Shown here: positions 1-64,000 of the stretch, piece by piece
Numbering within the stretch: the first letter of the stretch is position 1
How the letters are laid out: each line of letters opens with the position of its first letter
From: Pseudomonadota bacterium
GTDB lineage: Bacteria; Pseudomonadota; Gammaproteobacteria; Pseudomonadales; Oceanobacteraceae
Assembly (NCBI GenBank): GCA_030145845.1
Contig: JAIXHJ010000001.1
Coordinates: 434,001-498,000 of the forward strand
Direction of reading: 5' to 3'
DNA length: 64,000 nucleotides
The notes under the pieces: generated by a model
Told to the model about the DNA's origin: nothing
The model's input: only the letters and a program-made list of their open reading frames with translations
Database searches by the model: none
Translations under genes and position numbers: made by a program

Positions 1-1704
1 TCAGCACCGGATTTCAATTCCTTCAGCAGTCATGAAGGACTCAGGCTGATGCAGTCCATTATGTCCCGTATCCGCCATCAGGACAGTAACTCCGGCTGGC
101 TGGATATCCGCCAGTGGACGACCGGTGACAATGTTGATTACCGCGTGCATTTTGCCCGTATAGAGCCGGGCCTTTACAGTCTGGTGCTGCGTCCGCGGGA
201 AGTGTACCGTCAGGCTCTGCTGCAGTCGCTGCAGCCGGCTTTCTGGATTCTGCTTCTGCTGGTTATGGGAACGGTATTTATTCATATTCTGGTGATGAAT
301 CAGCAGCGCCGTTACCGCGCTTACCTGCTGTTTCAGGCGCATCATGATCCGCTGACCGGGCTGTTAAACCGTGGCCGTCTGCTGCAGCTGATCAATAGCA
401 GCATTCATAAACAGGCAGACAACCCGTTAACGCTGGTGTTACTGAATCTGGATTATTTCAACCGCGTCAATGATCAGCATGGTCATTCTGTCGGTGATCA
501 GGTGCTGCGTCAGGTGCCGGCACGGCTGCAGACGGTATTGTCATCCCATGACTGGGTGGCGAGACACAGTGGCGATGAATTTATGATTGTGCTGCGCGAT
601 GCCAACAGTCTGGGCAGCCAGGATGTGCTGATCATGGCGCTGATGGCTTCCCTGCAGGATGAGTTTGAGGTTGAGAACCGCATTATCCGGTTGGGCGTCA
701 GCGTCGGTGTCGCCACCTATCCGGAAGATGCCTCGTCGGCGGAAGATCTGCTGGGTAAAGCGGATGCGGCTTTGCATAAGGCGAAAGCGGACGGCCGTGG
801 TCAGATTGTGAATTATTCCTGTTCTATTGCTGAGCAGATGCTGCGCAGCAAAAAGCTGGAACATGAAATGGAAGGCTGCTGGAAGCGTAATGAAATGCGC
901 GTGCACTACCAGCCTCAGGTGGATTGCCAGACGGGTGAACTGGTGGGGGCTGAAGCTCTGGTGCGCTGGTATAACCGCGATCTGGGTAATGTCAGTCCGG
1001 CGGAATTTATTCCGCTGGCAGAGGCAACCGGAATGATCCGTCAGATTGATACGTATGTGATGCGCGAGGCGTGCGCGTTTATTCAGCAACTCTCTGAACT
1101 TTGTCAGAAACCACTGCGTATTTCGGTAAATCTGTCACCGGCTAATCTGCTGGATTCTGAGCTGATTCACGATATCTCCGGCTTGTTGTCCCGTTATGCG
1201 CTGGAACCGCAGCAGCTGACGGTGGAGATAACCGAGACCGCAATGCTCAATGATTTTGAAAAAGCAGCACAGCAATTGTCGCAGCTCAGGGCGATTGGTG
1301 TTGGTGTGTCGGTGGATGATTTCGGCACTGGCTATTCATCACTGGCGTATATTCATAAACTGCCGGTCACAGAAATTAAAATCGACCGTTCCTTTATTGA
1401 TCAGATAGGCACGGACCCTCATGACCGGGCGCTGACCAGTGCTGTCATCGCTATGGGCAGGCGCCTGCAGCTGGAAGTGGTGGCAGAAGGGGTGGAAGAC
1501 GCTGAGCAATGGCGGATACTGGCCGGCCAGAAGTGTGACACCATTCAGGGATATCATATTGCCCGGCCAATGCCCTGTAATGATTTTCTGCAGTTTGCCC
1601 GCACGCAGCGACCACGGCCAGCGTACGCCCGCGGGGACGATGATCAGACAATACCGGCGTCTACGGCAGCGGCCATACCGGCAACCAGCTCCGCACACTC
1701 CTGA
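1..1704 (+). CDS. GGDEF/EAL cyclic-di-GMP protein, 5' partial
   Basis: The reading frame is open from the first base, so the start lies outside the window; an internal ATG at 49 is probably not the start. Visible order, counting codons from base 1: the end of a periplasmic or sensory segment, one membrane helix (about residues 77-100), a GGDEF domain and an EAL domain. The GGDEF signature reads SGDEF (residues 190-194) and no RxxD inhibitory site precedes it, so cyclase activity is doubtful. The EAL domain keeps EAL (318-320), DDFGTGYSS (439-447) and EGVE (496-499), so c-di-GMP phosphodiesterase activity is likely (inference from family knowledge). The last 61 bases overlap the convergent gene downstream. 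Confidence 0.93.
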
Positions 1705-2105
1705 ACAAAACTGTCCTGCCATTCCCCGCGCAGGGTAAGTGGCTCCTGTACCCAGCGCCAGCGTAAGCCGGTAGTGATGGTTTCCAGTGCCCGGCGGGTG
1801 CCGGTACCGTCATGTCCGGCGCGGATGATGGCTGTGCAGGGCAATCCCTGTGTGTGTTCCAGACAGGGATAATAAATACGGTCGAAATAATCCTTCAGAG
1901 CACCACTCATGTAGCCGAGATTTTCCGGGGTAAAAAGAATAATGGCGTCAGCCTGGCGGGTGATTTCTGCATCCGCGTCGGCGCAGGACAGAACCTGCAA
2001 CTGCGTCCGGGTGCATTCAGCCTGGCTGAAACCTGCACGGCAGGCATCCAGCAGTCGGTGTGTGTTGACCGACGGGGTGTGGGCAATGAGCAATAAGGTT
2101 TTCAT
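1644..2105 (-). CDS. Flavodoxin-fold NAD(P)H-dependent reductase family protein
   Basis: A 153-residue protein starting [12 protein letters not shown], followed by a flavodoxin/FMN-reductase pattern: a first beta strand, a phosphate-loop-like SVNTHRLL, and [16 protein letters not shown], which resembles the flavin-binding P-x-Y-x-G-x-x-G region of NAD(P)H-dependent FMN reductases. The start at 2105 is chosen because homologous folds begin right at the first strand; an in-frame ATG 42 bases upstream would add an unstructured leader. No strong Shine-Dalgarno is visible. Its 3' end overlaps the GGDEF/EAL gene by 61 bases tail to tail. Substrate is unknown. Confidence 0.8.
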
Positions 2106-2148
2106 GGTGTTGTTATTTTCTGCCGGCCGGCAGGGAAAAGGCAGCAAT

Positions 2149-2183
2149 AATGAAATAAAGAGGGCAGCGTATTGCTGCCCTCT
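2149..2183 (-). terminator. Intrinsic terminator of the uspE-like gene
   Basis: A perfect 10-bp stem (arms 2159-2168 and 2174-2183, loop of 5) lies 8 bases past the stop codon of the universal stress gene. Read on the minus strand it is followed by a T-rich stretch. Confidence 0.85.
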
Positions 2184-2190
2184 GTCGTTG

Positions 2191-3111
2191 TCAGTCGGCG
2201 TCCGGGGCTACGCCGTCAGACGGCTTGATGACGATGACATCGCAATCCACTTTGTCGACCAGTAATTCCGCCGTGTTGCCGATCAGTACACCGGCCAGAC
2301 CAGCGCGGCCAACGGTACCGATAACCGCGACGTCCGCTTCAATATCTTTACTGATTTTGGCCACAACGCTATCGGCATCGCCTTCACCGATGTGTACGTG
2401 GTCTTCGGCAATGTTGTATTTTTTCGCCAGCGCATCACAGGCTTCCTGATGCTGCTCGGTGATGTATTTCTGAATATCGTCCGGAGCCGTAACTTCCGGC
2501 ACCATGGCAAAGGCAACGGATACCAGCGGGTAAGCGTTAGCCAGATGCAGGTCAGTGGCAAAGTGGTCGGCCAGATGCTCAGCGAATGACAGAATATTAT
2601 CGTTAATCAGCTGATGGCCTTCATCGCCGGAGGTGGCATCGACTGACGCCAGTACCCGGTTATTGCGCCAGGGGGCGGCGGATTTGACCAGCATTACCGG
2701 CGCCGGGCAGGTGCGCAGCAGGTTCCAGTCGGTATGGGTGAATATGCGGTCCATCAGGCCGTGCTTGTGGGTGCCTTTGACCACCAGATCGTAGTTCTTG
2801 TGATGCAGGGCTTCCAGTACGGCTTCGTGCATGTGCTTGTGCCAGTAAACTTCACACTGAATGCTGATGTCATCGCCTTCCGGAATAAAACTGCTCAGCC
2901 ATTTGGACGCTTTATCCATGAGCGCAGATTTAATGCGGCTGCGGGTTTCTTCATCGAGAGAAGAACTCTCTTCGCAATAGGCTTCGTAGGTGCTGGTCAC
3001 CAGTGTCAGGTCGGCCTTCAGGGAACCAGCCAGCCAGAGTGCACGGTCCAGTGCAATCTGTTCCGGATGCTCATCGTCCAGAACGACAAGAATATGATTG
3101 ATATCGAGCAT
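2191..3111 (-). CDS. uspE: Universal stress protein E-like, tandem Usp domains
   Basis: A 306-residue cytoplasmic protein made of two consecutive UspA-type domains (about 1-145 and 155-306). The second ends with the G-2X-G-9X-G-N nucleotide-binding pattern starting [10 protein letters not shown], and the first carries [16 protein letters not shown], both closely resembling E. coli UspE. The start at 3111 (MLDINHIL) follows a GGGGAAAG Shine-Dalgarno; an in-frame ATG at 3147 has no such site. UspE-type proteins help resistance to oxidative or DNA-damage stress and affect motility and aggregation (family knowledge). It is monocistronic, closed by the hairpin at 2159-2183. Confidence 0.9.
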
Positions 3112-3203
3112 AACTTTCCCCTTGCAGACAACCGACGATAAAAACATTAGATTAACACTAGTCCTGTCAATACGGATACAGCTTGTTCCTGATCAAGATT
3201 GTT

Positions 3204-4076
3204 CTAATTCTGCTGCAGAATTCTGATCAGTGCTGTGGCTGCATTACTGAGCGTGCGCTTTTTCAGATGCACCAGACCGAGCTGGCGGCTGACACTTTCG
3301 CCCGGCCAGTCAAGCTGGTGCAGCTGATTGTCGAGCATGCTGGCCGGCAACAGGCTCCAGCCGATGCCGACACTGACCATCATCTTGATGGTTTCCAGAT
3401 AATTGGTGGGCATGGGGGAATGCAGGGTCAGGCCGTGACGGCGGAAAACCCGTTCGATCAGCTGGAAGGTAATGGTGTCGGGTTCAGGCAGGATAGCCGG
3501 TACCGCTGACAGGTCGGTGAGACTCAGGCGGGGGATTGAGGCCAGCGGGTGATCCGGCGCACAGACGCAGACCATGTCGTCCTGCCACAGCGCTGTGACA
3601 CTCAGTTCATCCGGCTCCGGGTTGTCAATATCGAGGGTCGTCAGGGCCAGCTCCACCTGCCGCAGATTGACCGCCTGATAAGCGCGTTCAGAGCCCATAA
3701 AGCTGAGGTTGAGCTGTGCCAGCGGGTAGCGTGAGGTAAATTCGCGCAGCAGTGGCGGCAGGCGGTGCAGACCGATGTGATGACTGGTGGCCAATGACAG
3801 GGTGCCGCTGACTTCGCCTTCCAGATTCATCAGCTGTAATTCGGTATCGGCTACCAGGTCGAGGATCTGACGTGCTTTCGGCAGCAGCGCATAGCCGGCT
3901 TCGGTGAGGCTGACGGTACGGTTGTGGCGGTCAAACAGCGGTGTGTTCAGGTGCAGCTCCAGTTGCTGGATGCGTTTGCTGACGGCCGACTGGGTCAGAT
4001 GCAGATGTTCGGCGGCGTGCGAAAAGGATTGCTGTTCGGCCACGGCGAGGAAAGCTTTCAGGGATTGGGTATCCAT
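3204..4076 (-). CDS. LysR-family transcriptional regulator divergent from leuC
   Basis: A 290-residue LTTR with an N-terminal winged helix-turn-helix (FLAVAEQQSFSHAAEHLHLT, about residues 9-28, then QSAVSKRIQQLE) and a C-terminal effector-binding domain. It is transcribed away from leuC across a 115-bp gap, the classic arrangement for an LTTR that controls the neighbouring operon; a LysR gene also sits next to leuC in Pseudomonas aeruginosa. Control of leuCDB in response to a leucine-pathway or related metabolite is an inference. The ligand cannot be read from the sequence. Confidence 0.92.
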   Translation of the reverse strand: MDTQSLKAFLAVAEQQSFSHAAEHLHLTQSAVSKRIQQLELHLNTPLFDRHNRTVSLTEAGYALLPKARQILDLVADTELQLMNLEGEVSGTLSLATSHHIGLHRLPPLLREFTSRYPLAQLNLSFMGSERAYQAVNLRQVELALTTLDIDNPEPDELSVTALWQDDMVCVCAPDHPLASIPRLSLTDLSAVPAILPEPDTITFQLIERVFRRHGLTLHSPMPTNYLETIKMMVSVGIGWSLLPASMLDNQLHQLDWPGESVSRQLGLVHLKKRTLSNAATALIRILQQN

Positions 4077-4118
4077 CGTCTATTCCAGATAAGAATCCAA
4101 ACTAGGAAAAATATGAAT

Positions 4119-4146
4119 TTGAGTTGTTTAGCAGAAGGCGTATCCT
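4119..4146 (+). promoter_or_regulatory. Candidate sigma-70 promoter for leuC
   Basis: TTGAGT (4119-4124) and TATCCT (4141-4146), each 4/6 to consensus with a 16-bp spacer, lie about 45 bases before leuC in the LysR/leuC divergent gap. The AT-rich stretch 4085-4115 just upstream would suit LysR-type operator sites, but I could not single out one convincing T-N11-A box. Confidence 0.4.
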
Positions 4147-4191
4147 TAAGCAATACAAATCATCCGTGATGCATAAAGAGAGGAACTCCCG

Positions 4192-5610
4192 ATGGCTGGG
4201 AAAACCCTGTACGACAAACTCTGGGAACAGCACGTTGTTAAAGAACGTGATGACGGTACGGCGCTTATCTACATCGACCGTCAGCTGCTGCATGAAGTGA
4301 CCTCACCGCAGGCGTTTGAAGGTCTGCGTATTGCCGGCCGCAAACCATGGCGCCTGAACGCCAACCTGGCGACACCGGATCACAACGTCTCCACCGATAA
4401 AGCGGAGCGTGAAGCCGGCATTGACGGCATTAAGGATTCTGTTTCCCGTATTCAGGTGAAAACCCTGGATGAGAACTGTGATGATTTCGGTATCACCGAA
4501 TTCAAAATGGCCGACAAGCGTCAGGGCATTGTGCATGTGGTTGGCCCGGAGCAGGGTGCTACGCTGCCGGGTATGACCGTCGTCTGTGGTGACTCTCATA
4601 CTGCGACCCACGGTGCGTTTGCTGCGCTGGCGCATGGTATCGGTACCTCGGAAGTCGAGCACGTGCTGGCGACCCAGTGTTTGATTCAGCGCAAAATGAA
4701 AAACATGCTCATCCGGGTCGACGGTGAGCTGGGTAAAGGCGTGACCGGTAAGGATGTGGTGCTGCACATCATCGGCATTATCGGCACGGCTGGCGGTACC
4801 GGTACCGCCATGGAATTCGGTGGCTCTGCTATCCGCTCGCTGAGCATGGAAGCCCGCATGACCATGTGTAACATGGCCATTGAAGCCGGTGCCCGTGTTG
4901 GTCTGGTTGCCTTTGATGAAAAAACGGCCGCCTATGTGAAAGGCCGTCCGTACGCGCCGAAAGCCGATCAGTGGGATATGGCGCTGGCAGCGTGGAAAGA
5001 TCTGGTGTCCGACGAGGATGCGGTATTCGACAAGGTCGTGGAAATCCGCGCGGAAGATATCAAACCGCAGGTGACCTGGGGAACGTCGCCGGAAATGGTA
5101 ACCACCGTTGACGGTACGGTGCCGACTCTCGACGACGCGGAAGATGACGTCGAGCGCTCTGCTTTTACCCGGGCATACGAATACATGGGTCTGAAGCCTG
5201 GTCAGAAAATGACAGATATTCAGCTCGATCGTGTGTTTATCGGTTCCTGCACCAATTCCCGCATTGAAGACCTGCGCGCTGCTGCTGACGTAGCCAAAGG
5301 GCGTAAGGTTGCGGGAACGATCAAGCAGGCGATGGTGGTGCCGGGCTCCGGTCTGGTGAAAGAGCAGGCGGAAAAAGAAGGTCTGGATCAGATCTTCCTT
5401 GAAGCCGGTTTTGAATGGCGTGAACCAGGCTGCTCCATGTGTCTGGCGATGAATGCCGACAAACTCGGCAGCGGCGAGCACTGCGCCTCAACCTCGAACC
5501 GTAACTTCGAAGGTCGTCAGGGTTACGGTGGCCGTACGCATCTGGTCAGCCCGGCGATGGCTGCCGCGGCTGCGATTGCCGGTCATTTTGTTGACGTGCG
5601 TGAGTTTTAA
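4192..5610 (+). CDS. leuC: 3-isopropylmalate dehydratase large subunit
   Basis: A 472-residue aconitase-family subunit that, with LeuD, isomerises 2-isopropylmalate to 3-isopropylmalate in leucine synthesis. The three [4Fe-4S]-ligating cysteines are present: C353 in GSCTNSR and C414/C417 in [28 protein letters not shown] is the conserved substrate-site segment. AGAGAGGAA precedes the ATG. It heads a leuC-leuD-leuB-asd run, 12 bases before leuD, with a divergent LysR gene upstream. Confidence 0.98.
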
Positions 5611-5622
5611 GGGGGATAAACG

Positions 5623-6264
5623 ATGAAACCATTTACCGTACACACAGGTATCGTGGCGCCTATGGATCGCGCCAACGTGGATACCGATATGATTATCCCC
5701 AAGCAGTTTCTGAAGTCGATCAAGCGTACCGGCTTTGGCCCGAATCTGTTTGATGAGCTGCGTTATCTGGATGAAGGTCAGCCGGATGCTGATAATTCCG
5801 GCCGTCCGCTGAATCCGGATTTTGTGCTCAATAAACCCCGTTATCAGGGAGCTTCGGTGCTGCTGGCACGGGAAAACTTTGGCTGCGGTTCCAGCCGTGA
5901 ACATGCGCCGTGGGCACTGGAAGATTATGGCTTCCGGGCTATTATCGCGCCGAGTTTTGCCGATATTTTCTTCAACAACAGTTTCAAAAATGGTCTGCTG
6001 CCGATCATTCTCGATGAAAAAATCGTCGACGATCTGTTTAAAGCTGTGGAAGCCAATGAAGGCTACCAGCTGACGGTGGATCTGGAGGCTCAGGTAATCC
6101 GTACAGCGGATGGCGACGAAATTCCGTTTGATGTGGATCCGTTCCGTAAGCATTGCCTGCTGAACGGTCTGGATGATATCGGTCTGACCCTGCAGGATGC
6201 CGACGTTATCCGCGCTTATGAAGAACAGCGCCGTCAGCAGGCACCATGGCTGTTCAACGACTGA
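5623..6264 (+). CDS. leuD: 3-isopropylmalate dehydratase small subunit
   Basis: 213 residues, the usual length. It starts [20 protein letters not shown] and holds the conserved [15 protein letters not shown] segment (about residues 85-99), the swivel-domain substrate loop of aconitase small subunits. A GGGGGAT Shine-Dalgarno lies between the leuC stop and this start. It partners LeuC. A stable terminator-like hairpin follows 19 bases after the stop, before leuB. Confidence 0.98.
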
Positions 6265-6283
6265 GCGGCTGTTGAAATAAAGC

Positions 6284-6318
6284 GCCGGGCCATGATTCAC
6301 TCTGGTCCGGCTTTGTTG
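6284..6318 (+). terminator. Terminator-like hairpin between leuD and leuB
   Basis: Arms 6284-6291 and 6304-6311 form an 8-bp GC-rich stem (one G-T wobble) with a 12-base loop, followed by TTTGTTGTAT. The T-run is interrupted, so it could be a partial terminator, an mRNA-stabilising 3' end for leuCD or a processing site. Confidence 0.45.
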
Positions 6319-6342
6319 TATCAGAATTCAGAGAAATACAAT

Positions 6343-7428
6343 ATGAGTAAAAAAATTCTTGTTCTGCCGGGTGACGGTATTGGTCCTGAAATCGTGGCAG
6401 AAGCGGTAAAGGTTCTGGAAAACGTCAACAGTCGTTTTGATCTGGGTCTTGAGCTGGATCAGGCGCTGGTGGGCGGTGCCGCTTATGATGAGCATGGCAC
6501 GCCACTGCCGGACGTTACACTGGAAAAAGCCCGTGCGGCCGACGCCGTTCTGCTGGGTGCAGTGGGTGGTCCAAAATGGGATAACCTGGAAAACCGCGAT
6601 CTGCGTCCTGAGATGGGACTGCTGGGTATCCGCAAACAGCTCGGCCTGTTCGGTAACCTGCGTCCGGCCATTCTGTATCCGCAGCTGGCGGATGCCTCCA
6701 GTCTGAAAGCGGAAATTGTTTCTGGCCTGGATATCCTGATTGTTCGTGAACTGACCGGCGGTATTTATTTCGGTCAGCCCCGTGGTATCCGTACGCTGGA
6801 AAACGGCGAGCGCGAAGGTTACAACACCTACGTGTACAACGAGTCTGAAATCCGCCGTATTGCCAAAGTGGCGTTTGAATCGGCGCAGAAACGTAACGGC
6901 AAACTGTGCTCCGTCGATAAAGCCAACGTTCTGGAAGTGACCGTGCTGTGGCGCGAAATTATGAACGAAGTGGCGAAAGAATATCCGGATGTTGAGCTGT
7001 CCCACATGTACGTGGATAACGCTGCTATGCAGCTGGTGCGCGCACCCAAACAGTTTGACGTGATGGTAACCGGCAATATGTTCGGCGACATTCTGTCTGA
7101 TGCAGCAGCGATGCTGACCGGTTCTATCGGTATGCTGCCTTCTGCATCTCTGGATGTGAACAACAAGGGTATGTACGAACCATGCCACGGATCTGCCCCC
7201 GATATCGCCGGTCAGGGAATTGCTAACCCGCTGGCGACTATTCTGTCGGCGGCGATGATGCTGCGTTATTCACTGGATGCCGGCGCGGCGGCAGACGCAA
7301 TTGAAGCGGCTGTCAGCAAGGTGCTGGATCAGGGGCTGCGCACCGGAGATATCTTCTCCGCTGGTATGACCAAAGTAACTACCAATGAAATGGGTGAGGC
7401 GGTTCTGGCTGCCTTAAACGAGGGGTAA
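6343..7428 (+). CDS. leuB: 3-isopropylmalate dehydrogenase
   Basis: 361 residues. Oxidatively decarboxylates 3-isopropylmalate with NAD+. The start [17 protein letters not shown] matches the family N-terminus; the in-frame ATG at 6292 would add 17 residues encoded by the hairpin region. Substrate-site elements are clear: [16 protein letters not shown] and the [11 protein letters not shown] metal/cofactor segment, then [16 protein letters not shown]. It is followed by asd after 2 bases. Confidence 0.98.
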
Positions 7429-7430
7429 TT

Positions 7431-8555
7431 ATGGCTTCTATGAAAGTTGGCCTGGTGGGCTGGCGTGGCATGGTAGGTTCCGTGCTGATGCAGCGCATGC
7501 AGGAAGAAAAAGATTTCGATCAGATCGAGCCGCTGTTTTTCACCACATCCCAGCGTGGTAAACCAGCGCCGGATTTTGCCGGCAAAGACTGTGGCGTTCT
7601 GGAAGATGCATTCGATATCGATGTTCTGAAAACCCAGGATGCCATCATCACCTGTCAGGGTGGTGACTACACCAAAGAAGTTTATCCGCAACTGCGGGCT
7701 GCTGGCTGGCAGGGTTACTGGATTGATGCGGCGTCCTCCCTGCGTATGGCAGATGATGCGATTATTGTGCTGGATCCGGTTAACAAGGATGTCATCACCA
7801 AAGGCATCGACAGTGGCGTTAAAACCTACGTCGGTGGCAACTGTACCGTCAGCCTGATGCTGCTCGCTCTGGGCGGTCTGTTTGAGAAAGATCTGGTCGA
7901 GTGGGTGGCGCCGCAGACCTATCAGGCGGCGTCCGGTTCCGGTGCGCGTCATATGCGCGAACTGATCAGTCAGATGGGGGCTATCCACGCCGAAGTTAAG
8001 GACAAGCTGGATGATCCGGCCAGTGCGATTCTGGAGATCGACCGTCAGGTAGCGGATTTCATCCGCAGTGATGCGCTGCCGACAGAGCAGTTCGGTGTTC
8101 CGCTGGCGGGCAGCCTGATTCCCTACATCGACTCCCAGCTCGAATCCGGCCAGAGCCGTGAAGAGTGGAAGGCGCAGGTGGAAGCCAACAAGATTATGGG
8201 GCGTTCTGCAGCACCGGTGCCGGTTGATGGTCTGTGTGTGCGTGTCGGCGCGATGCGTTGTCACAGCCAGGCGATTACCATCAAGCTGAAGAAAGATCTG
8301 CCGGTGGCGGAAATTGAATCCATCCTCGCTGGCCATAACGACTGGGTTAAAGTCATCCCGAATGAGCGCGAGGCGTCCATGCAGGAACTGACCCCGGCGA
8401 AAGTCACCGGCACGCTGAGTATTCCGGTTGGCCGGATCCGTAAACTGACCATGGGGCCGGAGTATATTTCAGCCTTTACCGTGGGTGATCAGCTGTTGTG
8501 GGGGGCGGCGGAACCGCTGCGCCGTATGCTGCGGATTCTGCTGGATCAGGCATGA
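7431..8555 (+). CDS. asd: Aspartate-semialdehyde dehydrogenase
   Basis: 374 residues. NADPH-dependent reduction of aspartyl phosphate to aspartate semialdehyde, feeding lysine, threonine, methionine and peptidoglycan diaminopimelate. It shows the gammaproteobacterial N-terminus [17 protein letters not shown] and the catalytic cysteine in GGNCTVSLM (C138). GAGGGG lies just before the ATG, inside the end of leuB; a second ATG at 7440 is possible but less well spaced. The usual usg/asd2 paralogue found downstream in Pseudomonas is absent; an intrinsic terminator follows. Confidence 0.98.
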
Positions 8556-8566
8556 TCCGCTGAGTG

Positions 8567-8592
8567 AAAAACGGGCGTTCTGCCCGTTTTTT
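8567..8592 (+). terminator. Intrinsic terminator after asd
   Basis: Stem ACGGGC/GCCCGT (8571-8576 and 8582-8587) with a 5-base loop, a run of A before it and a run of T after it. The A/T runs on both sides would extend the stem. It separates the leu-asd unit from fimV. Confidence 0.9.
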
Positions 8593-8666
8593 CATTTATT
8601 TTCTCCAAAATGTGACCTAACTCTTTATTTCCTATCGTATTTGTCCCTGACTGTAGGGGCAAAACA

Positions 8667-8695
8667 TTGCGTAAACGTTTTTTATATTTGATACT
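8667..8695 (+). promoter_or_regulatory. Weak candidate promoter for fimV
   Basis: TTGCGT (8667-8672) and GATACT (8690-8695) with a 17-bp spacer lie in the 254-bp gap between asd and fimV, after the asd terminator. The match is poor (3/6 and 4/6). It is offered because the gap must hold a promoter and this is the best-spaced pair I found. Confidence 0.25.
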
Positions 8696-8809
8696 TACGC
8701 CTGCTTATGAAGGGAATCTATAAGTAAGCTGGGTCAGGAATACCCGACGAAAACTGTTTTCGACACAATACGGGGCGGATAATCGCCGTATGACAACAAG
8801 GAAGCACCA

Positions 8810-11800
8810 ATGAAGCGCCTACTTGCGAACACCATAATGCTGGTCGGGGGACTGACAGCGTCATCTCAGTTGCTGGCGCTGGGCCTGGGCGAGCTGACAT
8901 TGCAGTCGGCACTGAATCAGCCGCTGAAAGCTGAGATTAATCTGGTTGACAGCGATGGGTTATCGAAGTGGGAAATCAAGCCGTCACTGGCTACTGCCGG
9001 GGATTTTGAACGCGCCGGTGTTGACCGCCTGTACTTCCTTACCAAAATTAAATTTCAGGTTGAGGGCGATAAGGTTGTTCTGACCTCCCGCGAACCGGTT
9101 AATGAACCCTTCCTGAACTTCCTCGTTGAACTGAATTGGCCGTCCGGTCGTGTCCTGCGCGAATACACTGTACTGCTGGATCCGCCCACGTTTGCTGAGC
9201 AGGAGATCCGCCCGCTGGTGAATACGCCGCAGGGGAATAGCATTACCTCGCAGACACCGGCGCAGGAAGAGTATGAGATAGAGCCTGCTCAGCAGGAATC
9301 ACATCTGAGCCGCTGGGAAACTGAACCGGCCGCGCCTGGTACCTACAAAGTCCAGCCGAATGACACGCTGTGGGAAATTGCCCTGCAGACCCGCACCGAC
9401 CGCAGTATCAGTGCTCAGCAGATGATGCTGGCGATTCAGGATCAGAACCCGGATGCCTTTATTGGCGGCAATATCAATCGCCTGAAAACTCATCAGGTGC
9501 TGCGTATTCCGGATGCTGAGGCCGTCCGCGAAATTTCCATGGCCCGTGCTGTGGCCGAAGTTAACCGTCAGAATCACGAACTGAGCGGTGCTGCTCAGCT
9601 CGACGCCACTGGCCGTGCCGGTCAGTCTGCTGCTGTCAAAGGCGGCGCGGATGGCGGTGAAGTCCGCCTGCTGAGTGCTGAATCTGACAATGCAGAATCA
9701 GCCGGTGCCAGCGGTGATTCCGGCCTGGCTGCCGGCGACGGCCGTCAGCAGGCGCTGGAAAATGAACTGGCCATTGCGCTGGAAAATGTTGATAAAAGCC
9801 GGCGCGAAAATCAGGAGCTGCGTGAGCGCCTGGAAGCACTGGAAGAACAGATTAATACCCTGCAGCGTCTGATGTCGCTGAAAGATGATCAGCTGGCGAT
9901 CATGCAGGTTGAAGGCGCAGAAGACGCGGCTGCTGAGGAAGCTCAGGCTGATGCCGGACAGGCGGAAACGGAAGCGGTTGCTCCGGCAACCGGAACGGCT
10001 GCTGTGGCTGAAACTGGCGAGAGCGCAGCGGATGAAGAGGCCGCAGAAGATGAGGCTGCCGTTGACTTCAACTATGCCGAAGGCGCGGAAGAGCCTGTTG
10101 CCGCCGAAGAAGATGCCGCCGCCAACGCTGAGAAAGAAGCAGCGGAAGCGGCAGCCCGCCGTGCCCGTATTGCAGCCATGATGGCGGAGCAGGAAGAAGC
10201 CCTGCGCGCGAAGCCGACACTGGTTGATGAAATGATGCAGAACCCTCAGATTCCGCTGGCGGGACTGGGTATTCTGGCTCTGATCGGCGTGCTGATTGCC
10301 CGTGTGCTGAAAAAACGTAAGCCAGCTGAAAAAGAAGAGCAGGAAGAGTTTGCTGCTGATGACGTGGCGTTCGCTGAGACTGAAATCGACAACGACAGTC
10401 TGGAAGATTTTGACTTCGATGAAGATGAACTGGCGGCGGCCGGGAGTGACAGTGAAGGTCTCGAAGATCTGGATCTGGGTGATATTGATGAGCATGATCA
10501 GGGTGAGTACGAAACAGTCGCTCAGACCGAAGATGTGATCAGTGAATCTGATATTTATATCGCGTACGGTAAATTTGATCAGGCGATTGAGCTGCTGCAG
10601 GACGCCATTGAAAAAGAACCAAGCCGTTCTGATCTGCGTCTGAAACTGCTTGAAGTGTATGTCGAAATGGACGAAGCCGGAGCCTTTGCCGACGCCGAAG
10701 GTGAGTTGCAGAAGCTGGGTGACCGTCAGGCCAACGAACAGGCTGAATTGCTGCGCAGCCGTCTGTCTGCGCCGCTGGCGCCGGTCGCTGCCGCGGCAGC
10801 AGCAACCGGTCTGTCGCTGGATGATGAGATTCCGTCACTGGATGACTCTGTCAGTGATGATTTCTCCGATGGTCTGGACTTCGGCGATGCGCTGGATCTG
10901 TCTGAAGATCTGGGTGATGAGCCGGTGCTGGCAAGTGATGACGAGGTATCTCTGGATACGGATTCCGGTCTGGAAGAAGTACCGACACTTGATCTGGATG
11001 ATGGTCTGGATTTCGATCTGGATACTGCAGAAACGGATGTACCAGCGACACAGCCGGAAGTACTGCCTGAGCTGACCGATGACGCTCTGAGCGGGGATGA
11101 TAACAGTCTGGACTTCGATTTCAGTGATGCGGCAGAAGAGTCTGTAGCAGAAGAAGCAGATATTCCGTCGCTGGATGAAACCCTGGCAGATGAAGGCGAG
11201 GCCGATGCGCTGGAGTTTGATCTGGGCAGTCTGGACACGCCGCTGGAAGAAACCATTGCTGACGATCCGGAAAGCCCGGCGGCAGTGGAAGAAGATGATA
11301 TGTCACTGGAGTTTGATCTGGCTGATGCAGCTCCGGAAAGCGGAACTGAAGAAGAAAGCAGTGACGAGCTGTCTCAGCTGGAAGGTATTCTGGATGGTGG
11401 TGAAGCCTCTGATGGATTGCCTGATCTGTCCTTCGATATGGAAGGGGAGACCGGTTTTGCTGAAGCTGAACAGGATGACCTGCAGGCGCTGGAAAGCGAG
11501 CTCGATGCAATTGCCGGTGAAACCGCTGCAGAAGAAACCGCCGCGGATGAGAATCTCGATTTCTCTGCCGACCTGGATGAGCTGGACAGCGAGCTGACCA
11601 GCCTGGAAGAACCTGAATCTGCTCCGGCGACAGAAGAAGAGGATATTCCACTTCTTGCCGCAGATGACGATCTGCCGGTTATTGGTGACGATGAATCTTC
11701 TGCTGGTGAGATTGATCTGGATGAACTGGCGGCTGCAGATGATGAGTTTGATTTCCTGGCGGGTACTGATGAGTGTGCCACCAAGCTGGATCTGGCCCGG

Positions 11801-11917
11801 GCCTATATTGATATGGAAGACTTCGATGGCGCCCGTGAACTGCTGCAGGAAGTTGTGCAGGAAGGATCGGATCAGCAGAAAACAGACGCCCGTGAACTGA
11901 TGGATGGTCTTTCCTGA
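8810..11917 (+). CDS. fimV: FimV-type polar hub / pilus-assembly protein
   Basis: 1035 residues. Order seen: signal peptide (ending near SQLLA), FimV N-terminal domain with GLGELTLQSALNQPLKAEI, a LysM peptidoglycan-binding module (about 177-235, YKVQPNDTLWEIA), a coiled coil (about 316-363), an Ala/Glu-rich linker, one membrane helix (about 481-500), a very acidic Asp/Glu/Ser/Leu repetitive cytoplasmic region, and the conserved FimV C-terminal TPR-like domain (about 987-1035, TKLDLARAYIDMEDFDGARE). FimV/HubP proteins recruit polar machinery, type IV pilus and secretion components (family knowledge). It sits between asd and truA as in Pseudomonas. The acidic repeats explain local repetitiveness. 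Confidence 0.95.
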   Translation: MKRLLANTIMLVGGLTASSQLLALGLGELTLQSALNQPLKAEINLVDSDGLSKWEIKPSLATAGDFERAGVDRLYFLTKIKFQVEGDKVVLTSREPVNEPFLNFLVELNWPSGRVLREYTVLLDPPTFAEQEIRPLVNTPQGNSITSQTPAQEEYEIEPAQQESHLSRWETEPAAPGTYKVQPNDTLWEIALQTRTDRSISAQQMMLAIQDQNPDAFIGGNINRLKTHQVLRIPDAEAVREISMARAVAEVNRQNHELSGAAQLDATGRAGQSAAVKGGADGGEVRLLSAESDNAESAGASGDSGLAAGDGRQQALENELAIALENVDKSRRENQELRERLEALEEQINTLQRLMSLKDDQLAIMQVEGAEDAAAEEAQADAGQAETEAVAPATGTAAVAETGESAADEEAAEDEAAVDFNYAEGAEEPVAAEEDAAANAEKEAAEAAARRARIAAMMAEQEEALRAKPTLVDEMMQNPQIPLAGLGILALIGVLIARVLKKRKPAEKEEQEEFAADDVAFAETEIDNDSLEDFDFDEDELAAAGSDSEGLEDLDLGDIDEHDQGEYETVAQTEDVISESDIYIAYGKFDQAIELLQDAIEKEPSRSDLRLKLLEVYVEMDEAGAFADAEGELQKLGDRQANEQAELLRSRLSAPLAPVAAAAAATGLSLDDEIPSLDDSVSDDFSDGLDFGDALDLSEDLGDEPVLASDDEVSLDTDSGLEEVPTLDLDDGLDFDLDTAETDVPATQPEVLPELTDDALSGDDNSLDFDFSDAAEESVAEEADIPSLDETLADEGEADALEFDLGSLDTPLEETIADDPESPAAVEEDDMSLEFDLADAAPESGTEEESSDELSQLEGILDGGEASDGLPDLSFDMEGETGFAEAEQDDLQALESELDAIAGETAAEETAADENLDFSADLDELDSELTSLEEPESAPATEEEDIPLLAADDDLPVIGDDESSAGEIDLDELAAADDEFDFLAGTDECATKLDLARAYIDMEDFDGARELLQEVVQEGSDQQKTDARELMDGLS

Positions 11918-11923
11918 TAAAGC

Positions 11924-12760
11924 ATGTCTGACGATCAAGCTGAAGTTCAGCGTTATGCTGCTGTCGTGGAATACAATGGATCGTATTTCCACGGCTGGCA
12001 GAAGCAGAAACACCACGACGAACCCACCATTCAGGCCGCTCTCGAAGCGGCCATTTCGAAAGTCGCCAATCACCCGGTTGAAATAGCCTGTGCCGGACGC
12101 ACGGATACTGGTGTGCATGCCACGCGCCAGGTTATTCATTTTGACTCGCCATCAAAGCGCACTGATTACGGCTGGCTGATGGGGGTGAATACCAATCTGC
12201 CGGACGGTGTGGCGTTGCAGTGGATTGGCGCTGTCTCCGGTGACTTTCATGCCCGCTATAAAGCCCGCGCACGACGTTACCGTTATCTGATTAATAATGG
12301 CCCGGCCAAGCAGGCGCTGCAGCACGATCAGCTGACCTGGTGGCGCTATCCTCTGGATGCCGGGCTGATGCATCAGGCGGCGCAGCAGCTGCTCGGTGAG
12401 CACGATTTTTCTGCCTTCAGGGCCAAGGACTGTCAGGCGAAAAGCCCGGTTAAAACCATGCACCATATTCAGGTCCGGCGCTGGGGCCGGATTATTATGC
12501 TGGAGCTGGAGTGCAGTGCGTTTCTCTATCATATGGTGCGTAATATTGTCGGCGTGCTGTTGCCTGTTGGTGAAGGCAGCAAGCCGGTGGAGTGGGTGGC
12601 CGATGTGCTGGCATCCCGTGATCGCAAACAGGCAGGTATTACTGCGCCGGGTGAAGGACTGTATTTCGTCGGGGTAGATTACCCGGAAGCCTTCGATATT
12701 CCCTGTCAGCCTTATGGTCCGGCTCTGCTGGAACCGGTACTGGCTGCACAGCAGAGCTGA
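11924..12760 (+). CDS. truA: tRNA pseudouridine(38-40) synthase
   Basis: 278 residues, normal for the family. Converts U38-U40 in the tRNA anticodon stem to pseudouridine. The catalytic aspartate is D61 in GRTDTGVHA; VEYNGSYFHGWQKQ is the conserved first strand, and YHMVRNIVG near residue 205 is the second family signature. It starts 6 bases after the fimV stop, so it is probably co-transcribed with fimV. Confidence 0.97.
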   Translation: MSDDQAEVQRYAAVVEYNGSYFHGWQKQKHHDEPTIQAALEAAISKVANHPVEIACAGRTDTGVHATRQVIHFDSPSKRTDYGWLMGVNTNLPDGVALQWIGAVSGDFHARYKARARRYRYLINNGPAKQALQHDQLTWWRYPLDAGLMHQAAQQLLGEHDFSAFRAKDCQAKSPVKTMHHIQVRRWGRIIMLELECSAFLYHMVRNIVGVLLPVGEGSKPVEWVADVLASRDRKQAGITAPGEGLYFVGVDYPEAFDIPCQPYGPALLEPVLAAQQS

Positions 12761-12809
12761 TTCCTGACCGCCGCCCTGTTAAAATTCCGGCTTTTGCCGG
12801 AAGTCCTTT

Positions 12810-13448
12810 ATGTCTGCTGTTCAGTTCCGAACCCGTACCAAAATCTGTGGCCTGACCCGTGCCGGTGATGCTCATGCAGCAGTGCAGGCCGGTGCGGATG
12901 CGGTCGGGCTGGTGTTTTATCCTCCCAGTCCGCGGGCAGTGGATGTGGCACAGGCCAGGGCTGTGATTGCAGCGGTACCTGCCTTTGTTACCGTGACCGC
13001 GTTGTTCGTGAACCCTTCGGCAGATGAGGTGCAAAAGGTTCTGGATAGCGTTAGAATTGATCTCATTCAATTCCACGGCGATGAAGAAGATGACTTCTGC
13101 AGCCAGTTCAACCGTCCATACATCAAAGCCGTTCGTGTCCGGCAGGCGTCGGATGTGGTGGCGTCGTGCGTGCGCTTCCCAGGCGCATTGGCAATTCTCC
13201 TAGACAGTTATAAACCGGGTGTTCCCGGTGGTACCGGTGAGTCGTTTGACTGGTCGCTGGTGCCTGCTGAATTCAGTAAACCCATTATTCTCGCCGGTGG
13301 TCTTAATCCCGGTAATGTTGCGCAGGCGATCCGTCAGGTCAGACCCTTTGCGGTCGACGTCAGTGGCGGAGTGGAAGCCAGCAAGGGCATCAAAGACCAC
13401 GGCAAAGTTAACGAATTTATCAAAGAGGTGTTCCGTGCCGACCAATAA
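12810..13448 (+). CDS. trpF: Phosphoribosylanthranilate isomerase
   Basis: 212 residues, a monofunctional TrpF (TIM barrel) for the third step from chorismate to tryptophan. KICGLTR near the N-terminus holds the general-base cysteine; [17 protein letters not shown] and the phosphate-binding [11 protein letters not shown] and VDVSGGVE follow. Its last 14 bases overlap the GTG start of trpB, suggesting translational coupling. Confidence 0.97.
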
Positions 13449-14649
13449 CCCATTTGATACCGAACTGCCGGACAGCCGTGGCCATTTCGGCATTTACGGC
13501 GGCCGTTTTGTTTCTGAAACCCTGACTGCTGCGCTTGAAGAGCTGACAGCAACGTATGAAAAACTGCGCGATGACCCGGATTTTCAGGCCGCGTTTGATA
13601 AGGACCTGGCGCATTATGTGGGTCGCCCGTCACCCCTGTATCTGGCTGAGCGCCTGACTGCACATTGCGGGGGAGCCCAGATCTGGCTGAAGCGGGAAGA
13701 CCTGAATCATACCGGTGCGCACAAGGTGAACAACACCATTGGTCAGGCGCTGCTGGCCAAATTCATGGGCAAGAAGAAAGTCATTGCCGAAACCGGTGCT
13801 GGTCAGCACGGGGTGGCCTCGGCTACCGTCGCTGCCCGCTTCGGGCTGGAATGCAAAGTGTTTATGGGCTCTACCGATGTCGAACGCCAGAAGCTGAATG
13901 TATACCGCATGAAGCTGCTGGGTGCGGAAGTGGAGTCCGTGGAGTCCGGTACCAAAACCCTGAAAGACGCGATGAATGAAGCCATGCGTCATTGGGTGAC
14001 CAATGTTGATGATACCTTTTACATTATTGGTACCGCTGCCGGCCCGCACCCTTACCCAATGCTGGTACGCGATTTCCAGAGTGTGATCGGCCGCGAAACC
14101 CAGCGTCAGTGTGATGAACAGATCGGCCGTCAGCCGGATGCGCTGGTTGCCTGTGTCGGTGGTGGCTCGAACGCCATCGGTATGTTCTACCCCTATATAA
14201 AACACCCGGAGGTGGCCATGTATGGCGTGGAAGCCGGTGGCCTGGGTCTGGATGGTGACGATCACGCGGCACCACTGAACAAAGGCCGTCCCGGTGTGCT
14301 GCATGGTAACCGTACTTACCTGATGGAAGATGAAAACGGCCAGATTATGGGCACTCACTCCATCTCGGCAGGACTCGACTATCCCGGGGTCGGACCGGAA
14401 CACAGCTGGCTGAAAGACGTCGGCCGCGCCAATTATGTGGCTGCCACCGATGATGAAGCCATTGATGCCTTCCATAAGCTGACGCAGCTGGAAGGTATTA
14501 TGCCGGCGCTGGAATCCAGCCATGCGGTGGCCTATGCCATGAAGCTGGCAGCGACCATGCGCAGTGATCAGGTCATTGTGGTTAACCTGTCCGGCCGCGG
14601 CGACAAAGATATTCATACGATTGCCGAGCTCGATGGGGTAACCGCTTAA
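13435..14649 (+). CDS. trpB: Tryptophan synthase beta chain
   Basis: 404 residues. PLP enzyme condensing indole with serine. The PLP lysine lies in [10 protein letters not shown] (about K97), with the phosphate cup [10 protein letters not shown] and the allosteric [20 protein letters not shown] segment. The start is taken as GTG at 13435 ([18 protein letters not shown]), preceded by AGAGG; the frame is open further upstream but that stretch is the trpF coding region in another frame. A terminator-like hairpin separates it from trpA. Confidence 0.97.
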
Positions 14650-14703
14650 TTTGTCCGGAGCTGCTGTGCCCGCGGCGCTCCAGGACGCTAAAAAATTTTA
14701 AAT

Positions 14704-14727
14704 CGGTGCTCAGGGCACCGGTTTTTA
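14704..14727 (+). terminator. Terminator-like hairpin between trpB and trpA
   Basis: CGGTGC (14704-14709) and GCACCG (14715-14720) form a 6-bp stem with a 5-base loop, followed at once by GTTTTTAA. It looks like a compact intrinsic terminator inside what should be one operon, 21 bases before the trpA start. Partial termination is possible. Confidence 0.5.
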
Positions 14728-14747
14728 ACAGAATTCAGGAACAGATT

Positions 14748-15551
14748 ATGTCCCGTATAAAACAAGCATTTGAGACTCTGGAAGGCCAGGGCAGGAAAGC
14801 CCTGATTCCATACATTACGGCCGGGGATCCGCAGAAAGAAGCCACGGTGCCGATGATGCACGCGCTGGTCGACGCCGGCGCCGACATCATTGAGCTGGGA
14901 GTACCGTTCTCGGATCCGATGGCCGATGGTCCGACCATTCAGCTGGCCTGTGAGCGTGCGCTGGCGCATAACACCTCGCTGCACGATGTGCTGGCGATGG
15001 TGGCTGAATTCCGTAACACGGACAGCCAAACCCCGGTGGTGCTGATGGGTTATCTGAACCCGGTCGAACGCATGGGGTATGAGGTTTTTGTCGCTGAGGC
15101 GGTGAAAGCGGGTGTGGATGGCGTGCTTCTGGTGGATCTGCCACCGGAAGAAGCCGTGGATGTGGCCGGATTCTTCCGTGACAGTGATCTGGATATGATT
15201 TACCTGATCGCACCGACCACCACGGATGAGCGCATCGAAGCCATCGGTCATGCCGGCAGTGGCTATGTGTATTACGTATCACTGAAAGGTGTCACCGGCT
15301 CGAAAGCCCTGGATGTCGCGGATGTGGCCCGTAATCTGGAACGGATCCGTCAGCACGTGGATATCCCGGTCGGGGTTGGTTTTGGTATTACCAATGGCGA
15401 TACGGCCGCTGCCGTGGGCCAGGTTGCTGATGGCGTGATCGTTGGCTCGGCCATCGTGAACCTGATTGCCGCCAATGCGGATAACAGCGCAGCTGGCCGT
15501 AAGGCTGTCGCTGAGCTGGTTGCCGGCATGCGCAGCGCACTGGATGCCTGA
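14748..15551 (+). CDS. trpA: Tryptophan synthase alpha chain
   Basis: 267 residues. Cleaves indole-3-glycerol phosphate to indole, which is channelled to TrpB. Catalytic acids are in [14 protein letters not shown] (Glu and the following Asp). [13 protein letters not shown] and VGFGI are the phosphate-binding loops. The start MSRIKQAFE follows CAGGAACAG; an in-frame ATG at 14706 lies in the hairpin and is rejected. folC starts 5 bases after the stop, where accD would normally sit. Confidence 0.97.
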
Positions 15552-15556
15552 TACTG

Positions 15557-16840
15557 ATGCCGGTTGAAACGTCTGTCGTGCAGGCCTTTGATCCTGCCAC
15601 GGCCACTCTGCCGCAGTGGCTGACGCGCATTGAGGCCATGCATCCGAGCGAAATTGAGCTGGGTCTTGAACGGGTAAAGCAGGTTGGTGAACGCCTTGCC
15701 TGTCTGCGCCCGGCACCGCTGGTGATTCTGGTCGGCGGGACCAATGGTAAGGGGACGACCTCGGCGTTTCTGGCGGCGCTGCTGCGAGCGCAGGGGCTGA
15801 CCGTTGGCGTTTACAGTTCGCCGCACATTCACCGTTATAACGAACGGGTGATGCTGAATGGCTGTGAGGTAGCGGATGATGATCTCTGTGCCGGTTTCCG
15901 TGCGGTTGAGGCGGCCCGTGGCGATACCAGCCTGACCTATTTTGAATTCGGTACCCTGGCAGCGCTGGACTGGTTCCGCCGTCAGCAGGTTGATGCCTGT
16001 GTGCTGGAAATCGGTCTGGGTGGGCGGCTGGATGCCGTTAATATTGTCGAGCCGGATATCTCGCTGGTGACCAGTATTGGCCTCGATCATCAGGCCTGGC
16101 TGGGCGATACCGTTGAACAGATTGCGTTCGAAAAAATGGGCATTGCGCGGCCGGGTAAGGCGCTGGTCTGCGGCCAGCCAAACCCGCCCGCAACCGCCCG
16201 GACCACTGCGGAGTCCCTCGGGGCTGTCTGGATCGGTCAGGGCTCCGCTTTCAGTGCTGAGCGCACAGAACAGGGTGTGGATGTCTGTTTCACCTCTGCT
16301 CAGGGCGAAACCGTGTGGCAGTTACCGGCGCCGCATATTCCGCATCCGAATGTGGCAACGGCGATTCAGGCGCTGGCGCTGCTGCAGCGTCTGCCGGATC
16401 AGGATACCGTTGCCCGGGTGCTGGCTGATCTGCGCGTTGCTGGCCGGTTTCAGAGTTTCCGTCACCGCAGCGGTCTGCTGCTGACGCTGGATGTGGCGCA
16501 CAATGAGCAGGCTGCGGCCTATCTGAGTACCCGTCTGCCTGAAGTGGACGGTCTGATTCTCGGGATGCTGTCCGATAAGGATGCCGCCGCGGTATTCCGC
16601 GTTCTGCCGCATGCAGAACAGACCCTGGTGGTTGGTCTGGATTGCTGGCGTGGTCTGTCGGGGCCTGAACTGGCGCAGAAAATCGGTGCGCAGGATGGCG
16701 TGACGGCAGTTGCTGATGTTGCCGCGGCTATGGCACAGTTGCCGCTCGCCGGCCACTGGCTGGTATGTGGCTCGTTTTATACCGTGGAAGCCGCACTGGA
16801 AGTCATCAAGCAGGAGCCGGAACAATGGAACAGCATCTGA
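15557..16840 (+). CDS. folC: Folylpolyglutamate/dihydrofolate synthase
   Basis: 427 residues, Mur-ligase fold. Adds glutamate to dihydropteroate and to folates. The P-loop GGTNGKGT is at about residues 60-67; VYSSPHIHRYNER and YFEFGTLAAL are family segments, and LDVAHNEQAA is the C-terminal ligase motif. It overlaps the next gene by 16 bases. FolC is normally preceded by accD in gammaproteobacteria; here trpA takes that place. Confidence 0.97.
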   Translation: MPVETSVVQAFDPATATLPQWLTRIEAMHPSEIELGLERVKQVGERLACLRPAPLVILVGGTNGKGTTSAFLAALLRAQGLTVGVYSSPHIHRYNERVMLNGCEVADDDLCAGFRAVEAARGDTSLTYFEFGTLAALDWFRRQQVDACVLEIGLGGRLDAVNIVEPDISLVTSIGLDHQAWLGDTVEQIAFEKMGIARPGKALVCGQPNPPATARTTAESLGAVWIGQGSAFSAERTEQGVDVCFTSAQGETVWQLPAPHIPHPNVATAIQALALLQRLPDQDTVARVLADLRVAGRFQSFRHRSGLLLTLDVAHNEQAAAYLSTRLPEVDGLILGMLSDKDAAAVFRVLPHAEQTLVVGLDCWRGLSGPELAQKIGAQDGVTAVADVAAAMAQLPLAGHWLVCGSFYTVEAALEVIKQEPEQWNSI

Positions 16841-17379
16841 AGAAACGCATTCTCGGTGCTTTTGTGACAGTGGTGGCGATCGCCATTGCGCTGCCGATTA
16901 TTCTCGAAGGCTCGCGCAGCCGTCTGGCGCTGCCCAGTGATGTGCCGCCGATGCCGGCCACGCCGGACTGGGCTCATGTTGACGATGAACGCCGGGTGCG
17001 TATTGAGCTGGAAGCGCTGAATGATGGCCAGGCGGAAGAGAGTATCCGTATGCCGGCAACGCCGGTGGCGCAGCAGAATGAAACCGCGCCTACCGGCAGT
17101 CAGGGCGACCGCACGGAACTGGACAGCGATAACCTGCCGCTGGCCTGGACGCTGCAGCTGGGAGCGTTTTCCGATGAGAAAAATGCCTTTGACCTGCGCG
17201 ATACGCTGCGCGCTGAAGGCTATAAAGCCTATACTCAGAAATTCCCCGGTGACGACCTGACGCGCGTTTATGTCGGCCCGGAAATGCAACGCAGTCAGAT
17301 TGAAGCACTGCAGAAAAAGTTACGTACAGAACTGAAACAGAAAGATATCTACATCCGCCGTTACCGGGCCGAATCCTGA
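16825..17379 (+). CDS. dedD: SPOR-domain cell-division protein (DedD-like)
   Basis: 184 residues. A short cytoplasmic N-terminus (MEQHLKKR), one membrane helix (about 10-30, AFVTVVAIAIALPIIL), a flexible linker, and a C-terminal SPOR domain (about 105-184, WTLQLGAFSDEKNAFDLRD, VYVGP). SPOR domains bind denuded septal peptidoglycan. The position between folC and cvpA matches dedD in E. coli and its Pseudomonas counterpart. The start inside folC is preceded by CAGGAGC. Confidence 0.93.
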   Translation: MEQHLKKRILGAFVTVVAIAIALPIILEGSRSRLALPSDVPPMPATPDWAHVDDERRVRIELEALNDGQAEESIRMPATPVAQQNETAPTGSQGDRTELDSDNLPLAWTLQLGAFSDEKNAFDLRDTLRAEGYKAYTQKFPGDDLTRVYVGPEMQRSQIEALQKKLRTELKQKDIYIRRYRAES

Positions 17380-17433
17380 TGGCCTGTCTCTGTTGCGGGA
17401 ATGCAGTCAGCGGATGTTTTAGTGCGGCCGCTT

Positions 17434-17442
17434 TGCTATACT
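17434..17442 (+). promoter_or_regulatory. Candidate extended -10 promoter for cvpA-purF
   Basis: TGcTATACT (17434-17442) is a good extended -10 element (5/6 to TATAAT) in the 96-bp dedD-cvpA gap; no good -35 was found. It would start a short leader before cvpA. A purine-repressor site could be expected for purF, but none was recognised. Confidence 0.4.
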
Positions 17443-17475
17443 CCGCGCTTTCTCAGTTCAGTACCGGGGCAGTGA

Positions 17476-17970
17476 ATGGCGGTAATTGATTGGGTGATAC
17501 TGGCGGTACTCGCCGTATCCAGTCTGATCAGTCTTAAGCGTGGCTTTGTTAAAGAAGCGCTGTCTCTTGCCACCTGGATTGCAGCCTTTGTGATTGCCCG
17601 GCTGTTCAGCGGCAACCTGGCGACTCTGCTGTCAGGTATGGTCGAAACCAACTCCCTGCGCTGGATTCTGGCGTTTGTTATTCTGTTTGCCGGAACCATT
17701 ACCATCGGTGCCATGATCAATCATCTGGTCGCCGAAATGGTACGTATGACGGGTCTGAGCGGTACCGACCGCGTGTTCGGTATGATCTTCGGTCTGATCC
17801 GTGGCGTAATTATTCTGGTCGCTATCGTCTATGGCCTGCAGTTTACTCTGGTGCCCCAGGATGCCTGGTGGCAGGAGTCTTTATTCATTCCTCATCTGAC
17901 CTCCGTGGCTGACTGGGCCAGGAAAACCCTGCCGGGTGCTGCCGATCAGATGATGTCGCTTACACAATAG
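17476..17970 (+). CDS. cvpA: CvpA family inner-membrane protein
   Basis: 164 residues with four hydrophobic segments (about 4-22, 30-50, 63-88 and 100-122). The N-terminus DWVILAVLAVSSLISLKRGFV is typical of CvpA. Named for colicin V production in E. coli and linked to envelope homeostasis; its molecular function is not settled. It lies 25 bases before purF, the usual neighbour. Confidence 0.94.
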   Translation: MAVIDWVILAVLAVSSLISLKRGFVKEALSLATWIAAFVIARLFSGNLATLLSGMVETNSLRWILAFVILFAGTITIGAMINHLVAEMVRMTGLSGTDRVFGMIFGLIRGVIILVAIVYGLQFTLVPQDAWWQESLFIPHLTSVADWARKTLPGAADQMMSLTQ

Positions 17971-17995
17971 TCAGTTTGCTTGAGGTTTAACGCTC

Positions 17996-19525
17996 ATGTG
18001 CGGAATAGTGGGTATCGTCTCCAAAACCCATGTTAACCAGGCCATCTATGATGCCCTGACAGTCTTGCAGCACCGTGGCCAGGATGCCGCCGGTATCGTT
18101 ACCAGTGAAGAGAACAAGCTCTACCTGCGTAAGGACAACGGTCTGGTAAAGGATGTGTTCCGCACGCGGCATATGAAACGCCTGATCGGCAATATCGGTA
18201 TCGGCCACGTCCGTTACCCGACCGCCGGCTCGTCCAGTTCTGCGGAAGCGCAGCCGTTTTATGTGAACTCGCCCTACGGTATTACGCTGGCACACAACGG
18301 TAACCTCACCAACGCCGAGCAGCTGGCCGAAGATATCTACCGCGAAGACCTGCGCCACATCAACACCACCTCGGATTCTGAAGTTCTGCTGAATATTTTT
18401 GCTCACGAGCTGCAGCAGCAGAAGCACAGCCTGAAACCGACCCCGGAAATGATTTTCAACGCCATTGCCCGTGTGCATAAGCGGGTACGTGGCGGTTACG
18501 CCGTGGTGGCCCTGATTGCCGGTTATGGCATCGTCGCTTTCCGTGACCCGCACGGCATCCGTCCGGCTGTCTTCGGCCGTCGTGATACCGCAGAAGGTTC
18601 AGAATATATGGTGGCGTCAGAATCGGTGGCGCTGGATGCCCTCGATTTTAAACTCGAGCGTGATATTGCGCCGGGTGAAGCCATTGTGATTACTGAACAG
18701 GGTGAACTCTTTACCCAGCAGTGTGCGGAATACAGTGTGCTCACGCCGTGTATTTTTGAACATGTATATTTTGCCCGTGCCGATTCCATTATGGATGGCA
18801 TTGCCGTGTATAAAGCGCGCCTGCGTATGGGTGAAAAACTGGCCGATAAAATCATGCGCGAACACGCCGATCATGATATCGATGTGGTGATTCCGATTCC
18901 GGATACCAGCCGTTCGTCGGCGCTGGAACTGGCCAACCGCCTGGGCGTTAAATACCGTGAAGGTTTCATGAAAAACCGCTACATCGGGCGGACCTTTATT
19001 ATGCCCGGACAACAGCAGCGTAAAAAATCAGTGAAACAGAAACTGAATGCGCTGGATCTGGAATTCCGCGGTAAAAATGTGCTGCTGGTCGATGACTCCA
19101 TCGTGCGCGGCACCACCTGTGAGCAGATTATTGAAATGGCGCGTGAAGCGGGTGCGAAAAAAGTGTATTTCGCTTCGGCGGCACCGGCAGTGCGTTATCC
19201 GAACGTATACGGTATTGATATGCCGGCAAAAGAAGAATTCATTGCCAATAACCGCAGTACGGAAGAAATTGCCAGAGAGATCGGTGCTGACTGGCTGATC
19301 TATCAGGACCTGGATGATCTGATTCAGTCCTGTGTTGAAGGCAGTAAAACGGAAGCCCGCGCCTTTGACTGTTCCGTATTTACCGGTGAATACGTTACCG
19401 GTGATGTGGATGATGCCTATTTTGCCCATCTGTCAGAGCTGCGTAACGACGCTTCCAAAGGCAAACGTGCCGACATGGAAAATGTTGGTATCGATCTGCA
19501 TAACGAAGCCGAATCTGAGTCCTGA
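17996..19525 (+). CDS. purF: Amidophosphoribosyltransferase
   Basis: 509 residues. First committed step of purine synthesis: glutamine-dependent amination of PRPP. The mature N-terminal nucleophile is Cys2 (MCGIVGIV), followed by the class II glutamine amidotransferase domain ([20 protein letters not shown]) and a phosphoribosyltransferase domain with the PRPP loop [13 protein letters not shown] (about residues 361-373). Shine-Dalgarno TTGAGGT. In a cvpA-purF-metZ run as in Pseudomonas. Confidence 0.98.
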
Positions 19526-19542
19526 GTGGGGACTGACCTGAT

Positions 19543-20757
19543 ATGAAAGATTTTTCTGAATTTAATGACCGCTACCAGTCTGATCTGGACGGTTGTTCGT
19601 TTGATACCCTGGCCATCCGTGCCGGCCAGCAGCGCACTGCAGAATGCGAGCATGCGGAAGCAATTTTCCCGACCAGCAGCTATGTATTTAATTCTGCAGC
19701 GGAAGCCGCGGCGCGTTTTGCCGGGGAGTCGGAAGGAAACGTGTATTCACGTTACACCAACCCGACCGTGCGTACGTTTGAACAGCGGCTGGCAGCCCTG
19801 GAAGGTGCGGAAGCTGCTGCGGCAACTTCATCCGGTATGGCGGCCATTTATGCGGTGGCTATTTCGCAGCTGAAAGCCGGTGATCATCTGATCTGTTCTG
19901 CCAGTGTGTTCGGCAGTACCATTAAGGTTTTTGAGGCGTATCTGCGCAAATTCGGCGTGGATATCGACTATGCGGATCTGCTGGATCTGAAGGACTGGCA
20001 GAATAAAATCCGTCCGCAGACGAAAATGCTGTTTCTGGAGTCACCGTCCAATCCGCTGAATGACGTCGCCGATATTCCGGCGTTGGCGGGAATTGCTCAT
20101 CAGGCCGGAGCACTGCTGGTTGTCGATAACTGCTTCTGCACGCCGGCGATTCAGCAGCCGCTGAAACTGGGTGCGGATATTGTGGTGCATTCTGCAACCA
20201 AATATATCGACGGTCAGGGCCGTTGTGTTGGTGGTGCCGTTGTCAGCTCACAGGAACTGGTGGAACCGGTCATCGGTGTGCTGCGTTCGGCGGGGCCGAC
20301 CATGAGTCCTTTCAATGCCTGGGTGTTCACCAAGGGGCTGGAAACCCTGTCTCTGCGGATGAAAGCACACAGCGAAAATGCGCTGGCACTGGCGCAGTGG
20401 CTGGAAGCCCATCCGCAGGTGAAAAAAGTGAATTACTGTGGTCTGCCATCGCATCCGGGCCATGCCCTGGCGCAGAAGCAGCAGTCCATGTTCGGCGGTG
20501 TGCTGTCGTTTGAAGTGCATGGCGGAAAGGACGAAGCCTGGAAGGTGGTGGATGCCACACGCATGATTTCCATTACCGCAAATCTCGGTGATGTGAAAAC
20601 CACCATTACGCATCCGGGCAGCACCACTCATGGTCGTCTGAGTGAGGCCGAGAGGCTGAAAGCCGGTATTTCCCAGGCTCTGCTGCGGGTTGCTGTGGGG
20701 CTGGAAGATATCGAAGATATCAAGCGCGATCTGGGCCGCGGGCTGGATGCGCTGTAA
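19543..20757 (+). CDS. metZ: O-succinylhomoserine sulfhydrylase
   Basis: 404 residues, gamma-family Cys/Met-metabolism PLP enzyme. The PLP lysine is K220 in SATKYIDGQG; YSRYTNPTVR near residue 68 and TSSGMAAI near residue 97 are family motifs. The assignment as MetZ (direct sulfhydrylation of O-succinylhomoserine to homocysteine) rather than MetB rests on position after purF, the Pseudomonas arrangement, and on overall similarity. It ends at a strong terminator. Confidence 0.93.
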   Translation: MKDFSEFNDRYQSDLDGCSFDTLAIRAGQQRTAECEHAEAIFPTSSYVFNSAAEAAARFAGESEGNVYSRYTNPTVRTFEQRLAALEGAEAAAATSSGMAAIYAVAISQLKAGDHLICSASVFGSTIKVFEAYLRKFGVDIDYADLLDLKDWQNKIRPQTKMLFLESPSNPLNDVADIPALAGIAHQAGALLVVDNCFCTPAIQQPLKLGADIVVHSATKYIDGQGRCVGGAVVSSQELVEPVIGVLRSAGPTMSPFNAWVFTKGLETLSLRMKAHSENALALAQWLEAHPQVKKVNYCGLPSHPGHALAQKQQSMFGGVLSFEVHGGKDEAWKVVDATRMISITANLGDVKTTITHPGSTTHGRLSEAERLKAGISQALLRVAVGLEDIEDIKRDLGRGLDAL

Positions 20758-20774
20758 GTGCTCCGGCATTGAAC

Positions 20775-20802
20775 AAAAGGAGGCTCATGCCTCCTTTTTT
20801 AT
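20775..20802 (+). terminator. Intrinsic terminator after metZ
   Basis: Stem AAGGAGGC/GCCTCCTT (20777-20784 and 20789-20796), tetraloop TCAT, followed by a continuous T-run. It closes the long leu-to-met region. Confidence 0.93.
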
Positions 20803-20978
20803 TGCCTGCTGCAGACGGCAGGAGCTGAGGAATTCAATGGCCGCGGCTTTTATTGGCAGCATGGTCCGTCTCCCGCGCTGAATAATGTGATGGCTTTACA
20901 AACCCTGTCGATCAGTCTTTTGCCTTCCGCCCGCAGTCCATTATCCTGAACGCTGTGCTTTCTGATCAGGATGTTTTC

Positions 20979-21905
20979 ATGTCTCCGGCTGTTTCCCGCG
21001 TACTCAGACAACTTAATGACGTTATTCTCGGTAAAGAAGAACAGATAAAACTCGCGCTCAGTTGTCTGCTGGCCAGAGGACACCTGCTGATTGAAGATCT
21101 TCCCGGTATGGGCAAAACCACATTGTCGCATGCGCTGGCGGGGGTGCTGGGGCTGGAATACAAGCGTATTCAGTTCACCTCGGATCTTCTGCCGGCCGAT
21201 ATTCTCGGTGTCAGTATTTTTGAGCGTGAAGCCGGTACCGAAGCCGGCCGTTTCCGCTTTCACCCCGGTCCGGTGTTTACTCAGGTGCTGCTGGCGGATG
21301 AAATTAACCGCGCCACACCGAAAGCCCAGAGTGCGCTGCTGGAAGCGATGGAAGAAGGGCAGGTCACCATTGAGGGTGAAACACGGCCTCTGCCACAGCC
21401 GTTTTTCGTTATTGCCACTCAGAACCCGGTGTCGCAGTCGGGCACCTTCCCGTTGCCCGAGTCGCAGCTTGACCGCTTCCTGATGCGTATTCAGCTGGGC
21501 TATCCCGACCCGCAGGCGGAACGTGAACTGCTGGAAGGTAAAGACCGCCGCGCTATGGCGTCTGCGCTGCAGGCGGAGCTCAGCAATGAAGAGCTGGCAC
21601 AGCTGCAGCAACAGGTAAAGCAGGTGAAGGCATCGGCATCAGTGCTGGATTATCTGCAGCGCATTATTGCCTTTACCCGCTACGAAGGCGGTTATCAGTA
21701 TGGTCTGTCGCCGCGTGGCGCCCTGGCTCTGCTGCACAGTGCGAAGGCCTGGGCTCTGGTGGATGGTGGCCGTGAATACCTGCTGCCGGAAGACGTGCAG
21801 GCGGTACTGGCAGCCGTGGTCGATCACCGTCTGGCCGAGGCGGCGGATGGCGGTGCCCACAGTGTGTCGCAGCGTATCCTCAATGCGGTACCGGTTCTGC
21901 TCTGA
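20979..21905 (+). CDS. MoxR-family AAA+ ATPase
   Basis: 308 residues. Walker A DLPGMGKTT, Walker B LLADEINRATPKAQSALLEA, sensor ATQNPVSQSGTFPLPESQLDRF: a textbook MoxR ATPase. The ATG at 20979 follows AGGATG at a good distance; a GTG at 20955 would add 8 residues. It starts a tight three-gene operon with DUF58 and transglutaminase genes (1-base and 8-base overlaps), an arrangement common in proteobacteria. MoxR proteins act as chaperones or assembly ATPases with vWA-type partners; the client is unknown. Confidence 0.93.
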   Translation: MSPAVSRVLRQLNDVILGKEEQIKLALSCLLARGHLLIEDLPGMGKTTLSHALAGVLGLEYKRIQFTSDLLPADILGVSIFEREAGTEAGRFRFHPGPVFTQVLLADEINRATPKAQSALLEAMEEGQVTIEGETRPLPQPFFVIATQNPVSQSGTFPLPESQLDRFLMRIQLGYPDPQAERELLEGKDRRAMASALQAELSNEELAQLQQQVKQVKASASVLDYLQRIIAFTRYEGGYQYGLSPRGALALLHSAKAWALVDGGREYLLPEDVQAVLAAVVDHRLAEAADGGAHSVSQRILNAVPVLL

Positions 21906-22888
21906 TGAAGCTTCCGCAACGCTGGCAACAGCGCTGGGCCCGCTGGCTGGATAAACGGATTCCGCCCGCGGCTGAAATCACCCTTGGTCACCGCTCAATT
22001 TTTATTCTGCCGACCCGCACCGGGCTGCTGTTTATCCTGCTGTTATTGCTGCTGCTGGTCACGGCGATCAACTACCAGAACAGTCTGATTTATGCGCTGG
22101 CGTTCTGGCTGTTCAGCGTCGGGCTGGCTTCGATGCTGTTCACCTTCCGCAATATTGCCGGTCTGACTCTGTCGGCCGGGCATATGAATCCGGTCTTTGC
22201 CGGCGAGACCGCAGAGCTGCCGCTGCGCCTGTCGTCTGCTCACGGACGCTGGCACGAGGCGGTGGAAATCGCCTGGCCGGATAATCCGCCGGTGATCGCC
22301 GACGCCGGCCCGTCGCAGTCGCCGCTGCTGGCGCTCAGTTACCGTACCCGCCGCCGGGGCCCGGTTAAGCCCGGCCGGCTGCGTATCGACAGCTGTTTCC
22401 CGCTGGGTCTGTTTCACGTCTGGAGCTGGGTACGTCCTGAATATCAGGGGCTGGTGTACCCGGCACCGGAATCGGTTCCGTTTGTGTTTGCCGCCGGCGA
22501 AGCCGGGGATCAGATTGCCGGTGCGCCGGCCAGTCAGTCCGGCCAGCAGGATTTTCATGGCCTGCGTGGTTATCAGCCGGGGGATTCCATGCGCATCATT
22601 GCCTGGAAGCAGGTCGCGCAGGGACGCGGGCTGGTGAGTAAGGATTTCGACCACGATGAAGGCGCCACCTGCTGGCTGGACTGGGAGGTACTGGCACCTC
22701 TGCCGGCGGAAACCCGTCTGTCACGTCTTACCGGCTGGGTGCTGGAGGCAGAGCAGCGGCACTGGCGTTATGGTCTGCGCCTGCCGGGTGTTGAAATTGC
22801 GCCGGATAACACAGAAGTTCACCGTGACCGTTGCCTGACAGCGCTGGCGTTGTACGGCCTGGATGACGGGGGGCGTGGTCATGCGTGA
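21905..22888 (+). CDS. DUF58 domain protein (vWA-like MoxR partner)
   Basis: 327 residues. Two hydrophobic segments near the N-terminus (about 37-56 and 58-80), then a soluble part with the DUF58 signature around residues 213-240 (DFHGLRGYQPGDSMRIIAWKQ is the conserved stretch, positions about 217-237). DUF58 proteins are distant von Willebrand A relatives coded beside MoxR. The TGATG junction overlaps the MoxR stop by one base, so the two are almost certainly coupled. Confidence 0.9.
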   Translation: MKLPQRWQQRWARWLDKRIPPAAEITLGHRSIFILPTRTGLLFILLLLLLLVTAINYQNSLIYALAFWLFSVGLASMLFTFRNIAGLTLSAGHMNPVFAGETAELPLRLSSAHGRWHEAVEIAWPDNPPVIADAGPSQSPLLALSYRTRRRGPVKPGRLRIDSCFPLGLFHVWSWVRPEYQGLVYPAPESVPFVFAAGEAGDQIAGAPASQSGQQDFHGLRGYQPGDSMRIIAWKQVAQGRGLVSKDFDHDEGATCWLDWEVLAPLPAETRLSRLTGWVLEAEQRHWRYGLRLPGVEIAPDNTEVHRDRCLTALALYGLDDGGRGHA

Positions 22889-24881
22889 TACCCAGATTCC
22901 GCGCGAGGCTTTGCCCTGGCTGCTGGCGGCCCAGGCCGGCAGTCTGGTGCTGCATATTTCCCATCTGCCGCTGTGGATGTGGTTATTGGCGGCGGCGGTT
23001 GCAGGCTGGCGCTGGCTGATTCACACCGGCCGGGTGGCTTATCCCGGCCGCCGGCTGAAAGCGCTGGCGGTGGTGGCGGCCAGTGCTGGCGTGATCCTGA
23101 CGTTCTGGCGCAGTTTTGCCCTGGAAAGTGCCACCGCTTTTCTGGTCGCCGCAGCCTTGCTGAAACTGCTGGAAATGCGTTACCGGCGCGATGGTTATGT
23201 AGTCGTTTTCCTCAGTTGTTTCGTGCTGGCGGTAGGTTTTCTGTTTCATCAGGATATTCTCGCCGGGCTGTACGGTCTGCTGTGTGTGTGGCTGCTGATG
23301 TCGGCTTTACTGGCGCTGCACCGGCACTTTTCCTCCGCCCGCCAGGCGAAGAGAAGTGTTCAGCGTCAGGCCGGCACGATTCTGCTGGTGTCATTGCCGC
23401 TTATGCTGGTGCTGTATTTTCTCTTCCCGCGGCTGAGTCCGCTGTGGGGGTTTAACCTGCACTCCGGCGAAGCCCGTACCGGCCTGTCGGAAACCATGGC
23501 GCCGGGGGATATTGCGCGCCTGGGTCAGTCGGATGAGCTGGCGTTCCGGGTCACTTTTACTGATGGCCGTATCCCGCCACGCCAGGAGCTTTACTGGCGG
23601 GCACTGGTGCTGGATCAGTATGACGGCCGGCAGTGGAAACCTTTTGCTCCGCCGGCGGCTATTGACTGGTACCGGGCTGCCCCGGCGGCCGTCACAGACG
23701 ACCGTTCGCTGTACGCGTATGAAATTATTCAGGAGCCGACCGGCAAACGCTGGTTGTTTGCCCTGCGTGGCGTCAGTGCGGCCGAAGCCGGTACTGGCGT
23801 GACGGATCAAGGCATGCTGGTATCGCGGCGGCCGGTGCATAACCGTATCCGCTACCGGGCGCAGTCGTGGCCGGCAACCCCTCTGCAGGCGGAGGGGCTG
23901 ACAGCGGTCGGGCAACGTCTGGCGCTGTCATTACCACGCAGTGTGAATCCGCAGAGCCGGGCGTTTGCCGCACAGCTGCGCCAAGAGCACAGCAGCGATG
24001 AGGATTTTATCCAGACGCTGCTCAGTTATTTCCGCGACAATGCATTTTATTACACGCTGAAACCGGATGTACTCGGCAGCAACGATATTGATGAGTTTCT
24101 GTTTTCGTCGCGCCGTGGCTTCTGTGCTCATTATGCCGGGGCGTTGGTTTTTCTTGCCCGCAGCGCCGGTATTCCGGCCAGGGTTGTTGCCGGTTATCAG
24201 GGCGGTGAATGGAATGCGGAAGAAGGTTATCTGACCGTACGCCAGTACGACGCCCACGCCTGGGCCGAAGTGTGGCTGGCGGGGCAGGGTTGGGTGCGGG
24301 TTGATCCGACAGCCGCCGTAGCGCCGGAGCGGATTGAATATGGCCTGGAGCAGGCGGTAGCTGATGAAGGGAGTTTTCTCGAAGATCAGGTTTTTTCGGC
24401 GCAGAAACTGAAAGGTATCAACTGGCTGAACAGGCTGCGGCTGGAATTCGACAGTCTCAATTATTACTGGCAGCGCTGGGTACTGGCCTACGACGGCGAG
24501 CGGCAGAAAGGGTTTCTCAGCGGGGTACTGGGGCTGAAAGATTATAAAACCGGTCTCGTTCTGTTAGGCAGCAGCTTTTTTGTCTTCTTTCTGCTGGCAT
24601 CGGTCGTTCTGTGGTGGAAAAGCCGGCCGCCGGCACAATCGCCTTTTATGCGTGCGTGGCGCTTACTGCAGCAGCGCGGCGCCAGAGCCGGCGTTGTTGC
24701 CATGGGCAGCGATACGCCATCGGTTTATCTGCAGCGGCTGGCTGAGCAGCAGCCACTGATCCGCGATGAACTGCTGCAGCTGCGGCAGGATATTAATCAG
24801 CTGCTGTATCAGCACGAGGATGCGCAGCGGCTGGCGGGGCTTGTGCGGCGGCTGCGCCGGCTGGCGAAGCGGATTAAATAA
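22881..24881 (+). CDS. tgpA: Membrane transglutaminase (TgpA-like)
   Basis: 666 residues. About five N-terminal membrane helices (residues 10-190), a large periplasmic region with a transglutaminase-like core, one further membrane helix (about 560-580) and a cytoplasmic tail. The papain-type triad is visible: C415 in RRGFCAHYA, H459 in YDAHAWAEVW and D475 in VRVDPTAA. This matches TgpA of Pseudomonas aeruginosa (DUF3488 plus transglutaminase core), which is essential there. The start at 22881 overlaps DUF58 by 8 bases. Its stop abuts the stop of the convergent next gene with no spacer. Confidence 0.92.
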   Translation: MRDTQIPREALPWLLAAQAGSLVLHISHLPLWMWLLAAAVAGWRWLIHTGRVAYPGRRLKALAVVAASAGVILTFWRSFALESATAFLVAAALLKLLEMRYRRDGYVVVFLSCFVLAVGFLFHQDILAGLYGLLCVWLLMSALLALHRHFSSARQAKRSVQRQAGTILLVSLPLMLVLYFLFPRLSPLWGFNLHSGEARTGLSETMAPGDIARLGQSDELAFRVTFTDGRIPPRQELYWRALVLDQYDGRQWKPFAPPAAIDWYRAAPAAVTDDRSLYAYEIIQEPTGKRWLFALRGVSAAEAGTGVTDQGMLVSRRPVHNRIRYRAQSWPATPLQAEGLTAVGQRLALSLPRSVNPQSRAFAAQLRQEHSSDEDFIQTLLSYFRDNAFYYTLKPDVLGSNDIDEFLFSSRRGFCAHYAGALVFLARSAGIPARVVAGYQGGEWNAEEGYLTVRQYDAHAWAEVWLAGQGWVRVDPTAAVAPERIEYGLEQAVADEGSFLEDQVFSAQKLKGINWLNRLRLEFDSLNYYWQRWVLAYDGERQKGFLSGVLGLKDYKTGLVLLGSSFFVFFLLASVVLWWKSRPPAQSPFMRAWRLLQQRGARAGVVAMGSDTPSVYLQRLAEQQPLIRDELLQLRQDINQLLYQHEDAQRLAGLVRRLRRLAKRIK

Positions 24882-25535
24882 TTATTCTCCGGTGCCGGTG
24901 CTGTCCGGCCAGGCGCAGAAACAGCCGCTGCCGGCCACATTCACAAACGGACCATAACCATCCCCCTGCAGTGAGCGGACGATATTCGGGAAAAAATCAT
25001 CGTTGGCGACGGTGCACAGGGCACCGAAACCATAAGCACCGAAGTAACCCAGCTGCATATCCGGGCCATACAGGGCCAGCCCCGGGCTGGCAGGGATGCT
25101 AAGCCCCTGCGGCGCTCTCTGCACGGCCATGCGGTGGCCATTCAGCTCGCGGAAGCGCTGCAGATCCCCGTCACTGGCCGAGGGCGGCGCAATGACCAGA
25201 ATCCGCAGCTGCTGCTCATTGAATGCGGCTACCAGACCATCAAAATGACGCTGACTGATCTGATTACACAGGCAACCGGGATTCCAGAAATGCAGCAGGG
25301 TAATCTGTCCCGGGGCCGGCTCAGCGAGCTGGCTGAGCAGAGGTGTCAGGCTGGCGGCAGCAGAAGCCGGGCGCCAGAATGCGGGATCGTCGCCGGTCTC
25401 CACAAAGGGTCTGACATTCTTCTGCTGGAACCACCACAGGCCGGCCAGTGTTGCAATCAGCCAGACGACCAGCAGAACCGAGATCAGAATGGCTAAGGCT
25501 GGTGAGGGAGAATCGGTCCGGCTGTCTGTGGTCAT
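24882..25535 (-). CDS. Membrane-anchored thioredoxin-fold protein (DUF6436-like)
   Basis: 217 residues: a short N-terminus, one membrane helix (about 14-36) and a periplasmic thioredoxin-like domain with LLHFWNPGCLCNQISQRHF, where CLC replaces a normal CxxC, and a second Cys pair near the C-terminus (GCFCAW). I take it as DUF6436-like, a family with no assigned role. The start MTTDSRTD at 25535 is chosen because the upstream in-frame extension runs into the divergent thioredoxin gene's promoter region and coding sequence. Confidence 0.75.
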   Translation of the reverse strand: MTTDSRTDSPSPALAILISVLLVVWLIATLAGLWWFQQKNVRPFVETGDDPAFWRPASAAASLTPLLSQLAEPAPGQITLLHFWNPGCLCNQISQRHFDGLVAAFNEQQLRILVIAPPSASDGDLQRFRELNGHRMAVQRAPQGLSIPASPGLALYGPDMQLGYFGAYGFGALCTVANDDFFPNIVRSLQGDGYGPFVNVAGSGCFCAWPDSTGTGE

Positions 25536-25652
25536 AAAGCATCCGCGGCTGGTAAGGCGTTCAATGAGAGCCAGTATAACGGATCTGACGCTTGAAATCG
25601 GCTCCGGCAGGCGCCACATCAGAAGGCAGATAACGCAGGAGAAAATACCGTA

Positions 25653-26546
25653 ATGAGCGTGACTGAAAACACCAGCCCATGGATCAGTGTGAGCAGTGAA
25701 GGTGATTTTGACCGTTTGCTTGAACAAAGTCGTGTGCCGCTGCTGGTGGATTTCTGGGCGTCCTGGTGCGCTCCCTGCCGGGCATTAATGCCGCTGCTGG
25801 AAAAACTGGCTACAGAGCTGCAGGGGCAGATTCTGCTGCTGAAAGTGAATGCTGATGAGCAACCTGAACTGGCAGCGCGCTATGCGGTGCGCAGTCTGCC
25901 GACGGTGAAACTGTTCCGTGACGGGCAGGTGGCGGATGAATTCATGGGCGCACTGCCGGAAGGTCAGATCCGGGCGTTTCTCGATCCTTATATTGATCAT
26001 GAATATGACCGTCTGCTGGCGTTGGCTCAGCAGGATCTCGATGCCGGTGAATACGCAGCCGGGCTGGAAAAACTCAGGCAGGCGGTTGCTCTGGCACCGG
26101 CTGAGGCACGGGTGGTGCTGAGCCTGCTGAATGCCTTGTTGCAGCGGGCGCAGTCAGCTCCTGCACAGGCTGAGGATTGTCTGGCCGAGGCAGGCAGCCT
26201 GATTGAGCAGTCGCAGCTGGCGTTGCAGCGTGACCCCGGATTTATTCAGGCCTGTTCCCGCCTGCATCTGCTGCGGGCCGGGCAGGGTGGCGATGATCCG
26301 CAGGAGCTGCGTCAGGCCGCAGAACAGGGGGATGCAGAAGCAGCGGTCAGACTGGCCGGGCAGCTGGCATCATCGGGTCAGGAGGCGGCTGCGCTGCAGT
26401 TCCTGCTGGATCTGCTGCAGCCGGGTAAGCTGAGTGGTGAGGCAAAAGACCGGGTACGTAAAAGTCTGATTGATCTGCTTAATACGCTGCCGGACCGGGA
26501 AATGGCCAATCACTACCGCCGCCGCCTGTTTGCTCTGCTGCATTAA
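25653..26546 (+). CDS. cnoX: Thioredoxin-TPR chaperedoxin (CnoX/YbbN-like)
   Basis: 297 residues: an N-terminal thioredoxin domain (about 1-115) with the complete WCAPC active site (C39/C42) and cis-proline segment SLPTVKLF, then a TPR-like all-alpha C-terminal domain (about 120-297). This is the YbbN/CnoX architecture, a holdase that protects proteins from oxidative aggregation. E. coli CnoX lacks one active-site cysteine, whereas this protein keeps both, so real disulfide reductase activity is likely (inference). Monocistronic with a strong terminator. Confidence 0.92.
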   Translation: MSVTENTSPWISVSSEGDFDRLLEQSRVPLLVDFWASWCAPCRALMPLLEKLATELQGQILLLKVNADEQPELAARYAVRSLPTVKLFRDGQVADEFMGALPEGQIRAFLDPYIDHEYDRLLALAQQDLDAGEYAAGLEKLRQAVALAPAEARVVLSLLNALLQRAQSAPAQAEDCLAEAGSLIEQSQLALQRDPGFIQACSRLHLLRAGQGGDDPQELRQAAEQGDAEAAVRLAGQLASSGQEAAALQFLLDLLQPGKLSGEAKDRVRKSLIDLLNTLPDREMANHYRRRLFALLH

Positions 26547-26602
26547 TGTTGCACGGCAGCCGTTATTATTTCTGTTATTGGGTGGTGTTAAACCGTCACG
26601 GC

Positions 26603-26630
26603 AATACCACTGTCAGTCAGTGGTATTTTT
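26603..26630 (+). terminator. Intrinsic terminator after cnoX-like gene
   Basis: A perfect 10-bp stem AATACCACTG/CAGTGGTATT (26603-26612 and 26618-26627), 5-base loop, followed by T's. Confidence 0.92.
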
Positions 26631-26739
26631 CAGATCACCGGGTGCAACCAATATTTATTCCATGAATATTTCCGTTGCTTGTTAATATTTTTAATTTTAT
26701 TGATCTTAGGCGTTGGTCGAAGGCCATTGCCGGCAAAAT

Positions 26740-26788
26740 CATTACGTATTACCTGAATGGCATACTAATATAAAAGAAATACGTAATG
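26740..26788 (+). promoter_or_regulatory. Pair of operator-like 11-bp inverted repeats before the GGDEF gene
   Basis: CATTACGTATT (26740-26750) and its exact reverse complement AATACGTAATG (26778-26788) flank an AT-rich stretch holding a -10-like TATAAA (26769-26774). Each arm is itself nearly palindromic around TACGTA, differing by one base from ATTACGTAAT, so this could be two binding sites for a dimeric regulator spaced 37 bp centre to centre. The right arm ends 13 bases before the ATG at 26802. Confidence 0.55.
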
Positions 26789-26801
26789 GCTTATATTGCT
26801 G

Positions 26802-27794
26802 ATGCCTTCATCAATAAAAGATAAAAACAACGACGCTGAGCCGGAATACCGCGAATTACAGCGCCGCCTGCGTGACCGGCTGGTGAAGGAACGCGGAGTG
26901 CGGGTGGATATTGATGATGTCCTGCGCGAAGAACGTTCGGTATGGCGCGTCCTGTTTGATAATTCCAGAGACGGTATTGTGGTGATCAATACCAAAGGTG
27001 AAGTGGTGGATGCCAATCCAGCGTTCGCCCGCATGCTTGGTTATCCGTTGCAGGAAATATACGGCCTCAGTGTCTGGGACTGGGATGCCGAATTTGACCG
27101 GCAACATATCCTCGGGCTGCTGGCCGAAGTGGAAGGTGAGGGTACTTATTTTGAAACCCGCCACCGGCGTAAGGACGGCAGTGTATTTGATGTTGAACTC
27201 AGTAACAGCAGTGTTATTTTTACCGGCGAAAAACTGGTGTTCAGTATTGGCCGTGATGTTTCTGAACGGAAGGAAAATGAGCGTCTGATGCGCCAACTGG
27301 TCAGTACCGATGCACTCACTGGCCTGCTCAACCGGCGTGAATTATCTGACCGGCTGAGCCAGGAGCTGGAACGGTTGCGGCGTTCGCCGGGTCATCTTTC
27401 CCTGATCCTGTTTGATATCGATTTCTTCAAAAAAATAAATGACCGCTTCGGTCATGCTGCCGGCGATCAGGCGCTGATCCGGGTCTCCCGCAGTGCTCAC
27501 AACCTCATCCGCTCAACCGACAGTCTGGCGCGCTGGGGCGGCGAAGAGTTTCTGCTGCTGCTGCCGGATACCGATCTGACTGCAGCTCTGGCGGTGGCCG
27601 AAAAAATACGCAGCGCCATTGAACGGTCAGCAGCGGATTCTGATACCGCGGTAACCGCCAGCTTTGGTGTAACCCAGGCCTTGCCCGGCGATAAGTCGAC
27701 CTCCTTTATCCGCCGTGCCGATCAGGCGATGTATGAAGCCAAGCGTGCCGGCCGCAACTGTGTGCGGTCGGTGGCAGCAGACAGCAAGTGCTGA
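26802..27794 (+). CDS. PAS-GGDEF diguanylate cyclase
   Basis: 330 residues. An N-terminal charged helix, a PAS domain (about 45-160: LFDNSRDGIVVINTKGEVVD, TRHRRKDGSVFDVEL, then the PAC end VSERKENE) and a GGDEF domain with an intact GGEEF (246-250) and an RxxD inhibitory site (RSTD, 237-240) exactly five residues before it. An active, product-inhibited c-di-GMP synthase is therefore expected. No transmembrane segment, so cytoplasmic. The ATG at 26802 is preferred over a TTG two codons earlier; no clear Shine-Dalgarno is present, hinting at weak or regulated translation. Confidence 0.93.
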   Translation: MPSSIKDKNNDAEPEYRELQRRLRDRLVKERGVRVDIDDVLREERSVWRVLFDNSRDGIVVINTKGEVVDANPAFARMLGYPLQEIYGLSVWDWDAEFDRQHILGLLAEVEGEGTYFETRHRRKDGSVFDVELSNSSVIFTGEKLVFSIGRDVSERKENERLMRQLVSTDALTGLLNRRELSDRLSQELERLRRSPGHLSLILFDIDFFKKINDRFGHAAGDQALIRVSRSAHNLIRSTDSLARWGGEEFLLLLPDTDLTAALAVAEKIRSAIERSAADSDTAVTASFGVTQALPGDKSTSFIRRADQAMYEAKRAGRNCVRSVAADSKC

Positions 27795-27933
27795 TTCTCC
27801 GGTTAACAGTTATACCGTTATCTTTTATTGCTCTCTTTGTGCACTGATATTCTTTGTTCGCTCAGCTGTGGTTAATTAACCCGGCAGCAGCAGCGATAAT
27901 GCTGCTTTGTCATTCAAACAATCGGAGCAGTAC

Positions 27934-28968
27934 ATGGAAAAACGACGTCTTGGTGACAGTGATCTGATGGTCACCAAACTTTGTCTGGGAACCATGACCT
28001 GGGGTGAGCAGAACAGCGAAGCGGAAGCTCACCAACAGATGGACTACGCACTGGCGCGGGGCATTAATTTCTTTGATACCGCGGAGATGTATCCGGTGCC
28101 ACCCCGGGCTGAAACCCAGGGTCGTACTGAACAGTATATCGGCAGCTGGTTTGCTGCCCGGGGTAACCGCGATCAGGTGATACTGGCGACCAAGGTGGCT
28201 GGTCCGAACCGGGCCATGGAATATATCCGCCAGGGGCCTGAATTTACCCGTGCTCAGATCCGCGCGGCCCTGGAGGCGAGTCTGCAGCGCCTGCAGACTG
28301 ATTATGTCGACCTGTATCAGCTGCACTGGCCATCGCGTATGACCAATTATTTTGGCCAGTTGGGTTATGTGCATCAGGGCGATGAGGGCGTACCCTTCGA
28401 AGAAACCATCGGCGCACTGGTGGAACTGATTGAGGAAGGTAAAATCCGCCATTATGGCCTGTCCAACGAAACCCCGTGGGGCACGATGAAAATTCTGCAG
28501 TTGTGTGAGCAGAAAGGCTGGCCGAAACCCGTCAGTATTCAGAATCCGTATAACCTGCTGAACCGCAGTTATGAGGTTGGTATGGCGGAAGTGTCACACC
28601 GTGAAAATATTGGCCTGCTGGCGTATTCGCCAATGGCTTTCGGTGTGCTGAGCGGCAAATTCCTTAATGGTCAGCGTCCGGCCGGAGCGCGTGTTTCCCT
28701 GTTTCCACGCTTCAGCCGTTACAGTCAGCCCCATGTTGATGAGGTGGTGCAGAAGTATGTGGCTGTCGCGCAGGCGGCGGGCATCACGCCTGCAGCGATG
28801 TCACTGGCGTTTGTAACCCAGCAGCCGTTCGTGACCTCCAATATTATTGGTGCGACCACGCTGGAACAGCTGGAAGAAAATATCAACACGGCTGAGTTGG
28901 TTCTCAATACTGAGGTGCTGCAGCAGCTGGATGATATTCACCGCGTGCATTCCAATCCCTGCCCGTAA
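27934..28968 (+). CDS. tas: NADP(H)-dependent aldo-keto reductase (Tas-like)
   Basis: 344 residues, one TIM barrel. The N-terminus LCLGTMTWGEQNSEAEAH and FDTAEMYPVPPRAETQG closely match E. coli Tas. Catalytic Asp/Tyr lie in NFFDTAEMY, Lys in ATKVAG and His in LYQLHWPSR. The start MEKRRLGDSDL follows CGGAGCAG. Function: reduction of a carbonyl substrate with NADPH, true substrate unknown. It is convergent with the flavoprotein gene 15 bases away; a small TGCCC/GGGCA hairpin spans its stop codon. Confidence 0.93.
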   Translation: MEKRRLGDSDLMVTKLCLGTMTWGEQNSEAEAHQQMDYALARGINFFDTAEMYPVPPRAETQGRTEQYIGSWFAARGNRDQVILATKVAGPNRAMEYIRQGPEFTRAQIRAALEASLQRLQTDYVDLYQLHWPSRMTNYFGQLGYVHQGDEGVPFEETIGALVELIEEGKIRHYGLSNETPWGTMKILQLCEQKGWPKPVSIQNPYNLLNRSYEVGMAEVSHRENIGLLAYSPMAFGVLSGKFLNGQRPAGARVSLFPRFSRYSQPHVDEVVQKYVAVAQAAGITPAAMSLAFVTQQPFVTSNIIGATTLEQLEENINTAELVLNTEVLQQLDDIHRVHSNPCP

Positions 28969-28983
28969 GGGCATTGCAGGCTG

Positions 28984-30258
28984 TCAGCCCGTCTTGCCTG
29001 CCGCCAGCCATTCAACCAGCCGGCGGCCGGCGCGGTGGCCAGTGGCAAAACAGGCGGTCAGCAGATAACCGCCGGTCGGTGCTTCCCAGTCCAGCATTTC
29101 GCCAGCGACAAATACTCCCGGTAATTGTTTCAGCATCAGGCTGTCATCGACCTCGCTGAAGGCGACACCGCCAGCGCAGCTGATGGCTTCGGCGACGGGC
29201 CGGGTTGCACTTGCCAGAGGCAGTGGCATGGCTTTCAGACAGGCGGCGACGGCCACCGGGTCTTCATTGTTCAGCGTCGGGCAGCATTCTTTCAGCAGGG
29301 CATTGGTCACGGCCGGCAGATTCAGCTTTTTCCGCAGCACATTGGCAAAGCTCATGCCCTTTCTGGGCTGAGCCAGTCTGCTCTGAATCCTGCTTATATC
29401 ACTGTGTGGCAGCCAGTCCAGATACAGGCGGGCATTTTCCGGCTGCTGCAGAATGCATTCCCGCAGCGGCGCGCTGAGGGCATAAATCAGGCTGCCCTCG
29501 ACGCCATAGTCTGACAGCACAAATTCACCGATGCGGCTTTCGTGGCTGCCATCAATACCGGTAATGCTCAGGCGTACCTGCTTAAGGGGCGTGCCGGCAA
29601 AGCGCTGGCGGATAAAGTCGCTCCAGGGCAGTTCGAAGCCGCAGTTACTGGCTTTTATTGGCTTGCAGGTAATGCCTTCGGCGGCCAGCAGGCTGACCCA
29701 GCTGCCGTCACTGCCTAGGCGTGGCCAGCTGGCACCGCCGAGGGCCAGAACAGCAGCATCGAACTCCCTCAACAGGTCACCATTCGGCGACTGAAAATGC
29801 CACTGGCGCCGGCCCTCGTCGGTTTGCCAGCCCAGCCAGCGGTGACGTGGGTGAAAGATGACCCCACTGGTTTTTAATCGCTGCAACCAGGTCCGCAACA
29901 GGGGAGCGGCTTTCATGTCTCTGGGGAAAACCCGGCCGGAGGTGCCGGTAAAGGTTTCAATGCCGAGACCATGAATCCACTGACGCAGCGCCTGCGGCGG
30001 AAATTCATCCAGTGCCGGGCGCAGCAAAGGGGTGGCTTCACGGTAACGCAGTACAAACTGCTCATACTCTTCGGCATGGGTGATGTTCATACCACCGACG
30101 CCGGCCAGCAGAAACTTACGCGCCACACTGGGCATGGCATCAAATACTTCAACGCGGCAGCCGGCGGCGGCAATCTGTTCCGCAGTCATCAGCCCGGCAG
30201 GGCCGGCCCCGATTACGGCGACACAGGGCTGGCCGTTGTTGCGGTAATGCTCAGTCAT
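28984..30258 (-). CDS. HI0933/YhiN-type FAD-dependent oxidoreductase
   Basis: 424 residues. N-terminal dinucleotide-binding motif VIGAGPAGLMTAEQ, then KFLLAGVGGMNITHAE and GRVFPRDMKA, the HI0933-family signatures, and a C-terminal FAD motif around GVFVAGEMLDWEAPTGGY. This fits the TIGR03862-type flavoprotein group; the reaction is unknown. The ATG at 30258 overlaps the end of the MATE gene by 8 bases, so the two form a transcription unit. Confidence 0.88.
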   Translation of the reverse strand: MTEHYRNNGQPCVAVIGAGPAGLMTAEQIAAAGCRVEVFDAMPSVARKFLLAGVGGMNITHAEEYEQFVLRYREATPLLRPALDEFPPQALRQWIHGLGIETFTGTSGRVFPRDMKAAPLLRTWLQRLKTSGVIFHPRHRWLGWQTDEGRRQWHFQSPNGDLLREFDAAVLALGGASWPRLGSDGSWVSLLAAEGITCKPIKASNCGFELPWSDFIRQRFAGTPLKQVRLSITGIDGSHESRIGEFVLSDYGVEGSLIYALSAPLRECILQQPENARLYLDWLPHSDISRIQSRLAQPRKGMSFANVLRKKLNLPAVTNALLKECCPTLNNEDPVAVAACLKAMPLPLASATRPVAEAISCAGGVAFSEVDDSLMLKQLPGVFVAGEMLDWEAPTGGYLLTACFATGHRAGRRLVEWLAAGKTG

Positions 30259-31621
30259 GGGCGAAGCCACTGGTCTGAGGGGTTTTCTGCTGGCGTCCGC
30301 TGACGCTGTACAGACGGTAACTTAACAGGGCGGCAGCGACGCTCAGGCCAATGATCAGCCCGATCCAGAACCCTTCTGCGCCCATCGGCTCAGGGGCCTT
30401 AAAGGCCAGCCAGTAACCCAGGCCCATGCCGACCAGCCAGTAGGCGACAAAGGTAATGATCATCACGGCCAGGGTGTCTTTATAGCCACGCAGGGCACCG
30501 GCGGCGGCGACCTGAGTAGCGTCTGAAATCTGGAAGACGGCGGCAAACAGCATGAGTGTACTGGCCACGGCGACCACGGCCTGATCCGGGGTGTAGAGTG
30601 CGGCCAGATCATGGGAAAAGAGCAGCATCAGCATGGCATTCAGCAGGGCAAAGGCCAGATTGATGATAACCCCCAGCCAGGCGGTACGGCGGGCCCGTTC
30701 GTGCTCACCGGCCCCCAGCCAGTGGCCGACGCGTACGCTGAGCGCCATGCCGACACTCAACGGGATCATAAAGGTAATGGAGGTCAGGTTAATGGCGACC
30801 TGATGCCCGGCAACAATGGTCGGGCCCAGTTCGGTCAGAAACAGGGCGATGGCGGTGAACAGGCTCACTTCAAAGAAGATGGCGATGCCGATGGGGACGC
30901 CAATCTGCACGATTTCCCTGACCTGAGCGGTGGCCGGACGCAGTACCGTCTGCAGCAATGGATACCCCTCAGGCAGGCGGTGACGGCGGGTATTGTAGGC
31001 CATGGCGACGGCCATGCCGGTAAAGACGATGGTACTGCCGATGCCGCAGCCGACACCGCCCAGTTCCGGCATACCGAACCAGCCATAAACAAAAACGGCG
31101 TTTACCGGGATGTTGGCCAGCAGGCCGGCCAGCATGATGCGGGTAACCTGGGCGGCCTGATTCTGGGCTTCGGCGTAAAAACGGTAGGCCAGAAAAATAC
31201 CGGCAGCCGGCATGCCGACAGCAATGGCCAGTGTGTAATCTGCCGCAATGCGGGCGGTAACCGGATCATCGACAATCACGGGCAGCAGGGCAGCACCGCC
31301 CCAGAGCAGACAACCGGCCATGATTCCGAGTACAATACCGGTCCGCAGGGCCGCCGCCAGCAGAACCGGCAGCTGGTCCTGTTTCTGAGCAGCCGCCAGC
31401 CCGGACACCAGAGGTGACAGGGCAACCAGAACCCCGGCCAGAAACAGCCATACCGGCAGCCACAGACTGGTGCCGATGGCCACCGCCGCCAGATCCCGGG
31501 TGCTGACATAGCCGGACATCAGCGTATCGACGGTGCCCATGCCCACCTGGGCCAGCTGGGTCGCCAGAATCGGAATGATCAGTTTTAGCAGGGCTCTGGT
31601 TTCCTGAGCTTTAAATGGCAT
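30251..31621 (-). CDS. MATE-family multidrug efflux transporter (NorM-like)
   Basis: 456 residues with about twelve hydrophobic segments in two homologous halves. The N-terminus LLKLIIPILATQLAQVGMGTVDTLMSG is typical of the NorM branch. Exports cationic drugs by Na+ or H+ antiport (family knowledge). It lies upstream of and overlaps the flavoprotein gene; a functional link between them is not evident. The upstream 183 bp to the divergent epmC must hold both promoters; nothing specific was recognised. Confidence 0.93.
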   Translation of the reverse strand: MPFKAQETRALLKLIIPILATQLAQVGMGTVDTLMSGYVSTRDLAAVAIGTSLWLPVWLFLAGVLVALSPLVSGLAAAQKQDQLPVLLAAALRTGIVLGIMAGCLLWGGAALLPVIVDDPVTARIAADYTLAIAVGMPAAGIFLAYRFYAEAQNQAAQVTRIMLAGLLANIPVNAVFVYGWFGMPELGGVGCGIGSTIVFTGMAVAMAYNTRRHRLPEGYPLLQTVLRPATAQVREIVQIGVPIGIAIFFEVSLFTAIALFLTELGPTIVAGHQVAINLTSITFMIPLSVGMALSVRVGHWLGAGEHERARRTAWLGVIINLAFALLNAMLMLLFSHDLAALYTPDQAVVAVASTLMLFAAVFQISDATQVAAAGALRGYKDTLAVMIITFVAYWLVGMGLGYWLAFKAPEPMGAEGFWIGLIIGLSVAAALLSYRLYSVSGRQQKTPQTSGFAHD

Positions 31622-31804
31622 ACAGCAGTTATCCGGGCCGGTTCAGGCTGAACGGCTTATATCAGATGTTATAAAAAAGGGGTTAGTCGCAGCAGAGCGT
31701 CCGTTCAGCCGGAGGCGCTGTTGAGAGGGCGCTCATTCTGCCTGTAAACCTCAGTTCAGACCAGCGTTGCTGAGCAAATTCAGCAGCCGGAATATGCAGT
31801 TTTT

Positions 31805-32374
31805 ATGAATTCAGCGGCAGCCACGACAAAATTACGTATCGACGACATTATCAGCCTGTTCAACGGGCTGTTTCTGCCGACTGAAAATACCTGCCTGATC
31901 GCCGGTGATGATGAGCCCATTTATCTGCCGGCGGATGATGACAACCCTCACCACCGGCTGATTTTTGCGCACGGCTTTTATGAATCAGCCCTGCATGAGA
32001 TCAGCCACTGGTGTATCGCCGGTAAGGCGCGCCGGCAGTTGGTGGATTTCGGCTACTGGTATGAACCGGATGGCCGCAGCGCTGAGCGCCAGCGGGCGTT
32101 CGAGCAGGTTGAGGTGCGCCCGCAGGCGGTTGAATGGTTGTTGTCGGAAGCCTGTGGCCGGCGTTTTTATGTCAGTACCGATAATCTGAGTGCCAGCCCG
32201 GAGGTGGTGGAAGCCGGGCTGGCACGTTTCCGTCAGGCGGTGGCCGCCCAGGCACACGTCTATCTCAGGGACGGTCTGCCAGCCCGGGCGGAAGTATTAA
32301 AAAATGCGCTGTTGGATTATTATCAGCGCCATGAATCCTTTGGCGCCTGCGAATTCGCGCCGGAAAATATATAA
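31805..32374 (+). CDS. epmC: Elongation factor P hydroxylase
   Basis: 189 residues, very close to E. coli EpmC (YfcM): GDDEPIYLPADD, IFAHGFYESALHEISHWCIAGKAR (split here by the HEISH metal-binding motif, about residues 62-66) and LVDFGYWYEPDGR. EpmC hydroxylates the beta-lysyl-lysine of EF-P after EpmA/EpmB action. epmA and epmB are not in this window. It precedes the RhlB helicase gene by 12 bases. Confidence 0.95.
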   Translation: MNSAAATTKLRIDDIISLFNGLFLPTENTCLIAGDDEPIYLPADDDNPHHRLIFAHGFYESALHEISHWCIAGKARRQLVDFGYWYEPDGRSAERQRAFEQVEVRPQAVEWLLSEACGRRFYVSTDNLSASPEVVEAGLARFRQAVAAQAHVYLRDGLPARAEVLKNALLDYYQRHESFGACEFAPENI

Positions 32375-32386
32375 ACGGAGTCACGT

Positions 32387-33781
32387 TTGCTTAAAAAATT
32401 ACTGAAGGCGGTGGCAGGTAAACAGGAGGCGCCGGCTGCGCCGTCGAACCCCGCCGGGAATAAACAACAGGCCGGCAGCAAAGCCGGAAAACAGCCGAAT
32501 AAACCCGCCCGCGATACGCATAAAGCGCCGAAAGGCAGCCATAATGCCGAGGCTAAGAAAAAGCAGCCGCGTAAACCCGCTGCCGCTAAGGTGGAAAAGG
32601 AAGAACCCTGGTCACTGGCCGATTTTCAGGTAGCGGAAGAAGCGGGCAAAACCCGTTTCCACGATCTGGGTCTGCCGGACAGCGTAATGCGCGGCATCCA
32701 TAAACTGGGCTTTTCCTACTGCACACCGATTCAGGCAGAAACCCTGCCGGCGGCTCTGCGTGGCCGCGATACCATTGGTCAGGCGCAGACCGGTACCGGT
32801 AAATCCGCCGCGTTTCTGCTGACCATTCTCAACCGCCTGCTGAGTGATGTGCCGGAAGAGCGCTTTGCTTCTGAGCCCCGTGCTCTGGTGATCGCGCCGA
32901 CGCGTGAACTGGCCCTGCAGATCGGTAAGGACGCAGAAGGTCTGGCCCGTTATACCGGTCTCAATATCGTTACCGTAGTTGGCGGTATGGATTATGAGAA
33001 ACAACGTAAACAGCTGCGCAATCATGTGGTGGATGTTCTGGTGGCGACACCGGGACGTCTGATCGACTTTATGCGCAGTGAAGATGTGTTTCTCGATCAG
33101 GTTGAAGTGCTGGTACTGGATGAAGCGGACCGCATGCTGGATATGGGCTTTATCCCGGATGTGCGCCGTATCGTGCGTGCCACGCCGGCCCGCGAATACC
33201 GTCAGACGCTGCTGTTCTCAGCCACCTTCAATTACGACGTGCGCATCCTGATTGACCAGTGGACTCAGGACCCGCTGGAGGTGGTGATTGAGCCGGAGCA
33301 GGTGGCCACCGATCGTGTGGAGCAGCGCTGCTACCTGATTGCCGACAGCGATAAGTACAAACTGCTGGAAAAAGTGCTGGCAGAAGAAAAACCTGAACGC
33401 AGCATTATCTTCGCCAACCGCCGCGACCTGACCCGTAACCTGTGTGACAAGCTCAATAAGAATGGTCACAAAGCGGTGCTGCTGTCCGGTGAAGTCAGCC
33501 AGGACAAACGCATCAAAACGCTGGAGCGTTTCCGTGAAGGTAAGGTCACGATCATGGTGGCCACCGATGTGGCCGGCCGTGGTATTCACGTGGACGGCGT
33601 CAGTCATGTGATCAACTACACGCTGCCGGAAGACCCGGAAGATTACGTACACCGTATCGGCCGTACCGGGCGTGCCGGTGCCAAAGGCGTGTCCATCAGT
33701 TTCATCTCCGAAGATGATGCCTTCGTGCTGCCGGATCTGGAGAAATACCTCGGCATGAAGCTGGAACTGACCCAGCCCTGA
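32387..33781 (+). CDS. rhlB: DEAD-box ATP-dependent RNA helicase (RhlB-like)
   Basis: 464 residues. A basic Lys/Pro/Ala-rich tail (1-75) leads into a DEAD-box core: Q motif with [22 protein letters not shown] (motif I), [13 protein letters not shown] (II), LLFSATF (III), [12 protein letters not shown] (V) and [10 protein letters not shown] (VI). It lacks a long C-terminal extension. RhlB works in the RNA degradosome in E. coli; the N-terminal rather than C-terminal basic tail is typical of the Pseudomonas-type RhlB. The start is a TTG placed 7 bases after ACGGAG; the next in-frame ATG lies deep inside the domain and is excluded. Confidence 0.92.
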
Positions 33782-33798
33782 GCCCGGCGGAAGAGAGG

Positions 33799-34299
33799 GT
33801 GAGACTGCGGAGCGGATTGCTGCTGTTAATACTGTTGTTGCCGTTACCGGCCAGCGCCGGAGCGGTGACGCCACAGTGGGTGGAGCAGTATCTGCGTGAG
33901 TCGGGTTCGGAGCTGCTGCACGGCAGTGAAGACGACCATGTGCTGTCACTCTATTATTTCGGCAGCGCCGCTGGCGTGACGCTGATGGGGCTGGAGCGGG
34001 TGCGTGGTGATGATTACACCCAGTATTTCACTCTGATGCTGTTCCGCGGGCGGCAGCTGCTGGGTTACTACCGCGATGTACTGAGTTTTCCCGCCGCGGT
34101 CAGCCAGGACGGCCACATCACCTTTCCGCGTGGCATTCGCACGGATACCCTGGCTGACGGTTCGGCTTTCAGTATCGCCGGCGATGTCCATTTCCCGTTG
34201 TGCCAGACCAGCGGCGCCAGCCGGCGCTGCGTGCCCTTTACCCCGGTTAATCCTGTCCCTGTTGTCCCTGAAACATCGCATTCTCAGTCAGGCGGCTGA
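33799..34299 (+). CDS. Secreted protein of unknown function
   Basis: 166 residues with a clear Sec signal peptide (LLLLILLLPLPASAGA, cleavage after ASA near residue 20). The mature part has no motif I recognise; it holds two cysteines far apart near the C-terminus (LCQTSGASRRC). It starts at GTG 33799 after GGAAGAGAGG, 17 bases downstream of rhlB, so it may be read with it. The last 53 bases overlap the convergent hydrolase gene. Confidence 0.7.
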   Translation: MRLRSGLLLLILLLPLPASAGAVTPQWVEQYLRESGSELLHGSEDDHVLSLYYFGSAAGVTLMGLERVRGDDYTQYFTLMLFRGRQLLGYYRDVLSFPAAVSQDGHITFPRGIRTDTLADGSAFSIAGDVHFPLCQTSGASRRCVPFTPVNPVPVVPETSHSQSGG

Positions 34300-35038
34300 T
34301 CAGCCACTGCGGATCGTCCAGCGGCAGATCATGACCGGCGGCGGGATGACTGTGCAGCGGTTTCTGCCAGCGCCGGGCAATACGCCGGGTGCAGGCGGCG
34401 CTGACCAGCCGGTCGCACTGACTGCTGTAGCAGAAGACCTGATCAGTGGGTGCCTGCAGCGGGCCACGGTAACGGCTGGCCGACAGCAGCTGGGTCAGGG
34501 CATTGCGCCATCCGAGTGGGTGCTGGCGGGCAAAGGCTTCCCAGCCCGGCAGAATGGCACTGATGTCTGTCATATTGGTGGTCCAGCGCAGGATGGCACG
34601 CTCCCGTGATGACGGTGGCAGGCCGTTTCTGAGCAGGCTGAGCAGGGCGGGCAGACGCATTCTCTGCCAGGGCAGGGATAGATTGGCAAAGCTGGTATTG
34701 ATCAGATGCAGGGCGTGGATTTCATCCGGGTAACAGCGCGCCCATTCGCTGGCGATCATGGCTCCCATGGACACAGCCACCAGCGTGAAGCGTGTCTGCT
34801 GTGGATAAGCGCCGGCAAGCTGCAGCTGTTGGCGGATATCTTCCATCATGGCGTGAATGCCGTTGGGAGTGTCTTCCTGCCAGCGCTCACCGTTGCCGGC
34901 CAGTTCCGGCAGCCACAGACGGCAGCCGGGTTGATGTTGCTGCAGTGCGGCTTCCAGCAAGGCCGGGAAACCGCCCCAGTGAAAGCGGCTGCGGATCAGG
35001 CCGCGGATCAGAATCCAGTGCTGAGGCTGAGTATCCAT
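34247..35038 (-). CDS. Alpha/beta-fold hydrolase
   Basis: 263 residues. The nucleophile elbow is AVSMGAM (Ser in a A-x-S-x-G variant), with candidate acid in SSQCDRLVS and catalytic His in AAGHDLPLDDP near the C-terminus: an intact Ser-Asp-His triad in the right order. N-terminal HWILIRGLIRSRFHWGGF holds the oxyanion-region strand. Substrate unknown. It sits 20 bases after the porin-like gene on the same strand, so it may be transcribed with it. Confidence 0.85.
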   Translation of the reverse strand: MDTQPQHWILIRGLIRSRFHWGGFPALLEAALQQHQPGCRLWLPELAGNGERWQEDTPNGIHAMMEDIRQQLQLAGAYPQQTRFTLVAVSMGAMIASEWARCYPDEIHALHLINTSFANLSLPWQRMRLPALLSLLRNGLPPSSRERAILRWTTNMTDISAILPGWEAFARQHPLGWRNALTQLLSASRYRGPLQAPTDQVFCYSSQCDRLVSAACTRRIARRWQKPLHSHPAAGHDLPLDDPQWLISRLTENAMFQGQQGQD

Positions 35039-35058
35039 ACCGGCCCGCCTGTGTCGGT

Positions 35059-35796
35059 TTACCAGAGATTAAAGTAGCGGTGTACACCGGCCTGAATAAT
35101 GGTGCCGGCATCGTACTCGCTGGTGAGGTTGGTACGGCTCAGGGTAAAACGGAAATCCCATGGCCCATAGCTGCGGTCGAGACCAACGCGGAAATGGAAG
35201 TAGCTGTCGCGCTCGGTGTCTTCGTTATAGTTGAAGTCATTGTCATCTACTTCCAGCCAGCGGTGCTGAGCGAGATAAAATTCCAGCGAGAACTCACTCA
35301 ACTGCCAGGTGTATGACGCTTCGAGGCTGCGTTTGGCAAAGCCGGTGCCGATAAAATCATCGGTCTGACGCCAGCCGAGGGTCAGCGAGTCATCGATCAG
35401 CAGGCGCAGTCCGCCCTCGGTATAGGCCTGATGGTTGACCTCCGGATCGCCGCTCCAGGTGTAACGGGTCAGACTGAGGTCAGCGGCCAGCCAGTTGAAC
35501 ACCGGCAGGTAAACACCGGCAAAGGCATCGTTTTCCAGATCGGCGCTTTCATCCTGACGGTCTGTGGTGCTGCGGCGATCAATGGTGGAACTCCAGGCGC
35601 CGAGATAAAAACCACTGTTGTGCTCGTAGGTGAGTCCGGCCTGCAGGGCCGGATTGCCGCTGCTTTCGCTGATACCATCACGGACGTATTCGGTAACGAT
35701 ACCCAGATTGGCATTGAGTTCTGCCATGGCCTGCGGCGCGCTGATCAGAGTGGCGGCCAGTGCGGCGGAGCGGATGACGGTGCGTGCTGATGACAT
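35059..35796 (-). CDS. TorF-family putative outer-membrane porin
   Basis: 245 residues with a signal peptide ending at APQAMA (about residue 25). The mature protein is rich in alternating aromatic strands and ends in aromatic FNLW, as expected of an outer-membrane beta barrel. LGIVTEYVRDGISESSGNPALQ is the recognisable N-terminal TorF-type segment (positions about 30-51). The start MSSARTVIR follows GGAAAG; the in-frame ATG at 35859 would bury the signal peptide. Confidence 0.82.
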   Translation of the reverse strand: MSSARTVIRSAALAATLISAPQAMAELNANLGIVTEYVRDGISESSGNPALQAGLTYEHNSGFYLGAWSSTIDRRSTTDRQDESADLENDAFAGVYLPVFNWLAADLSLTRYTWSGDPEVNHQAYTEGGLRLLIDDSLTLGWRQTDDFIGTGFAKRSLEASYTWQLSEFSLEFYLAQHRWLEVDDNDFNYNEDTERDSYFHFRVGLDRSYGPWDFRFTLSRTNLTSEYDAGTIIQAGVHRYFNLW

Positions 35797-35857
35797 GAAG
35801 TACTGCTTTCCGTAATCGGTCAAAGGAAAAATAAAGGCCGCTATCATACGATGTTTC

Positions 35858-35886
35858 ACTGCGGCTGTGGTCCCTTTGGCCGCAGT
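35858..35886. repeat. 8-bp inverted repeat between porin and carboxypeptidase genes
   Basis: ACTGCGGC (35858-35865) and GCCGCAGT (35879-35886) form a perfect stem with a 13-base loop, 16 bases past the carboxypeptidase stop. Neither strand has a following T-run, so it is more a stabilising or rho-assisted hairpin than a classical terminator. Confidence 0.5.
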
Positions 35887-35901
35887 AAAGGCAAAAAGTT
35901 T

Positions 35902-36951
35902 TCACTCCGGGGCAGAATACCAGCGTTCCAGTGCTGCCTGCTCCTGCAGCATCTTCTGCTCCAGTGTCAGCGGCGCCCACAGCGGCATGCTGCGCACGGC
36001 TGACATCATAAATTCAATCAGGGTGAAATGGCGGCGCAGGATGCGCTGATGACGGTGTGGCAGAATCGGGTTGAACAGACTGTGATAGCGCAGCAGGTGA
36101 CGCGGATTTTTCTTCACCCACAACCAGGAACCCATCTCCAGGGTGAGCGGCAGATACAGGCCATCCGGCTGTTGGGCGGCGTAATCCTGATAGATGTAAT
36201 CCCACAGGTCACCATGGGTGGTGTAACTGTGGGCCTGCGGTTCAAACAGATAAAAATCGTGGCTGGGATAGGTGTGTTCAAACAGTTCGGTCAGCGCCAG
36301 CGCTTCGGCCACACCGGGCCAGGGCTGAGAGCTTTTCGCCCATGGAAACCAGATACGGTCCTTGTAACCGAAGCCGGAATGGCAGTCGAGACTGATACAG
36401 TGCTGCTGGCCGCGCAGAATACTGTGCATGGCATCCACCAGCGCCTGACTTTCCGGTTGCATGGGGTCGGTGCGGCGGCCACGGTACCAGGGCAGGTGAC
36501 GGCTGAGCCGCTGGCCGCTGACCAGAAACGGTGGCCGGCCTTCAGCATCCACCGGGGCATTGCGCATCAGATCGATGCCGCGCGGGTTGGCGCGGCTATT
36601 GCGCCACATGCCGCCGGGATTAACGATCGGGATCAGCAGCAGCCGGATCTGACTGAGCATGTCGGCCGCCGCCGGGTCCCACTCCAGCCGCCGCAGGAGT
36701 GTCCGCAGGAAGGACAGGATGACCTGAGTGCCAATGCGTTCGATGCCATGCACGCCGCCGATCAGCGCCAGGGTGGGTGCCTGAGGGGCCTGCGAACCCA
36801 TTTCCAGTACGTAAAACGGCAGGCTGATATCGCCCTGGGGAACGTGCAGCGGTACAGCAACCCGCAGGTGCCGTTTGCCTTCTTCAATCAGGTTTTCCAG
36901 CTCAATCAGTTCCGGCAGGGCTTTTTTTATCGGGTATGTCCGTTGAATCAC
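35902..36951 (-). CDS. M14-family zinc carboxypeptidase
   Basis: 349 residues, no signal peptide. Zinc ligands HxxE are in GGVHGIERIG (about residues 69-72) and the third His in LDCHSGFG; the catalytic Glu is in LEMGSW near residue 287. RNSRANPRGIDLMRNAP fits the substrate carboxylate-binding Arg region. The start is a GTG at 36951, overlapping nothing but facing the ABC exporter gene 56 bp away. Substrate unknown; murein peptides or cytoplasmic peptides are both possible. Confidence 0.87.
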   Translation of the reverse strand: MIQRTYPIKKALPELIELENLIEEGKRHLRVAVPLHVPQGDISLPFYVLEMGSQAPQAPTLALIGGVHGIERIGTQVILSFLRTLLRRLEWDPAAADMLSQIRLLLIPIVNPGGMWRNSRANPRGIDLMRNAPVDAEGRPPFLVSGQRLSRHLPWYRGRRTDPMQPESQALVDAMHSILRGQQHCISLDCHSGFGYKDRIWFPWAKSSQPWPGVAEALALTELFEHTYPSHDFYLFEPQAHSYTTHGDLWDYIYQDYAAQQPDGLYLPLTLEMGSWLWVKKNPRHLLRYHSLFNPILPHRHQRILRRHFTLIEFMMSAVRSMPLWAPLTLEQKMLQEQAALERWYSAPE

Positions 36952-37007
36952 GCGTCGCGGGTCCTTATTCTGCTCGCCTCGTTGTAACAGAACTGAGTAA
37001 CAGTTTC

Positions 37008-38816
37008 ATGAAATCTGCACAGTCTTTGCCGGATGACGTACCGGCCCGCTACCGTGGCTGGCATTGGGTAAAGACCCTGTGGCCCTACCTGATGGAATAC
37101 CGCTGGCGCGTGCTGGCAGCTTTACTGTGTCTGGTGGCGGCGAAAGTTGCCAGCGTTTCCATGCCGTTTCTGCTCAAATATCAGGTGGATCATCTGAGTG
37201 CCGCGGATAAAGCGGGCATTGCCGTGGCGGATTGGTGGCTGTGGTTTCCGCTGGCACTGGTACTGGCATACGGCAGTGTGCGGTTTCTGAATGTGTTTAC
37301 CGGTGAACTGCGTGATCTGCTGTTTGGCCGCGTCACTGAGCGGGCCATGCGGCGGATGGCCCTGCGGGTGTTCCGTCACCTGCACCAGCTCAGCCTGGAT
37401 TTTCACTTGAACCGGCAGACCGGGGCGCTGCAGCGCGATATCGAGCGTGGCACCAATGGCATCAGCTTTCTGCTGCGCTTTATGATTTTCAATATCATCC
37501 CGACCTTTCTCGAACTCTTCTTTGTGATTGGCCTGCTGCTGCTCAATTATCCGCCGGTATTTGCCCTGATAACTGCCGCTGCTGTGGTTGTCTATGTGGC
37601 CTATTCGGTGAAGCTGACAGAATGGCGGACCCGCTATGTGCGCGAAGCAAACCGGATGGATTCCACCACCCATGCACGGGCACTGGACAGCCTGCTGAAT
37701 TATGAGACGGTCAAATATTTCACTGCGGAGCAGCGCGAAGCGGAGGCCTATGACGGTGCTCTGGCCGGCTGGGAACAGGCGCGGCGGATGAACCGCTTAT
37801 CGCTGTTTTCACTGAACAGCGGGCAGGCGCTGATCATCAGTCTGGCGATGGCCGCTATGCTGCTGTTTGCCGCTTATTATGTGCTGACCGGGGTGATGAC
37901 ACTGGGCGACTTTACGCTGGTCAACGCCTTTATGTTTCAGCTGTTTCTGCCGCTGAATTTTCTCGGTTTCGTGTACCGCGAGATCAAGGCGTCGATGGCC
38001 AATATCGAGCGCATGTTTGAGCTGCTGGATGAGCAGCCCGGTGTCGCGGATGATGCGCAGCAGCCGCTGAAGGTGACGGAAGGGCGGGTTGAAATCCGTG
38101 AACTGGTGTTTTCTTACCAGCCCGAAAGACCGATTATCCGCGGCCTGTCACTGAGCCTGGAGGCGGGAAAAACCCTGGCTGTGGTCGGCGCCAGCGGGGC
38201 TGGAAAATCAACGCTGACCAAACTGCTGTTCCGTTTCTATGATCCGCAGCAGGGCCGTATTCTGATTGATGGTCAGGATATCCGTCAGGTCAGCCAGCAG
38301 TCCCTGCGTGAGGCGCTGGGCATCGTGCCGCAGGATACGGTGCTGTTTAACGATACGCTGAAAAACAACCTGCTGTATGCCAATCCGCAGGCCAGTGATG
38401 AGGCGCTGCAGCGGGTGCTGGTGATGGCGCATCTGGAACGACTGGTGCGTGAGTGTCCGGACGGTCTGGAAACGGTGGTCGGCGAGCGCGGGCTGAAACT
38501 GTCCGGCGGCGAGAAGCAACGCATTGCGATCGCCCGTATGCTGCTGAAGCGGCCGGCGATTATGGTGTTTGATGAGGCCACATCCTCACTCGATTCACAG
38601 ACAGAGCGTGGCATCATGGCCGCCATCCGCGAAGTGTCGGCCGGGCATACGGCGCTGATTATTGCCCACCGCCTGTCGACCGTGGTGGATGCCGACTGCA
38701 TCGCCGTACTGGATCAGGGGCAGCTGGCGGAGCAGGGAACTCATCAGCAGTTGCTGGCCCGCAACGGCCGTTATGCCGCTCTGTGGAATGCCCAGCAACA
38801 GGAACAGGAAATCTGA
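37008..38816 (+). CDS. Atm1-type ABC exporter (ATPase-permease)
   Basis: 602 residues: six membrane helices (about 30-320) and a nucleotide-binding domain with Walker A GASGAGKST (394-402), signature LSGGEKQRIAIAR and Walker B IMVFDEATSSLD. The half-transporter order and segments such as LDFHLNRQTGALQRDIERG and LNYETVKYF are the ABCB7/Atm1 signatures, so glutathione-based metal or persulfide compounds are likely substrates (family knowledge). The ATG at 37008 begins at a normal N-terminus; the frame is open 72 bases further upstream. One base separates its stop from xni. Confidence 0.92.
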   Translation: MKSAQSLPDDVPARYRGWHWVKTLWPYLMEYRWRVLAALLCLVAAKVASVSMPFLLKYQVDHLSAADKAGIAVADWWLWFPLALVLAYGSVRFLNVFTGELRDLLFGRVTERAMRRMALRVFRHLHQLSLDFHLNRQTGALQRDIERGTNGISFLLRFMIFNIIPTFLELFFVIGLLLLNYPPVFALITAAAVVVYVAYSVKLTEWRTRYVREANRMDSTTHARALDSLLNYETVKYFTAEQREAEAYDGALAGWEQARRMNRLSLFSLNSGQALIISLAMAAMLLFAAYYVLTGVMTLGDFTLVNAFMFQLFLPLNFLGFVYREIKASMANIERMFELLDEQPGVADDAQQPLKVTEGRVEIRELVFSYQPERPIIRGLSLSLEAGKTLAVVGASGAGKSTLTKLLFRFYDPQQGRILIDGQDIRQVSQQSLREALGIVPQDTVLFNDTLKNNLLYANPQASDEALQRVLVMAHLERLVRECPDGLETVVGERGLKLSGGEKQRIAIARMLLKRPAIMVFDEATSSLDSQTERGIMAAIREVSAGHTALIIAHRLSTVVDADCIAVLDQGQLAEQGTHQQLLARNGRYAALWNAQQQEQEI

Positions 38817-38817
38817 C

Positions 38818-39588
38818 ATGCAGTTACTGATCGTTGATGCGATGAATCTCATCCGCCGCATTTATGCCGCGGCGGAAGAATCCGAGCTGGCACTGGAGGC
38901 CACCCGCAGTCACTGCCTGAGCGTGATCAGCCGTAACGCTGAGCAGTGTCGGGCCACCCACGTGGCGGTTGTCTTCGAACAGAAGTGCGTTACCTGGCGG
39001 CATGAAATCTGGCCGGATTACAAACTTGGCCGCCCACCCATGCCGGTAACGCTGGAGCAGGGGCTGGAAGATATCCGCCGCCATTTTCAGCAGGCCGGTC
39101 TGTACTGTCTGGAACTGGCGGGCTGGGAGGGCGATGACGTGGTGGCCACGCTGGCGGCGCGGGCGGCCTTTGCCGGTCTGACCGTCACCATTCTGTCGAC
39201 CGATAAAGGCTTCTGTCAGCTGGTGAACAGCCGCCTGACGGTGCGTAATCATTTTGACCGGTACAGCTGGGATGAGCTGATGGTGGAACAGAAATTCGGT
39301 CTGCTGCCACAGCAGTTAGCGGATTTCTGGGCGCTGACCGGAGACAGTACCAATCATCTGCCGGGGGTGGCCGGCATCGGGCCGAAAACCGCCGGCCAGC
39401 TGCTCGATCAGTACCGCACGCTGGATATCGTGCTGGCCCGGCATGAAGAATGCGACACCCGTGTGCGTAATGCCCTGCAGCAGCACTGGACGCAGGCGCT
39501 GCTGACGCGGGCGCTGGCGACCCTGCGTACCGATGTGCCGCTGGGACTGAACCTGCATGAACTGCGCTGGCAGGTTGCCGGGCGGTAA
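38818..39588 (+). CDS. xni: Flap endonuclease Xni (exonuclease IX)
   Basis: 256 residues, 5'-nuclease family without a polymerase. LLIVDAMNLIRRIYA, DYKLGRPPMP, GDDVVATLAARAA, STDKGFCQL and the helix-3-turn-helix GIGPKTAGQLL match E. coli Xni/YgdG. Family members cut 5' flaps with two metals or bind flap DNA; Xni proteins often lack some of the metal-binding acids of PolI-type nucleases. The start comes 1 base after the ABC exporter stop. Confidence 0.93.
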   Translation: MQLLIVDAMNLIRRIYAAAEESELALEATRSHCLSVISRNAEQCRATHVAVVFEQKCVTWRHEIWPDYKLGRPPMPVTLEQGLEDIRRHFQQAGLYCLELAGWEGDDVVATLAARAAFAGLTVTILSTDKGFCQLVNSRLTVRNHFDRYSWDELMVEQKFGLLPQQLADFWALTGDSTNHLPGVAGIGPKTAGQLLDQYRTLDIVLARHEECDTRVRNALQQHWTQALLTRALATLRTDVPLGLNLHELRWQVAGR

Positions 39589-39655
39589 CAATCTGTTGTT
39601 TGCAGCGCGTCGCTCAGAACTCTAAAATCCCGCCTTTTTCCAATGGGGACTGACT

Positions 39656-40072
39656 GTGTCCGTCGACATCAAAGTCCGGGGCTATCACCTGGACATCTAT
39701 CATCATGTAAACAACGGCCGTTATCTGGAGTTTCTGGAAGAGGGGCGTTGGGATTATTTCGAGCGTTACCGCTTTTTTGATCTGTTTGAATCCAAGGATC
39801 TGGCCTTTGTCGTGGCCAATATCAATATCAGTTACCGCCGGCCGGCGTATGCTGGCGAAACCATCCGGGTTATTACCCGCATGGATACCATTGGTAATAA
39901 AAGCGCCAAAGCCGTACAGGAAGTCCGCCTGCTGCAGGACGGTCAGCCGGCTGATCTGATTGCGGATGCCGTGGTGACCTTCTGTCTGATGGATGCGGTC
40001 AGCCAGAAATCCGTGGCTATTGCCGGTGAACTGCGGGCGACTCTGGAAAAAATGATAGAGGACGGTGTATGA
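39656..40072 (+). CDS. fadM: Long-chain acyl-CoA thioesterase III (FadM-like)
   Basis: 138 residues, a single hot-dog domain. VRGYHLDIYHHVNNGRYLEF (residues about 6-25) matches E. coli FadM almost residue for residue, with the catalytic Asp in LDIYHHVNN; NINISYRRPA follows. Hydrolyses long-chain acyl-CoAs, helping beta-oxidation of unusual fatty acids. Start is GTG after GGGGACTGACT. The stop overlaps the miaE start (ATGA), so translation is coupled. Confidence 0.93.
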   Translation: MSVDIKVRGYHLDIYHHVNNGRYLEFLEEGRWDYFERYRFFDLFESKDLAFVVANINISYRRPAYAGETIRVITRMDTIGNKSAKAVQEVRLLQDGQPADLIADAVVTFCLMDAVSQKSVAIAGELRATLEKMIEDGV

Positions 40073-40686
40073 CACTGGATGAGGTGCTGCAGGAAATTGA
40101 TGCCTTTCTGGGCTGCCCGACGCCCGATGTCTGGGTGCGTGTGGCGCTGGAAAATCAGGAAATTCTGTTGATCGACCACGCCAACTGCGAAAAGAAGGCG
40201 GCCACCACGGCGATGAATCTGCTCTACAAGCACATCGACCGTGACGATCTGCTGAAAAAAATGAGTCAGCTGGCGCGTGAAGAACTGCTGCATTTCGAGC
40301 AGGTGGTCAACATCATGAAAGAGCGCGATATTGCCTACCGCCATGTTTCCTCCTCCCGTTATGCGGCGGGGCTGCGTGAGGCCGTCCGTAAAGGCGGGGT
40401 GGACGAACTGACGGACGTGCTGATTGTCGGCGCTTTTATTGAAGCCCGTTCCTGTGAGCGCTTCGCGAAACTGGCGCCTTTTCTGGACGACAAGCTGGCG
40501 AAATTCTACCGTTCACTGCTGCGTTCCGAAGGCCGTCACTATCAGGATTACCTGACGCTGGCGGCACAGTATGCCGGCGGCCCGATCACTGACCGGGTCG
40601 GGGAGTTCCGTGAACTGGAACGGCAGCTGATCGAATCGCCGGATGACAGCTTCCGTTTCCACAGCGGTGTACCAGCGGTAGCCTGA
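40069..40686 (+). CDS. miaE: tRNA-(ms2io6A37) hydroxylase
   Basis: 205 residues, ferritin-like di-iron fold. Iron ligands are expected in the two EELLHFEQV and EGRHYQDY helices plus the ENQEILLIDHANCEKKAA and EARSCERF helices, all present. MiaE hydroxylates 2-methylthio-N6-isopentenyladenosine at tRNA position 37, and needs oxygen. The start overlaps fadM by four bases. Confidence 0.95.
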   Translation: MTLDEVLQEIDAFLGCPTPDVWVRVALENQEILLIDHANCEKKAATTAMNLLYKHIDRDDLLKKMSQLAREELLHFEQVVNIMKERDIAYRHVSSSRYAAGLREAVRKGGVDELTDVLIVGAFIEARSCERFAKLAPFLDDKLAKFYRSLLRSEGRHYQDYLTLAAQYAGGPITDRVGEFRELERQLIESPDDSFRFHSGVPAVA

Positions 40687-40717
40687 CGCGTCTGTCAGGG
40701 CTGGCTGGCGCCTGTGT

Positions 40718-40900
40718 TCAGCAGTCCTGGCAGGAACGTATGATTTTCACGCAGACATCACAGATCTGCGCGTATTCCTGCTCATCGATGACACCAGCGT
40801 CCAGATCCCTGCGCGCCTGGGCCATCCGCCCCTGGGCATCTTTCAGATCGGTATAACGCCGGTTGGCTTCCAGTGCACTGAGTGTTTTTGCGGAGGTCAT
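40718..40900 (-). CDS. Small double-CxxC protein of unknown function
   Basis: 60 residues. The ATG at 40900 has a well-placed AGGAG on the minus strand, supporting a real gene. The N-terminal half is helical and charged (LEANRRYTDLKDAQGRMAQA), followed by DAGVIDEQEY and a C-terminus CDVCVKIIRSCQDC, i.e. CxxC-x6-CxxC ending at the last residue. This is a plausible zinc- or iron-sulfur-binding knuckle. I do not recognise a family. Monocistronic between miaE and the next hydrolase gene. Confidence 0.7.
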   Translation of the reverse strand: MTSAKTLSALEANRRYTDLKDAQGRMAQARRDLDAGVIDEQEYAQICDVCVKIIRSCQDC

Positions 40901-41110
40901 GGCGGTCTCCTGATTGTCCCTGTTGTTGTTATCGACAATTGCTGACAGATAGATCACTATTTGCTGTCAACAGGCCTGAATCCTTTACTGCCTTTATATA
41001 TACATTGAAGCTCAGTAAGAACAAAAGGTATCAATGGGCCTTTCTCTGGCGTGATATATCCCTTATAAAACTGACCTTTGTTAACAATTCTAAGAAGAAC
41101 AGGCGGCACG

Positions 41111-42004
41111 ATGGCGGAAGAGAACACTCAGGATGAATTAGTCAGCTGGACCGATGGACCCGATCAGGATCTGCATGGCTGGTTAAGAGCGGGGGATCAG
41201 GCACAGCCCGCATATCATTTTCTGCATGGTAATGGCTTCTGCAGCCGCACCTTATGGCCTGTGGCCCGTCTGTTGCCGGGCAATGCGCCGCTGATCTTTA
41301 CCGATGTGCCGGGGCATGGCTTTTCCCCGCAACCGCAGCATCATATGCCGGACTGGCTGCGCATCGCCCGGCGGGTAACCCCGGCGCTTGAACGCCTGAG
41401 TGGCGCTCGCCCGGTGGTGGGGATCGGACATTCCATGGGCGGTGTACTGACCCTGCTGATGGCTGCCGAACGCCCGCAGCTGTTCAGCCGCATTATCCTG
41501 CTCGACCCGGTGTTATTTTCGCCCGAGGTTCTGCTGTACCAGAAGCTGACGCGTAAAACCGGCCTGTGGAAGCGCTCAGCGCTGGTGAAAGCGGTGAGCA
41601 ACCGGCGTGCGCTGTGGCCTGATGCTGAGACGATGAAAGCCGATCTGAAAAATAAATCCCTCTACCGCCAGTGGACGGAAGCCGCACTGGATAATTTTAT
41701 CACCGGTGGCAGTCGTGCCGTGGAACAGGGGAGGCAGCTGTGCTGTGACCCGCACTGGGAAGCGGCAATTTTCGGTTCTTATCCCCGTGGCTTATGGCAG
41801 GCGGTTCACCGCGTCAGTGTGCCGGTGGATATTCTGGTGGCAGACGAAAGCTATGGTTTTATCGTCCGCTCAGCGCGCAAAGCGGCCAAAGCCAACCGCA
41901 ATATCCGCTGGCAGAGTGTAAAAGGCGGACACTGCTTTCCGATGGAGCAGCCACAGCTGGCGGCAGACCTGATATCGGCGTTGATCGGCGGGAGTGTGAA
42001 CTGA
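41111..42004 (+). CDS. Alpha/beta-fold hydrolase
   Basis: 297 residues. YHFLHGNGFCSRT has the oxyanion HGNG motif, GIGHSMGGV the nucleophile Ser (about residue 110), and GGHCFPMEQP the catalytic His; an acid in LVADESYGF is a candidate. The triad is complete. Substrate unknown. The start MAEENTQ at 41111 follows AGGCGG; the frame is open 33 bases upstream but with no better signal. Confidence 0.88.
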   Translation: MAEENTQDELVSWTDGPDQDLHGWLRAGDQAQPAYHFLHGNGFCSRTLWPVARLLPGNAPLIFTDVPGHGFSPQPQHHMPDWLRIARRVTPALERLSGARPVVGIGHSMGGVLTLLMAAERPQLFSRIILLDPVLFSPEVLLYQKLTRKTGLWKRSALVKAVSNRRALWPDAETMKADLKNKSLYRQWTEAALDNFITGGSRAVEQGRQLCCDPHWEAAIFGSYPRGLWQAVHRVSVPVDILVADESYGFIVRSARKAAKANRNIRWQSVKGGHCFPMEQPQLAADLISALIGGSVN

Positions 42005-42103
42005 CGCAATCTGCGGGCGTGAAAACCTTTGTCAAATAATAGCGGGTAGGCTATTGTGACTTTTCCTTTCAGCCAGTTTTAAAGAGAGCGAAGAGTAGGA
42101 CTT

Positions 42104-42568
42104 ATGAACATGGAGATTCAGGCAGCGCTGGATGTTGCCGATGAAACTGATTCATTTCTTCAGATTACGGATGTCATTTATGCAAAGGAAGCAGATGACG
42201 GCTACGATGCCCTGAGCGATGCGGAAAAAACAGTTTTCTGTATTGATGGCCTGCTGAGAGAGATGGAGAACGGCGGTTTCGTGCAGTTTTTCCATCACGA
42301 AGTAGGCGCCCTGGCAGAAGATACCCTGGAGGCTCTGGAGCGTATTAAAGCTAAGGAAACCATGGGTCTGATGAATCGTATGATCGATTATTTTGATGAT
42401 CGCAGAGTGCCGGCCGATGACGATGAACGTATCGATATCTTTGAACAGATCGAACGTGAACATGCTGACGAAATTGCCGAGTGCGATGACAGGTTCCACG
42501 AACTGGGTGATAAACTGGTTGAACTCACGCTGGCTTACGTTGCCCGCAACCTGAAAGAGTTCCGCTGA
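42104..42568 (+). CDS. DMP19/DUF4375-like acidic protein
   Basis: 154 residues, strongly acidic and probably all helical. DALSDAEKTVFCIDGLLREM and GGFVQFFHHEVGALAEDTLE are the pattern of DMP19-like (DUF4375) proteins, known as DNA-mimic or dimeric regulators in Neisseria; whether this one mimics DNA is untested. The start follows GAGAGCGAAGAG. Ends at an intrinsic terminator. Confidence 0.8.
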   Translation: MNMEIQAALDVADETDSFLQITDVIYAKEADDGYDALSDAEKTVFCIDGLLREMENGGFVQFFHHEVGALAEDTLEALERIKAKETMGLMNRMIDYFDDRRVPADDDERIDIFEQIEREHADEIAECDDRFHELGDKLVELTLAYVARNLKEFR

Positions 42569-42573
42569 TTATG

Positions 42574-42598
42574 AATGCCGGCTTATGCCGGCATTTTT
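42574..42598 (+). terminator. Intrinsic terminator after the DMP19-like gene
   Basis: A 9-bp stem AATGCCGGC/GCCGGCATT (42574-42582 and 42587-42595), tetraloop TTAT, then T's. It ends 20 bases before dgkA, whose transcript must therefore start within or read through this gap. Confidence 0.9.
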
Positions 42599-42617
42599 AT
42601 GTCCGGCAGGTGCCCTG

Positions 42618-42986
42618 ATGAACTGGTGGCGGCAAAGGCTCGGCAGTCTGGTAAATGCAGCCCGCGGGCTGTGCCTGTTACTGCGTTACGAGTGTCATGC
42701 GCAGCTTCAACTGCTGGCCGTCTGTGCGGTAACGGCAAGCGGGTTCTTAACCGGAATATCGGTGTCCGAGTGGAGTGTGCTGGTGCTGACAATGGCGCTG
42801 GTTGTGTCGCTGGAAGCACTGAATACCGCACTGGAACATCTGGCCGATGCTGTCCATCCTCATCATCATCCAATGGTCGGTCGCGCTAAGGATGTGGCCG
42901 CTGCTGCGGTACTGATATCCGCTTTTGCTTCTGTTATTATCGCCGGGCTTATCTTTATCCCTTATTGGTGCGCAGGTGCCGGATAA
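42618..42986 (+). CDS. dgkA: Diacylglycerol kinase, prokaryotic type
   Basis: 122 residues with three membrane helices. EALNTALEHLADAV (about residues 66-79) and GRAKDVAAAAV are the two catalytic signatures of the DgkA/undecaprenol kinase family. Recycles diacylglycerol released by periplasmic glucan synthesis, or phosphorylates undecaprenol in some bacteria. The start at 42618 comes after GCAGGTG. Confidence 0.93.
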   Translation: MNWWRQRLGSLVNAARGLCLLLRYECHAQLQLLAVCAVTASGFLTGISVSEWSVLVLTMALVVSLEALNTALEHLADAVHPHHHPMVGRAKDVAAAAVLISAFASVIIAGLIFIPYWCAGAG

Positions 42987-43042
42987 GGTGTAGGGATCTG
43001 TAATAAAACATTAATAAAAACAAAAACCGAAGGAATTCTCCC

Positions 43043-43603
43043 ATGTTACGCACTCTTATGAGCCTGGTGTTTGCTCTGACCGCATTCTCCTGTGTTCACG
43101 CCAAAGAAATAGAAGGCATTGATGTCGACGAAACGCTGGATGTTACTGCTCAGACTCTGGTTCTGAATGGTGCTGGTGTACGCTCGAAGTTTTTTCTCGA
43201 TCTGTATGTCGCTGCGCTGTATCTGAGCCAGGAAGAAAAGGATGCCGACGCTATTATTAAAGCGGATAAGCCGATGGCTATCCGTCTTTATATCGTTTCG
43301 GATATGATCACCAGTAAACGTATGGCCGACTCGACCCGTGATGGGTTTGTGCGCTCCACGCACGGTAATGTGGCGCCGATTGAAGATAAAATTGAAGAGT
43401 TGATCAAAGCCTTCAGTGAAGAAATTGAAGAAGGTGATGTCTTTGATCTGGTGTATACACCAGAGACGGGTGTGACGGTATACCGGGATGGTGAAGCAGA
43501 ATCCAATGTGAAAGGCCTGGCATTTAAACAGGCCCTGTTTGGTATCTGGCTGTCAGATGACCCGGTACAGACGTCGCTGAAAAAAGCACTGGTCCGGAGC
43601 TGA
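43043..43603 (+). CDS. Exported chalcone-isomerase-fold protein
   Basis: 186 residues with a signal peptide (about 1-20, ending VHA). LVLNGAGVRSKFFLDLYVAALYL is the beginning of the bacterial chalcone isomerase-like domain (positions about 38-60). Bacterial members probably bind fatty acids or small molecules rather than isomerise flavonoids; no function is established. The ATG follows CGAAGGAAT. Confidence 0.88.
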   Translation: MLRTLMSLVFALTAFSCVHAKEIEGIDVDETLDVTAQTLVLNGAGVRSKFFLDLYVAALYLSQEEKDADAIIKADKPMAIRLYIVSDMITSKRMADSTRDGFVRSTHGNVAPIEDKIEELIKAFSEEIEEGDVFDLVYTPETGVTVYRDGEAESNVKGLAFKQALFGIWLSDDPVQTSLKKALVRS

Positions 43604-43746
43604 CCGGTGTCTGATCCGGCTGCAGCCGATGTGCTCTGTTTATGGCTGTATGCCCGGCTTCTGCTTTTTTGAGTGATGGCTGTTGTGGGGTAGTTGTCTG
43701 CGGCAGTGAAGATAAAACAGCATCAGCAGGATAAAGAGGGACGGCG

Positions 43747-45411
43747 GTGACTGACCGGGAAAAACCGTATTATCCTCAGGCACAGGTGCCTGACTGTATT
43801 GCTATTCTGGTGGTGGATGATGAGCCGGAAGTGGTTCAGGTCACCCGACTGGTGCTGTCCCGTTACCGTTATCAGGGGCGCGGGCTGGAAATTATTGCGG
43901 CATCCAGTGCAGAAGGTGCCCGGCAGATTCTCAGCCAGCGTAGTGATATTGCGGTTATCCTGCTTGATGTCGTGATGGAAAGTGATGATGCCGGTCTGAA
44001 ACTGGTGGAATATATCCGGCAGACGCTGGGTAATTATCATATCCGTATTGTATTGCGCACTGGTCAGCCCGGTTATGCGCCGGAGCATCGTATCGTACAG
44101 GACTACGATATCAATGATTATCTGATGAAGGCCGACGCTACCCAATCAAGACTGACGGTGTCTCTGACCACCGCTATCCGTGGCTATTTTGATATTCTGC
44201 GCGCCGGACAACTGGCGCGTCAGGTGCGCCGCTCACATGAAGAAAGGGATTCTGCCCATCAGGCATCATTGCTGAAAACTCAGTTTCTGGCGCATATGAG
44301 TCATGAAATCCGTACGCCATTAAATGGCGTGGTGGGCATTATCGCCTTGTTGGCGGAGACCTCGGTCAATGAGGATCAGGAAGAGCTGATCCGTGACCTG
44401 AAGCTGTCTGCGGATGCCCTGCTGGGGGTAATTAATGATGTGCTGGATGTATCAAAAATAGAAGCCGGTAAACTTGAACTGGCAGAGACCGTTTTTTATC
44501 CGCCGGAATTGTTTGAAAAGGTCTGCGCGGTTTTTACTTCCATGATGCGGCAGAAGGGAATTGAATTCAGTTACGAGCCTGAGTCTTTTCCTGCTGCTGT
44601 TTTTATTGCTGATGTGCAGCGTATTCAGCAGATTCTGATGAATTTCCTCGGTAATGCCAATAAATTCACCCCGGAAGGCGGGCGGATTACCCTGCGCGGC
44701 GGTTATCGTGAAATCCGCCCTGGCGAATGGCAGCTGTACGCCGAAGTGGAAGATACCGGCGCGGGTATCCGTGAAGACAGGTTACGCGGAATTTTTGAAG
44801 CTTATGAGCAGGAAAATGCGGATACCTCAGTCCATTACGGTGGTACCGGGCTGGGGCTCGCACTGTCACGGAACCTGGCTGAGCTGATGGGCGGCTCCGT
44901 TGGTGCCGACAGTCAGCCCGGGCGCGGCAGCCGGTTCTGGTTGGCTGTTCCGTTGCGGGTGTGCCATGAATCTGCTGTTGAAGACGGTATTGCTGATAAT
45001 GAACAGCGTGACGATTGCCTGCAGGGGTGCCGTATTCTGGTGGCAGAGGATGATAGCACCAGCCAGAAAGTCCTGAAGCGTATACTGCAGAACCTCGGGG
45101 CAGAGGTCAGCTGTTATGATAACGGCCAGGAATTAATTGACAGCGGTCAGGCCACTGAAGCCAATATTATTATACTGGACTATTATATGCCGCTGCTGGA
45201 TGGTCCTTCCTGTGCGGCAGTTCTGCGCGAGCAGGGAATTGAGGTGCCGATGCTTGCCCTGACGGCCGCGGTGACGGCCAGCGATCATCAGACTTGCCTG
45301 CGGGCTGGCATTGATGAAGTGCACGCCAAGCCGCTCGACCGTGAGCGGCTGGTGAGCTGGTTAATACAGCAGAAAAATAACCGCCGGAGCCATGTGCTCA
45401 GTGCGCAATGA
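43747..45411 (+). CDS. REC-histidine kinase-REC hybrid sensor
   Basis: 554 residues with no membrane segment: an N-terminal receiver (phospho-acceptor D74), a HisKA/HATPase kinase (H186 in SHEIRTPLNG; N-box NFLGNANKFTPEGG; GTGLGLALS) and a C-terminal receiver (D478 in ILDYYMPLLDG). The first receiver has the LRTGQPGYAPE and DYDINDYLMKAD segments seen in receivers that normally precede a DUF3369 domain; here it joins the kinase directly. Start is GTG after AAAGAGGG. No output regulator is coded next to it. Confidence 0.93.
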   Translation: MTDREKPYYPQAQVPDCIAILVVDDEPEVVQVTRLVLSRYRYQGRGLEIIAASSAEGARQILSQRSDIAVILLDVVMESDDAGLKLVEYIRQTLGNYHIRIVLRTGQPGYAPEHRIVQDYDINDYLMKADATQSRLTVSLTTAIRGYFDILRAGQLARQVRRSHEERDSAHQASLLKTQFLAHMSHEIRTPLNGVVGIIALLAETSVNEDQEELIRDLKLSADALLGVINDVLDVSKIEAGKLELAETVFYPPELFEKVCAVFTSMMRQKGIEFSYEPESFPAAVFIADVQRIQQILMNFLGNANKFTPEGGRITLRGGYREIRPGEWQLYAEVEDTGAGIREDRLRGIFEAYEQENADTSVHYGGTGLGLALSRNLAELMGGSVGADSQPGRGSRFWLAVPLRVCHESAVEDGIADNEQRDDCLQGCRILVAEDDSTSQKVLKRILQNLGAEVSCYDNGQELIDSGQATEANIIILDYYMPLLDGPSCAAVLREQGIEVPMLALTAAVTASDHQTCLRAGIDEVHAKPLDRERLVSWLIQQKNNRRSHVLSAQ

Positions 45412-45419
45412 GCGCGCCG

Positions 45420-47813
45420 CTATTCATCACCTTTTTTCTTTTCTGCCATCCGTGAAATCGCTTCCAGTCGCGCGATAATGTCACCGTTAACCGTGCCTTC
45501 CGGGAAATTCCCCTGATCATCAGCGCTGCCGGCCGGGCGGTGCATTAATAATTCAATCGCCTGGTCGACATGGGTTACACAGTGAATGCTGAACTGGCCG
45601 TCGGCCACGGCACTGACAACCTCATCGTTGAGAATAAGATTGCGGCGGTTGGCCTCGGGAATAATCACTCCCTGTGAACCGCTCAGGCCGCGGGCCTGGC
45701 AGAGGCGGAAAAAGCCTTCAATTTTTTCATTAACACCACCGATTGCCTGCACTTCACCGTATTGGTTAACCGAGCCGGTAATCGCATAGCTCTGATCAAT
45801 CGGTGAATGAATCAGGGCGGAAATAAGGCAGCACAGTTCGCCCAGCGAGGCGCTGTCGCCATCGATATAACCGTAGGACTGTTCCATGGCAATATGTGCG
45901 GAAATTGCCAGCGGGAAACGCTGAGCATAGCGGTTGCCCAGAAATCCGCTGATAATCATGACCCCTTTGGAGTGGATGGCCTGGCCAAGGGAAACTTCGC
46001 GCTCAATATCCACTACGCCCTTGCTGCCGGGATAAACGGTGGTGGTGATGCGCGCCGGCGAGCCGAAGCTGGTATCACCGAGAGACATTACTGTCAGACC
46101 GTTGATTTTACCGATCGCCTTGCCACTGGTTTCCAGCAGCACCGTACCATCCATCATCTGTTCAAATAATTTATCGTAAACACGGCTGGTGCGTTCTTTT
46201 TTGGCGATCAGGGCGCGGTCGATATGGCGGTCTGAAATCAGCTCATCGCTGGCCAGGCGGCGGATGAAATCGGCTTCTGACAACAGATCAAACTGATCAC
46301 CGATACAGGCACTGAGTACATCCTGCTGTTCTGCCAGGCGGGCGCTGTAACGGACCATGCGTTCTACGGCGGAGCGGTCGAGGTTGGCGTAGCCCTGTTC
46401 CTCGATACGGCTTTTCAGCAGGCGCGCATAACCGGCCAGGTGTTCGTCGGTCAGCGGCAGGTCGCTGTCAAAATCCACCACCGTCCGGAACAGACGTTTG
46501 AAGTCTTCATCGTATTCCTGCAGCAGGTAGTAGACCTGACGGGAACCGATCAGTACCAGTTTGAATGACAGCGGAATCACATCCGGCAGCAGCGTAGTGG
46601 TATTGATCAGACCCAGTTCAGAATAGGGGGATTCCATTTTCAGCTGATGCGATTGCAGACCACGCTTCAGGGCATCCCAGACCATAGGTTCCTGCAGCAC
46701 TTTTTCCGCGTCGACAATCAGATAGCCGCCGTTGGCTTTATGCAGCGCCCCCGGGCAGACCCGGCGGTAACTGGTGACCAGGGCGCCCTGTTCGTTGGCG
46801 TATTCAATGCGGCCGAACAGATTGGCATAACTGGGGTGCGGTTCGTACACCACTGGTGCGCCGCTGTTCTGGCTGTGGAAGGTTGCCACGTTCGGCATCA
46901 GTGAATCTTCCAGACTGCTGCGTTTAACGTATTCTTCGCGCAGTTCCAGCAGGCGCTCTTCGACCAGTTCTTCCAGCACCAGGCGCGGCAGGTGTTCTTC
47001 CATATCATCCAGGTGCGTCATCACCTTGGTGTGGTGAGAAAAACGTTCACGCAGCGGATTGATCAGCGGGGTGATGGCATCACGGATGGTGTCCTGATTG
47101 AGACGGCGCAGGGAATCGCTGCTTTCGCGTTTCCATTGTGGCAGTTCCGCCAGCTGCTCACTGAGCATCTGCTCCAGTTCGCCGATATTGTTATGAAACT
47201 CGTCCCGTTCCTGTTCGCTCAGTTGGGCAAATTCGGTTTCATCCAGGGCTTTCCCTTCACGCATCGGGGTAAAGCTGATGGCATTGGAATCGCGGTAAAC
47301 GGCCACACCGCGCTTGTGAGCTTCGCGCTCGACCAGTTCGATTGCTTTGTCGTAGCGGCGGTTAAAAACGTAATCAATGGCGGATTTTTTCTGCTGATAA
47401 GCCGGGTGTTCCAGTGCGGCCGGGAAAGTCGCCAGTAACTGATCAATCAGATCACTGATCATCCGGCGGAATTCGCCGGCTTCTTCCGGCAGCAGTTCCA
47501 GTGCTTTCGGTTCGCGCGGGTTACGGAAATTGTTTACATAGCACCAGACATTGGGCGTGGCCTGACGTTTGGCTTCACTTTTCAGGTAATCGCGTACATA
47601 GGAGGAGCGCCCGGTGCCGGTTTCGCCCATGACGAAAATATTGTAGCCGGGACGTTGCATGGCGACGCCGAACTGGATCGCGTTGACGGCCCGATCCTGA
47701 CCCAGAACGCCGTGGAAAGCATCCAGTTCACGGGTGTCGTGAAAGTCGAGAACGTCAGAATTGATGGCTTGAGTGAGGGCGGAAGCGGGTACAGCGGTAG
47801 CGTTTTTAACCAT
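45420..47813 (-). CDS. Lon-family AAA+ serine protease (LonB/YcbZ-type)
   Basis: 797 residues. An N-terminal ATPase-like region (GVLGQDRAVNAIQFGVAMQR, about 36-55; nucleotide loop GETGTGRSS 63-71), a middle helical insert and a C-terminal Lon protease domain. The catalytic dyad is S654 in DGDSASLGE and K697 in GGVNEKIEGF, 43 residues apart as in E. coli Lon (S679/K722). The usual Walker A lysine is arginine (R69), so ATPase activity may differ. The start MVKNATAV is chosen over upstream frame extension because it lies before the conserved region and divergent ybfE begins 121 bp away. Confidence 0.93.
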   Translation of the reverse strand: MVKNATAVPASALTQAINSDVLDFHDTRELDAFHGVLGQDRAVNAIQFGVAMQRPGYNIFVMGETGTGRSSYVRDYLKSEAKRQATPNVWCYVNNFRNPREPKALELLPEEAGEFRRMISDLIDQLLATFPAALEHPAYQQKKSAIDYVFNRRYDKAIELVEREAHKRGVAVYRDSNAISFTPMREGKALDETEFAQLSEQERDEFHNNIGELEQMLSEQLAELPQWKRESSDSLRRLNQDTIRDAITPLINPLRERFSHHTKVMTHLDDMEEHLPRLVLEELVEERLLELREEYVKRSSLEDSLMPNVATFHSQNSGAPVVYEPHPSYANLFGRIEYANEQGALVTSYRRVCPGALHKANGGYLIVDAEKVLQEPMVWDALKRGLQSHQLKMESPYSELGLINTTTLLPDVIPLSFKLVLIGSRQVYYLLQEYDEDFKRLFRTVVDFDSDLPLTDEHLAGYARLLKSRIEEQGYANLDRSAVERMVRYSARLAEQQDVLSACIGDQFDLLSEADFIRRLASDELISDRHIDRALIAKKERTSRVYDKLFEQMMDGTVLLETSGKAIGKINGLTVMSLGDTSFGSPARITTTVYPGSKGVVDIEREVSLGQAIHSKGVMIISGFLGNRYAQRFPLAISAHIAMEQSYGYIDGDSASLGELCCLISALIHSPIDQSYAITGSVNQYGEVQAIGGVNEKIEGFFRLCQARGLSGSQGVIIPEANRRNLILNDEVVSAVADGQFSIHCVTHVDQAIELLMHRPAGSADDQGNFPEGTVNGDIIARLEAISRMAEKKKGDE

Positions 47814-47934
47814 GTCTCGATTCAGATCAGATAAAAACAGGTACAGTATTGCCCCGGGCCGGTATTGGCAAGTCAGCATTGCATTTGGCCCGCCGCTGGT
47901 GATAATTGCGACGCTTGCGAATAACGGGGGATTC

Positions 47935-48204
47935 ATGTCCATTCAGCCAGAAGACAGAACAACAATTGATATGTTCAGCGTATCCCGCCCCGGACGTCCC
48001 CGCAGTAACCCTTATGATCGCTCGCAGCAGTTACGCATCAATAAGCGTGTGCAGCGCCAGCGCGATAAGGCCCGTGGTCTGCAGCGGCTGGAAGTGAAAC
48101 TGGATGGGGAAGTGATCGGTCGTCTGGATGATATGTGCCAGGAACTGAAGCTGTCCCGGGCAGAAGTGTTAGAACTGGCACTTAAGCATTGGCTCCATCT
48201 CTGA
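47935..48204 (+). CDS. ybfE: LexA-regulated protein YbfE-like, ribbon-helix-helix
   Basis: 89 residues. DRTTIDMFSVSRPGRPRSNP and QLRINKRVQRQRDKARGLQR, then a C-terminal ribbon-helix-helix-like strand and helices (RLEVKLDGEVIGRLDDMCQ, LSRAEVLELAL), match E. coli YbfE, an SOS gene. I see no CTG-N10-CAG LexA box in the 121-bp divergent gap with the protease gene, so SOS control here is unproven. GGGGGAT precedes the ATG. Confidence 0.88.
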   Translation: MSIQPEDRTTIDMFSVSRPGRPRSNPYDRSQQLRINKRVQRQRDKARGLQRLEVKLDGEVIGRLDDMCQELKLSRAEVLELALKHWLHL

Positions 48205-48350
48205 TCTGGCTGATATCGCCGATTGCGCCAGACCCTGACTGCTTCTAAACTGGGGGAATTCTGACCACCCCGTCAGGTCAAAGTATCAGCCGGATCGGAA
48301 TGCACTGAAGCAAGCCCCGGTTTTCAGAACAGTCAGCAAGGAATATCTCT

Positions 48351-48947
48351 GTGCACGGAATGCAAAATCACTTCAGGCCATTATCGGTGGCTGCTTTTCT
48401 CTGTGTCCTGTCTGTGCTGCAGGCCTGTTCCGTCACTGCACCTGCGGTGACGCATGAGCCGGCCAGGGTTGGTGATTCCCAGCCCGGCGCTCTGACCGAC
48501 AGTGATGAAGGCCTGCTGTTACAGCCGGTGCCGCTGTATGGGCTGCCGGAGTTATCCGTCGGTGCCAGCACGGATGAGAAGAGTGGTGAAGTCTCCCTGC
48601 TGTTGTGCGATGAGCAGAAGCGCGCTGCCGAGCAGGATAAACCTCTGGTGGTGTATCTCGACGGGGATCACGAATTACTGCGCTGGCAGAAAGCCGAAGT
48701 CTATGCCGGCTGTACCTGTCATTATTTCGAAGTCAGCAGCGATATTCTGTTGCGGATCGCGGATGCCGAACGGGCATTGCTGCGGGTGTACTTCGCCAGT
48801 GGGACGGTTGAACAGCGTATTTCCGGCACTCTGTCCGATTATCTGTCGCGGCCAAAAGCGCTGGGGCCACAGCAGGGGCTGCGCCGTTTCGTCAATGCAC
48901 TGAGCAGCAATACGGTCTCCGGCTCCGTGGTCAGCGGACAATTCTGA
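48351..48947 (+). CDS. Putative lipoprotein of unknown function
   Basis: 198 residues. Lipoprotein signal peptide with lipobox LQAC (Cys near residue 26). The mature part contains LLLCDEQKRAAEQDKPLVVY and an odd CTCHYFEV stretch; I recognise no family. GTG at 48351 follows AAGGAAT; an ATG three codons later is a possible alternative. It lies upstream of the SRP RNA gene. Confidence 0.78.
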   Translation: MHGMQNHFRPLSVAAFLCVLSVLQACSVTAPAVTHEPARVGDSQPGALTDSDEGLLLQPVPLYGLPELSVGASTDEKSGEVSLLLCDEQKRAAEQDKPLVVYLDGDHELLRWQKAEVYAGCTCHYFEVSSDILLRIADAERALLRVYFASGTVEQRISGTLSDYLSRPKALGPQQGLRRFVNALSSNTVSGSVVSGQF

Positions 48948-48993
48948 AGATAACTGCTTGATATCTCTGCCTGTTTTCGATACTGTGCCGCCT

Positions 48994-49009
48994 CCTGAGC
49001 AAGCTCAGG
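48994..49009 (+). repeat. Hairpin just upstream of the SRP RNA
   Basis: CCTGAGC (48994-49000), AA, GCTCAGG (49003-49009): a perfect inverted repeat that would fold with a CAAG tetraloop. No T-run follows. It could mark the 5' end or a processing point of the 4.5S RNA precursor, or end the lipoprotein transcript. Confidence 0.5.
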
Positions 49010-49016
49010 CCGTTAT

Positions 49017-49128
<112 letters not shown>

Positions 49129-49204
49129 TCCAAATTGCACTGACTTTCCCCTTCTGACACGGTATCATGCGCTTCATTGCGTAATCTCTGGTGCTGGAAA
49201 ATTA

Positions 49205-51211
49205 ATGAGTTATCAAGTACTTGCCCGTAAATGGCGACCACGTTTCTTCGATGAAATGGTGGGGCAGGAGCATGTGCTGCGGGCACTCATCAATGCGCTC
49301 AATGAGCAGCGTCTGCATCATGCCTATCTGTTTACCGGCACCCGTGGGGTGGGCAAAACCACCATCGCACGGATTCTGGCCAAATGTCTCAACTGCGAAG
49401 AGGGCATCAGCGCCCGCCCGTGTGGCAAATGCAGTGCCTGCCGTGAAATCTCAGAAGGCCGTTTTGTCGATCTGATTGAAGTCGATGCGGCTTCCCGGAC
49501 CAAGGTGGAAGATACCCGTGAGCTGCTCGATAACGTGCAGTACGCACCGACCCGCGGGCGTTTCAAGGTATACCTCATCGATGAGGTGCACATGCTGTCC
49601 ACCCACAGTTTTAACGCACTGCTGAAAACGCTTGAAGAACCGCCGGAGCATGTGAAGTTCCTGCTGGCGACGACTGATCCACAGAAGTTGCCGGTGACCG
49701 TGCTGTCGCGCTGCCTGCAGTTCAGTCTCAAAAATATGACGCCGGAGCGTATCGTCGGCTATCTGGGCAAAGTACTGGAGGCTGAGCAGATCGGCTATGA
49801 AGAGCCGGCTCTGTGGCAGCTGGGGCGGGCCGCGCAGGGCAGTATGCGTGACGCTCTCAGCCTGACCGATCAGGCCATTGCCTACGGCGAAGGCCTGGTG
49901 GGTGAGGCGCAGGTTAATGCCATGCTCGGTACCATGGACCGTGGCCGCCTGTTCAAACTGGCGGAAGTCATGGCCAGGGCAGATGCCACTGAGGTGATGG
50001 CCGAAGTGGCAGCCATGGCCGAACATGGCCCGGATTACGACGAAGTCCTGCAGGGGTTGCTGGGCATCTGGCACAAAGCGGCACTGGGCCAGATCGTGCC
50101 TGATGCCATTGAAAATTCTGAAGGTGACCGGGATGCGATTCTGCAGCTGGCCATGGCGATGCAACCGGAAGATCTGCAGTTGTATTACCAGATCGCCTTA
50201 AGCGGACGCTCGGATCTGGCGCTGGCTCCGGACCCCCGTCAGGGTTTTGAGATGATTCTGCTGCGCATGCTGGCATTCCGTCCGGCACCGGCTGCGCCGC
50301 TGGATCTGGACCTGGAAAGCGCACTGCAAAAAAAAAAGCCTCTGACATCCGCTGATACTGTCCGTCCGGCCGCGGCCACAGAGGCGGTTGCCGCTGTGCC
50401 AGCGCCGCCGGTTACAGTTGTGGAAACTGACGCGCCGCTGTTGGCCGGGCAGACGACCGCAGCTGAAGCAGTTATTCCTGAAGTCGCCACAGGTGAAACC
50501 GTCACTCCTGAAGATACGTCAGCCGCCTTGCCGCCGCCACTGGCGGATGGGCATTCCCCGCTTAGCGATGAAGCCAGCGGCCCGGAAGCTCCGGAGTCTG
50601 AGCCGGCTGAAGCGGGTGCTGAAATGCCTGACGAGCCGCCATCGACGCAGGATATTCCGCCACTGCGTGCACCTGAGTCCGCGGTGGCGGCCATGCCGGA
50701 TACCCACGCTGACCCCGTCATCGCAGAACCCGTCAGCGCAGAACCTGCTTCTGCAGATCCCGTTGCCGTCGAACCGCTGAGCGCTGAGCCAGTCACTGAA
50801 ACCGGGCCGGCGTCATCCACTGATGAGACGTTGCTACCGCATACCTGGTGGCGCTGGCTGGAACGGCTGAAGCTGGCCGGTCTGCCGATGGCGATTGCGC
50901 GTAACAGTGCCCTGATCCGGGTGGATGGCGATCTGTATGAATTTGACGTTGATCCGGTACAGGGTGCTCTGTTCAATGAGTCGCAGAAGCAGCGAATTCA
51001 GGACGCCATGCGCGAGTGGATTCCGGCGGCAAAAATTGAAATGCTGTTACAGCCAACGCGGGGTGAAACACCCGAGCAGCGGCGTCAGCGGGAAAAAGCC
51101 GAAGCGCATTACGGTGCCAAACAGGCGATTGAAGGAGACCCGCTGGTACAGCGGATTCTCAATGAATTCAGTGGCGTGGTGGTGGATGACACTGTCCGCC
51201 CGGTAACCTGA
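49205..51211 (+). CDS. dnaX: DNA polymerase III subunits tau and (by frameshift) gamma
   Basis: 668 residues. Clamp-loader AAA+ domain: MSYQVLARKWRPRFFDEMVG, Walker A GTRGVGKTT (about 46-54), zinc-binding cysteines in CLNCEEGISARPCGKCSACR, LIDEVHMLS and TTDPQKLPVTVLSRCLQF. After the core come a run of ten A's at 50328-50337, a Pro/Ala/Glu-rich spacer with SAEPASADPVAVEPLSAEP-type repeats, and a C-terminal tau domain (about 540-668). The A-run codes LQKKKP in frame and is a likely frameshift site giving gamma. The ATG is 76 bases after ffs; the frame is open upstream into ffs. Confidence 0.96.
   Translation: MSYQVLARKWRPRFFDEMVGQEHVLRALINALNEQRLHHAYLFTGTRGVGKTTIARILAKCLNCEEGISARPCGKCSACREISEGRFVDLIEVDAASRTKVEDTRELLDNVQYAPTRGRFKVYLIDEVHMLSTHSFNALLKTLEEPPEHVKFLLATTDPQKLPVTVLSRCLQFSLKNMTPERIVGYLGKVLEAEQIGYEEPALWQLGRAAQGSMRDALSLTDQAIAYGEGLVGEAQVNAMLGTMDRGRLFKLAEVMARADATEVMAEVAAMAEHGPDYDEVLQGLLGIWHKAALGQIVPDAIENSEGDRDAILQLAMAMQPEDLQLYYQIALSGRSDLALAPDPRQGFEMILLRMLAFRPAPAAPLDLDLESALQKKKPLTSADTVRPAAATEAVAAVPAPPVTVVETDAPLLAGQTTAAEAVIPEVATGETVTPEDTSAALPPPLADGHSPLSDEASGPEAPESEPAEAGAEMPDEPPSTQDIPPLRAPESAVAAMPDTHADPVIAEPVSAEPASADPVAVEPLSAEPVTETGPASSTDETLLPHTWWRWLERLKLAGLPMAIARNSALIRVDGDLYEFDVDPVQGALFNESQKQRIQDAMREWIPAAKIEMLLQPTRGETPEQRRQREKAEAHYGAKQAIEGDPLVQRILNEFSGVVVDDTVRPVT
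50328..50385 (+). promoter_or_regulatory. dnaX slippery run with downstream stem (frameshift site)
   Basis: Ten consecutive A's (50328-50337, in-frame CAA AAA AAA AAG) are followed immediately by GCCTCTG (50338-50344), which can pair with CAGAGGC (50379-50385), enclosing the palindrome GGCCGCGGCC. A GGAAAG lies 8 bases upstream, a possible Shine-Dalgarno-like stimulator. A -1 shift reaches TGA at 50353 after adding A-S-D-I-R, giving a protein of about 383 residues; a +1 shift stops at 50343. Confidence 0.75.
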
Positions 51212-51250
51212 AATGAGGCCTGACAAAGGTCTGAGCAAAGGAGAATAACC

Positions 51251-51577
51251 ATGATGAAAGGTGGCATGGGCAACCTGATGAAACAGGCGCAGAAGATGCA
51301 GGAGCAACTGCAGAAAGCGCAGGCAGAGCTGGCCGAAAAAGAAGTCACCGGTGAATCCGGTGCCGGTCTGGTAAAGGTCACCATGAATGGCCGTCACGAC
51401 GTGAAACGCGTTGAGCTGGACGACTCCATTATGGAAGAAGACAAAGAAATGCTGGAAGACCTGCTGGCAGCTGCAGTGAATGACGCCGTGCGCAAAATTG
51501 AAGCACGTAATCAGGACGAAATGGGCAAGCTGACTTCCGGTATGGGTCTGCCGCCGGGTATGAAGCTGCCGTTCTGA
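51251..51577 (+). CDS. ybaB: YbaB/EbfC nucleoid-associated protein
   Basis: 108 residues, a normal length. [20 protein letters not shown] is the helical N-terminus (positions 1-20), followed by [17 protein letters not shown] and the beta sheet. Dimeric DNA-binding protein coded between dnaX and recR, as in most bacteria. AAAGGAG precedes the ATG; a second ATG codon follows at once. Confidence 0.97.
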
Positions 51578-51580
51578 TCT

Positions 51581-52099
51581 ATGGCGCTGCCCGCACCGTA
51601 TCAGCAGCTGGTTCAGGCGTTTGATGCGTTGCCCGGGGTTGGTCCCCGGGCAGCCGCACGTCTGGCGCGCTATGTGATTGATGACCCGCAGGGTGATGCT
51701 CTGGCTGCGGCCATTACCCGTGCGCGGGCAGAGCTGGTACTTTGTCAGCACTGCTATCGTTACGCTCTGACGGATACCTGTGACATCTGTGCTGCGGCGC
51801 ATGGGCAGCAGCCATTGTTTGTGGTTGCCGGCGTTGAGGATTCTGAACGCCTGACCGGGCAGGGCATGAGCAACCAGTTTCTGCTGCACGCGCTGTTGTC
51901 ACCGGTGGCGGGTATCGGACCGGCGCAATTGCATTTGCCGCAGCTGCGTGCCCGGGTTGTTAATGAAGCGATCAGCGATCTGAAACTGGTTTTGCCGGCT
52001 GGTGTGGAAGCAGAGGCAACTGCACAGTTTATTATGGATATGCTGGCTGATGTGGACGTCAGTATCAGCCGTCAGGAGGTTAATGATGGGGCGCCTTAA
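51581..52099 (+). CDS. recR: RecR recombination protein, shortened at the C-terminus
   Basis: 172 residues against about 200 in the family. Present: helix-hairpin-helix LPGVGPRAAARLARYV, a C4 zinc finger (CQHC and CDIC), and most of a Toprim domain (LLSPVAGIGPAQL, VEAEATAQFI). Missing: the C-terminal 25-30 residues including the HGxPxGGxLEYxD Walker B-like segment. The Toprim start reads VVAGVED where E. coli RecR has VVESPAD, so a conserved Glu is lost. The 3' end overlaps rnd by 14 bases. RecR with RecO/RecF loads RecA at gaps; function here may be altered. Confidence 0.88.
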   Translation: MALPAPYQQLVQAFDALPGVGPRAAARLARYVIDDPQGDALAAAITRARAELVLCQHCYRYALTDTCDICAAAHGQQPLFVVAGVEDSERLTGQGMSNQFLLHALLSPVAGIGPAQLHLPQLRARVVNEAISDLKLVLPAGVEAEATAQFIMDMLADVDVSISRQEVNDGAP

Positions 52100-53267
52100 A
52101 ATTCCGGCACCGCAGTGGGTGTGTTCCGACAGCGCACTGGCAGACATCTGTCAGCGTTGGGAGCAGGAAGCCTATCTGGCGGTGGATACCGAATTTATGC
52201 GTTCCACCACGTTTTATCCGGAAGCCGGGCTGGTACAGGTGGCAGACAGTCAGGGCACGGCCCTGATTGATCCACTGACCATTACTGACTGGACACCGCT
52301 GGCAGCCATTTTTGAGCACCCGCTTGTGGTCAAGGTGTTTCATGCCTGTGCCGAAGATATTGAAGTCTGCCGCCGCCTGACCGGGGTTATGCCATCGCCA
52401 CTGGCGGATACTCAGCTGGGCGGTGCGATGGCCGGGCTGGGTGGCATCATGGGATTTCAGCGGCTGGTTAAGGAAGTGCTGAATATTAATCTGCCCAAGG
52501 AAGAAACCCGTTCAGACTGGTTACAGCGACCTCTGCGCGACGAGCAGGTGGATTATGCCGTTGCCGATGTGCATTACCTCTACCGCCTCTATCCCAAACT
52601 GATGTCGCTGCTGAAAAAACTCGGCCGTCAGGCCTGGCTGAGTGAAGACTGCGAACGCCTGCTGCGGACTTCGGAACGCAGTGATAATGCCGCGCATTAT
52701 TACCGCCGCGTCAAACTGGCCTGGAAGCTGCGCCCGCAGGAGCTGCTGGTCCTGCAACAGTTGGTGCTGTGGCGTGAGCAGCAGGCACGGCAACGGAATG
52801 TGCCGCGCAACAAGGTCGTGGATGATAATTCGCTGTGGAATATTGCCCGCTTCAAAGCCAAAAACCGTGATCAGCTGGCAAAGGCCGGTCTGCGCCCGGC
52901 GGTCATCCGTGAAGACGGCAAAGCCCTGCTGGCCATCGTGGCAGAGGTACTGCGGACCGATAAGGCCGCGTGGCCGAAGCAGCTGGATAAACCTTTATCG
53001 CCGCAGGCCGGTCAGTGGCTGCGGCTGATGAAAGAAGCGGTGGCCGAAAAAGCCGGCATTCTGGGGATTCCCCCGGAAATTCTGGCGCGTAAAAAAGCGC
53101 TGGAAGCCCTGTTGCGGTCGGGCTATCCCAACGGTCCGTTCCGTCTGCCGGAAAGTCTGCGGGGCTGGCGCAAAGATGAAATCGGGGATTACCTGATTCA
53201 GTTATTACAGGATCAGACGAGAGTGATCTCGCTGCGGAAACAGAATAATGACGAAAGTACTGTGTGA
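52086..53267 (+). CDS. rnd: Ribonuclease D
   Basis: 393 residues. DEDD 3'-5' exoribonuclease with VDTEFMRSTTF (first D and E), HACAEDIEVC (second D) and DYAVADVHYLYRLY (last D), then an HRDC domain (WKLRPQELLVLQQLVLWRE..., about residues 215-295). Trims tRNA and other stable RNA 3' ends. ATG at 52086 (MGRLKIPAPQW) is preferred over the adjacent ATG at 52083 because AGGAGG (52074-52079) is then properly spaced. Confidence 0.95.
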   Translation: MGRLKIPAPQWVCSDSALADICQRWEQEAYLAVDTEFMRSTTFYPEAGLVQVADSQGTALIDPLTITDWTPLAAIFEHPLVVKVFHACAEDIEVCRRLTGVMPSPLADTQLGGAMAGLGGIMGFQRLVKEVLNINLPKEETRSDWLQRPLRDEQVDYAVADVHYLYRLYPKLMSLLKKLGRQAWLSEDCERLLRTSERSDNAAHYYRRVKLAWKLRPQELLVLQQLVLWREQQARQRNVPRNKVVDDNSLWNIARFKAKNRDQLAKAGLRPAVIREDGKALLAIVAEVLRTDKAAWPKQLDKPLSPQAGQWLRLMKEAVAEKAGILGIPPEILARKKALEALLRSGYPNGPFRLPESLRGWRKDEIGDYLIQLLQDQTRVISLRKQNNDESTV

Positions 53268-53532
53268 TATTTATAAAAGCCGGAACAAAGAAGAAACCTA
53301 CCTCTATGTCAGCCGCAAAGACGGACTGGAGCGGGTGCCGGAAGAATTACTCGAACATTTCGGCAAGCCGGAACTGACGATGACCATGATTATTACCCCG
53401 GAAAAAAACCTGGCCCGGGCTGAGGCGGAAAAAGTGCTGGATGCCCTGGAAGAAAAAGGTTTTTACCTGCAGATGCCACCGGCGCGCGAGACTTATATGC
53501 TCGACCTGTTCTGTAAACTGGATAAAGAATGA
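53248..53532 (+). CDS. ycgL: YcgL-domain protein
   Basis: 94 residues. [19 protein letters not shown] (positions 4-22), [18 protein letters not shown] and the closing [17 protein letters not shown] are YcgL signatures. Small alpha/beta protein of unknown function, conserved in gammaproteobacteria beside rnd and ycgN. Overlaps rnd by 20 bases and ycgN by 4, so coupled translation is likely. Confidence 0.94.
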
Positions 53533-53969
53533 GCAGTCGTCCGTTCTGGGAAGAAAAAACACTGGCTGAAATGAGCAAGGAAGAGTGGGAGTCATTGTGT
53601 GATGGCTGCGCGCTCTGTTGCCTGCACAAACTGGAAGATGAAGACACCGGCGAGGTGTATTACACCGATGTCTACTGCCGCTATATGGAGTGCGATACCT
53701 GCCGCTGTACTGTCTATCAGGAGCGCAACCGCAAAGTACCGGAATGTGTCTGGCTGACACCGGAACAGGCGCATCAGTTTTTCTGGCTGCCGCCGAGTTG
53801 TGCATACCGCCTGCTGGCTGAGAAAAAACCTCTGCCGGACTGGCATCCTCTGCTGACGGGTGATCCGGAATCGGTTCACCGGGCAGGTATATCCATCAGA
53901 AATAAAGGCATTGCCGACAATCTGATTTCAGAAGACGAATGGCAGGATCACATTATATGGAAGGCTTGA
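53529..53969 (+). CDS. ycgN: YcgN-family cysteine-cluster protein
   Basis: 146 residues. [14 protein letters not shown] (about residues 24-37), [12 protein letters not shown] (about 53-64) and ECVWLTPEQ make the Cys-rich pattern of UPF0153/YcgN, probably metal- or Fe-S-binding. No enzyme role is established. The ATGA overlap with ycgL and 13-base overlap with the next gene indicate one operon rnd-ycgL-ycgN. Confidence 0.94.
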
Positions 53970-54316
53970 TTCAGTTTGCTCCGTTCTGGCTTGGTTACCT
54001 GGTGTTTGCCATTGTCGGCTACTGGTGCTGGGAGCAACTTTTTTTCTGGCTGAAGCGCGGTGGTGATGTCCGCCGTTTTCTGCATATGCTGGGGGCTGTG
54101 CTGCTGTTTACACCGGCACCGGTAACACTTGGCTCGGCTTATTTCGCGCCGGCATTTATCGTATTTCCTTTTACTCTGATCAGCAGCGGCATGACGGACG
54201 CTATGTATGCCGTGACCTGGTTCCTTGGTGGTCTCTGTGTGGGGCTGGTGATTCTGGCGTTGCGGCAGATGCTGGTGTGGCTGCGTTCGCGGCAGACCTC
54301 CGGCGCAGAAGAATAA
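53957..54316 (+). CDS. Small inner-membrane protein of unknown function
   Basis: 119 residues with three hydrophobic segments (about 8-28, 45-80 split by a Pro-rich turn TPAPVTLG, and 88-108). No motif recognised. The start MEGLIQF overlaps the end of ycgN and no strong separate Shine-Dalgarno is seen, so it is probably translated by coupling. Last gene before a terminator. Confidence 0.78.
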
Positions 54317-54331
54317 AGAACAGCCATTCAG

Positions 54332-54363
54332 AAAAAAACGGAGCCATCAGGCTCCGTTTTTTG
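54332..54363. terminator. Intrinsic terminator, probably bidirectional
   Basis: Stem ACGGAGCC/GGCTCCGT (54338-54345 and 54350-54357), loop ATCA, with seven A's before and six T's after. Closes the dnaX-to-ycgN region. Confidence 0.93.
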
Positions 54364-54596
54364 TTTCAGGGTTGCAGAAACGAGCCTCATGCAGGGGTAA
54401 AGAAACTTTTTTTATTCCTTTTCTGGCTAACCGCAGAAACTTTGCTAGCTTTAATGCAGGAGTGTTCTGTAATCGGGAAATTGTTACTGATTTCCTCTTT
54501 ACAGACCACAGCGCGGAAACTTGGGGGTTATCCGTCAGTGGAGTAATCGGATCAGAGACGGAAAATTCCGTACTCTGACGGGTGAGAGGTTGGATT
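54358..54596 (+). other. Intergenic region before the envelope cluster
   Basis: About 240 bp, AT-rich at 54400-54460. GAAACTT occurs three times on the plus strand (54402-54408, 54436-54442, 54516-54522) and GAAAC once more at 54377. The third copy, GGAAACTTG, resembles a sigma-E -35 element but with one extra base, and no matching -10 was found. The region must hold the promoter of the cluster. Confidence 0.4.
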
Positions 54597-55265
54597 ATGG
54601 CTAATCATATCTTCATTCTGGCAACTGTAATGCTGCTGGCCGGCATTTTTGGGGGGCTGGTAAACTACTATCTTTATGGCGATAAGGATCCGGATGCGGC
54701 AAGTCTGCCACGTTTTCTGGTGGTGGGTGTCGGCGCCTCCTTCCTTGTCCCTGTCGTGCTCGACATGGTCAACAGCGAACTGGTGCTGGAAAGTCAGGGC
54801 GATCCCAGTCGTCTGCTGATTTTTACCGGCTTCTGTCTGATCTCTGCACTGCTGAGCCGCTTCTTTATTGACAACCTGTCTGACCGTATTCTTAACGAAG
54901 CGCAGGTGGCGAAACAGCGTTCTGAAGAAACCCAGCAGAATCTGCGTATTATTCAGAGTGAATTGCTGCCACTGATCGATACTGAAACTGAGCAGGATAC
55001 TTCCGGCGAAGATCAGCAGGCTGTTGAAATGAGTGATGAGCTGGATGTGACATCCACTCAGGTGCTGAAAATCCTCTCCGGTGGTCGTTTTATTTTCCGT
55101 TCTCTGGCCGGTGTCTGCCGCGAAGCGAATCAGGAAGAGTCCACGGTACTTAAAACCCTGCATGTGCTGGTGAACCGCAGTCTGGCCGGTAAGGTCAGCG
55201 GTAAAAACGGCGTGCGCTGGCATATTACTGAAAAAGGTCGCCGCGTTCTCGAAAACAACCTGTAA
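54597..55265 (+). CDS. Three-TM protein with C-terminal winged helix (YLATT-like)
   Basis: 222 residues. Three membrane helices: about 5-26, 42-62 and 77-97. A short charged, helical linker (rich in Glu/Gln) leads to a C-terminal winged-helix-like domain (about 155-222: STQVLKILSGGRFIFRSL, EESTVLKTLHVLVNRSL, VRWHITEKGRRVL). The layout resembles the three-TM proteins reported next to YEATS-like domains; that family name is a tentative recollection. DNA binding by a membrane protein, or protein-protein contact, are both possible. GAGAGG precedes the ATG. It is 22 bases upstream of the vWA gene, first of the cluster. Confidence 0.72.
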   Translation: MANHIFILATVMLLAGIFGGLVNYYLYGDKDPDAASLPRFLVVGVGASFLVPVVLDMVNSELVLESQGDPSRLLIFTGFCLISALLSRFFIDNLSDRILNEAQVAKQRSEETQQNLRIIQSELLPLIDTETEQDTSGEDQQAVEMSDELDVTSTQVLKILSGGRFIFRSLAGVCREANQEESTVLKTLHVLVNRSLAGKVSGKNGVRWHITEKGRRVLENNL

Positions 55266-55287
55266 CTGAATACCCCCGGGAGCATCT

Positions 55288-57483
55288 ATGCAGATCTTTC
55301 GCTGGCTGTCGGGGGTGATTGTTTTATCACTCCTGTCTTTTATCCCTTCTTTTCCTGTGCTGGCAGACGATGCCAGACCTTCTGATGTCCGCATTATTGT
55401 CGATATATCCGGCAGTATGAAAGAAACGGACCCGCAGAACCTGCGTGTCCCTGCCGTGAATCTTCTGGTTGAACTGTTGCCCGATAATGCTCAGGCCGGT
55501 GTCTGGACTTTTGGTCAGTACGTCAACATGCTGGTGCCTCTCAATCTGGTCGACAGAAACTGGCGCACTCAGGCAAAAGATGCGGCGAAAACGATTAATT
55601 CCGTTGGCCTGTATACCAATCTCAGTGGTGCGCTGGATAAAGCCAGCTGGAAAGTAGCCGCTGACAGTGGTTTTGAGCAGACGGTTATCCTGCTTACCGA
55701 TGGCCGTATTGATATGCCACCGGGTGCCGGCCAGGCCGATGCCAGTGAAGCGGAACGGCAACGCCTGTTTGCTGAAGTGTTGCCTCAGTATGCGCAGGCG
55801 GGTGCCCGGATTCATACGCTGGCGCTGTCGGATGCTGCGGATACCAAACTGCTGAAGCAGATTGCGCTGGAAACCGGTGGCATGTTTTTACAGGCGGATA
55901 ATGCGGATGATCTGTTAAAAGTTTTCCTCAAGGCCTTTGACCGTGCCGTGCCGGTTGAACAGGTCCCGATGGATAACAACCGCTTTGAAATTGATGACAG
56001 TGTGAGCGAATTTACCGCTCTGATTTTCCGTCAGGCGGGCGGCCGAGAAACCCGTCTGATTGACCCGGCCGGTCATGAAATTTCCGCGGCGTCAGCCACC
56101 CAGAACAATAATGTGCGCTGGCATCAGGATGTTAATTTTGACCTGATTACGGTGAAAAACCCGGCGCCGGGCAGCTGGCAGGCGGATGCCGATCTGGATC
56201 CGGATAACCGCGTTCAGGTGCTGTCAGATCTCAGCCTCAGCGTGGACGGACTGCCCAATACCATTTTTGCCGGTAACCCGGTTGATCTGGAAATGGCGCT
56301 GCGCAACCAGGGGGATGTGGTCGCCGAGCCGGCCATTCTCAAACTGACCGACTTTACCCTGAAAGTGACGGCACCGGATGGCCGTTCGGGCAGCAAACTG
56401 CTGTCAGACCCGGAACATCTGCCGCTCGACGGCGTGTTCCGTGAATCCATGACCCGCCTTTCCCAGGAAGGGGAATACCGCTTCGAAATCACCGCCGTTG
56501 GCCGTACCTTTCAGCGGCGCCAGGTGCTGACAGCCAGTCTGATGCAACCGATGACGGTGCAGGTGGAAGACAATGTCGAGCAGCAGCGGGTGCGTATCAT
56601 GGTGACGCCAGAGGGCGCTGCGGTGGATTCAGAACTGAGCCGTGTGATCGCCAAAGTGAGCAGCCCGGACGGCAGCTCACTCATCCACACCATGGAATTC
56701 AGTGCCGATGACAACGCCTGGAGTATGGATCTGACGGCCGATAAAGGGCCGGGCCGTTATGACGTGATGCTCAATATCCGTGGTGTGTCTGCCGGTGGAG
56801 CAACATTCAAAAGTAAACCGGATGACATTATCCGCGACTTCCCGCTGACGGATCCTGCTGCGGTTATGCCTCAGGAGCCCGCCGTTGAGGAGACAACGCC
56901 GGCCGAAACCCCGGCGCAGACGCCTGCGGAGCCGGAAATCCGGGTGCCGCCGATGACGGAGCCCGAGGTTCCTGCGGCCCCACCTGCGGAGCCGGAGGCA
57001 GAAGCAACGCCGGAGGAAGAGAATATTGTGCCGGATCTGGCTAAACGGCTGGAAGAGCAGGCCGCACTGGAGGAAGCGCTGCCAGCCGAGGAAGAAGGCG
57101 TTGCCTGGTGGATCTGGCTGTTGCTGGCGCTGGGTAACCTGCTGATCTTTGGTGGTGCCGGCTACTGGCTGTTTATGAAACGTCGCCGCCCGGCGGACAC
57201 GGCTGAGGATGATACGGCGCGCGGCCCGGTGCCCGATCTGTCAGAAGAGCCCAGCGATATGATTGATGAGGACTTTGCCGGCGATTTTGATTCCTTTGCC
57301 GAAGAGGGAGAGGAAGACATTCCGCTGCCGGACGATCAGCCTTCAGCGCCGTCTTCCATGGGCAGTGACACCAACATTGATGTTTCCCTCGACGATGATT
57401 TCGCCATCGACCCCGACGACAGTGGGGCGGCGGATGAAGACTGGGGTGAGTTTGACGCCGATCCCGACGATAACAAACCGTGA
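55288..57483 (+). CDS. Exported, membrane-anchored von Willebrand A protein
   Basis: 731 residues. Signal peptide (1-27, ending VLA), vWA domain (about 34-210) with a complete MIDAS: D39, S41, S43 in VDISGSMKE, Thr in LYTNLSGAL and Asp in LLTDGRID. Then beta-rich Ig-like repeats (about 230-525), a Pro/Glu-rich spacer, one membrane helix (about 608-630) and a very acidic C-terminal cytoplasmic tail. So it is a periplasmic metal-dependent adhesion domain anchored by a C-terminal helix. GGGAG precedes the ATG. A GC-rich hairpin lies 15 bases after the stop. Confidence 0.9.
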   Translation: MQIFRWLSGVIVLSLLSFIPSFPVLADDARPSDVRIIVDISGSMKETDPQNLRVPAVNLLVELLPDNAQAGVWTFGQYVNMLVPLNLVDRNWRTQAKDAAKTINSVGLYTNLSGALDKASWKVAADSGFEQTVILLTDGRIDMPPGAGQADASEAERQRLFAEVLPQYAQAGARIHTLALSDAADTKLLKQIALETGGMFLQADNADDLLKVFLKAFDRAVPVEQVPMDNNRFEIDDSVSEFTALIFRQAGGRETRLIDPAGHEISAASATQNNNVRWHQDVNFDLITVKNPAPGSWQADADLDPDNRVQVLSDLSLSVDGLPNTIFAGNPVDLEMALRNQGDVVAEPAILKLTDFTLKVTAPDGRSGSKLLSDPEHLPLDGVFRESMTRLSQEGEYRFEITAVGRTFQRRQVLTASLMQPMTVQVEDNVEQQRVRIMVTPEGAAVDSELSRVIAKVSSPDGSSLIHTMEFSADDNAWSMDLTADKGPGRYDVMLNIRGVSAGGATFKSKPDDIIRDFPLTDPAAVMPQEPAVEETTPAETPAQTPAEPEIRVPPMTEPEVPAAPPAEPEAEATPEEENIVPDLAKRLEEQAALEEALPAEEEGVAWWIWLLLALGNLLIFGGAGYWLFMKRRRPADTAEDDTARGPVPDLSEEPSDMIDEDFAGDFDSFAEEGEEDIPLPDDQPSAPSSMGSDTNIDVSLDDDFAIDPDDSGAADEDWGEFDADPDDNKP

Positions 57484-57498
57484 CCCACTCTGACTGAT

Positions 57499-57525
57499 GC
57501 TGCCGGCTGGACGATGGCCGGCGGC
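57499..57525 (+). repeat. GC-rich hairpin after the vWA gene
   Basis: GCTGCCGGC (57499-57507) pairs with GCCGGCGGC (57517-57525) through one G-T wobble, 9-base loop; outer TGAC/GTCA could extend it across a bulge. No T-run follows, so it is not a classical terminator. Confidence 0.5.
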
Positions 57526-57536
57526 GTCAGCACACC

Positions 57537-57565
57537 TTGCTGATAAAGAACCCCCTCCTTATACT
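57537..57565 (+). promoter_or_regulatory. Candidate sigma-70 promoter for the MoxR-vWA unit
   Basis: TTGCTG (57537-57542), 17-bp spacer, TATACT (57560-57565, 5/6 to consensus), about 38 bases before the AAA+ gene. It suggests the MoxR-CoxE half can be transcribed separately from the upstream vWA gene. Confidence 0.5.
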
Positions 57566-57603
57566 GCTGGCCTGATTTGTCGAATACACAACCAGAGGTC
57601 AGT

Positions 57604-58446
57604 ATGAAGTTTCAGGGTACCGAGCAGTATGTAGCCACACCGGAACTGCAGATGGCGGTCAACGCTGCCATCGCGCTGCAGCGTCCGCTGCTGTTAAAAG
57701 GGGAGCCAGGTACCGGTAAAACCATGCTGGCCGAACAGCTGGCCGATGCGCTGGGGACTGAACTGATTCAGTGGCACATCAAAAGTACGACCAAGGCTCA
57801 TCAGGGCCTGTACGAGTACGATGCGGTATCCCGCCTGCGTGACTCCCAGCTGGGCGTCGATAAAGTGCACGATATCGCCAACTACATCGTCAAAGGCAAA
57901 CTGTGGGAAGCCTTTACGGCTGACAAGCCGGTGGTACTTCTGATTGACGAGATCGACAAAGCCGATATCGAATTCCCCAATGACCTGCTGCTCGAACTCG
58001 ATAAAATGGAGTTCTTTGTTTACGAAACTCAGGAGCGCATCGTTGCCAGACACCGGCCGATTATCCTGATTACCAGTAACAACGAAAAAGAACTGCCGGA
58101 CGCTTTCCTGCGTCGCTGCTTCTTCCATTACATCGATTTCCCGGACCGTGACACCATGAAGGATATTGTGGATGTTCATTATCCGGGTATCCGTGAAGAA
58201 CTGGTGCGTGAAGCGCTCGATGTTTTCTTTGATGTACGTAAAGTTCCGGGGCTGAAGAAGAAACCATCCACCTCAGAACTGATCGACTGGCTTAAACTGC
58301 TGATGGCCGATGAAATCGGCGCTGATGTACTGCGTAACAGTGACAGCAGTAAAGCCATTCCACCACTGTACGGCGCGCTGCTGAAAAACGAGCAGGATGT
58401 ACAGCTGCTGGAAAAACTGGCCTTTATGAGCCGCCGCAAAGGTTAA
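57604..58446 (+). CDS. MoxR-family AAA+ ATPase (CoxE partner type)
   Basis: 280 residues. Walker A LKGEPGTGKTMLAEQLA (about 36-52), Walker B VVLLIDEIDKAD, sensor ITSNNEKELPDAFLRRC. This belongs to the MoxR branch paired with CoxE-like vWA proteins, distinct from the MoxR at 20979. The ATG at 57604 follows CAGAGGT; a TTG 27 bases upstream is less likely. The vWA gene follows after 4 bases, so the pair should act together as a remodelling or metal-insertion chaperone on an unknown target. Confidence 0.93.
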   Translation: MKFQGTEQYVATPELQMAVNAAIALQRPLLLKGEPGTGKTMLAEQLADALGTELIQWHIKSTTKAHQGLYEYDAVSRLRDSQLGVDKVHDIANYIVKGKLWEAFTADKPVVLLIDEIDKADIEFPNDLLLELDKMEFFVYETQERIVARHRPIILITSNNEKELPDAFLRRCFFHYIDFPDRDTMKDIVDVHYPGIREELVREALDVFFDVRKVPGLKKKPSTSELIDWLKLLMADEIGADVLRNSDSSKAIPPLYGALLKNEQDVQLLEKLAFMSRRKG

Positions 58447-58450
58447 TCCT

Positions 58451-59632
58451 ATGCTGATCGATTTTTTCCAGACCGTCCGTAAGGCAAAAGTTCCCTGTTC
58501 AGTACGCGAGTATCTGGATCTGGTACAGGCCGTCAGAGCCCATGTGGCATTTGCTGACCTGGATGATTTTTATGCGCTGGCCCGGCTGTGTCTGGTAAAA
58601 GACGAAAAACATTACGACAAATTTGATAAAGCGTTTGGTGCTTACTTCCGCGGGCTGGATAATCTGCCCGATTTTATGGAAGAGACCAGCATTCCCGAAG
58701 ACTGGATGCGTAAAGAATTCGAACGCATGCTGTCAGAAGAGGAAATGGCGAAAATCGAAGCTCTGGGTGGGCTCGATAAAGTGCTGGACGAATTTAAAAA
58801 ACGCCTGGAAGAGCAGCATAAGCGCCACCAGGGCGGGAATAAAATGATCGGTACCGGCGGGACGTCAGCCTTCGGGGCAAATGGCTACAACCCGGAAGGT
58901 ATCCGCATCGAACAGGGCCGGTCGCGCCATAAGAAAGCGATCAAGGTCTGGGATCAGCGTAACTACAAAGATCTCGACGACAGCATTGAACTGGGTATCC
59001 GTAACGTTAAGGTTGCGCTGCGGCGTCTGAGGAAGTTCGCCCGTCAGGGGGCGGTGGATGAACTCGATCTGGATGACACCATCAGTTCAACGGCGCGCAA
59101 CGCCGGATTTCTTGACATCAAAATGGTGCCTCAGCGCCACAACGCGGTCAAAGTTCTGCTGTTTTTTGATATCGGTGGTTCCATGGACCCGCACGTACGG
59201 GTCTGTGAAGAGCTGTTCTCAGCGGCACGGACAGAGTTCAAACATATGGAAACCTTTTATTTCCATAACTGTTTGTACGAATCCGTGTGGAAAAATAATG
59301 TACGCCGTATGAATGAGCGTACAAATACCTGGGATATCCTGCGTAAATTCGGTCCGGACTATAAGGTCATCTTTGTTGGTGATGCCATGATGGCGCCTTA
59401 TGAAGTCACTCACGTTGGGGGCAGCGTTGAGCACTGGAACGAAGAGCCGGGCGCGGTGTGGATGCAGCGCATGGCGGATCATTATGACCGTCTGGTGTGG
59501 CTGAATCCGGCACCGGAATCCTACTGGGGGCAGGGTGGTTCACTGGGTGCTATCCGCGATATTGTGGAACAGCATATGTATCCGCTGACCCTGGACGGGC
59601 TGGAAAAAGCCATGAAGTATCTGAGTAAATAA
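58451..59632 (+). CDS. CoxE-like von Willebrand A protein
   Basis: 393 residues, no signal peptide, so cytoplasmic. N-terminal helical part (MLIDFFQTVRKAKVPCSVRE, 1-20), a Gly/Lys-rich linker, and a C-terminal vWA domain whose MIDAS reads DIGGSMD (D240, G242, S244), a degenerate DxSxS with the first Ser replaced by Gly, common in the CoxE group. VIFVGDAMMAPYEV holds the later MIDAS Asp. Partner of the MoxR ATPase just upstream. Confidence 0.92.
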   Translation: MLIDFFQTVRKAKVPCSVREYLDLVQAVRAHVAFADLDDFYALARLCLVKDEKHYDKFDKAFGAYFRGLDNLPDFMEETSIPEDWMRKEFERMLSEEEMAKIEALGGLDKVLDEFKKRLEEQHKRHQGGNKMIGTGGTSAFGANGYNPEGIRIEQGRSRHKKAIKVWDQRNYKDLDDSIELGIRNVKVALRRLRKFARQGAVDELDLDDTISSTARNAGFLDIKMVPQRHNAVKVLLFFDIGGSMDPHVRVCEELFSAARTEFKHMETFYFHNCLYESVWKNNVRRMNERTNTWDILRKFGPDYKVIFVGDAMMAPYEVTHVGGSVEHWNEEPGAVWMQRMADHYDRLVWLNPAPESYWGQGGSLGAIRDIVEQHMYPLTLDGLEKAMKYLSK

Positions 59633-59993
59633 CGGCCGGAAAATCAGCCGGACAGCTGCCGCAACGCCGATATTTATCCGTTTGGTACCGCCCCTGAATT
59701 GAAAATACGGTACAGGCCATAGGAAAATGTACCGATAAAACGGCATGGATGCCCGATAATCAGAACATAAAAGGGCGATGAGCAATGTTGCTCCCGGGGA
59801 AGACCACAGACAGCTGCCTCTGCAGAGGATGGCGGCGTCTGCCTGCTGTATTTATTTCACTGACCGGCCGCGCCGCTGTTATGGCATGGCCGGCGTTTCT
59901 GTATCCGCGTTCTGCGGTTTTTTCTGCCTTATTCTGTCGGCCCCGGCTTTTTTCAGCCCCGCCTGCCTGCATCAGCCCCGGCGCGGAGGCCTT
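59633..59993 (+). other. 361-bp gap between the MoxR-vWA pair and the thioredoxin gene
   Basis: No convincing gene. An in-frame ATG at 59778 would extend the next gene by 72 residues, but it lacks a good start signal. A short palindrome GAGCAATGTTGCTC lies at 59780-59793. I see no clear promoter or terminator, and no RNA gene. Confidence 0.5.
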
Positions 59994-60476
59994 ATGAGGG
60001 GCATCATCGGTCTGTTCATGGTCATGCTGACCTGGCCGGTTGCCGCACAGCAACTGCAGCCTGGTCAGAGCGTGGCCGACTTTGCCCTGCCTGCAGCCAG
60101 CACCGGCTGGGGGCAGAGGCTGGCTGAGCAGCGTGGGCAGCCGGTTATGCTTATTCTCAGCGGCCGTTGTGACCGTTGCGAAGAGCGGCTGGCGGCGTAT
60201 CAGCTGCTGGCCGAAAGTCACGCGGCTGACGGACTGGTCAGCTGGATTCTCTGGCCTCCGAAGGGCCGCGATGAAGCGCCACAGATGCGTATTCCGGTGC
60301 TTATAAATGATGCAGCGTCAGCGGCAGCCCGCCAGTTTGGCAACGGGCCGGCCGTGCTGCTGATTAACCGCGATGGTGTGCTGGATCAGCTTATCAGTGG
60401 CAATCTGAACAGCCACTACGACGACACCAGACAACAACTGAGCCGCTGGCTGCAGACGCTCAGCAACAGGCCGTGA
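59994..60476 (+). CDS. Secreted thioredoxin-fold protein with CDRC motif
   Basis: 160 residues. Signal peptide (about 1-19, MVMLTWPVAAQQ at its end), then a thioredoxin-like domain: VMLILSGRCDRCEERLAAYQ has a CxxC (CDRC) where the active site would be, and NGPAVLLINRDGVL matches the cis-Pro strand region without an obvious cis-Pro Thr-Pro. Periplasmic redox or redox-inactive role is possible. GGAGG lies 4 bases before the ATG, which decides the start. Followed after 7 bases by the next gene. Confidence 0.85.
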   Translation: MRGIIGLFMVMLTWPVAAQQLQPGQSVADFALPAASTGWGQRLAEQRGQPVMLILSGRCDRCEERLAAYQLLAESHAADGLVSWILWPPKGRDEAPQMRIPVLINDAASAAARQFGNGPAVLLINRDGVLDQLISGNLNSHYDDTRQQLSRWLQTLSNRP

Positions 60477-60483
60477 GGACGTT

Positions 60484-60996
60484 ATGAACCAGAGTTTTAT
60501 CAGGGTATTACTGGCAGGCTTGATGACACTGACTTTACCGGTGGGGGCGGATGAATCACGGGTTGGTGATGACCTGAACAGCATCAAACGTTCGGTACTG
60601 GAACTGAACAAAGATCTGTATGAACTGGAAGAAAATTTACTCAGTCCGGCGACTACACGGGCTGAACTGTATCTGTCACTCAGTCATGGCGAATTCTTTC
60701 AGCCACTGTCGATTGAAATAACCACGGCGGACCGTCACCCGCTGCATCATATTTATACCGAACGGCAGGTGTCAGCACTGCGTATTGGGGCCGTACAGCC
60801 TCTGGGTGAACTCAATCTCGGTCCTGGCCGGCATCTGATTCACGCCCTGATCCGTGGTCAGGATCAGCACGGCGAAGCACGTGAATTAATTGTCGAGCAG
60901 AGCGTGGAAAAAACAGCGCGGCCGCTGCTGATGGAATTTGTGATTTCGGATCTGCCCGGGCAGGAGAGCGCCCGCGCCGAGATGCGTTTCTGGTAG
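60484..60996 (+). CDS. Secreted protein of unknown function
   Basis: 170 residues. Signal peptide (about 1-22, ending PVGA), then a heptad-like helix (DDLNSIKRSVLELNKDLYEL) and a beta-rich part (SIEITTADRHPLHHIYTERQ, LHPGRH-like LGPGRHLIHALIRGQD). No known family recognised. Ends MRFW. It lies between the thioredoxin-like gene and the TPR gene in a tight run and is preceded by GTGAGGAC. Confidence 0.78.
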   Translation: MNQSFIRVLLAGLMTLTLPVGADESRVGDDLNSIKRSVLELNKDLYELEENLLSPATTRAELYLSLSHGEFFQPLSIEITTADRHPLHHIYTERQVSALRIGAVQPLGELNLGPGRHLIHALIRGQDQHGEARELIVEQSVEKTARPLLMEFVISDLPGQESARAEMRFW

Positions 60997-61009
60997 GGCC
61001 GGATTACGG

Positions 61010-62938
61010 ATGAGATTTCTTTTCCTGCGCTGTGTCTGTTTTCTGCTGCTGGCCTGTGGGCTGGCATTGCCTGCAACTGTGGCGGCAGAAGACTATCAGC
61101 AGGCCAGCAGCCGTTTACAGCGTGGCGTATTTTATTACCACTATCTGAATGATGATTATCAGCCGGCACTGAATACCCTGAATGCATGGCAGGCTGAACA
61201 GGCCGGCACGGCCGGTGAATCTGAACTGACCGTGATGAAAGCGGGCCTGCTGATATCACTCGGCCTTTACCGTGATGCCGAAACCTTATTCCACTCCCTG
61301 CACAGTCAGACAGCACCGGGTGATGCCTGGTTCTACCTGGCCAGAGCCTGGCTGGCGGCAGGCAGTTACGGCGCCGTCGCGGATTGTGCAGCCAGAGCCC
61401 TCAACAGTGAGACAGCAGCAGCGGAACATCGCCTGAACCCGGCTTACACCGCGGAAGCGCAGTTTATGCTGATTACTGCACTGGCTCATGCTGACCGCGT
61501 TGAGGATGCCCGCACTCTGCTGCAGCAGATGCCGGATGACGATCTGTGGAGCGGTTATGCGCGCTACAACCTGCTCATCGCGCTGATCCGCAATTATGCA
61601 CCTCGCCCGGACATCGACCGTCTGAGCGATGAGGCCGTGTATTTTATGCCCGCTACGGAAGAAGGCCGGGCACTGCGTGACCGGGTTCTGCTGGTCAGCG
61701 GTATTTATGCACTGGATAACGGCCAGCCACAACAGGCGGCAAAACGCCTGAGTCAGGTGGGGCTGGAATCACCTCTGGCCGCGCCGGCGCTGCTGCAATA
61801 TGGCTGGGCGCTGAGCGCACAATTACGTTACCGCGATGCCATGCAGCCATGGCGGGTACTGCAGCAGCAATATCAGCCTTTCCATCCGGCGGTGCTGGAA
61901 TCCTTACTGGCGGTGCCTCATGCGCTGGAATTACTGAACGCCACCAGTCAGTCACTGCACACCTATGAATTTGTCGAGCAGCGTCTGCAGACCATGCTGG
62001 CGCAGCTGGAACGCTTCAATAATCCGCAGCGGATTGCTGAATGGCTGACACCGTGGCTGGCCGCACAACCGCCCGTGCACGGCTGGCAGTCTGGCGTACC
62101 GTCAACGGCTGAGGCGGATGCTGACATAAGCCGCACGCTGCAGGCGTTACTGGATAATGCGGATTTTAATGACCGCGCCGGGCAGCTGCGGGAATTAATC
62201 GCCATGCACAATCATCTGCAACAGCAGCGCGGGCATCTGGATCTCTGGGATCGGCTGCTGCAGCAGCGCCGGCAGTATCTGACGACGCTCGCCGGCCAGC
62301 AGACATTTGACCGGCTGTTGCAGCGTCAGCAGCAGTTAAGTCAGCAGCTGGGGAATATGCGTCAGGCATTACAGGCCGAAGACAATAAAATTTTTGCTTA
62401 TGCTTCGGCGGCCGATCAGCAGAATATTCAGCACCTGCAGGCCATTGTACCGCGCATTAATTATCTGCAGAGCATTAATTCCCCGACCCGGGATCTGGCA
62501 GCTTATAAAGAACGCTGGCGACGGATGCGTGGTCTGCAGTTATGGCAGATTTACGAACATAAACCGGCACGGCAGTGGGCGGCGAAATCGACTTACTGGC
62601 AGCTGGAAACGGATATATCGGCGCTGGAAGAACAACTGGCGCATACCCGGACGGCACTGAGCTGGGCAGACCGCAGCTGGCAGGGGTTCCCGCGACAGGT
62701 TGCAGAGGCCAGAAGCCGCGCAGAGCAACTCAGTCAGCGGCTTGAACGTTTGCAGCAACAGCAGCAGGCTGTTCTGCTGCAACAGGTGCAGACACACCTG
62801 ACCTCACTGCAGCAGCGGGTGACGGATTATCTGGCCCAGACCCGTCTGGCGGTTGCGCGCCTGTACGACGATGCCCTGCAGCAGTCATTAATGCAGGAGA
62901 ACGTCAGTCAGGCTGATGCAGGAGCGGCGCATGATTAA
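61010..62938 (+). CDS. Large periplasmic TPR-repeat protein
   Basis: 642 residues with a signal peptide (about 1-25, ending TVAAED). The N-terminal two thirds are helical repeats of TPR type (LNTLNAWQAEQAG, LISLGLYRDAETLFHSL, FYLARAWLAAGSYGAVADCA, LITALAHADRVEDARTLL). The C-terminal third (about 390-630) is Gln-rich and predicted coiled coil (QRQQQLSQQLGNMRQALQ, RLERLQQQQQAVLLQQ). Likely a periplasmic scaffold. The last 8 bases overlap the next gene. Confidence 0.85.
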   Translation: MRFLFLRCVCFLLLACGLALPATVAAEDYQQASSRLQRGVFYYHYLNDDYQPALNTLNAWQAEQAGTAGESELTVMKAGLLISLGLYRDAETLFHSLHSQTAPGDAWFYLARAWLAAGSYGAVADCAARALNSETAAAEHRLNPAYTAEAQFMLITALAHADRVEDARTLLQQMPDDDLWSGYARYNLLIALIRNYAPRPDIDRLSDEAVYFMPATEEGRALRDRVLLVSGIYALDNGQPQQAAKRLSQVGLESPLAAPALLQYGWALSAQLRYRDAMQPWRVLQQQYQPFHPAVLESLLAVPHALELLNATSQSLHTYEFVEQRLQTMLAQLERFNNPQRIAEWLTPWLAAQPPVHGWQSGVPSTAEADADISRTLQALLDNADFNDRAGQLRELIAMHNHLQQQRGHLDLWDRLLQQRRQYLTTLAGQQTFDRLLQRQQQLSQQLGNMRQALQAEDNKIFAYASAADQQNIQHLQAIVPRINYLQSINSPTRDLAAYKERWRRMRGLQLWQIYEHKPARQWAAKSTYWQLETDISALEEQLAHTRTALSWADRSWQGFPRQVAEARSRAEQLSQRLERLQQQQQAVLLQQVQTHLTSLQQRVTDYLAQTRLAVARLYDDALQQSLMQENVSQADAGAAHD

Positions 62939-64000
62939 AGTATTGCCGCTGCTGTTGTTCAGTCTGCTGCTGTCTGCCTGCTCAGTGTGGGACCTGCGTT
63001 CAGAGCCGGAGAAAACACTGGCGGATATTCCGCAATATAAAGTCCGGCTGCTGAGTAACGAGCCCCTGCACACCAGCCACGACGATGTCATGGAGCATTA
63101 CCGTCGTTATCTGCAGGTCGCGGACGATACGGAAATGCGTATCCGTGTGGCTCACCGGATGGCAAATCTGACCCTGCAGGCCGAAGAGCAGGCGCTGGCA
63201 TGGCAGGCGGAAAACCGGCCGCCGGAAGAAACGGACAGCGCGGGCGTGGTCAGTACTGCAGAGCGTTCCCTGGCAGTGGGTGCTGTCCGTGATTATGAAC
63301 GCCTGCTGGCTGCCTATCCTGACCGCAGTGATAACGACGCTCTGTTGTACCAGCTTGCCCGGGCCTACCGGCTGGCAGGGCGGACGTCTGCGGCGATTGT
63401 GACGCTGCAGCAACTGGTCAGACAATACCCGCGCTCCGTTTATTACCTGGAAAGTGAATTCAGGCTTGGTCAACTGCTGTATGAACGTGCTGATTATCAG
63501 CAGGCAGCCGGGGCTTATCAGCGTTTGCGGGATTACGGCGCAGAAAATAATCAGTATTACACCAGTGCCGGTTATCTGCTTGGCTGGAGCATATTCAAAC
63601 AGGGTGACACGGAAGCCAGTCTGCTGAGTTTTTCCGCCTTACTGGATGAAGAATACCCGGATGAAACGGCACTGCAGGCGGCCAGTGGCAGCCGGCTGGA
63701 TATGCTCAACGATATTCTGCGGATTATGGCAGTGATGTTTGATGACCTTGGCGACTGGAATCAGATTGCCCGCTTTTACGATGAACACGGGCCGCGCCAT
63801 TTTGAATATCTGATTTACGATCGTCTGGCGACGCTGTATTACGATAAACATTACTATAAAAGCGGTGCTTCAACCCTGCGTGCCTTTGTCCTGCGTTACC
63901 CGGACAGTGAGCGTGCGCCGGTTTATTATCAGCGTCTGATCGAGGGCTATCAGCAGGCCCGCTATCCGGCCCTGACACGCAAACATAAAACCCTGTTTGC
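62931..64000 (+). CDS. TPR lipoprotein, 3' partial
   Basis: At least 356 residues, open to the last base, so the C-terminus is missing. Signal peptide with lipobox LSAC (Cys17). TPR-like repeats follow: LLYQLARAYRLAGRTSAAIV, LESEFRLGQLLYERADYQQA, LATLYYDKHYYKSGASTLRA. The layout resembles outer-membrane or periplasmic TPR lipoproteins used in envelope assembly, and it is not BamD in context. It overlaps the upstream TPR gene by 8 bases (ATG inside its end), so both are translated together. Confidence 0.85.
   Translation, partial: MIKVLPLLLFSLLLSACSVWDLRSEPEKTLADIPQYKVRLLSNEPLHTSHDDVMEHYRRYLQVADDTEMRIRVAHRMANLTLQAEEQALAWQAENRPPEETDSAGVVSTAERSLAVGAVRDYERLLAAYPDRSDNDALLYQLARAYRLAGRTSAAIVTLQQLVRQYPRSVYYLESEFRLGQLLYERADYQQAAGAYQRLRDYGAENNQYYTSAGYLLGWSIFKQGDTEASLLSFSALLDEEYPDETALQAASGSRLDMLNDILRIMAVMFDDLGDWNQIARFYDEHGPRHFEYLIYDRLATLYYDKHYYKSGASTLRAFVLRYPDSERAPVYYQRLIEGYQQARYPALTRKHKTLF

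Follow-up and report, generated by a model that had tools for sequence, protein, structure and literature searches.

A bacterial dnaX gene can give, besides tau, a shorter product called gamma, by a slip of the ribosome as in E. coli or by a slip of RNA polymerase as described for Thermus. The dnaX gene studied here carries ten consecutive adenines, and it raises the question whether this run makes gamma and, if so, whether RNA polymerase, ribosomes, or both slip on it, a choice that the original prediction had left open. In the window (the whole stretch of 64,000 nucleotides that was analysed), the gene order is ffs-dnaX-ybaB-recR, with the SRP RNA (ffs) at 49026-49122; dnaX, encoding DNA polymerase III tau/gamma, at 49205-51211 on the plus strand (ATG at 49205, stop at 51209-51211); ybaB at 51251-51577; and a recR-like gene at 51581-52099. 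The DnaX protein matches the NCBIfam gamma/tau model NF005942 with 795 bits (cut-off 613), and Pfam recognises in it the delta2/AAA module, the ATPase lid, domain III (match 232-357), and tau domain V. The zero-frame product is tau, 668 aa long, read from a single uninterrupted ORF. Indeed, the zero frame continues past the run to 51211, so that this is not the two-ORF (reversed) layout of some other dnaX genes.

The run, its frames and the stem behind it

The A10 run occupies positions 50328-50337 on the plus strand, 3' of domain III, whose Pfam match ends at residue 357. It falls in codons 375-378, which read CAA AAA AAA AAG as predicted, and it includes, in frame, the heptamer A_AAA_AAG (50332-50338, plus strand), i.e., the slip site of the E. 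coli-type ribosomal mechanism. Both other frames close nearby, which also bears out the prediction: a TGA at 50343-50345 (plus strand), 5 nt behind the run, ends the +1 frame that transcripts with nine or twelve A's would enter, and a TGA at 50353-50355 (plus strand), 15 nt behind the run, ends the -1 frame, reached by transcripts with eleven A's or by a -1 ribosomal shift. In the 4.08-Mb assembly (94.9% complete), this is the only run of at least ten A's on either strand, and runs of exactly nine occur at eight other sites. By a rough estimate from base composition, chance could account for one such run in a genome, but not, judging from the genes compared below, for its retention in relatives. 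Separately, we observed an A9 at codon 266 of a 292-codon open frame (L253, G000:C2:320968), where slippage would alter the end of that frame's product.

The original prediction had also given a role to a stem that touches the run (50338-50385, plus strand). Its arms, GCCTCTG (50338-50344) and CAGAGGC (50379-50385), do pair perfectly over 7 bp, with 34 nt between them. When the fold is ended exactly at 50385, its energy is -17.2 kcal/mol (z -1.37), and 14 of 200 shuffles are as good; with 20 further bases, another hairpin wins and absorbs the 3' arm (z 0.39). Of 100 codon shuffles of this dnaX gene, 20 contain an equally long stem that begins 0-2 nt behind the run; the mean stem length in 26 family genes is 4.5 bp, whereas shuffles give 5.0. 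Because such a stem is common in codon shuffles, is not kept in the family genes compared, and is outcompeted by a neighbouring hairpin, we judge it a chance pairing and reject it as a stimulator. Downstream structure over 72 nt gives z -0.72 in this gene, short of the stem-loop of the E. coli element. The Rfam model of that element (RF00382) matches neither the window (E limit 5) nor any of ten A10 loci (E limit 1), which is a weak test since only two of ten A6 loci were reached, both below the gathering score. A scan for an antisense terminator (the stem and T10 on the minus strand) found none there, with a loop limit of 8 that would miss a loop of 34 nt. Upstream, where a hairpin of the nascent RNA could form, the family gives z 0.0 over 30 nt and -0.55 over 45 nt (sem 0.19, uncorrected), and structure is stronger in the A6/A7 genes described below (z -1.36 and -1.17).

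Retention among relatives and two designs of dnaX

We compared 202 distinct dnaX genes (210 before removal of duplicate sequences). They come from the family (match in 42 of 44 genomes), from the order (match in 282 of 293 genomes, part of them fetched), and from the best 80 of 589 confirmed stretches, whose titles are mostly gammaproteobacterial and, for a few, just proteobacterial. Each gene was classed by its longest A run of at least nine within 450 nt or, failing this, by its first in-frame A6 or A7 of the A_AAA_AAG type. In this way, 45 genes have A9/A10, 56 have A6/A7 reading A_AAA_AAG in frame, and 101 have neither in the stretch searched. Among the matches listed, a Saccharospirillaceae MAG, at 94% identity, and an Oleispira MAG carrying A7 are the nearest named relatives.

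Among the 42 family genes, 28 from six genera carry A9/A10, six from one genus carry A7, and eight from one genus carry A6. Every gene fetched from the six genera has the run (28/28, A9 or A10); thus, of the two elements that the original prediction proposed to follow across relatives, the run is kept and the stem is not. From the end of domain III to the start of the run, the distance is 52-124 nt (52 in 18 of 28), and in 26 genes the run is exactly A10 in frame, followed by G in 25 and by T in one (L027), with A_AAA_AAG kept in 25 of the 26. In the other two genes, the run goes into N's (L005) or is an A9 out of frame (L007). Outside the family, A_AAA_AAG is absent from 14 of 17 A9/A10 genes, and the run occurs in all three codon phases. 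Hence, with the heptamer mostly absent there, the run itself is what recurs. Some of the A9 runs found outside the family in AT-rich genes may be due to chance (G+C is 0.33-0.42 in five of seven in-frame A9 genes).

A few genes show other arrangements. In L007/L033 (genome G006, MAG S5C81), A9 stands in place of A10, which closes the zero frame, and one additional A would be required for tau; the reversed layout may be genuine here, or the assembly may have slipped. Thiolinea disciformis DSM 14473 (L109) has an A9 out of frame just behind position 2809; a stop follows within two codons in the zero frame, and 190 codons lie open in the tau frame, i.e., a two-ORF arrangement. In L202 (genome G317), the zero frame closes at once at an A6 site and the -1 frame is open for 155 codons, which also looks like the two-ORF layout, although L200, from the same genus, has an in-frame A10.

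The stops behind the run are kept beyond chance. We redrew the codons of each gene from its own synonyms (300 draws, window of 24 nt, with L005, L007, L109, L095, and L202 left out) and counted closed frames, the genes in these and the following counts being related and not independent rows. In the family A10 genes, the -1 frame is closed in 26/26 (null 11.2), the +1 frame in 25/26 (null 16.8, max 22), and both in 25/26 (null 7.1, max 14); of their +1 stops, 20 are TGA, four TAG, and two TAA. The A9/A10 genes outside the family give 15/16 for the -1 frame (null 9.5), 14/16 for the +1 frame (null 9.3), and 13/16 for both (null 5.4, max 11). In the A6/A7 genes other than the A7 genus, the -1 frame is closed in 47/48 (null 17.1), the +1 frame is at chance (11/48, null 14.8), and both are closed in 11/48 (null 5, max 11). 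The A7 genus is closed in 6/6 in each test, a value that the null also reaches. A second test, by codon shuffling within 26 nt (L005, L007, L109, L211, L095, and L202 left out), gives for both frames 25/26 in the family A10 genes (null 2.1), 12/15 in the A9/A10 genes outside (null 2.7), 6/6 in the A7 genus (null 1.2, max 5), and 11/48 in the other A6/A7 genes (null 4.4, max 10).

The same genes were compared for the stimulators of ribosomal frameshifting, with those that have N's or less than 200 nt of frame left out (n = 26, 15, 6, and 48). An upstream SD-like duplex of -5 kcal/mol or below is present in 44/48 A6/A7 genes, against 6/26 in the family A10 genes (L012, L013, L020, L021, L022, and L024), 3/15 in the A9/A10 genes outside, and 2/6 in the A7 genus; the gene studied here, with -3.5 kcal/mol, lies above this threshold. 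Structure 4-48 nt downstream has a mean z of -2.02 (sem 0.18) in A6/A7 genes, -0.35 (0.28) in family A10 genes, -0.01 (0.32) in A9/A10 genes outside, and -0.94 (0.21) in the A7 genus. Three single A10 genes (L010, L013, and L017) have a z below -2 over 72 nt downstream. The A9/A10 genes, as a group, are thus without the E. coli-type stimulators. In terms of these sequence features, the E. coli design belongs to the A6/A7 genes as a group and the Thermus design to the A9/A10 genes, and the A7 genus (L028-L032 and L161; it includes the Oleispira MAG, L034) is possibly an intermediate between the two. The original prediction had seen features of both designs in the present gene. The comparison does not support this: with its long run, both frames closed, no SD-like stimulator, and no downstream structure beyond shuffles, the gene sits with the Thermus design.

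Probable polymerase slippage and its rivals

We consider it probable that the A10 run serves for programmed transcriptional slippage, as in the dnaX of Thermus, and the run most likely makes gamma, as its anatomy and conservation suggest. RNA polymerase would gain or lose A's while copying the run, which would generate a mixed mRNA pool. Transcripts with ten A's would give tau (668 aa), as would those with 13 (a predicted 669 aa). Transcripts with nine, eleven, or twelve A's would reach a stop within a few codons and produce gamma, with predicted lengths of 379, 383, and 380 aa, respectively. The C-terminal ends predicted for them are QKKSL (A9), QKKKASDIR (A11), and QKKKSL (A12), and the A9 and A12 ends could not result from a -1 shift of the ribosome. 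The product of about 383 residues proposed earlier is therefore the one that translation gives for an A11 transcript or, equally, for a -1 ribosomal shift. Such a gamma would keep the ATPase, the lid, and domain III, without the C-terminal part of tau, and its level would vary with the frequency of polymerase slips. We infer slippage itself, its rate, and the making and use of gamma; the run, its retention, the two stops, and the missing stimulators of the group are what the sequences show. In a reporter, E. coli RNA polymerase is described as showing no detectable slippage below eight A's (PMC6260861), a minimum which puts A9/A10 in the working range and A7 outside it. The A7 genus closes both frames although its run is below eight A's, and this counts against the polymerase reading, as do the E. 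coli-like signs of the single A10 genes named above.

The closest competitor is that gamma would come mainly from -1 ribosomal frameshifting on A_AAA_AAG, with the long run just adding slipperiness. We hold this to be unlikely. It is true that the in-frame heptamer is conserved in 25/26 family genes with in-frame A10, that all 26 have a -1 stop within 24 nt, that six of them have an SD-like duplex, and that both tRNA-Lys genes found in the source genome read UUU. However, -1 shifting leaves unexplained both the closed +1 frame (25/26, where the draws reach 22 at most) and the length of the run; one family gene (L027) has a T behind its A10; and the A9/A10 group is without the stimulators of the A6/A7 genes, to which one can add, as the weak test that it is, the missing Rfam matches in the window and in ten A10 loci. 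Nevertheless, with the heptamer kept and only tRNA-Lys(UUU) found, ribosomes could shift too. Hence, of the machines named in the original prediction, the polymerase is the one that anatomy and conservation favor, and the retained heptamer leaves room for a ribosomal share beside it.

A closed +1 frame would equally be favored if ribosomes slid on the A run and terminated prematurely on out-of-frame stops, since sliding would likewise favor closing both frames. Sliding followed by such termination is documented in an E. coli translation system (PMC4363877), but the truncated product described there is robust with A11 and little with A9 or A10, and we regard this origin of gamma as very improbable at an A10. 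Just as improbable is a run that is merely a lysine linker or a relic in a gene making tau alone: the 101 of 202 dnaX genes with neither design in the stretch searched do indicate that many relatives can do without making gamma by recoding, but both stops are kept beyond draws that preserve the amino acids, and lysine alone fails to explain the unbroken A's, because each of the eight other conserved Lys columns (matched N-terminal part, 28 family genes) mixes AAA and AAG, with 61% AAA.

Known systems, lysine tRNAs and a possible exchange of designs

The polymerase slippage that we favor has its model in Thermus, where dnaX has an A9 run with stops in both non-zero frames and where transcriptional slippage in T. 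thermophilus was reported by Larsen et al. 2000, as described in PMC5009743 and PMC1088944. From these descriptions, the two genes have in common a single tau ORF, a long in-frame A run, stops in both non-zero frames, and a shorter product that is gamma (predicted here). They differ in the run, A10 here and A9 in Thermus, and in lysine tRNAs, only tRNA-Lys(UUU) being found here against two kinds in the Thermus description. Moreover, the present gene keeps A_AAA_AAG, and a sister genus in its family has the E. coli design. With the E. coli-type -1 frameshifting element (RF00382), it shares the in-frame A_AAA_AAG, the part of the gene, and the class of product; it differs by having no SD-like stimulator, no stem beyond chance, a +1 frame that is closed too, and a run of ten A's instead of six.

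Poly-A runs are known in other dnaX genes as well. In two-ORF dnaX genes with A7-A10, ten A's in nine of them, the run was attributed to polymerase realignment (Antonov et al. 2013, PMC3711429); as these genes are described, tau needs the shift, whereas here tau is the zero-frame product. In Blochmannia vafer and B. floridanus, which have a frameshifted dnaX, transcriptional slippage was proposed at a poly-A tract (PMC3017870). These are gammaproteobacterial dnaX genes with a poly-A tract, as is the present one, but the Blochmannia tract, described from an AT-rich endosymbiont, follows the ribosomal site on its downstream side, and the role proposed for slippage is to restore tau rather than to make gamma. 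The mechanism and the gene (from Thermus), two-ORF dnaX genes with A10, and the Blochmannia proposal are therefore already known. As far as our searches show, what is new is the A10 with a single-ORF tau in this group, the apparent repeated exchange of designs, and the signature of two stops; by title or abstract, we found no literature on A9/A10 dnaX in this group.

The two lysine tRNAs of Thermus have been suggested as going with slippage (PMC5009743). In the source genome, two tRNA-Lys genes were found, both UUU, and three patterns detected no tRNA-Lys(CUU), although a divergent one could be missed; the second and third patterns found tRNA-Lys(CUU) elsewhere and are thus able to detect it. 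The 44 family genomes hold one confirmed tRNA-Lys(CUU), in an A10 genome (G032), and their remaining CUU-directed matches are no commoner than those of a reversed control pattern. The G032 gene lies at 155-229 of L264, on contig C84 (14.9 kb), between tRNA-Val and tRNA-Gly. A stricter CUU pattern matched in three of 293 order genomes, two of the matches being tRNA-Lys(CUU) and one no tRNA, and no A9/A10 dnaX was seen in either of the two genomes with this tRNA. With tRNA-Lys(CUU) mostly not found in the group, the suggestion made for Thermus does not explain its runs, which speaks against a second lysine tRNA as the reason for slippage.

A quick tree built from the N-terminal regions of the 202 DnaX proteins, in which several long branches are unsure and gain is indistinguishable from loss, requires 13 changes in the presence of A9/A10, at least eight of them forced by its starred branches. 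The A6 genus (8 rows, support 99) stands beside a clade of the A10 and A7 genes (34 rows, support 99), the node having a support of 87. In independent pairs, of which only three are supported, too few to give the comparison power, the closed +1 frame goes with the run in 1.5 and the SD-like site against it in 1.9 (means over random pairings). We lean to the view that the order and its gammaproteobacterial neighbours have repeatedly swapped ribosomal frameshifting and RNA polymerase slippage for the making of gamma. This would have happened also within the family, where the A6 genus, with its SD-like site and structure, is sister to the clade with A10 and two closed frames, and the A7 genus, which keeps both stops, would be an intermediate or a reversal; one kind of lysine tRNA would have sufficed for it, so that tRNA supply would not be the driver; and closure of both frames could serve as a comparative test for truncation-type slippage. 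That type was called difficult to predict by comparison in Baranov et al. 2005 (PMC1088944), for which two closed wrong frames would provide a simple signature. The same pair of proteins is apparently made via slips of two machines, with close relatives differing in which one, and this amounts to a natural experiment on the causes that shift a gene from the ribosome to the polymerase. According to a review, gamma matters in E. coli for UV resistance and for mutagenesis by Pol IV.

At the end of the gene cluster, the recR-like gene (51581-52099) is short, with 172 aa and 96 bits against a cut-off of 162.55, and it is the sole recR match in the source genome assembly. In a MAG of the same genus (L033), the ORF at the recR position is likewise divergent by eye, and the Oleispira MAG has an ordinary-looking recR ORF of 200 aa. 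The C-terminal part of recR seems to be degenerate in the source genus.
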